A DNA stretch of 25,589 nucleotides, taken from positions 1-25,589 of IMG/VR virus record IMGVR_UViG_3300044841_000004; one strand, 5' to 3'. The position numbers were made by a program, and so were the translations under genes. This stretch comes from a virus. Positions 1 to 25,589 of the stretch are shown here, in pieces; position 1 is the stretch's first letter; every line of letters begins with the position of its first letter. The notes beneath the pieces are model-generated. The model was not told the origin of the DNA and did no database searches. It saw only the letters and a program-made list of their open reading frames with translations.

Positions 1-124
1 GGCATTTAGTTTTTTTACGTAGGGTTAAAAGTTTGCTGGCCCCGTCGAATCCCATTGCCGCACATACGATTTCGCGCACGCACCACACGCGAAAGTCGTT
101 ACGTATCAACGCTTTTCGCGCACC
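1..124. other. Non-coding left end upstream of the terminase genes
   Basis: No gene is visible here. The first 40 bases are much richer in T and A than the rest of the window, with a T7 run near position 11 and a short AT-rich stretch near 24-33 that could belong to a promoter, though I see no convincing -35/-10 pair. In phages of this type the small terminase gene often lies close to the packaging end, so cos or pac signals may be in or just before this stretch. That is inference from position; no cohesive end can be identified from the sequence. Confidence 0.4.
88..120. repeat. Nested inverted repeat just before the small terminase start
   Basis: CGCGAAA at 88-94 pairs with TTTCGCG at 114-120. 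Inside it CGTT at 97-100 pairs with AACG at 108-111. The structure ends 4 nt before the ATG at 125, where a ribosome binding site would be expected and none is seen. It could be a terminase binding site near the genome end, an operator, or an RNA structure limiting translation. The pairing is seen; the role is a guess. Confidence 0.4.
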
Positions 125-451
125 ATGACGACCGAGCAATCCGCAGGCCAACGCCTGGTCTCAGAGCTGTCCCGTGATGGTGACCCGTACTCGCTGACGT
201 TCCTGATCCAACTGGCCGGCGACACAGCTGATCAGTACGAGCAGTTGTCGACGCTACTCAGTGGTGATCGCGGCACGTGGGCGCAGGTGAAGATCGGCGC
301 CAAGACGGTGGAGGTGGTCGTGACGGATGTGATGCGTCGCCGCGATGCCACTGCCGAAGCCTTGCGCAAGTTGATCACCTCGATCAATGCGCAGCGCGGC
401 GCGATTCCACCGAGCCCGAACAAGAACGATGACCTCGCCGGCCTCGACTGA
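125..451 (+). CDS. Small terminase subunit (probable)
   Basis: A 108-residue soluble protein directly before the large terminase, overlapping it by 23 nt. In tailed phages the small subunit binds the packaging site on concatemeric DNA and hands it to the large subunit. The sequence is mostly charged helix (residues about 60-95 include a Lys/Arg-rich stretch) with no membrane segment. No clear helix-turn-helix can be picked out by eye, so the call rests on size, position and translational overlap. The ATG at 125 has no visible Shine-Dalgarno sequence; the leader before it forms a hairpin. It could instead be another small DNA-binding or head-related protein, but the position strongly favours terminase. 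Confidence 0.6.
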   Translation: MTTEQSAGQRLVSELSRDGDPYSLTFLIQLAGDTADQYEQLSTLLSGDRGTWAQVKIGAKTVEVVVTDVMRRRDATAEALRKLITSINAQRGAIPPSPNKNDDLAGLD

Positions 452-2000
452 GGACTGGCCACAGCTCGAGGGTCGCCGTGAGCCCGAGAAGTTGTCGGCG
501 TTCCCCGGCGACGACCGACTCGGCCACAACGCGCTCACCCTAGCCAGCCGCATCGGCACGCCGCCGATGCCGTGGCAGATCGACAACGTGCTCGCCATCC
601 TGCGCACCAACGACGACGGCACCTGGACTCACCCCGACGCGTGCATCATCTGCCCGCGGCAGAACGGCAAGTCGGAGATCCTGCTGCTGATCTGCCTGTA
701 CGGGCTGTTCGTCCGCGGCGAGAACGTCGTGTTTTCGACCCAGCAGTGGAAGACGGCGCGCAAGCTCGCTATCCGGTTCCGCGCGATGATCAAGGCGCGA
801 CCCGACCTCTGGGGCCGGCTCGCCTGCCCGCCGACCCTGTCTCAGGGCCAGAGCATCGTGACGCTGAAGGCCGGGCCCGAGCTGATGTTCGTCACCCGCT
901 CGGGCGACACGGGCCACGGTCTCGACAAGGTCGACCGGGTCATCTACGACGAGGCGTACAACCTCACCGAGGCCGAGATGTCGGGCCCGACGCTGGCTCA
1001 GATGGCGGCGCCGAATCCGCAGACGATCTACACGTCGTCGGCGGTGAACGCTCAGGAGCACCAGAACGGCCAGGTGCTCGCAGGCATCCGGCGCAACGGG
1101 CACCGCAAGGCCAAGGGTCTCTACTTCGCCGAGTACATGGCTCCCGAGCCATCAGCCGACATGCCCGAGGGTGAACGCAAGCGGCTCCGTGAGGATCCCG
1201 CCACCGCGAAACTGGCCAACCCGTCGTACGGCGTGATCCAGACCGACGCCAAGGTGGCGAAAGCGATGCTCAGCTTCGGTGGCACGGCGATTGGCCGGCG
1301 CACGATCGAGGTCGACGTGCTCGGCTGGGGTGACTGGCCGGTCGACGCCGACATCCTCGTCTCTGAGATTCCGGCGCAGAAGTGGACGGACATGGGCCCG
1401 ACCAAACGTGACCACCCGCTCAAGCTGATCAACTCCCCAGCCATCGGCCTACACCGCGGCGACTCGGGCGTCTGGGTCATCACCGGCGCCTGGCCTACCG
1501 ACACGGGCCGCGCGCATCTCGAGCACGGCTACAGCAAGTCCACCTCGAGCATCGCGGTGGTCAAGGCGATCGTCGATCTCGCCGCCGCGTGGGATCCGGT
1601 CGCCGTCGCAATCAAGCGCCCCAGTGACGCGGCAGCGATCGAGGCCGAACTAATCAAGGCCGGCATCGAGCCCGAGATGGTCGGCGGCGGGCGCTGGGCT
1701 CAGTGGTGCGGCGGTTTCCTCAATGCCGCCATGTCATCCGGCCTCTCGCATAGTGGCCAGCCGCAGCTCGACGACGCGGCAGGCGCAGCAGTGAAGCACG
1801 AACTACCAGCCGGCGGGTTCATCTGGGACGAAGACGCCGCCGGATCCTCGTCGGCAGGCCTGATGAGCGCCACGCTCGCGCACGGTGCGCTAGTGGAGTT
1901 CGGCCAGGTGAAGAAACGCCCGCCGGCCAAGCCTCAAGGCGGTTCGACGCGGGCGACACCGCGCAGTGGAGAAACCAACGTCATGGAAATGGCCTTTTGA
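429..2000 (+). CDS. Terminase large subunit (packaging ATPase; nuclease motifs atypical)
   Basis: A 523-residue protein if it starts at the ATG at 429. An upstream in-frame start at 387 would add a basic stretch that is merely small-terminase sequence read in another frame. Large terminases pump DNA into the prohead and cut the concatemer. The ATPase domain is clear: a Walker A-like CPRQNGKSE at about residues 75-83 and Walker B IYDEA at 172-176. The C-terminal half has the overall shape of the RNase H-like nuclease domain, but where relatives carry catalytic acids I read His342 (in IGLHRGDSG), Lys396 (in VAIKRPSD) and Ser474 (in GSSSAGLMSATLA). Asp345 is the nearest acidic candidate for the first site. 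The function call is firm; the nuclease loss is an alignment from memory. Confidence 0.92.
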   Translation: MTSPASTEDWPQLEGRREPEKLSAFPGDDRLGHNALTLASRIGTPPMPWQIDNVLAILRTNDDGTWTHPDACIICPRQNGKSEILLLICLYGLFVRGENVVFSTQQWKTARKLAIRFRAMIKARPDLWGRLACPPTLSQGQSIVTLKAGPELMFVTRSGDTGHGLDKVDRVIYDEAYNLTEAEMSGPTLAQMAAPNPQTIYTSSAVNAQEHQNGQVLAGIRRNGHRKAKGLYFAEYMAPEPSADMPEGERKRLREDPATAKLANPSYGVIQTDAKVAKAMLSFGGTAIGRRTIEVDVLGWGDWPVDADILVSEIPAQKWTDMGPTKRDHPLKLINSPAIGLHRGDSGVWVITGAWPTDTGRAHLEHGYSKSTSSIAVVKAIVDLAAAWDPVAVAIKRPSDAAAIEAELIKAGIEPEMVGGGRWAQWCGGFLNAAMSSGLSHSGQPQLDDAAGAAVKHELPAGGFIWDEDAAGSSSAGLMSATLAHGALVEFGQVKKRPPAKPQGGSTRATPRSGETNVMEMAF

Positions 2001-2021
2001 ACGAAGGGAGTGAGGCGCTAA

Positions 2022-3455
2022 GTGGCTGAATCGAAGACCAAAAGCGCCGCTCCAAAGGGCTCAAAGGGTTACGTCAACGGCCTACCCGGCTGGTATGGCG
2101 GGCCCGCGGACCTATTCGAGGACAATCCCGATCTGTTGTGGCCGAACTCGGTTCGGACGTACACCCAGATGCGCCGCGGCGATTCGCGGGTGTCGTCGGT
2201 GTTTCGGGCGGTGGGGTTACCGGTGCGGCGTACCGCGTGGCGGATCGACAAGAACGGTGCGCGCGACGAGGTAGTGGAGTTCGTGGCGGCCGATCTCGGT
2301 CTGCCGATCGGGTCGGAAGACACCAACGACGCCAAGAAGCGAAACACGCAGCGGCTCAAGGGCCGGTTCTCCTGGGCGAAGCATCTCCAACAGGCGCTGC
2401 TACACCTGCAGTACGGCCACTCGGTATTCGAGCGGACGTTCCGCATTGGCTCCGACGGCATGGCGCATCTCGACCAGGTGTCTCCGCGGCCGGCGGCAAC
2501 CATCGCCTACTGGCACGTCGGCATTGACGGCGAGGTGGAGTGGATCCAGCAGTGGCCCGCGGGCTCGTTCATCGGGCCAGGGCTACGACCGGTCGGCATG
2601 ATCGTGCCGGCGCTGATCGGTGTCGAAGCGATACCAGCGGATCGGCTGGTGATGTACCAGCACGAACCCGATCCCGGCATTCCGTACGGCACTAGCCTGC
2701 TGCGCCCGGCATACAAGCACTGGCAACTCAAGGACCGCGCAATGCGGATCGAGATCGCAGCCCTCGCCCGCTTCGGCCTCGGCGTCCCCGGCTTCACGAC
2801 CAGCGAGGCCGAGGCGGAAGACCAGGCGCGACTCGACGAGTACCGCGACCTGGCCATGGATTACACAGGCGGCGAGAACTCGGGCTTCTCGGTCCCGTAC
2901 GGCGCCACGTTCAAGATCTACGGGCCCGAGGGTAATGCGCCGGACTTCATGCACCCGATCGAGTTTCACGACCGCGCAATCGGCTTGGCGGCGCTGGCTA
3001 ACTTCCTCAACCTCGACGGCAAGGGCGGCAGCTACGCGCTGGCCAACGTGTTGTCGACGACGTTCACCGATTCGGTGCAGACGGTCGCCGAGGATGTCCG
3101 CGACGTGGCGCAGGCCGACATCGTGGAGAGCATCGTGACGGCCAACTGGGGCCTGGACGAGCCGACGCCGCTGCTGTGCTTCGAGGAGATCGGTTCGCGG
3201 CAGGACGCGGCGGCTGCGTCATTGGCACTGCTGGCCGGCGCCGGGCTGATCCACCCCGACGCCGATCTGGAAGCAGCGATCCGCCAGTCGGCTGGGCTGC
3301 CTGCGCCGGATCCGGCCGAAGACGCCGCCCCGCCCATCGATCCCGCGGCTGATCCTGGCTCCCAGGCGGGCGTGAGGGTCGCCGCGCACACGCGTCGCGC
3401 GCCGGCTGCCCGGCGCCGCGCGCCCAAGACGAATGGAGGCGACACGCTGTGGTAG
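2022..3455 (+). CDS. Portal protein (DUF935/Mu gp29-like)
   Basis: A 477-residue protein starting at GTG 2022, with AGGGAG about 10 nt upstream. Portals form the dodecameric ring at one capsid vertex through which DNA enters and leaves, and to which terminase and connectors dock. The N-terminal half (MRRGDSRVSSVFRAV, then TAWRI at about residues 70-74) resembles the Mu gp29/DUF935 portal family, and length and position fit. The C-terminal 30 residues are Pro-, Ala- and Arg-rich and probably disordered. Its stop overlaps the protease start by 7 nt, so the two are translationally coupled. Confidence 0.88.
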   Translation: MAESKTKSAAPKGSKGYVNGLPGWYGGPADLFEDNPDLLWPNSVRTYTQMRRGDSRVSSVFRAVGLPVRRTAWRIDKNGARDEVVEFVAADLGLPIGSEDTNDAKKRNTQRLKGRFSWAKHLQQALLHLQYGHSVFERTFRIGSDGMAHLDQVSPRPAATIAYWHVGIDGEVEWIQQWPAGSFIGPGLRPVGMIVPALIGVEAIPADRLVMYQHEPDPGIPYGTSLLRPAYKHWQLKDRAMRIEIAALARFGLGVPGFTTSEAEAEDQARLDEYRDLAMDYTGGENSGFSVPYGATFKIYGPEGNAPDFMHPIEFHDRAIGLAALANFLNLDGKGGSYALANVLSTTFTDSVQTVAEDVRDVAQADIVESIVTANWGLDEPTPLLCFEEIGSRQDAAAASLALLAGAGLIHPDADLEAAIRQSAGLPAPDPAEDAAPPIDPAADPGSQAGVRVAAHTRRAPAARRRAPKTNGGDTLW

Positions 3456-4774
3456 CTGACACGTTGCAGTTCACCGATGACGATCTGGCCGAGGCTGCTG
3501 CGAAGCGGCTGCAGGACAAGGGCGTCCGGTTCAAGTCGGCTCGAGCCGAGGGCGATAAGCCCGCGGGACCGTGGTACGCGTTCAAGAACCTGGCCGACGG
3601 CGACACCTCGGCCCAGATCGACATCTATGACGAGATCGATTGGTACTGGGGCGTGTCGGCGGTTGACTTCCGCAACGACCTCAAGGCGCTACCCGAGTCG
3701 GTCACACAGATCGACCTGCACATCAACTCACCCGGCGGTGACGTCTACGAGGCGATCGCGATCATGAACTGCCTGCGTCAGCACGACGCCAAGGTGGTCA
3801 CCACGGTCGACGGACTGGCGGCGAGCTCTGCGGGATTCATCGCCGTGGGCGCGAGTGATGAGCTGATCGTCGCCGAGAACGCCGAGATCATGGCTCACCT
3901 TCCGTGGGCCATCATGATCGGCGACTCGGCTGACATGCGCAAGATGGCCGACGACCTCGACCGGATCGGTAAGAACATCGCGTCGATCTTCGTAGCCCGT
4001 GCGGGGGGCAGCCTCGATGAATGGATGTCGATCCTCACCGCCGAAACCTGGTGGTCCGCACAGGAAGCCGTCGATGAAGGTATCGCAGATTCGGTGCTGA
4101 AGGCGCCCAAGCGTGACGCCAAGGCCGCGGCGAAGAACCGATTCAACCTGTCGGTGTTCAACCACGCTGGGCGCTCCGATGCGCCAGCGCCGCAAGCGGT
4201 GGCGCACAACGAGACCCCTCAGACCGTCGAGGTCGAGGCATCCAAGGAAAAGGAGAACACTGTGGCAACCCTCAGTGAAATCGCGCTCCAGAAGCTCGGC
4301 CTCGACGCCGAAGCCGACGAGAGCACCATCGAAGCGGCGATCGACGCCGCACTGGCCGAGAAGGCGCCCGAGGGCGATGCCGCCCCCGCGGATCCGACAC
4401 CGGAGCAGGTGGCCGCTGTGGCCGCCAAGTACGGCCTGACCGTGCTGGACAAGGGCGCACACGATCAGCTGCTCGCCCAGGCACGTGACGGTGCCGCGGC
4501 TCGCGCACAGCAGGTGCGCGACCAGGACGACGCGACGATTCACGGCGCGCTGAACTCGGGCCGCATCACCCCGGCCAGCGAGGACACGTGGCGTAAGTCG
4601 TTGGCCTCCAACCGCGAGGATACCGTCGCGCTGATCGCGACACTGCCCGAGAACAAGGCGCTGGCGGTCACTGAACTCGGCCACGGCGTCGACACCGAGG
4701 CGTCGACTGCCGACGCCGAGCTGGCTGGCGTGTACGCCCAGATCACGGGCGACATCTACGGAAAGGACGCCTGA
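3449..4774 (+). CDS. Capsid maturation protease (ClpP-like, S14) fused to scaffold domain
   Basis: A 441-residue protein from GTG 3449, with GGAGG at 3435-3439. Residues about 50-215 form a ClpP/S14 protease. INSPGGDVYEA is the substrate-binding loop, GLAASSAGF carries the nucleophile Ser126, and IMAHLPWA carries His150. The ETWWSAQEAV segment matches the region holding the third triad member, but the exact acid is uncertain. Residues about 270-441 are Ala/Glu-rich, helical and resemble a head scaffold. Such enzymes cleave scaffold and capsid precursors inside the prohead. The layout matches lambda C/Nu3, with the scaffold as the C-terminal part of the protease and also apparently made alone from an internal start. 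Confidence 0.9.
   Translation: MVADTLQFTDDDLAEAAAKRLQDKGVRFKSARAEGDKPAGPWYAFKNLADGDTSAQIDIYDEIDWYWGVSAVDFRNDLKALPESVTQIDLHINSPGGDVYEAIAIMNCLRQHDAKVVTTVDGLAASSAGFIAVGASDELIVAENAEIMAHLPWAIMIGDSADMRKMADDLDRIGKNIASIFVARAGGSLDEWMSILTAETWWSAQEAVDEGIADSVLKAPKRDAKAAAKNRFNLSVFNHAGRSDAPAPQAVAHNETPQTVEVEASKEKENTVATLSEIALQKLGLDAEADESTIEAAIDAALAEKAPEGDAAPADPTPEQVAAVAAKYGLTVLDKGAHDQLLAQARDGAAARAQQVRDQDDATIHGALNSGRITPASEDTWRKSLASNREDTVALIATLPENKALAVTELGHGVDTEASTADAELAGVYAQITGDIYGKDA
4262..4774 (+). CDS. Scaffold protein from an internal in-frame start within the protease gene
   Basis: A GTG at 4262 is in frame with the protease and is preceded, after 6 nt, by AAAGGAG (4249-4255), the best ribosome binding site in the neighbourhood. 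It would yield a 170-residue helical protein beginning VATLSEIALQKLGLD, without the protease domain. The Shine-Dalgarno bases also encode the Lys-Glu-Lys-Glu linker, just where the protease domain ends. This is the arrangement of lambda C and Nu3, in which free scaffold is needed in excess over the protease. The site and frame are seen; its use in vivo is inferred. Confidence 0.7.
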   Translation: MATLSEIALQKLGLDAEADESTIEAAIDAALAEKAPEGDAAPADPTPEQVAAVAAKYGLTVLDKGAHDQLLAQARDGAAARAQQVRDQDDATIHGALNSGRITPASEDTWRKSLASNREDTVALIATLPENKALAVTELGHGVDTEASTADAELAGVYAQITGDIYGKDA

Positions 4775-4776
4775 TC

Positions 4777-5139
4777 ATGGCTACCGAATTCACACCGCTC
4801 TTCGACGATGGCGACGAAATCACCCGGGCCACTTCGGGTGCCGTCACTGCCGGACAGGCGCTCATCGTCTCCGGCGATGACACCGTGGCTGCCTCCACCG
4901 CTGCCTCGGCAGCGTTCCTGGGGATCGCTGCATTCGACGCCGCCAGCGGCGCCGACGTGACCGTGCATCTGGGCAAGGTTCACGAACTCACGTCGACCGG
5001 CGCCATCAACGCGGGCGATCCGATCACCTGCGCGGCAGCCGGCGCAGTCGCAGCGTTCAGCGGCACCACCTACTCCACCATCATCGGCAAGGCACTCAAG
5101 GCCGCCGCGTCCAACAAGGTCGTCGTGCGGCTCTTCTGA
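4777..5139 (+). CDS. Capsid decoration protein (DUF2190-like)
   Basis: A 120-residue protein just before the major capsid gene, the usual place for a decoration protein. It is rich in small residues, has no cysteine or membrane segment, and shows alternating beta pattern (TSGAVTAGQALIVSGDD, GKVHELTSTGAINAGDPI). That fits the DUF2190 beta-barrel family, which trimerises on the capsid surface and stabilises the expanded head. The ATG at 4777 lies 2 nt after the protease stop and has GGAAAGGA at 4760-4767. The family call comes from sequence feel and position. Confidence 0.72.
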   Translation: MATEFTPLFDDGDEITRATSGAVTAGQALIVSGDDTVAASTAASAAFLGIAAFDAASGADVTVHLGKVHELTSTGAINAGDPITCAAAGAVAAFSGTTYSTIIGKALKAAASNKVVVRLF

Positions 5140-5170
5140 GCCACGCGGGAATCAGAAAGCGAGACAAGCA

Positions 5171-6121
5171 ATGCCTGTTACCTTCCCGCCCGGAGTGCCC
5201 AGTCTCTCCGGCGACGTCCTGTCGATCAACCGGTTCCTGAAGGATCCGCTGTGGATCCTCCGCGCGCTGCGCACCATCGAGCAGCAGATGTTCGTGGCCG
5301 ACAAGATCTTCACGGGTCAGCAGTACACCGAGTCCGGTGCTGTCGGCTACGAGCAGAACGAGTCGATCTTCGCCGACCGGACCCCGAAGTCCGTTGCGCC
5401 CGGCGCTGAGTACCCGCTGACTCCGATCAGCACGGGGCCCGCGCAGATGGCCAACACGGTCAAGTGGGGCCAGGACGCGCAGATCACTGACGAGGCGATC
5501 AACCGCATCCGGTTCGACGCCGTCAAGCGTGCGTTCCGCAAGCTGGTCAACTCATCGGTGTCGAAGATCGACTCGGTGGCACTGTCGGCCGCCAACTCGG
5601 CGATCACGCAGAGCACCGCGGTGTCGGGTGGCGCGTGGTCGGCCAGCGACGGGTCCGCGAGGATCCTGCGCGACGTGACACGGGCGACGGCGAGCCTGCT
5701 GAAGCTTAAGCAGGGCTACATGCCCGATGTGGTCTTCGTCGGCCTGGACACGTTCGCCAACGTGACCAGCGACGACAAGCTGGTGGCGATGCTGGCCCGC
5801 GAGATGCCGGGCGTGCAGAAAGCACCACTGCTGGCGGGGATGGACAGCCCGTACATGCGCCAGATCGGCGGATTCCTGTGGGTCACAAGCCCCAACGCGC
5901 CGGTCAGCAACGCTGCCACGGTGCTGGATTCCGGCGTGTTCGGCACGTTCGTCGACGAGAACCTGCCCGCGCCCGGCTACGTCCGCGGCGAAGGCATGAC
6001 GCAGGTGAAGACCATCCGCGACGACGACGCCGACCAGTACCGCGTGCGGGCCCGCCGTACCACGGTGCCGATCGTGCTGGAGCCCGCCGCGGCCTGGAAG
6101 ATCACCGGGGTGGATTCATGA
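5171..6121 (+). CDS. Major capsid protein (HK97 fold)
   Basis: A 316-residue protein placed after protease, scaffold and decoration, as expected for the major head subunit. The N-terminal region (SINRFLKDPLWILRALRTI) precedes an extended loop, then ITDEAINRIRFDAVKRAFRKL, which resembles the long spine helix of HK97-type capsids. The length is typical for this phage group. The ATG at 5171 follows a purine-rich leader (GAAAGCGAG). There is no obvious long N-terminal delta domain, consistent with a separate scaffold. Its stop overlaps the next start in ATGA. Confidence 0.87.
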   Translation: MPVTFPPGVPSLSGDVLSINRFLKDPLWILRALRTIEQQMFVADKIFTGQQYTESGAVGYEQNESIFADRTPKSVAPGAEYPLTPISTGPAQMANTVKWGQDAQITDEAINRIRFDAVKRAFRKLVNSSVSKIDSVALSAANSAITQSTAVSGGAWSASDGSARILRDVTRATASLLKLKQGYMPDVVFVGLDTFANVTSDDKLVAMLAREMPGVQKAPLLAGMDSPYMRQIGGFLWVTSPNAPVSNAATVLDSGVFGTFVDENLPAPGYVRGEGMTQVKTIRDDDADQYRVRARRTTVPIVLEPAAAWKITGVDS

Positions 6122-6420
6122 GCTACCAGGTCATCGCCCCGTGCGTGCTGGCGAAGGATCAGAACGGCCTCATCCAGCACAAGTACGAAGGCCAGCTCAT
6201 CCCATGGTTGTCCGACGAGCAGGCTAAGCACTTCCTCGATGGCGAGGAACCTCTGGTCGTCAAGGTCGGCGGCCCCGCTGTCGATGACGAGCCCGACGAC
6301 GGCAAGCCCAAGAAGACCGCCCCCAAAGCGGACTGGGTCGAGTACGCCGTGGCCGACGGCTACGACCGTGACGAGGTCGAGGCCATGAACAAGGCCGACA
6401 TCCAGGCGCTGTTCGACTGA
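6118..6420 (+). CDS. Small head-tail region protein with C-terminal LEM/HeH-like segment
   Basis: A 100-residue acidic protein whose ATG overlaps the capsid stop. The N-terminal 50 residues are mixed beta (MSYQVIAPCVLAKDQ); a flexible Asp/Pro/Lys linker follows; and the last 30 residues (from WVEYAVADGYDRDEVEAMNK) look like the small helix-extended-loop-helix fold common at the C-termini of phage head-completion proteins. Position between capsid and connectors suggests a head completion or head-tail joining role. I do not recognise a specific family. A longer upstream frame (from 5878) overlaps the capsid gene and is not credible. Confidence 0.62.
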   Translation: MSYQVIAPCVLAKDQNGLIQHKYEGQLIPWLSDEQAKHFLDGEEPLVVKVGGPAVDDEPDDGKPKKTAPKADWVEYAVADGYDRDEVEAMNKADIQALFD

Positions 6421-6421
6421 C

Positions 6422-6793
6422 GTGACTGCTCCGTACCTCGCGATCGGGCCGTTCACAACCCAATTCGGACGCGCCCTGTCGGATGCCGAGACCCCCGTGG
6501 CTACTCGGCTCCTACAGGTCGTGTCCGATTGGATCTACGACCACGCGCCCGCGCCCGTCAGACAGCTCGACGCCGAGCAGGTGGCATTCGAGGTCACGCG
6601 CGACCAACTCAACCTCGGCGCATACTCGCCATTCTCGGCGTTCCAGAACATCACGGCGCACCGCACCGAGGCTGGCACCTTCAAGGATGATGACGACCTG
6701 CTCGAGGAAGTCATCAGCAAGCGCCAGAAGCGGCTGCTCGACATCCCGCTACGTGCGGCGCCGCGCGGCCATTTCAAGAAGTGCGACTACTGA
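6422..6793 (+). CDS. Head-to-tail adaptor (probable)
   Basis: A 123-residue protein starting at GTG 6422, one base after the previous stop (TGACGTG). It has helical character throughout, with SDWIYDHAP and DDLLEEVISKRQKRLLDIP segments resembling small adaptors of the HK97 gp6/SPP1 gp15 type that bind under the portal. It is followed directly by the stopper and gp10-like genes, the canonical connector order. The assignment depends mainly on order and size. There is no clear Shine-Dalgarno sequence, so translation probably depends on coupling. Confidence 0.6.
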   Translation: MTAPYLAIGPFTTQFGRALSDAETPVATRLLQVVSDWIYDHAPAPVRQLDAEQVAFEVTRDQLNLGAYSPFSAFQNITAHRTEAGTFKDDDDLLEEVISKRQKRLLDIPLRAAPRGHFKKCDY

Positions 6794-6794
6794 C

Positions 6795-7205
6795 GTGTTC
6801 TCGATCGGCAACCAGCGCGTCGGTATCGTGACTGAGGTGCCAGTCCTCGACGGCGCCGGCAACCCCGTCGTCGACGAGGCCATGGCGCCGGTCGATCCCA
6901 TCGAGGCCGTCGTGTGGATCGACGGCTGCGAGTTTGAGGTACAAGTCCTCGGCGTCAATCAGATCGAGCAGCAGGACGTCACCACCACGACCAACGAAAT
7001 CGCCTGGTGCCATTTGCCGGTGACGACCAAGGGTGTGGACGACGACGGTGATCCCGTGGTCACTGACACCCGGGCCATCACATCGGCGATGAAACTGCGC
7101 CACGCCAACCTCACCTACGAGATGCGAGGTGACGCCGTGACCGAGATTGACATCCGCGGGCGCCAGCATCACGTGTTCGCCCTGTGCGAGAGGCAGACGG
7201 GCTAA
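6795..7205 (+). CDS. Head-to-tail stopper (probable)
   Basis: A 136-residue beta-rich protein from GTG 6795, spaced one base from the previous stop like the gene before it. The pattern FSIGNQRVGIVTEVPVLDGAG and the closing WIDGCEFEVQVLG look like the small beta-barrel stopper proteins that close the head after packaging. The upstream extension of the frame overlaps the adaptor gene and is rejected. The end (TAATG) overlaps the next start by one base. The function is inferred from position and fold pattern. Confidence 0.55.
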   Translation: MFSIGNQRVGIVTEVPVLDGAGNPVVDEAMAPVDPIEAVVWIDGCEFEVQVLGVNQIEQQDVTTTTNEIAWCHLPVTTKGVDDDGDPVVTDTRAITSAMKLRHANLTYEMRGDAVTEIDIRGRQHHVFALCERQTG

Positions 7206-7537
7206 TGGCCAAGAGTCGCGTGCGCGAGTCGACCAGCGAGATCGCCGACGAGATCGAGCGCAAGATCCGTAAGAACGAACGCGCCAAGCTCGACCGCGCA
7301 GTTCTCAAGCGGGCCAAGGAAATGCAGGCCTACGCGGTGTCGATCAGCCCCGAGGACACGGGCGAATACATCGACAGCTTTGAGATCAACCGCGTCGACC
7401 GTGATGGCCTGCCTGGTCGCTCACTGTCGAACACCGACCCGATCGCCAACATCATCGAATACGGGTCCAATGACACACCGGAGTTCGGCGTACTTGGCCG
7501 CACTGCACACGCATTCGGCGGGACGGTCGACCACTAG
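7205..7537 (+). CDS. HK97 gp10-like connector/neck protein
   Basis: A 110-residue protein starting at the ATG at 7205. The first 50 residues are strongly charged helix (EIADEIERKIRKNERAKLD), followed by SISPEDTGEYIDSFEI and ANIIEYGSNDTPEFG. The motif of a basic helix, then 'P.DTG...S', then an 'iE.Gt' turn is characteristic of the HK97 gp10/lambda Z-like family that joins neck and tail tube. It is coupled to both neighbours by stop-start overlaps. Confidence 0.7.
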   Translation: MAKSRVRESTSEIADEIERKIRKNERAKLDRAVLKRAKEMQAYAVSISPEDTGEYIDSFEINRVDRDGLPGRSLSNTDPIANIIEYGSNDTPEFGVLGRTAHAFGGTVDH

Positions 7538-7986
7538 TGAGCGCCGAGCTCTACCTCGATGCCCCCGAGGACATCGAGGACCTGGTTCTCGCCTGGCTGC
7601 TCCCGCTGGCCGGTTCCCCCGCGGGCCTGGGCCTCGAGCGACCCGACAAGGGACCGTTCCCGTTCCGTCTGGTGACGGGTCTGCACACGGTCGACGACTG
7701 CAACCTGTTTACAGCTGAATCGCTTGTGTCGGTGCACACGTTCGAGACTCACCCGAACCCGCAGCGAGCGCGCTCACTGGCCAAGCGCGCCGCCCGCGAC
7801 ACCCATCAGCGGATGCTGCTACTGGCCCACGATGCCATGCCCGACGTCGTGATGGCCGATGGTCGCCTGGTCAACGTGGACTACCTCGAGGTCGCCGAAC
7901 GGCCGCATTACGAGGACTACAAGACCGACACCGTCAAGCGCTACGTGGGCCGGTATCTCGTCGGCCTCTCATTCGTCGCGGCCTAG
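7537..7986 (+). CDS. Tail terminator protein
   Basis: A 149-residue protein from GTG 7537, overlapping the previous stop. It has an acidic N-terminus (DAPEDIEDLVLAWLLPLAG) and the mixed alpha/beta layout of lambda gpU-like terminators: a long helix (PQRARSLAKRAARDTHQRML) followed by beta strands ending YVGRYLVGLSF. Tail terminators cap the growing tail tube and fix its length together with the tape measure. The position just before the major tail subunit is standard. Confidence 0.72.
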   Translation: MSAELYLDAPEDIEDLVLAWLLPLAGSPAGLGLERPDKGPFPFRLVTGLHTVDDCNLFTAESLVSVHTFETHPNPQRARSLAKRAARDTHQRMLLLAHDAMPDVVMADGRLVNVDYLEVAERPHYEDYKTDTVKRYVGRYLVGLSFVAA

Positions 7987-8067
7987 CCCACCCGCGTCGC
8001 GGCAGAACGCCGCAGTCTGCCGGATTCCCTTCCGGTTCTTCACTATCCGAGAAAAGGAAACACGATC

Positions 8068-9144
8068 ATGGTTCAACCCCCTACGGGCACAACCCCCGCG
8101 GCTGGTGGATACACCGACGTCGACAACCGACTCCAGGGCGGGCACCGCACCGGCCTGATCGCCGTGCTGTTCCGCGACGCACATGGCGCGTCGACGGACA
8201 TCTCGCCCCACAACTCGAACGGCACCGTCAAGTGGAGCCCGTTCGCTCAGGACGGCCAGCTCCGCGACGACCTGTTCGCGTTCAAGCGCGGCGCTGGCGG
8301 CTTCTGGGTGGTCAACCCGAGCTCGAACGAGGGCTGGCACCTGGCGGGCGCATTCGGCGAGGGCAAGGGCCCGTCCACCAAGCCGAAGATCGACACCGAC
8401 GACCAGGCGATCGAGCAGACGAACTGGCCGTTCGACTCCGTGATCACCAAGCAGGACGAGCCGTTCACGTTCCAGGCGCTGCAGAACCTGCAGCCCGCAA
8501 TCATGCGGCTGCGCAACAACCTTCCGCTCACGGCAGCGAATGGCACCCTGCTCGTCGAGGCACCGGGGCAGCCCGACGCCGGATACAGCCAGCCGCTCGA
8601 AACGGACACGCCGGATCGCCAGTTCCTGCTCTACGGCATCCGCAAGCGCCAGGGCAAGTACCAGTTCGAGGTCGAGGCCTACGACTGCACGCAGCTCAGC
8701 GACATCGGCCAGCGCACGTACGGCAAGAAGGGCACCGCCGCCGAGCTCACCTACAAGCCGATCCCGTCCGGCTTCTACATGGGCGTTCAGGACGGCGAGT
8801 ACAAGCCGATCATCAAGCACACCCACGTCGGCGGCGACGCCTGGGCGGCGCTGTATGGCTCGCCGGTCTCGCAGTACACCGTCACGCTGGGCACGCAGTC
8901 GAGCGGTTCGTTCGCGCTCGGCCTGGACAGCCCGACCGCCGCCCCCGGCATCGCGTTCGGCGCCACGGCAGCCAACGTCAAGACCGCGCTCGTCGCGATC
9001 GATGACGGCTACACCGCCTCCGACTGGACCGTCGCTGGTTCGGCTGGTGGACCGTTCACCGTCACGACCCCCGCGGGTCGCGTGCTGGTCGGTTCGGGTG
9101 CCTCGCTGGGCACTCCGGGCTCGTTCGTGATCGCGCCCGTCTAA
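8068..9144 (+). CDS. Major tail subunit with C-terminal Ig-like domain
   Basis: A 358-residue protein with AAAAGGA upstream of ATG 8068, set apart by 81 nt, longer than most gaps here and consistent with separate, high expression. Residues about 1-260 match the tail-tube fold of actinobacteriophage major tail proteins. From about residue 269 (QYTVTLGTQSSGSFALGLD) to the end, a separate beta domain with AAPGIAFGATAANVKTALVAI and GGPFTVTTPAG looks like the small Ig-like domain often appended to tail and capsid proteins, probably displayed on the tail surface. A strong hairpin follows the stop. Confidence 0.88.
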   Translation: MVQPPTGTTPAAGGYTDVDNRLQGGHRTGLIAVLFRDAHGASTDISPHNSNGTVKWSPFAQDGQLRDDLFAFKRGAGGFWVVNPSSNEGWHLAGAFGEGKGPSTKPKIDTDDQAIEQTNWPFDSVITKQDEPFTFQALQNLQPAIMRLRNNLPLTAANGTLLVEAPGQPDAGYSQPLETDTPDRQFLLYGIRKRQGKYQFEVEAYDCTQLSDIGQRTYGKKGTAAELTYKPIPSGFYMGVQDGEYKPIIKHTHVGGDAWAALYGSPVSQYTVTLGTQSSGSFALGLDSPTAAPGIAFGATAANVKTALVAIDDGYTASDWTVAGSAGGPFTVTTPAGRVLVGSGASLGTPGSFVIAPV

Positions 9145-9156
9145 CCCACTCAAGCC

Positions 9157-9194
9157 CCTGGCGAGTGGGTGTGGGCTAACACCCACTCGCCAGG
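9157..9194 (+). terminator. Perfect 16-bp hairpin after the major tail gene
   Basis: CCTGGCGAGTGGGTGT (9157-9172) pairs without a mismatch with 9179-9194 around the 6-nt loop GGGCTA. It starts 12 nt after the major tail stop. No proper U tract follows (TCACCTTT), so it may be a mycobacterial-type terminator lacking a tail, an attenuator, or an RNA-stability element that lets the major tail protein be made in excess of the chaperones and tape measure downstream. Confidence 0.65.
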
Positions 9195-9200
9195 TCACCT

Positions 9201-9246
9201 TTAGCCCACTTAGCCCACTTAGCCCACCCGAGAGGAATTAGCCCAT
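9201..9246 (+). repeat. Three tandem 9-bp repeats plus a fourth partial copy at the start codon
   Basis: TTAGCCCAC occurs three times without a gap at 9201-9227. TTAGCCCA recurs at 9238-9245, where its final A is the first base of the ATG at 9245. The reverse complement GTGGGCTAA is present at 9171-9179, spanning the loop of the preceding hairpin. Each copy could thus pair with the hairpin loop and open the stem, or block the start region. The ribosome binding site GAGAGGAA (9230-9237) lies between copies three and four. Confidence 0.75.
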
Positions 9247-9763
9247 GTCTCAACCCGTTTCAGATTCAGCCGAGGCCCCGAAGCTGCCGCCCGTCACCGA
9301 TGAGGCGGCCGAAGCGGCGCGCGATCAGCTCGCCGAGTACTACAGCTTCGCGAAGTCGGACGTTATCCCCGCGGGTGGCGAGCTTTTCGAGATCCCCAAC
9401 CCGTCGCTGCTGAGCGAAGATCAGCAGGAACGCTACGACGTGGTGCAGCACCAGCTCCGCAGGTTCGCCCACGAAACGATCGTGATCCGCAACATGATCA
9501 CCAATGAGGTCGTGGTGGATCCGAAGACGGGTGAGCCCCTGACAAATCGGGTTCTGATCGAGCCGCACGAAACTACGGATGGCGAACTGGTCACGCCGCC
9601 GTATTGGTCGCGCGTGCTCAAGGCCGTCATCGGCGACGATGACTACGCCCGGTTCATCGCCAAGGGTGGCCGTCCGAATCAGTTCCGTCTGGTCTGGTCG
9701 AAGATGCAGCGCGAGATGTTGGAGCGCCAGGCCGAAGACTCGAAAAGTAAGGGCAGCGCTTGA
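9245..9763 (+). CDS. Tail assembly chaperone, upstream frame (lambda gpG-like)
   Basis: A 172-residue protein with a good Shine-Dalgarno sequence and ATG at 9245. It lies between major tail protein and tape measure, the fixed position of the two-frame tail assembly chaperone. It is acidic, rich in Glu and Asp at the N-terminus, and ends in a Lys/Ser-rich tail (AEDSKSKGSA) after MQREMLERQ. Chaperones of this kind bind the tape measure protein and recruit tail subunits but are absent from the finished virion. A share of ribosomes is expected to shift frame near the end and continue into the downstream frame. Confidence 0.82.
   Translation: MSQPVSDSAEAPKLPPVTDEAAEAARDQLAEYYSFAKSDVIPAGGELFEIPNPSLLSEDQQERYDVVQHQLRRFAHETIVIRNMITNEVVVDPKTGEPLTNRVLIEPHETTDGELVTPPYWSRVLKAVIGDDDYARFIAKGGRPNQFRLVWSKMQREMLERQAEDSKSKGSA
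9743..9746 (+). promoter_or_regulatory. Candidate +1 programmed frameshift site in the chaperone genes
   Basis: In the upstream frame the codons read TCG AAA AGT. The downstream frame is +1 relative to it. Lys-tRNA on AAA (9743-9745) can slip forward to AAA (9744-9746) with full pairing, placing GTA in the A site, while AGT is an uncommon Ser codon in this G+C-rich genome. The upstream stop follows 15 nt later as TGAC, a context also known to favour +1 slips (RF2). The frame relation is seen; the exact slip site is inferred. Confidence 0.5.
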
Positions 9764-10175
9764 CATCTGGCGGCGCTGGCCGACAGAAATCGAGTTCGAC
9801 CTACTGAACCTCCCCGCGCCGGTCGACATCGCCGACTGGCTACAGGGCACCCGCGACGAGCATGGCCGACTCAAGCTATCGAGTCGTCGCCTGCTCGTCA
9901 TCCTCGAGAAGTTGCCCGACGAGTCGGAGTTCAAGACTCAGGCGATGCGCAACGGCGACTGGACCACCGTCCAGAAGATGATCGCCGAGACGCACAACTT
10001 CGTCGCCAAGCATTATTCGGCGTACCTGCAGGCGCACGGCGTCGAGGGCGAAGACGTGATGTTCACCCCGTTCGTGTCGCCCGTCGAACTGATGGAGACA
10101 GTTCGAGAGGCCGAGGCCGAGATCGAGTTCTCGGATGGCGCGCTCGATACCGTACTCAACCAAATGGGTTGGTAG
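9747..10175 (+). CDS. Tail assembly chaperone, downstream frame made by frameshift (gpT-like)
   Basis: An open frame with no credible start of its own. If read after a slip at 9743-9746, the fusion has 167 + 142 = 309 residues. The segment DIWRRWPTEIEFDLLNLP just after the upstream stop looks like the conserved beginning of chaperone T domains, supporting a junction before 9763. The C-terminal part is helical and acidic (ETVREAEAEIEFSDGALD). It completes 30 nt before the tape measure gene. Most siphoviruses use a -1 shift here, so the +1 (or -2) geometry is less common. Confidence 0.72.
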   Translation, partial: VRAALDIWRRWPTEIEFDLLNLPAPVDIADWLQGTRDEHGRLKLSSRRLLVILEKLPDESEFKTQAMRNGDWTTVQKMIAETHNFVAKHYSAYLQAHGVEGEDVMFTPFVSPVELMETVREAEAEIEFSDGALDTVLNQMGW

Positions 10176-10205
10176 TGACCCTAATTCGCGAAAGGTGGTG
10201 GATCT

Positions 10206-13200
10206 GTGGTTGTGCACATTGATGTGGATACACAGCTCGACCACAGTTCGATCAATCGGTCAGCCGATGAGATCAAGCGCGAGATGGAGAAGCGCGGCGA
10301 CAGCGCCGGTCAGGGCTGGACCGACGGGTTCGCCAAAGCCGTCGAGCGCGACACCAATGTGCGCAAGGCCGCCGAGAAGGTTGGTGACTCGCTCGACAAA
10401 CTCACCGCCGCCGAGGCGCGCCGGGCGACGGAGCTGGCGAAGTCGAAGGCCGTCAACGACGCCGTTGCCGCATCCGAGGAGAAGCTGAACAAGCAGCGCT
10501 CACTGGGATTCAGTACGAGCGCTGCCGAGACCGAGAAGGAATTGACCGCTCTGCGCGAGAAGCAGAACGAGATCAACAACCGGCTCGTCATCTCCACCAC
10601 CGAAGTCAGTCGGGCCGAGCGCGACCGCACCCGCTCGATCCGTGAGGCGGGTGACGCCTACCGTCAGATGGGCAATGACGGCGAGTCGGCGATGAGCCGG
10701 CTATCCAAGCTCGGCGACCTGCCAGGCGTTGGCGGTGCGATCAAGTGGAACGTCGGGCTCATCGGCATCGGCACGCTTCCCGCCGCGGCCACGGCGATCA
10801 CCGAAGTGGCTGGAGCCGTGCAGCAGCTGGCGGGGGCGGGTCTCGCGCTGCCGGGCATCTTCGCCGGTATAGCCTCCTCGGTCGGTGTCGGGATGCTGGG
10901 CATGTTCGGCATGTCCGATGCGCTCGACAAGATCAGCAAGGCCGACCTCACGGGCACGCAGGCGTCGGTCGATGCGGCGAACAAGGCGCTGGACGGCCTG
11001 TCACCGGCGGGTGCCGACGCCGTCAAGACCGTGGCGGGCCTCAAGGGCACGTTCATGGACCTGCGGAACATCGCGTCCGAGAACATGCTTGACGGATTCT
11101 CGGGCGGCCTCAAGAGGCTGGTTGCGGCTGACCTGCCTGCGGTCACGCGCGGCATCGATGGCATCTCCCGGGGCATCAATCAGAACCTGACACAGGCGAT
11201 GACGTCGCTGGGCTCGGGGTCGTCGCAGGGGTTTCTGGATCGGATATTCGGCAATACGGGCGATGCTCAGCGGCGGCTAACGGCCGCCATCGACCCAGCC
11301 ATTCACGCCATCGGCACGCTGACGGCCGCGGGCTCGGATTCATTGCCGCGCTTGGCCGATGCCGTCGGCAAGGTGGCTGATCGGTTCGATCGGTTCATCA
11401 CCGCCGCCGATGGCGATGGCCGCCTGAAGAAGTGGATCGACGAGGGGCTCGACGGGTTCACCAGCCTAGGCAACATCGCGCTGAACATCGGCAAGTCGTT
11501 CACCGCGGTCACCGCGGCGGCGGGCGGTGGTGCTGGACTACTCGGCACGCTGGAGTCGGCAACCGGGAAGCTGCAGACGTTCCTGAATTCCAGTGACGGA
11601 CAGTCGAAGCTGAAGCAGTTCTTCGCCGATGGCCGCGACATGTTGGGCCAACTGAAGGACGTCGCGACGACGGCCGGCCCAGTGCTGGCAGGCGTGTTCC
11701 AGGCGGGAGTTAGCGCGGCGAACTCCTACCTGCCCCTCATCAAGCAAGTCCTCGACATCATCAACAAAATCCCGGGCGGCGCCGAGGGAGTTGTCAACGC
11801 GTTCATCGCATGGAAGACCATCTCGGGTATCGGGTCGCTCGCGACATCCTTGACGAACGTCGGCGGCCTGCTTGGCGGACTAGGCCCGAAGGCGACTGCC
11901 GCTGGCGGGGCGATGAGTTCGGCACTGACGCTCGCCGGCCCGATCGCCGCCGCGGTGGCCTTGTCGATCGCGTACGACGGCGTCCTCAACAAGATCAATC
12001 AGATAACCGGAACGACGATCGCGACGGATCTGAACAACCGCGTCGGCCCCGGCAGTGCCCAGTGGTGGATCGACGAGGCACAGGGCAAACATCCCACCGA
12101 GGCGAAGTCGGCTGCACAGAGTGCGCTCGATGCAGCACGGGAAACCGCGCGGCTGAACGGCCCGCCCCCCTTGCTGCCGGGGTCGATCTCGTCGGACACG
12201 TTGGCGCGCAAGGACGACATGACGGGCGTTCCCAAGTCGGTGCTGACGTCGGCTGACGTTCCCGGGGTGAGTTCCTACTCGGCCCCCACCGTCACCTCAG
12301 GTGGCAGCGGCAAGGACAAGACCCCCTTCATCGACCCGTCCAAGTACATGATGGGCGACCCGCTCGCCGGCATGCCCGGCGCGGTGGCCGGTGCCGACCC
12401 CTCCAAGATCTACGACGCCGACAGCAAGGTCATCACCGCTACGCACAACCTCGAGCAAGGCCGCCTCGCGCTGCAGGTACTGGAGGCGAAGGGCAATGCG
12501 ACACAACAGGAATTACTGACCGCGAAGAACAACCTGGTCGAGCAGGAACGCGCGCTCTACAACGCGCAGGCCGACGACATCAAGGCCCGCACGAACCAGA
12601 TGAAGCAGTCGGCTTCCGATCTCGCGTCGATCTTCGCACCGCTCGATCAGGACTTCGGCATATCCAAGGGCATACCCGGCCTCGTCGAGAACCTCACCAG
12701 GATGTTCGGCAACATGGCGCTCGCGGGCGCTATCGGCTCGTCGCCATCACTGCAGACCGCGGCGCTGTCGCTGATGAGCGATGGGTCCGGCAGTCGCGGC
12801 GGCGGCGGTGGCGGATATGGCATGTCGGGCAGCTTCACTGGCATGTCCGGCGGCAGCCCAAACGTCAACGCGATGCTCGCCCTCGCTCAAGGCGCCAGCG
12901 GCAACACCAAGTACGCCGCGGCATCCGATCTCGTCAACGGACTGGCCGACTGCTCGGGCTCGATCTCGGATCTCTACGAGGTCTTGAAGACGGGCACGTC
13001 CACGCCAGCCCGCGATTTCACGACCGCGAATTTCGCCACTCCGGCTGGAGCCGCGGCGTTGGGTTTCCAGCCAGGGTTCATGCCTGGGGCTTTCAACGTC
13101 GGTGTCCATCAGGGCGGCCCCGGCGGCGGCCACATGGCGGCCACGCTGCCGAACAACGTCAACTTCGAGGGTGGCGGCGGGACGGGCGGGGGCGCGCAGT

Positions 13201-13976
13201 ACGGCGGCTCGGCCTCGGGTGCTCTAGACCCGCAGTTCGAGAGCCAGTACTACATGCCCGTCGGCGGCCCCTCGTCGATCGGTCCTGCGCCCCTCGGTGG
13301 CGGGGTTGGCGCTCCTGCCGCTGGCGGTGGTGGAATCCCCATCCCGGACATCACAAATCCCGGGCTGTACAACCCAGCCACGGGTACCTACGGCGGACCG
13401 GGTGGCGCCGGGCCATTGCCTGCTATCCCCGCGGGCGCTGGCGGCGGACAGGGCTACATGGGACTCGGTGGCCCACCTCCAATGACCACCGGCACCCCAT
13501 TCCCCGCCGGATCGGGCGGCGGCGGCCAGATCGGTGGCGCGGCGCTCGACATGGCAACTGATGCGGGCGCGATGGCGCTGGACGTCATGGCCCCCGGTGC
13601 CGGAGAGGGCGCCAAGATCGGAATCCAGCTCGCCAAGCGGGCCATTCAATACGGCGCCCAGGTCGCGGGTATCGCCACCAGTGGCGTGATGGAGACGCTG
13701 CTGCCCGCAGGCTCTCCATTGGCGGCCAATTCGTGGTTCTCCAAGCTGGCGGGCGGACTGTCGGGCGCACGCCCCGCGAAGGACAACCTGGCGGGCAAGG
13801 GTTCGGCGCAGGCCGCGCCGCCTATGCCGGGGGCGCCCGGTGCTAGTGGTCAGCCCGGCCAAGGCGGCGGCGACACCAACATCAGCGTCACCAACCAGCG
13901 GGCCACCGAAGACGGCACCGGCCGCGACATCCAGCAGCACCTCTCGGCCCAGTACGCGCAACCGGGGCCAGGATGA
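10206..13976 (+). CDS. Tape measure protein with NlpC/P60-like Cys/His domain
   Basis: A 1256-residue protein, the longest in the window, from GTG 10206 with AAAGGTGG upstream. Its length sets tail length. Residues 1-170 are charged helix/coiled coil. Hydrophobic stretches at about 181-238 and 567-592 may cross the host membrane during DNA entry. A Gly-rich segment near 860 is followed by a domain with ADCSGSISDLYEV (Cys916) and GGGHMAATLPNNVNFE (His976), the Cys/His pattern of NlpC/P60-type hydrolases seen in several mycobacteriophage tape measures, where it may open peptidoglycan locally. The rest is Gly/Pro-rich and low in complexity. At about 3 residues per 2 nm the tail would be in the range of 180-200 nm, an estimate from the general ruler relation. 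Confidence 0.92.
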   Translation: MVVHIDVDTQLDHSSINRSADEIKREMEKRGDSAGQGWTDGFAKAVERDTNVRKAAEKVGDSLDKLTAAEARRATELAKSKAVNDAVAASEEKLNKQRSLGFSTSAAETEKELTALREKQNEINNRLVISTTEVSRAERDRTRSIREAGDAYRQMGNDGESAMSRLSKLGDLPGVGGAIKWNVGLIGIGTLPAAATAITEVAGAVQQLAGAGLALPGIFAGIASSVGVGMLGMFGMSDALDKISKADLTGTQASVDAANKALDGLSPAGADAVKTVAGLKGTFMDLRNIASENMLDGFSGGLKRLVAADLPAVTRGIDGISRGINQNLTQAMTSLGSGSSQGFLDRIFGNTGDAQRRLTAAIDPAIHAIGTLTAAGSDSLPRLADAVGKVADRFDRFITAADGDGRLKKWIDEGLDGFTSLGNIALNIGKSFTAVTAAAGGGAGLLGTLESATGKLQTFLNSSDGQSKLKQFFADGRDMLGQLKDVATTAGPVLAGVFQAGVSAANSYLPLIKQVLDIINKIPGGAEGVVNAFIAWKTISGIGSLATSLTNVGGLLGGLGPKATAAGGAMSSALTLAGPIAAAVALSIAYDGVLNKINQITGTTIATDLNNRVGPGSAQWWIDEAQGKHPTEAKSAAQSALDAARETARLNGPPPLLPGSISSDTLARKDDMTGVPKSVLTSADVPGVSSYSAPTVTSGGSGKDKTPFIDPSKYMMGDPLAGMPGAVAGADPSKIYDADSKVITATHNLEQGRLALQVLEAKGNATQQELLTAKNNLVEQERALYNAQADDIKARTNQMKQSASDLASIFAPLDQDFGISKGIPGLVENLTRMFGNMALAGAIGSSPSLQTAALSLMSDGSGSRGGGGGGYGMSGSFTGMSGGSPNVNAMLALAQGASGNTKYAAASDLVNGLADCSGSISDLYEVLKTGTSTPARDFTTANFATPAGAAALGFQPGFMPGAFNVGVHQGGPGGGHMAATLPNNVNFEGGGGTGGGAQYGGSASGALDPQFESQYYMPVGGPSSIGPAPLGGGVGAPAAGGGGIPIPDITNPGLYNPATGTYGGPGGAGPLPAIPAGAGGGQGYMGLGGPPPMTTGTPFPAGSGGGGQIGGAALDMATDAGAMALDVMAPGAGEGAKIGIQLAKRAIQYGAQVAGIATSGVMETLLPAGSPLAANSWFSKLAGGLSGARPAKDNLAGKGSAQAAPPMPGAPGASGQPGQGGGDTNISVTNQRATEDGTGRDIQQHLSAQYAQPGPG

Positions 13977-15697
13977 CCGGCGCCCCGTCCGTCCGCCTCC
14001 CCAGCGGCCCGATCACGCCGCAAGGTGCTTACCACTTGCTCAACGGCAAGATCCCGATGCTCTGGCTCGATGCCCCCGACGGCTCGATCCGCATCGACTT
14101 CATGGGCGGGCTGTCGATGATCGACCGCACACGCCCCGAGTCGGTGCACATCAAAAAGGACGGGCTCAAGGGTCTCATCGCGCCGTGGAAGCAGGTCAAG
14201 CAGAAGGGCGCCACGCAGGACGGCATCACGTTCATCGACGCGCTGAACGATGAGCTCGAGGTGCAGATCACCGCGATAGCCCGAGGTCGCGACGCGCAGC
14301 ACCTGCGCCAGGTGATCCGCTACCTGACTGGCTCTGTCGACCCGAAGAAGACGTCCAAGCTGAACTTCTTCACCCAGGAGATGGGTCACTGGTGGGCTGA
14401 CGTCCGTTGGATGAAGACCTTGCCCGGCCCGATGTCTGGTGCTCAGCAACGCAAGCAGCAGGTCGATCTCATGCTGGAGAGCGACGGGACCGGATGCTGG
14501 CAGTCCGACCCCGACAGTGCGACGTTCAGCTTCGTCTACGACGACGTGGTCGACCTATTCGACACGGAGTACCCCAACGACGCCGGCCCGAACTGGCCGC
14601 TGCACTACTACGACGGCACGGGCGGCGGGCATCCGCGCATCGAGCGTGGCTACCTGACGTGGGTCGACGACCCCGATCACCTGATCCTCACCAGCGGTCT
14701 CAGTGTCGCCATGGGGCCATTCAAGAACTTCTCGACCGTGACCAACAACCAGGTCGTGTCGATGGTGCTCGGCTGGTTCCAAGAGATCACGTTCCCCGAC
14801 GGCGCCGAGAACCACCTGTGGGCGCGCATGGGCCGCAACGTCGACGGCAGCTGGAACGGCAACGGTGTGCGCGCCAGCATCGGGCCGTTCAGCGTGGAGC
14901 TGTCCCGCTTCAACAACTTCGTCGAGACCCCGATGATGCAGTGGTTCAACCTGCCATCGCTACCGGGCGAAAGCTACACGCTCGTCGCAGGATTCGTGGA
15001 CAACCCGCGCCACTTCCAGATCCAGCGCAATGGCCTGCCGATCTGGGATCACGTCGAGGCCGCAACCGGACTGTCGGTGATCAATGCGTCGCATCGCGGC
15101 GTCGGCATCGGGATGCGTGCGGGTGGCGCCATCATCACTCAGGCCACCCCCTCGGCGCTGCTGTCGTTCAGCGCGGGGGACAACGCCACGGTCACCCAGT
15201 CGGGATTCCTCGAGCGGGTCAACGTTGGTGATCAGGGAATGTACGACGACTACACGATTTTCGGGCCCGCGAGCAAGGTGAAGATCTGGAACGGCCCGGA
15301 CTCTGACGACTGGGTGGAGATCGGCCCGCTGCTGCCCAATCAGGTGATGTTCGTGCGCAGTGATCCGCGCGACCGCCAGGTGCAGGATCTGACGTCCGTG
15401 CCGCCAACGCCGCAGGAGCTCACCCAGTTTCAGCAGGCATCGAGTGCGTTCCTCAGTCTCGTCGGGGTCGCAGGTACGCCACTGGCGCAACAGATCGAGT
15501 CCTTCTTCGGGGTTACGCCGCCACAGGGTCCGACCTACTCGCTTCTCAAGGGCCGGTTCAGTGACGCTGCGGCCATCCCGCCGAAGTCGCCCGGTGAGCC
15601 CGTGCGGCCCTATCACGTGAAGGTCTCCATCGAGGGCGGCAACGCATCCTCGACGATCGTCGCGGCAGGTACGCCGCTGCGAAGGCTGCCCTGGTGA
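13973..15697 (+). CDS. Distal tail / minor tail protein (Dit-like)
   Basis: A 574-residue protein whose ATG overlaps the tape measure stop. The first gene after the tape measure normally encodes the distal tail protein, the hub that joins tube and tip. Residues about 35-240 show the beta-rich N-terminal hub domain (MLWLDAPDGSIRIDF, DSATFSFVYDDVVDLFDTEYP). A central lectin-like beta region follows (YLTWVDDPDHLILTSGLSV), ending with a Pro/Thr-rich segment. No enzymatic motif is visible. The end overlaps the next gene in GTGA. Confidence 0.72.
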   Translation: MTGAPSVRLPSGPITPQGAYHLLNGKIPMLWLDAPDGSIRIDFMGGLSMIDRTRPESVHIKKDGLKGLIAPWKQVKQKGATQDGITFIDALNDELEVQITAIARGRDAQHLRQVIRYLTGSVDPKKTSKLNFFTQEMGHWWADVRWMKTLPGPMSGAQQRKQQVDLMLESDGTGCWQSDPDSATFSFVYDDVVDLFDTEYPNDAGPNWPLHYYDGTGGGHPRIERGYLTWVDDPDHLILTSGLSVAMGPFKNFSTVTNNQVVSMVLGWFQEITFPDGAENHLWARMGRNVDGSWNGNGVRASIGPFSVELSRFNNFVETPMMQWFNLPSLPGESYTLVAGFVDNPRHFQIQRNGLPIWDHVEAATGLSVINASHRGVGIGMRAGGAIITQATPSALLSFSAGDNATVTQSGFLERVNVGDQGMYDDYTIFGPASKVKIWNGPDSDDWVEIGPLLPNQVMFVRSDPRDRQVQDLTSVPPTPQELTQFQQASSAFLSLVGVAGTPLAQQIESFFGVTPPQGPTYSLLKGRFSDAAAIPPKSPGEPVRPYHVKVSIEGGNASSTIVAAGTPLRRLPW

Positions 15698-16977
15698 CAT
15701 CCACCGAACTCGCGCGCTGGAATGCGCGCAATACAGCCGCGCGCAGAAGCGAACTCGAGCTGTGGAACGCCGACGTCCAGTCAGGCGATCCGGAGCGCGT
15801 CGCCCGCTCTGCCAAGCGTCTCGCCGACGAGCTGGCCAAGGTCGACCCCGAGTGGATCTTCACCCTGCACGACAAGTGGTGGCGGCCCACGGGGGAGGTC
15901 GGCAAGCACCTCGTCGAGGCGTCGGGCACCGATCCGCGCAACAACGTGCCCTCGGCCACGATGAAGCAGACCGGCACCTCACCGCACATCGGCAAGATGA
16001 TGGAGTGCCGCCGAACGCTGGTGGGCGTCACGGTCGAGACGGCGGGGCTGCGGTTCCCGTTCTACGTCCAGAAGCACAGCTACAAGCTCGACAAGGGCGA
16101 ATACACCTCTACCGCAACACTTCGCGGCATCTGGGACATCCTCAACTACTTGGTCATCATTCCCTCATGGTGGCTTCCGTTGATCGCCCAGCCGTTCTCC
16201 TATGCGGTGTTCTTCGGGCCCATCGTGACGTGCATCGAGAACATGATCACCGAGTGCGCGTTGCGGCTGCAGCTCGGCCTCTGGGAGTTCATCGACAACA
16301 TTGCCTCGCTCAACCCCGACTTCCGCACCTGGTTCGGCACGCTGATCACTGCTGGCGGCATCACGCTCCAGTCGCTCGCCGAGATGGCCAAGACGCCGAT
16401 GTATGTGGTGCGCACCAACCCGTTCCTGGACACGTCGCCACTGTGGGGCAAGACGGTTCGCATGGAGACCTGCGGGACGATCATCACCGAGGCCACGCGG
16501 CCGTACGGAGTCATCGTCGAGGTCGACCTCTGGAAAGAGGGCGACGCGCAGCCCGACGCCTGGGCCAACCTGACCAAGCCCACCTATGTCATTCGGGTGA
16601 AGGACAGAAGCCAGATTGAGGGTCCGACGAAAACCGTTCTGGACTCAGCGATCCGGACGACGGTCGACCTGTTCGGCCAACTGTTCGGTCAGGTCGACGG
16701 GATCCTCGGCCAGGCACAGGGCATGGAGGGCGTGTTCGTCGCGCCGGTCATCGGCCTGAACTTCGTCGCTCCGTGGGTGATGCTCGAGTTACCCGAGCCC
16801 GGCAACGATGGCGGCCTGCTCACGTGCGAGGTCATCGACCACACGCCCACCGGTTGGCGCCACATCATCGGCGGAAAATCTCCGAAGTGGTTGAACGACT
16901 TGATAAATGCGTTCTTCTCCTGGGTCATCGACTCAGCCATGATAGTCATAGGGTTTGTGGGTATTCCCTCGAATGCC
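15694..16977 (+). CDS. Minor tail protein, ReqiPepy6 gp37-like, 5' part (frame interrupted)
   Basis: From GTG 15694, this frame encodes 428 residues up to the GCC codon at 16975-16977. The region from about 115 (MECRRTLVGVTVETAG) through ILNYLVIIPSWWLPLIAQPF and ITECALRLQLGLWEFIDN is the signature of the Siphovirus ReqiPepy6 gp37-like family, a baseplate or tail-tip protein always found right after the distal tail gene in these phages. Beyond 16977 the frame enters a perfect palindrome and then stays open by chance to 18096, but that sequence is a shadow of the following genes. The natural C-terminus lies in the +1 frame from 17021. Whether a full protein is made depends on how ribosomes cross the palindrome. 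Confidence 0.83.
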
Positions 16978-17018
16978 GGTGCCCCCCCGGGCAACTGGGG
17001 GGGCACCGGCATTCGAGG
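16967..17018. repeat. Perfect 22-bp stem, 8-nt loop palindrome interrupting the minor tail gene
   Basis: Bases 16967-16988 (CCTCGAATGCC, then GGTGCCCCCCC) pair without a mismatch with 16997-17018 around GGGCAACT. The stem includes a C7:G7 tract. Identical GCC codons stand at 16975-16977, inside the left arm, and at 17018-17020. Dropping 16978-17020 (43 nt) joins the two gene parts in frame as GIPSNA-LGILDG. A +1 slip on CCC-C inside the C7 tract (16982-16988) also restores frame with 14 extra residues. It may be a bypass element, a frameshift stimulator, a small palindromic insertion, or an amplification fold-back artefact. I see no second copy in the window. Confidence 0.9.
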
Positions 17019-17020
17019 CC

Positions 17021-17485
17021 CTTGGCATTTTGGACGGTTTTCTGAACGACGCCTTCCTCGCATTTCAGCAGCTGGATCTGTTCAACCGCCGTGTCGACGT
17101 TGGCGTCTACCACCCGGCGATCACCCAGTTCCATGCAACCGGCGCACCCCCGTACAACATCCAGGCGCTGTTCACCTTCATCAAGGTGATCTGGGAGTCA
17201 CGCGGCTGGACCTCAGTAACCGCAACGTTCCGAAACGGCGAAATCTACACGCTCGGAAAAGATTTCTTCAAGGGGATGCTCTTCTCGATCGTCTACATGG
17301 GTCGCACCCGGATGGTCACCGATTACGTCGAGCTCATCATGTGGCGGATCAACGCCAACGAGCGCGAAATTCTCGTCCAGATCGGCGACGGCCAGGCCGA
17401 CGAGCCGCCGATCGCGAAGCACGAACGTCTACTCACCGCAGCCATGGAGGGCATCAATGTTCTTACCCTCGCCCCGAATTCGTAG
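17021..17485 (+). CDS. Minor tail protein, ReqiPepy6 gp37-like, 3' part (+1 frame)
   Basis: This segment encodes 154 residues beginning LGILDGFLNDAFLAFQQLD. It then runs through NRRVDVGVYHPAITQF, PYNIQALFTFIKVIWESRGW and ATFRNGEIYTLGKDFF, which I recognise as the C-terminal part of the same minor tail family, normally continuous with the 5' part. Joined parts give 582 residues, the usual size. Independent starts are poor: TTG 16955 and ATG 16973 lie in or before the stem, and TTG 17030 has only GAGG (17015-17018), hidden in the stem. Intact, conserved-looking coding sequence after the break argues that the gene is still expressed or was broken very recently. Confidence 0.78.
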   Translation, partial: LGILDGFLNDAFLAFQQLDLFNRRVDVGVYHPAITQFHATGAPPYNIQALFTFIKVIWESRGWTSVTATFRNGEIYTLGKDFFKGMLFSIVYMGRTRMVTDYVELIMWRINANEREILVQIGDGQADEPPIAKHERLLTAAMEGINVLTLAPNS

Positions 17486-17494
17486 GGAGATCTA

Positions 17495-18355
17495 GTGCCC
17501 ACGTTTGGAATGACCACGTTCGACGAGACCGGCCAGGAGTGGTTCACCTGGGACTTCAAGGCCAAGTTCAAGGTCCCGTGGGACCCGAACAACCCCGTGA
17601 TGATCCTGTGCGCGCCCCCCGGTGGTGTCGGACATGCCAACTTCCCCGCGATGGTCAAGGGCGACAACGGATTGACTCCGCTACTGCAGGAGGACGCCGA
17701 GGTCACCGAGCTCGAGTGGAACGACGCGACCTCGGTGTCGAGCCAGTGGGTCATGGTGTCGCCGGGGTCACTGTTGGTGCCGCCGCTGTACAAGGAAGTC
17801 AAGACGATCCGCAAGGGCAAGCCGGGCATCGACGGGACGAGCGTGCTCAACCCCGCGTCGTTCGGCACGCCGCTGTACAAGTGGATGCTCCAGGTCAACG
17901 CCGCGACCGACGAGTTCGAGTACGTGCCGCAGAAGGTCGGCGGGATGCACTGGCCCATCACCGCTGCCACCGCTGCGCCGCCCGGACAGACCGCGGGCTT
18001 CACGCTCCACACCATCTCCATCCCGGCGAACACCTATCCGTTCGACTGGCGGCCGGAGGTGTCGGGCTCCACGATCGTGACGGGCTCGTCGGCTGATGTG
18101 GTGGTCGATCTCGTCGCCCGCCTGAACGGCACCAGCGGCCCGGTCGTGGGACGTTGCCCTGGCGTCGGTGGCATCACCGATCGCCTGATCCTGGCGTCTG
18201 GCCCCGATGGTGGCGCCCTCAGTGCCGACGTGACAGTGGCGGCGAACGCGGCGGCCGTGCTCTACCTACGCAGCGAGAAGCAAGGCGGCGCAGCCACATA
18301 CGGGACCAGCGCCGCCGCCACCCGCTTCAGCTTCGTCGCGGTGCCAGTCCCGTAA
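17495..18355 (+). CDS. Minor tail protein
   Basis: A 286-residue protein from GTG 17495 with AGGGAG at 17485-17490. The N-terminal part (MTTFDETGQEWFTWDFKA, then PWDPNNPVMILCAPPGG) and the middle segment (LLVPPLYKEVKTIRKGKPG) are typical of the minor tail protein that follows the gp37-like gene in mycobacteriophages. The C-terminal 110 residues form a separate beta-rich domain (PFDWRPEVSGSTIVTG to VLYLRSEKQ), probably a jelly-roll displayed at the tail tip. No enzyme motif is seen. The stop overlaps the next ATG by one base. Confidence 0.75.
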   Translation: MPTFGMTTFDETGQEWFTWDFKAKFKVPWDPNNPVMILCAPPGGVGHANFPAMVKGDNGLTPLLQEDAEVTELEWNDATSVSSQWVMVSPGSLLVPPLYKEVKTIRKGKPGIDGTSVLNPASFGTPLYKWMLQVNAATDEFEYVPQKVGGMHWPITAATAAPPGQTAGFTLHTISIPANTYPFDWRPEVSGSTIVTGSSADVVVDLVARLNGTSGPVVGRCPGVGGITDRLILASGPDGGALSADVTVAANAAAVLYLRSEKQGGAATYGTSAAATRFSFVAVPVP

Positions 18356-20058
18356 TGAGCCTGCAAGCTCCTCCTGACTACGCGGTTGGGGTCGACGACG
18401 CCATCCACAACCTGCCGGCGCAGTCGACCAGCTCGCCGTTGGACATGTTCGGCCAGATCGCTGCGTCGATCCGGTTCATGGTCGAATCGTTCATCGGCCA
18501 GGTGGCCATTGCGTTCGGCGGCATCAGCATCTTCGGGTGGAAGCCGTTCGACTTCCTCGCCCAGTGGGGCCAGGACCGCATCGACGAGGCGTCGGCGAAC
18601 TACTTGGCCGCCACCTCTGCGCAGGCCGCCGCGAACACGGCGAACACCAACGCCAACAACGCGCTGACCTACATCGGGACGCTGATCAACGACCTACTTA
18701 CGGTTCCGGCGACGGTGATTGGCAATCTGCCACAGGCTTTGGTGTCTGGGCTGGTCGCTGCACTCGACGCTGCCGCCGCCACGGCCGGAACCGTCGTCAA
18801 TGTCATCGACGGAATCGTCAACGGCTTCCTGGGGTTGTTCGGCGTCGGCTGGGGGGTCGCTGATGCGCAGGCGGCTGCGGCGGCTATTGCTGAGCAGCAG
18901 GCGGCTACGGCTGCTGGGGTTGCGGCGTTGCAGCAGCAGTCGAATACGGCTGCGCAGTCGGGTGCTTCTGCGTTTGTTGACTTTTCTACGTTTGCGGATG
19001 CTACGTCGTTGGGTGCTGCTTTTGCGCAGTTCTATTCTGGGGCTGGTACGAATACGTGGGGTATCACGTCGGGTCGGGTTTCGGTTATTGCCCCGTCTGG
19101 GATCACTGGTGGGCGTGTAGCGCGGGCTGTTTATACGGCGTTGGATACGTTGACGGATTACCAGCGTGTGAGCGCGGTGTTTTCGTCGAGTCAGATGGTC
19201 ACTCAGTACGGGTTTCCTTTTTCGCCGTTCTTCGCTTACGGCTTCAATTATATTGACGGTCGAAGCGATGCCACGGGGGCCAATTGTGTCCGCGTCATTT
19301 TCGGTAATGGAACGTTGTGGTTCGGCGCTGTCATTGGTGGGGTGTGGACGCAGTGGACGACGCAGGCCCACGCGTTCCGCCCGGGTGCGATTTACTCCCT
19401 GGAGTGCGGCACTATCGGCGGCATCCGTCAGTACAAGGTTTTGTGCAACTCGGTTCCGATTCTGGTGTGGACCGAGGTCGGCACTGCCAGCTTGCTAGGT
19501 GCGAGTTACAGGAAGAGCGGGTTGGGCGCGGAGTGGCAGTTGGGTATCGACGGCGCGGGTGTGCCGTGGTATGCGGGGCCGGGTGGTGTCGCTGCGTTCG
19601 CTGTCGCGGATTCGACTTTGCCGACGCTGATCGGTTCGATAGGCCGCGCATACCGTGGATCCAGCACGTCCGGGTTGGTGGGTGTCGCTGGGACTAGCTA
19701 CGTCCCTGTCCCGAATGGCTTATTCGACACTATTGAGTACGCCAGCACGGACCTGAGTTTCAATACCACTACCGGTACGTGGACTGTGACGAAGCGGGGC
19801 AACTATCTTATTTCAGCCCAGATGCAGTGCGCTATTACTAACCAGATGGGCATCGTGAACGTGATGGTCAATGGCATCTTGAGGGCGGGCGGCGGATCTG
19901 GTGTGGCGGCTGCGGGGTCTTTCTTAACTGCCCTAAGTCCGGGGGATTACGTCCAGATCGTATTTAAGGCCTACACAAACCTGGATATCATCGGCGCCGC
20001 GGTGGGAAACGTCACGTGGTTTCAAATCGCAAGAATAACTGAGGATGTAGTGCTATGA
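18355..20058 (+). CDS. Minor tail protein with lectin-like and C1q-like beta domains
   Basis: A 567-residue protein from ATG 18355; the longer upstream frame overlaps the previous gene. Residues 1-90 include a hydrophobic helix (FIGQVAIAFGGISIFGW). Residues about 90-205 are Ala/Gln-rich helix, likely a trimeric stalk. Residues about 205-420 are a beta domain (TNTWGITSGRVSVIAP, GTLWFGAVIGGVWTQW) resembling a concanavalin-like lectin. The last 130 residues (TGTWTVTKRGNYLISAQMQ) resemble a C1q/TNF-type jelly roll. These are receptor-binding modules. From about residue 170 on, codon third positions become T-rich, unlike the first part, which suggests an exchange of the distal domains. Confidence 0.75.
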   Translation: MSLQAPPDYAVGVDDAIHNLPAQSTSSPLDMFGQIAASIRFMVESFIGQVAIAFGGISIFGWKPFDFLAQWGQDRIDEASANYLAATSAQAAANTANTNANNALTYIGTLINDLLTVPATVIGNLPQALVSGLVAALDAAAATAGTVVNVIDGIVNGFLGLFGVGWGVADAQAAAAAIAEQQAATAAGVAALQQQSNTAAQSGASAFVDFSTFADATSLGAAFAQFYSGAGTNTWGITSGRVSVIAPSGITGGRVARAVYTALDTLTDYQRVSAVFSSSQMVTQYGFPFSPFFAYGFNYIDGRSDATGANCVRVIFGNGTLWFGAVIGGVWTQWTTQAHAFRPGAIYSLECGTIGGIRQYKVLCNSVPILVWTEVGTASLLGASYRKSGLGAEWQLGIDGAGVPWYAGPGGVAAFAVADSTLPTLIGSIGRAYRGSSTSGLVGVAGTSYVPVPNGLFDTIEYASTDLSFNTTTGTWTVTKRGNYLISAQMQCAITNQMGIVNVMVNGILRAGGGSGVAAAGSFLTALSPGDYVQIVFKAYTNLDIIGAAVGNVTWFQIARITEDVVL

Positions 20059-20276
20059 GTGAAGGTGTTTCTACGGTTCTGGGTGCGGTTGATAATCCGA
20101 CCGGTGGCAAGCTGCGAATCTCGCCAGATGGTCTGGTTGTCGCTGACGAGCTGGTGAACAACCCTCGCGGCGACTGGTTCCTGTACGTGCGAGGTGTGCG
20201 TATTGCGTACACCACTAATGAGAAGAATCCCGAGATCGCTTCGTGGCCACTACTGAAGGAGGTTGTAGGTGAATAA
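20055..20276 (+). CDS. Small tail-associated protein, unknown function
   Basis: A 73-residue protein whose ATG overlaps the previous stop (ATGA). It has no membrane segment. The motif LRISPDGLVVADEL at residues 20-33 recurs in altered form in the C-terminal part of the next gene (VRISQDGL). Its codon use is T-rich like the second half of the gene before it, so it probably arrived together with it. Small proteins here in mycobacteriophages are usually annotated as minor tail or hypothetical; assembly or attachment of the fibre is possible but not shown. Confidence 0.6.
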   Translation: MSEGVSTVLGAVDNPTGGKLRISPDGLVVADELVNNPRGDWFLYVRGVRIAYTTNEKNPEIASWPLLKEVVGE

Positions 20277-20649
20277 TTTCGGTCCTGAGCCGCAAGTGTT
20301 GACGGATGATCCGGTTGTTGCGCCGAAGTCGGCTGCGTTGGATGCGGCGAAGTTGACAACCCCGTCGGTCGCGACAACCGATGCCGTCATCGAGCGCATC
20401 AACGGCATCACGGACAGCGACATCACCCCCGAGCAGATTAGGGCTGTGTTGGCCGCGCTGAACACCACCAAGGCCGGGCTGCCTGTCGGGACAGCCCTAC
20501 AGGACCCTGCCAGCGGCAATGTCGCGGTGCGTATCTCACAGGACGGCCTGGAGATGTGGCGGGTCATCTCGCTGGACGGCGGCGTATGGAACGACATGGA
20601 GCCGACCCTTCCGTGGACACGTCTCGCCGATCCGCTCCCCGCAGCCTGA
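20269..20649 (+). CDS. Minor tail-associated protein, unknown function
   Basis: A 126-residue protein from GTG 20269, with GAAGGAGGT (20256-20264) immediately upstream inside the previous gene. The first 30 codons are T-rich like the genes before it; from about 20360 the G+C-rich codon pattern returns, so a recombination boundary probably lies inside the gene. Residues 38-68 form a helix (AVIERINGITDSDITPEQIR). The C-terminal half (DPASGNVAVRISQDGLEMW) resembles the preceding small protein. No specific family is recognised; a tail-tip role is inferred from context. Confidence 0.62.
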   Translation: MNNFGPEPQVLTDDPVVAPKSAALDAAKLTTPSVATTDAVIERINGITDSDITPEQIRAVLAALNTTKAGLPVGTALQDPASGNVAVRISQDGLEMWRVISLDGGVWNDMEPTLPWTRLADPLPAA

Positions 20650-20670
20650 CCAACGAAGGAGGTAGCCCCC

Positions 20671-20886
20671 GTGGATCCTGAATACGCAACCGGCGCAATC
20701 AAGTACGACCCGGCGACCAAGGCGGTTGCCATCCGCACGATGCTGCCCGACGACGAGAAGTATGGCCATCAGGCATGGCTCGCCGCATACACCGACGCAC
20801 TGGGCGCGCAGTTCCGTACCAGTGATTTCGTCGCCAACTGGGTTGACGTCCCCGTGCCCATCATCATCGACGGAACGGGTGGCTGA
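20671..20886 (+). CDS. Small tail-region protein, unknown function
   Basis: A 71-residue acidic protein from GTG 20671 with a strong AAGGAGGT (20656-20663). It has no membrane segment, cysteine or known motif. The middle (DDEKYGHQAWLAAYTDALG) is probably helical, flanked by beta strands. Its TGATG end couples it to the tail-fibre gene, suggesting a small assembly or structural partner. That role is context only. Confidence 0.6.
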   Translation: MDPEYATGAIKYDPATKAVAIRTMLPDDEKYGHQAWLAAYTDALGAQFRTSDFVANWVDVPVPIIIDGTGG

Positions 20887-22601
20887 TGCCGATCAACTGC
20901 ACGCTCACCTACAGGCACCTGGCCAACGACACCGAGGATACCTCGGGCGACATCGGCACCATTCCCGCGATCGGCCCGGTGTACGCGGAGGCCCAGTTCG
21001 CCGATGGTGCAGCAGCATTGGGCTCCGACGCCACCGGGTACACGATCCGCCGATTCGAGGGCTATCTCGACACCGACGGCATTCTGAAGAACAAGCCCGG
21101 CGGCACAGCAGGCATGCGGGTGTGGGCCAACGATCCGCTGTTCAACCTAACCCGCCTGCCCTACACGGTGACGTTCGACCTCTACGACGCGCTGGGTCGG
21201 CGAATTGCGCTCAACGGCGCCACGTTCGACGCACCATCCACCGACACGACGGTTCCTCTGGCGAACGTGTTGCCCGTGCCTGGTGCGATGGCGGGGGGCA
21301 TTCAGCGCCGCTCCAGTTATGCCGAGGACATCATCGACATCGGCGTGACTGGCCACGCGCTGGTCATCGCCGAGACCCCAGCAGAGGCATACGCCGCGCT
21401 CGGTGGCGGTGGCAGTCCCGGCGCCGGGATTACCGACGTCGTGCAGGACACCACCCCGCAGCTCGGCGGCGACCTCGACCTGAATGGGTTCGCGGTCGGC
21501 CTAGCGACCGCAGCGGACCTGCTGAAGCTGCACGCCATGACGGCCACTGGGACTGAGCTGAACTACGTCGATGGCGTCACGTCGGCGATACAGGCCCAGA
21601 TCGACGGAAAGCAGCCTCTAGACGCGGATCTGACCGCGCTCGCAGCCCTGACCACACCGGCGACCAAGCTGGCTGGAATCGCTACTGGTGCAACCGCCAA
21701 CGACACCGACGCCAACCTGAAAGCCCGTGCCAATCACACAGGCACCCAATCTGCCGACACGCTGACCGATGGAACGACGAACAAGGCATTCCTCGCCACC
21801 GAGCGCACGAAGCTGACGGGTATCGCGACAGCCGCCACCGCCAACAGCGCCGATGTCGTTCTGCTCGCGAGGGCGAACCACACCGGCACTCAGTCGGCAG
21901 ACACACTGACGGACGGCACCACGAACAAAGCGTTCCTGGCCACGGAGCGGACCAAGCTAACGGGTGTCGCCACCGCGGCCACCGCGAACAGTTCGGATGC
22001 AACTCTGCTGGCGCGTGCCAACCACACGGGTACGCAGACCGCGGACACGATCACAGACGGCACGACGAACAAGGCGTACACCGCGGCCGAGAAGACGAAA
22101 CTGGGCCTGATCACCGGCACCAACACCGGTGACCAGACCTCGGTGACGGGGAACGCGGGCACTGCTACGGCGCTTGCAACCGCTCGCACCATCAACGGGG
22201 TCAGCTTCAACGGCACGGCGAACATCACGATTCCAGTCCCATCCGATTTCATGCTGGTACAGGTGGGAAACATCGCCCGCGCAGTCGGGTCGGGAGACTT
22301 CGCGGTCGGTCACTACGTTGGGCGCGCATTCACGGTGACGAAGGTGGTGTACCAGTTCGACACTGTTGACGCTTCCGGCAGCACCACCGTTGAGTTGCGG
22401 CGCAATGGAACCCAGGTCACCAGCTCGAGCGTCGCGGTGACCGCGGCGAACCAAGTGGACGGCACGGCCACCGATGCGGCGCGATCTGTGACGGTCAACC
22501 AATCGTTCTCGGTGGGCGATCGAATCAGTCTGCAAATCACAGGGGTTGGCACCACGCCCGGCAAGGGACTCCGGGCTTGGGTCGTCGGCACGTGGAACTG
22601 A
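20886..22601 (+). CDS. Tail fibre / minor tail protein with three 48-residue repeats
   Basis: A 571-residue protein from ATG 20886. Residues 1-140 form a beta-rich attachment domain (GPVYAEAQFADGAAALG). A Gly-rich hinge (GGGGSPGAG) leads to typical phage fibre modules, PQLGGDLDLNG and GTELNYVDGVTSAIQAQIDG. Three 48-residue repeats at 21666-22097 then carry RANHTGTQSADTLTDGTTNK or close variants. After INGVSFNGTANITIP comes a C-terminal domain of about 120 residues (FTVTKVVYQFDTVDASGS), probably a jelly-roll receptor-binding tip. The protein is likely a trimer. The repeats could allow length changes by recombination, though their DNA has diverged. Confidence 0.82.
   Translation: MPINCTLTYRHLANDTEDTSGDIGTIPAIGPVYAEAQFADGAAALGSDATGYTIRRFEGYLDTDGILKNKPGGTAGMRVWANDPLFNLTRLPYTVTFDLYDALGRRIALNGATFDAPSTDTTVPLANVLPVPGAMAGGIQRRSSYAEDIIDIGVTGHALVIAETPAEAYAALGGGGSPGAGITDVVQDTTPQLGGDLDLNGFAVGLATAADLLKLHAMTATGTELNYVDGVTSAIQAQIDGKQPLDADLTALAALTTPATKLAGIATGATANDTDANLKARANHTGTQSADTLTDGTTNKAFLATERTKLTGIATAATANSADVVLLARANHTGTQSADTLTDGTTNKAFLATERTKLTGVATAATANSSDATLLARANHTGTQTADTITDGTTNKAYTAAEKTKLGLITGTNTGDQTSVTGNAGTATALATARTINGVSFNGTANITIPVPSDFMLVQVGNIARAVGSGDFAVGHYVGRAFTVTKVVYQFDTVDASGSTTVELRRNGTQVTSSSVAVTAANQVDGTATDAARSVTVNQSFSVGDRISLQITGVGTTPGKGLRAWVVGTWN
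21666..22097 (+). repeat. Three 144-bp (48-codon) repeats within the tail fibre gene
   Basis: Units start at 21666, 21810 and 21954, each beginning KL(A/T)G(I/V)AT and ending in a threonine just before the next Lys-Leu. Units one and two are nearly identical in protein; unit three ends in KAYTAAEKT. The DNA of units one and two differs at most third positions: over 31 codons (21729-21821 against 21873-21965) I count 19 synonymous differences and no amino-acid change. Confidence 0.88.
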
Positions 22602-22602
22602 C

Positions 22603-23271
22603 ATGTTCGTAGTTGCAGCTAACAACGCATTAACGCCCTCACCTGTGGCGTACGACGCCACAGGCGGGGGGGCCGCTCTCCGCGACCAAACCGTGTCGCC
22701 TCTTTCGACTACTTGGTCACACACCGCGCAAGCTGGCGCGGACGTGTTCGCCTGGGTATATGCCCAGCAGAATGCTCAAAACGGGATCTCGTCGATTGCC
22801 GCTACTTACGGCGGCACGGCAATGACCCTGCTCAGCAGCGTCAAGCTCGGCAACACCAACTACGGCACGCTCGCGTTGTTCCGCCTGGCCAACGTGGCGG
22901 GCGGGGCACAAACCGTCAGTGCCACCGCAACCGCACCCAGTGGCGGGATAAGCAACCTGATTGGGAACTCGGAGTCCATCCTGAACGTAGGCACGGTCGG
23001 CACCATCACCACGAACTTCGGCCTGGCCGCGTCCGTATCGGTGGCTGCGACCGGGGTTGCGCAAGGCGTGGTGATCAACGCATTCGTTGCGGCGTCGACC
23101 ACCGGCACGGTGACATTGAGCTCCTATAACGGGACTCAGCGTTACATGACTGCGGCGACCGACTCGCCGTTGGTGATGGGCGATACAAGCACGATCGGCT
23201 CCTTCTCGTTTACGGCTTCGATTTCGGGGAGCTTCAACTGGTGCGGGATCGCCGCCGTACTCACCCCCTGA
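22603..23271 (+). CDS. Minor tail protein (beta-rich, probable tail tip component)
   Basis: A 222-residue protein starting at ATG 22603, one base after the fibre stop; there is no clear ribosome binding site, so translation is probably coupled. It is rich in Ala, Thr, Ser and Gly with alternating hydrophobic residues (ADVFAWVYAQQ, YGGTAMTLLSSVKLGN, GTLALFRLANVAGGAQTV), a beta-sandwich pattern common among mycobacteriophage minor tail proteins of this size. There is no catalytic motif. It is the last forward tail gene; its stop lies 10 nt from the end of a convergent reverse gene. Confidence 0.72.
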   Translation: MFVVAANNALTPSPVAYDATGGGAALRDQTVSPLSTTWSHTAQAGADVFAWVYAQQNAQNGISSIAATYGGTAMTLLSSVKLGNTNYGTLALFRLANVAGGAQTVSATATAPSGGISNLIGNSESILNVGTVGTITTNFGLAASVSVAATGVAQGVVINAFVAASTTGTVTLSSYNGTQRYMTAATDSPLVMGDTSTIGSFSFTASISGSFNWCGIAAVLTP

Positions 23272-23281
23272 CCGGCGTGGC

Positions 23282-23500
23282 CTAGTACGAGGGTTCCCAG
23301 CCCTCAGCGTCACAGCGGACGCAATGCCACTTAGTGCCCTCGGCGACCTCGTACACGACCTGCGTGTCGTGGCTGACGTTCACACCGCAAACCACCCCGG
23401 CGGTTGCCCACTTCTGGGCTAGTCCCGCAAAGCCGCCGAACACCACGCTGAGCAGCGCCCCCAGGACCATCACGGCCGGGAATCTTACACGCCAACTCAA
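23282..23500 (-). CDS. Reverse-strand small membrane protein with CxxC tail, unknown function
   Basis: The only plausible reverse gene in the window, filling a 302-nt gap between tail and lysis genes. It encodes 72 residues from TTG 23500 (or 62 from ATG 23470). A hydrophobic segment lies at residues about 8-28 (AVMVLGALLSVVFGGFAGLA), with Cys38 after it and WHCVRCDAEGWEP at 58-70, in which Cys60 and Cys63 form a CxxC. This is a normal layout for a membrane-anchored protein with an exposed zinc- or disulphide-bearing tail, and unlike the Arg/Pro-rich shadows elsewhere. The TTG start is weak. Being against the late genes, it could be expressed from its own promoter, for example in lysogeny, but I see no clear promoter. 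Confidence 0.5.
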   Translation of the reverse strand: MSWRVRFPAVMVLGALLSVVFGGFAGLAQKWATAGVVCGVNVSHDTQVVYEVAEGTKWHCVRCDAEGWEPSY

Positions 23501-23532
23501 CCCCCTGGCCAGCGTTTCCTAGCCCCACCCAG

Positions 23533-23550
23533 CACGGCCCCGTGGCCGTG
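23533..23550. terminator. Short hairpin between the reverse gene and the lysis genes
   Basis: CACGGCC (23533-23539) pairs with GGCCGTG (23544-23550) around CCGT. It lies upstream of both the reverse gene and the small forward membrane gene at 23574, in the divergent gap. There is no T run on either side, so it may be a weak terminator, a protein-binding palindrome or chance. Confidence 0.35.
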
Positions 23551-23573
23551 TCCAGAAAATCGGAGGTACCCCC

Positions 23574-23705
23574 GTGATCCGTTGGTATCAGTCCCGCTGG
23601 TGGATCTCCGAGCAACGCTGGTGGTACATCGAGCGCCCATTCCCGTGGCCGCTCATCGTTGCTCCAGTCCTCATCCTGGCCGTCCTCGTCTGGGTGCTGT
23701 GGTGA
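23574..23705 (+). CDS. Small membrane protein, holin candidate
   Basis: A 43-residue protein from GTG 23574 with GGAGGT at 23562-23567, 6 nt before the start. The first 25 residues are Trp/Arg-rich (VIRWYQSRWWISEQRWWY) and the rest is one hydrophobic segment (WPLIVAPVLILAVLVWVLW) reaching the C-terminus. The good ribosome binding site and coupling to the next tiny membrane gene argue that it is real. Its position before the cysteine protease and endolysin suggests a holin, pinholin or antiholin role. It is small for a holin, and no family is recognised. Confidence 0.62.
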   Translation: MIRWYQSRWWISEQRWWYIERPFPWPLIVAPVLILAVLVWVLW

Positions 23706-23821
23706 TCGAGGTCTGCGCCTGGGTTGCTGGTGGCCTCGCTGCCGGTCTCGTCTTGTTCGGCGCCACCGCATATCTGGCGCTCATGTGGTTCGACCTTCCA
23801 ACGCTCATCGAGGAGTTCTGA
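23702..23821 (+). CDS. Second small membrane protein, holin/antiholin candidate
   Basis: A 39-residue protein from GTG 23702, overlapping the previous stop in GTGA. Nearly all of it is one membrane segment (VAGGLAAGLVLFGATAYLAL), followed by MWFDLPTLIEEF, an acidic end. The pair of single-span proteins, one with a basic head and one with an acidic tail, suggests that they act together in the membrane, possibly as holin partners. Single-span holin-like proteins are known from mycobacteriophage lysis cassettes, though usually after lysA. The upstream extension of this frame overlaps the first small gene and is rejected. Confidence 0.6.
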   Translation: MIEVCAWVAGGLAAGLVLFGATAYLALMWFDLPTLIEEF

Positions 23822-24478
23822 ATGCCCGCTCTTGGCCGGCTCGTCGAGCATGACGAACGCTCACGCCTCTACCAAGCCGTCAAGGCCGCAACGCAGCGGT
23901 CGGTGCTGTGGGGTCATCACGCACCAGTCCTCGACCAGGGAGACCTCGGGTCGTGCACTGGTAATGCGACCGCACAGTTGATCAACACCGACTTCTTCGC
24001 GAAGTCCCGCAAGTCCGGCGCTTACCTGGCCGAGCAGGACGCGGTCCAGATCTACGAGTTGGCCACCCGGCTCGACGGAATCCCAGGCAACACTTACCCG
24101 CCAACCGATGGCGGCTCGAGCGGTATTGGTGCTGCGAAAGCAGGCGTGAACCTGCACTACTTCACTGGCTACAAGCACACATTCGGGTTCGACCACTTCT
24201 GCTTGGCATTGCAAACCCAGCCGGTGATCGTCGGAACCTCTTGGTACGAAGGCATGTTCAGGCCAGACCGCCACGGCGTAGTGAGGATGGGCGGTGCCGT
24301 CGCAGGCGGTCACGAATACCTGGCGCTCGGCATCTCGTACGAGAGAAAGACACTCACCTTCCTGAATAGCTGGGGATCCTCCTGGGGGATTGGTGGGCGC
24401 TTCCATATGTCGTTCAACACCTTCAATCAACTACTCAACGACCAGGGCGACGTCACCGCACCGGTAGGTGTGGCCTGA
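23822..24478 (+). CDS. Papain-like (C1 family) cysteine protease
   Basis: A 218-residue protein from ATG 23822, directly after the previous stop. The papain landmarks appear in order: LDQGDLGSCTGNAT with oxyanion-hole Gln39 and nucleophile Cys45, GGHEYLALG with His164, and LNSWGSSWGIGG with Asn182, which matches the NSWGxxWG signature of papain. No signal peptide or propeptide is present and the length equals a mature papain domain, so it would be active in the cytoplasm without zymogen control. Related proteases occur in some actinobacteriophages near lysis or tail genes; their substrate is not known to me. Possible targets are cell-wall peptides, tail proteins or host proteins. Confidence 0.88.
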   Translation: MPALGRLVEHDERSRLYQAVKAATQRSVLWGHHAPVLDQGDLGSCTGNATAQLINTDFFAKSRKSGAYLAEQDAVQIYELATRLDGIPGNTYPPTDGGSSGIGAAKAGVNLHYFTGYKHTFGFDHFCLALQTQPVIVGTSWYEGMFRPDRHGVVRMGGAVAGGHEYLALGISYERKTLTFLNSWGSSWGIGGRFHMSFNTFNQLLNDQGDVTAPVGVA

Positions 24479-24609
24479 TGCCTGATTACGAACCCGGCTG
24501 GGGCGGCCTCTCGCTGCTGTTCTTCTGGTGGAAGTGGCGATGGGTCCATGAAGCGTTGGGGCACACCATCGCTGATGATGCTTGCAGCTGCGGAATGAGT
24601 TGGACCTGA
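24478..24609 (+). CDS. Small Trp-rich protein with CxC end, unknown function
   Basis: A 43-residue protein whose ATG overlaps the protease stop (TGATG); it ends overlapping the next start in the same way. It reads MPDYEPGWGGLSLLFFWWKW, then a helix and DACSCGMSWT. The hydrophobic stretch at residues about 9-20 is too short for a confident membrane span. The precise two-sided coupling supports a real gene. The function is unknown; the context is the lysis cassette. Confidence 0.55.
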   Translation: MPDYEPGWGGLSLLFFWWKWRWVHEALGHTIADDACSCGMSWT

Positions 24610-24929
24610 TGGCGCGGGAGCGGTTCACCGACCACGACTGGAGCGGTCCAGATCGCGGCGAGATCGACCTCGGTCACGGCACCACCGCATCTCTGTGGTG
24701 GCTCGACGCCGAGCACACGCAGCCGGGCGGCCTATGGGAATGGCACACGTGCCTCACCAAGGACCACTGGGGACCCGGCAGCGTCATATTCGACGTTCCG
24801 GGCAATGAGGACGAACGTGTGCGCTGGCAACTGGAGTCGCTGGACCCGCTGACGGTGTCGCCCTCCGTTGCGTGCACGACATGCGGCCACCACGGGTTCA
24901 TCCGCCAGGGCGTGTGGGTCCCAGCGTGA
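24609..24929 (+). CDS. Small zinc-ribbon-like protein upstream of lysA
   Basis: A 106-residue acidic protein from ATG 24609, coupled to both neighbours by overlaps. It is rich in Trp and His (GTTASLWWLDAEHTQPGGLW, TKDHWGPGS). Residues 89-95 read CTTCGHH, a CxxCxHH cluster that could bind zinc, although only one CxxC is present, so a full ribbon would require dimerisation or the histidines. Proteins with this ending are often found just before lysA in mycobacteriophages, with unknown function. It has no signal peptide. Confidence 0.65.
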   Translation: MARERFTDHDWSGPDRGEIDLGHGTTASLWWLDAEHTQPGGLWEWHTCLTKDHWGPGSVIFDVPGNEDERVRWQLESLDPLTVSPSVACTTCGHHGFIRQGVWVPA

Positions 24930-25589
24930 CGACCAAGGACCAAGTCGCACAGCTCATCGTCGGTGAGGCGAAGGCGCGCAATCACACTCGCGACGAATGC
25001 CTGGGTGAGCTGAGCGCCCTGTATCAGGAGTCCGAGCTGGACGAGACCGTCTGGGATCCGACTCACACCACCTACGGCGTCGCTCAACAGGACGGGTCCT
25101 ACGCCCACCGCTTCGACGGTGCCGCTGCTCAGATCAAGGCGTTCTTCGACAAGCTCGACGTCAAACGCACCTCACCGGGGCACGGCGACATCTGGCTGAA
25201 CATCTGCTGGTTGCAGCAGGCGCCGAACTGGCCCAGCGCCCAGTACTGGTGGGACCACGGTCGGCAGGCGTACCTGACCGAGATCAAGTCCCGCATCGCG
25301 ACCGTCACCCCGTACCTCAACAAATACTGGCCCACCGGAGGAGCACCCGTGCCCACGAACCGACCTGACTTCAACGAGATCAACGAGATTGGCCTCGACA
25401 ATGGCAATCACGCCTCGGTGCGAAGCCGACCGGCAATCAACTTCTTCCTGCACACCCAAGAGGGCGACGGGAGCGCCACCGACCTCTCGGCCTACCTGCG
25501 TAGTACCAGCGGCACCTCGGCGGTGAGCTACCACTACACGATCAGCCAGGCCGCCGACGGTGGAGTCACTGTGGTCGACGTGGTCAACA
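24926..25589 (+). CDS. lysA: Endolysin LysA, N-terminal lytic and amidase domains (partial)
   Basis: The frame opens at GTG 24926, overlapping the previous stop, and is still open at the window edge after 221 codons. Residues 1-135 (ECLGELSALYQESELD, WDPTHTTYGVAQQDGSYAHR, DIWLNICWLQQAPNWPSAQY) match the N-terminal lytic module of many mycobacteriophage LysA proteins. A linker (YWPTGGAPVPTNRPDF) leads to an Amidase_2-type N-acetylmuramoyl-L-alanine amidase beginning near residue 160, with INFFLHTQEG (His176) as a zinc ligand candidate and VSYHYTI (His203). The cell-wall-binding domain would lie beyond the window. LysA cleaves peptidoglycan at the end of infection; there is no signal peptide, so export depends on the holin or a partner. 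Confidence 0.88.
   Translation, partial: MTTKDQVAQLIVGEAKARNHTRDECLGELSALYQESELDETVWDPTHTTYGVAQQDGSYAHRFDGAAAQIKAFFDKLDVKRTSPGHGDIWLNICWLQQAPNWPSAQYWWDHGRQAYLTEIKSRIATVTPYLNKYWPTGGAPVPTNRPDFNEINEIGLDNGNHASVRSRPAINFFLHTQEGDGSATDLSAYLRSTSGTSAVSYHYTISQAADGGVTVVDVVN
25349..25589 (+). CDS. Internal in-frame start for a shorter, amidase-only endolysin (partial)
   Basis: GGAGGAG at 25337-25343 lies 5 nt before a GTG at 25349 that is in frame with lysA. Translation from it would begin VPTNRPDFNEINEIGLD and give the amidase without the N-terminal lytic domain. The motif sits exactly in the interdomain linker. In mycobacteriophage Ms6 a second, shorter endolysin is known to be made from an in-frame start embedded in lysA. 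Site, spacing and frame are seen; use is inferred. Confidence 0.6.
   Translation, partial: MPTNRPDFNEINEIGLDNGNHASVRSRPAINFFLHTQEGDGSATDLSAYLRSTSGTSAVSYHYTISQAADGGVTVVDVVN

Follow-up and report, generated by a model that had tools for sequence, protein, structure and literature searches.

A hairpin whose loop is complementary to the next gene's start: a probable, apparently undescribed RNA control element at the tail protein-chaperone boundary of actinobacterial phages

At the boundary between the major tail protein (MTP) gene and the tail assembly chaperone (TAC) gene, many actinobacterial phages carry what is probably an RNA control element, apparently undescribed. The element consists of a hairpin just past the MTP stop codon, whose loop is complementary to several short copies in the leader of the chaperone gene and to a further copy at its start codon. 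Base pairing between loop and leader is well supported by sequence comparison across phages, and the element probably acts in cis, through a loop-to-start pseudoknot that would repress or tune TAC translation while the upstream copies compete for the loop. The tail of a tailed phage takes very many tail tube subunits but few chaperones, and both are expressed from one late operon. Thousands of actinobacteriophages have been sequenced, and the literature searched contained no device for the step from MTP to chaperone in these phages; the element would provide a direct and widespread handle on the MTP:chaperone ratio. No description of the element turned up in searches of an open-access library, and an earlier description in subscription papers is possible.

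The window, which is the whole stretch of DNA analysed (25,589 nucleotides), is a 25.6-kb IMG/VR virus record, the MTP relatives of which are mostly mycobacteriophages. The hairpin, three tandem copies of TTAGCCCAC and a partial copy at the ATG, as described in an earlier note on this DNA, were all recovered at their positions from the sequence and a repeat search (Table 1), and the PHROG matches bear out their placement between MTP and TAC. The tape measure gene is next after TAC. According to the repeat search, GTGGGCTAA is the exact reverse complement of all three TTAGCCCAC repeats. The copy at the chaperone start codon reads TTAGCCCATG, and TTAGCCCA at 9238-9245 runs into the ATG (9245-9247), giving three upstream copies versus one start copy. 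In the 25.6-kb window, TTAGCCCA occurs 5 times, always inside the element, while shuffles give an expectation of 0.18 (maximum of 2 in 100). Stoperator or operator repeats are not matched by this pattern, as TTAGCCCA is confined to the element and not spread over the window. When the window's 23 candidate starts are compared, the start-proximal site is the loop's top pairing partner, and the RNA fold of 9140-9262 has a z of -2.99 relative to shuffles.

Table 1. Positions of the element and its neighbouring genes in the window.
Feature	Position	Strand	Remarks
MTP gene, upstream neighbour	8068..9144	+	PHROG 476, E 9.9e-48
Hairpin 5' arm (S1)	9157..9172	+	12 nt past MTP stop; perfect 16-bp inverted repeat
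Pairing segment GTGGGCTAA (S2, 5' strand)	9171..9179	+	loop plus closing nucleotides
Loop GGGCTA	9173-9178		inside hairpin 9157-9194
Hairpin 3' arm	9179..9194	+	16 bp, 100% complementary to 5' arm
Upstream site 1 TTAGCCCAC	9201..9209	+	
Upstream site 2 TTAGCCCAC	9210..9218	+	
Upstream site 3 TTAGCCCAC	9219..9227	+	
Likely Shine-Dalgarno GAGAGGA of the chaperone gene	9230..9236	+	inferred from sequence and spacing to ATG
Start-proximal site TTAGCCCA	9238..9245	+	occupies the spacer from Shine-Dalgarno to ATG
TAC gene, putative regulated gene	9245..9763	+	PHROG 621, E 2.2e-35; PHROG 978
Second chaperone frame	9579-10175		overlaps TAC gene

In the window and the two complete genomes screened, the combination of a hairpin and repeated loop sites is specific to this boundary. 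The window contains 8 hairpins of comparable size on both strands, and only the one at 9157-9194 has at least two complementary downstream sites. When both strands of the complete Hedwig and BigNuz genomes and the window were considered together, at least two loop sites were found for 3 of 66 hairpins only, all located at the MTP-TAC boundary. Hairpins following the capsid gene, present in 4 of 15 major capsid loci, include none with two loop sites, and the background rate in capsid loci is 2/42. Elsewhere in the window, a perfect 22-bp inverted repeat with an 8-nt spacer (16967-17018) lies within the long minor tail protein frame 15694-18096, right at the point (around residue 430) up to which the frame matches known minor tail proteins; its loop is without matching sites downstream.

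Known classes of elements were also compared. In 36 positives, the first 12 nt behind the hairpin contain no TTTT, and a scan of window positions 8900-9500 for intrinsic terminators yielded no terminator-like site; the absence of a U-tract after the hairpin argues against a simple intrinsic terminator. In 12 loci, no Rfam family scored above its gathering score, the one hit being a chance miRNA-type match with an E of 0.96. The SAS/ESAS consensus GGGATAGGAGCCC had 0 matches in the window at up to 2 mismatches.

The strongest evidence for pairing comes from a comparison of own and foreign leaders. For an unbiased sample, the MTP families PHROG 476, 117 and 10909 and the MTP of the window served as queries against the family, order and class to which a Mycobacterium genome belongs. 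Every hairpin with at least 10 net pairs, a loop of 5-21 nt and a distance of at most 70 nt from the MTP stop was kept regardless of loop complementarity, resulting in 40 post-MTP hairpins. The pairing of every loop was then computed for its own leader and for those of the other 39. Own pairing summed to -548 kcal/mol, versus -385 (sd 17) for permuted leaders (z -9.7; 0 of 200,000 permutations did as well; n=40), in a test that corrects only partly for shared ancestry. For 23 of the 40 hairpins the own leader was among the top 3 of 40, where chance gives 3. Loops sharing no 6-mer (n=25) still gave an own-versus-foreign z of -6.3, and the diversity of the loops is illustrated by GTGGTGAGCG, GCTGGTCCCGGC, TGCCGTGC and TGATGGGT. 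Common descent of one sequence is a poor explanation, since the letters are unrelated in most pairs.

The same covariation is visible when individual phages are compared. Among the loci found in viral contigs through their MTP gene, a hairpin follows right after the MTP stop in nearly all, and in these hairpin-bearing loci the loop complement is always present downstream with altered letters: GGGCTAA/TTAGCCC in the window, GGGCTGA/TCAGCCC in loci L003 and L011, and GGCTGGA/TCCAGCC in L007-L009. The remaining hairpins in the viral-contig MTP loci have no loop match of such kind. In phage regions fetched for an MTP or TAC hit, the element is present in 13 of 16, namely in Che8 (F1), Cornie, Charlie (N), BigNuz, Tortellini, Malithi (P), three Mycobacterium abscessus prophages, LittleE and KashFlow (J), and the Gordonia phages Hedwig and Doggs. 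From one group to the next the pairing letters show no relation, being CGGCTG/CAGCCG in Charlie, GTGCAGC/GCTGCAC in Hedwig and TGGTGTGGTCGG/CCGACCACACCA in BigNuz and Tortellini. TM4 and Kampy also carry the element, again with different letters, and its anatomy is found with quite different letters in prophages across Actinomycetes. These covarying letters, kept in relatives, uphold the earlier proposal of a real RNA element with a loop complementary to the repeats and the next start. Because complementarity alone is conserved, sequence-based RNA libraries miss the element, and covariation between a loop and a distal site could be used for finding more elements of this type.

The letters of the sites favour RNA pairing, and their layout is pseudoknot-like. 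In copies with a single mismatch, 8 of 9 changes are C>T or A>G, by which a G-U pair is retained, compared with 14% in foreign comparisons, and this favours RNA pairing over binding of a DNA-binding protein. The paired segment lies toward the 3' side of the loop (L1>L2) in 17 of 19 non-tied cases among 22 representatives, with unpaired bases left over 5' of it, the arrangement that an H-type pseudoknot calls for. The first repeat often starts only 4-14 nt past a stem of 12-18 bp, which is sterically tight. As in H-type pseudoknots, a loop segment has its complement in a single-stranded region beyond the hairpin, and this complementarity is kept through covariation with tolerance of G-U pairs. 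According to the earlier note, the hairpin and the loop-repeat pairing exclude each other or form a kissing structure. Exclusion would apply to the copies, which would compete for one loop, and not to the hairpin itself: as the loop holds the paired segment, no more than one or two closing pairs would have to open.

The position of the copies relative to the chaperone start suggests a role in translation initiation. Restricted to the 21 nt from -18 to +3 of the start codon, the test gave an own-versus-foreign z of -8.7 for all 40 hairpins. In 36 elements, which were partly selected for complementarity, predicted own pairing of the start region averaged -14.7 kcal/mol versus -8.6 kcal/mol for foreign pairing, and the upstream part, from the hairpin to the Shine-Dalgarno, had a z of -14.0 with an own mean of -17.0 kcal/mol. 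The leader is 35-65 nt long and contains 1-3 additional copies between hairpin and Shine-Dalgarno. The start copy is usually located in the spacer between Shine-Dalgarno and start codon, often touching the ATG (L201, L214, L215, L232, L241, L244, L067, the window and Sbash), and examples of the letters preceding the ATG are GACCCGCGC, GAACCCGCAC, CCCATC and GCCGGGACC. In TM4, L065, L248 and prophiCCUG48898T-1, the copy overlaps or abuts the Shine-Dalgarno. Weak start-proximal matches were observed in L195, L243, Hedwig gp14 and L063, while LittleE and L247 have upstream sites and no start-proximal match. In Gordonia phage Hedwig a gene has been inserted, yet a copy is present between the Shine-Dalgarno and the ATG of the TAC gene (gp15), approximately 370 nt downstream.

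Taken together, a mechanism can be proposed in which the stable hairpin would fold on the late mRNA just past the MTP stop codon. Pairing of the loop with an upstream copy (9201-9227 in the window) would leave the ribosome binding site free, while pairing with the start copy (9238-9245) would block binding of the 30S subunit to TAC. Both pairings would be H-type pseudoknots in which most of the stem is retained. The upstream copies would vie for the single loop and thereby set how often the TAC start is free, and the outcome would be a low, set level of chaperone translation, with the tail tube protein next to it being translated at a very high level. Tuning of the strength by the number of copies, as proposed in the earlier note, is a further possibility. 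We infer the pairing in vivo, the repression and the competing role of the upstream copies from the arrangement of the sites, and likewise the direction and the size of the effect on TAC.

The element would work like known pseudoknots at ribosome binding sites; it differs in being defined by complementarity alone and in having several target copies. In the rep leader of plasmid ColIb-P9/IncB, too, a hairpin loop binds a distant complementary stretch close to the following gene's Shine-Dalgarno, but this pseudoknot has a single site, activates, and needs leader peptide translation and an antisense RNA. In the timP mRNA of a type I toxin-antitoxin system, a pseudoknot and mutually exclusive mRNA conformations govern translation initiation (PMC11228461). 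That mRNA encodes a bacterial toxin, is regulated by an antisense RNA and is activated by its pseudoknot (PMC11228461), whereas the present element lies in a phage tail operon and has repeated sites, one of them at the start codon itself. The gene 32 leader of phages T4, T2 and RB69 carries an mRNA pseudoknot upstream of the ribosome binding site, with short repeats in between; however, it is bound by gp32 for autoregulation, is itself unpaired with the start region and is conserved in sequence in close relatives only (PMC3014915). The SAS and ESAS of cluster K mycobacteriophages are likewise short sequences at translation starts of actinobacteriophages, the ESAS with inverted repeats, but SAS have a conserved 13-bp consensus with many copies genome-wide (PMC3203893), whereas the copies of the present element belong to a single gene boundary, and it is their complementarity to the loop that defines them. 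In cluster O phages, too, the major tail gene is directly followed by a GC-rich hairpin, which is a stem-loop terminator with a T-rich tail (5'-TTTCT) (PMC4351075), in contrast to the present element, which is without a U-tract and has a loop predicted to pair with the next start.

The main rival to repression is activation, as in the timP mRNA, where the pseudoknot is required for translation initiation (PMC11228461). The pseudoknot would then aid TAC translation, either by bringing the MTP stop near the TAC start or by keeping the leader open, leading to reinitiation. The upstream copies near the hairpin are matched as strongly as the start copy (own means of -17.0 and -14.7 kcal/mol), and in L003, L006 and prophiCCUG48898T-1 the nearest copy ends just 5' of the Shine-Dalgarno, as could be expected from activation. 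However, in many phages the copies lie exactly in the spacer between Shine-Dalgarno and ATG or over the Shine-Dalgarno (TM4, L065, L248), positions at which pairing would be expected to impede the 30S subunit. Activation is considered rather unlikely.

Regulation could also take place at the RNA level, with the hairpin and the C-rich leader forming a processing site, a 3' end or a Rho entry site that is hidden or exposed by loop pairing, so that MTP mRNA outlives the downstream mRNA. The leader is indeed rich in C and poor in G (46% C, 15% G), and leaders of hairpins without loop sites are similarly C-rich. In Kampy, a carrier of the element, genes 14 to 22 form the most highly expressed stretch in RNA-seq data, gene 22 being the MTP gene (PMC4626039), and part of the effect may thus be exerted at the RNA level. 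As the full explanation this is unlikely, as it does not account for a copy between Shine-Dalgarno and ATG, found even approximately 370 nt away in Hedwig, and the scan of 8900-9500 gave no intrinsic terminator.

Pairing in trans is a third reading: the abundant MTP mRNA would release its 3' end as a small RNA, and the loop of this RNA would bind to copies on other late mRNAs. Simultaneous binding of several copies would need several hairpins, and in Hedwig copies are present far downstream at the starts of gp15 (TAC) and gp17; the remaining evidence fits pairing in cis equally well, and this reading is quite improbable. The Hedwig copies at gp15 and gp17 also suggest a broader proposal, itself unlikely, that the hairpin acts in addition as a trans-acting small RNA on several late starts and belongs to a sequence-free family common to actinobacterial siphophages. 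If trans action were true, chaperone output would depend on the level of tail tube mRNA. Copies of the Hedwig loop complement GCTGCACA lie far from the hairpin at the starts of gp17 (10522-10531, where the copy is given as GGGAAGCTGCACATG) and gp54 (35628-35641); the gp17 and gp54 copies are a hint of action on several genes, or are due to chance. In BigNuz, GACCACACCACACC (46821-46847) precedes the start of gp77, and of the 79 starts in this genome it matches the loop of the MTP hairpin best.

The direct and inverted copies could also be sites for a DNA-binding protein, with the hairpin being incidental, and an altered specificity of such a protein would likewise change all copies together. 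This is very improbable: the G-U compatible variants (8 of 9) and the position on the 3' side of the loop are hard to square with a protein reading double-stranded repeats, the loop copy is always antisense, the copies go with one particular gene's start codon and the stems are base-paired in all phages. A chance or low-complexity effect of C-rich leaders is hardly credible, as it is refuted by the own-versus-foreign permutation tests across phages, even though leader shuffles in the window alone give a p of approximately 0.06, in a weak test in which the repeats survive shuffling.

Several relatives are without the element. Among the 16 phage regions these are Goku and Firecracker, in which the post-MTP hairpins end in T-rich stretches, and StAugustine, which has no TAC after MTP; in Firecracker, a leftward gene block lies between MTP and TAC. 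Approximately 40% of the post-MTP hairpins in the unbiased sample have no loop sites, indicating that the element is dispensable in some lineages. The earlier note had held that relatives keeping the hairpin while losing complementarity would count against the element; close relatives keep both, and a hairpin without complementarity occurs only outside this lineage, in L061, L062, L069 and L079, whose MTP belongs to PHROG 3884. A guess that the hairpins of these four loci follow capsid genes proved wrong, as the upstream genes are true MTP genes of another family. The presence of hairpins without loop sites at some PHROG 3884 MTP-TAC boundaries suggests that the hairpin predates loop pairing or is the more general feature. 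A scan of viral contigs with the TAC protein gave no matches, and an 18-mer tandem-repeat scan gave 16 stretches with two adjacent TTAGCCCAC copies (L013-L028) that were set aside, 15 of them having common flanking sequence without the hairpin anatomy and being unrelated to the element. Lambda and Giles have no such element at the region examined. The Giles record (L184) does contain an annotated 'pseudoknot RNA' at 4908-4975, which overlaps the start of gp17, the gene for the tail assembly chaperone, and contains a 17-bp hairpin inside this gene, a structure different from that of the post-MTP element.
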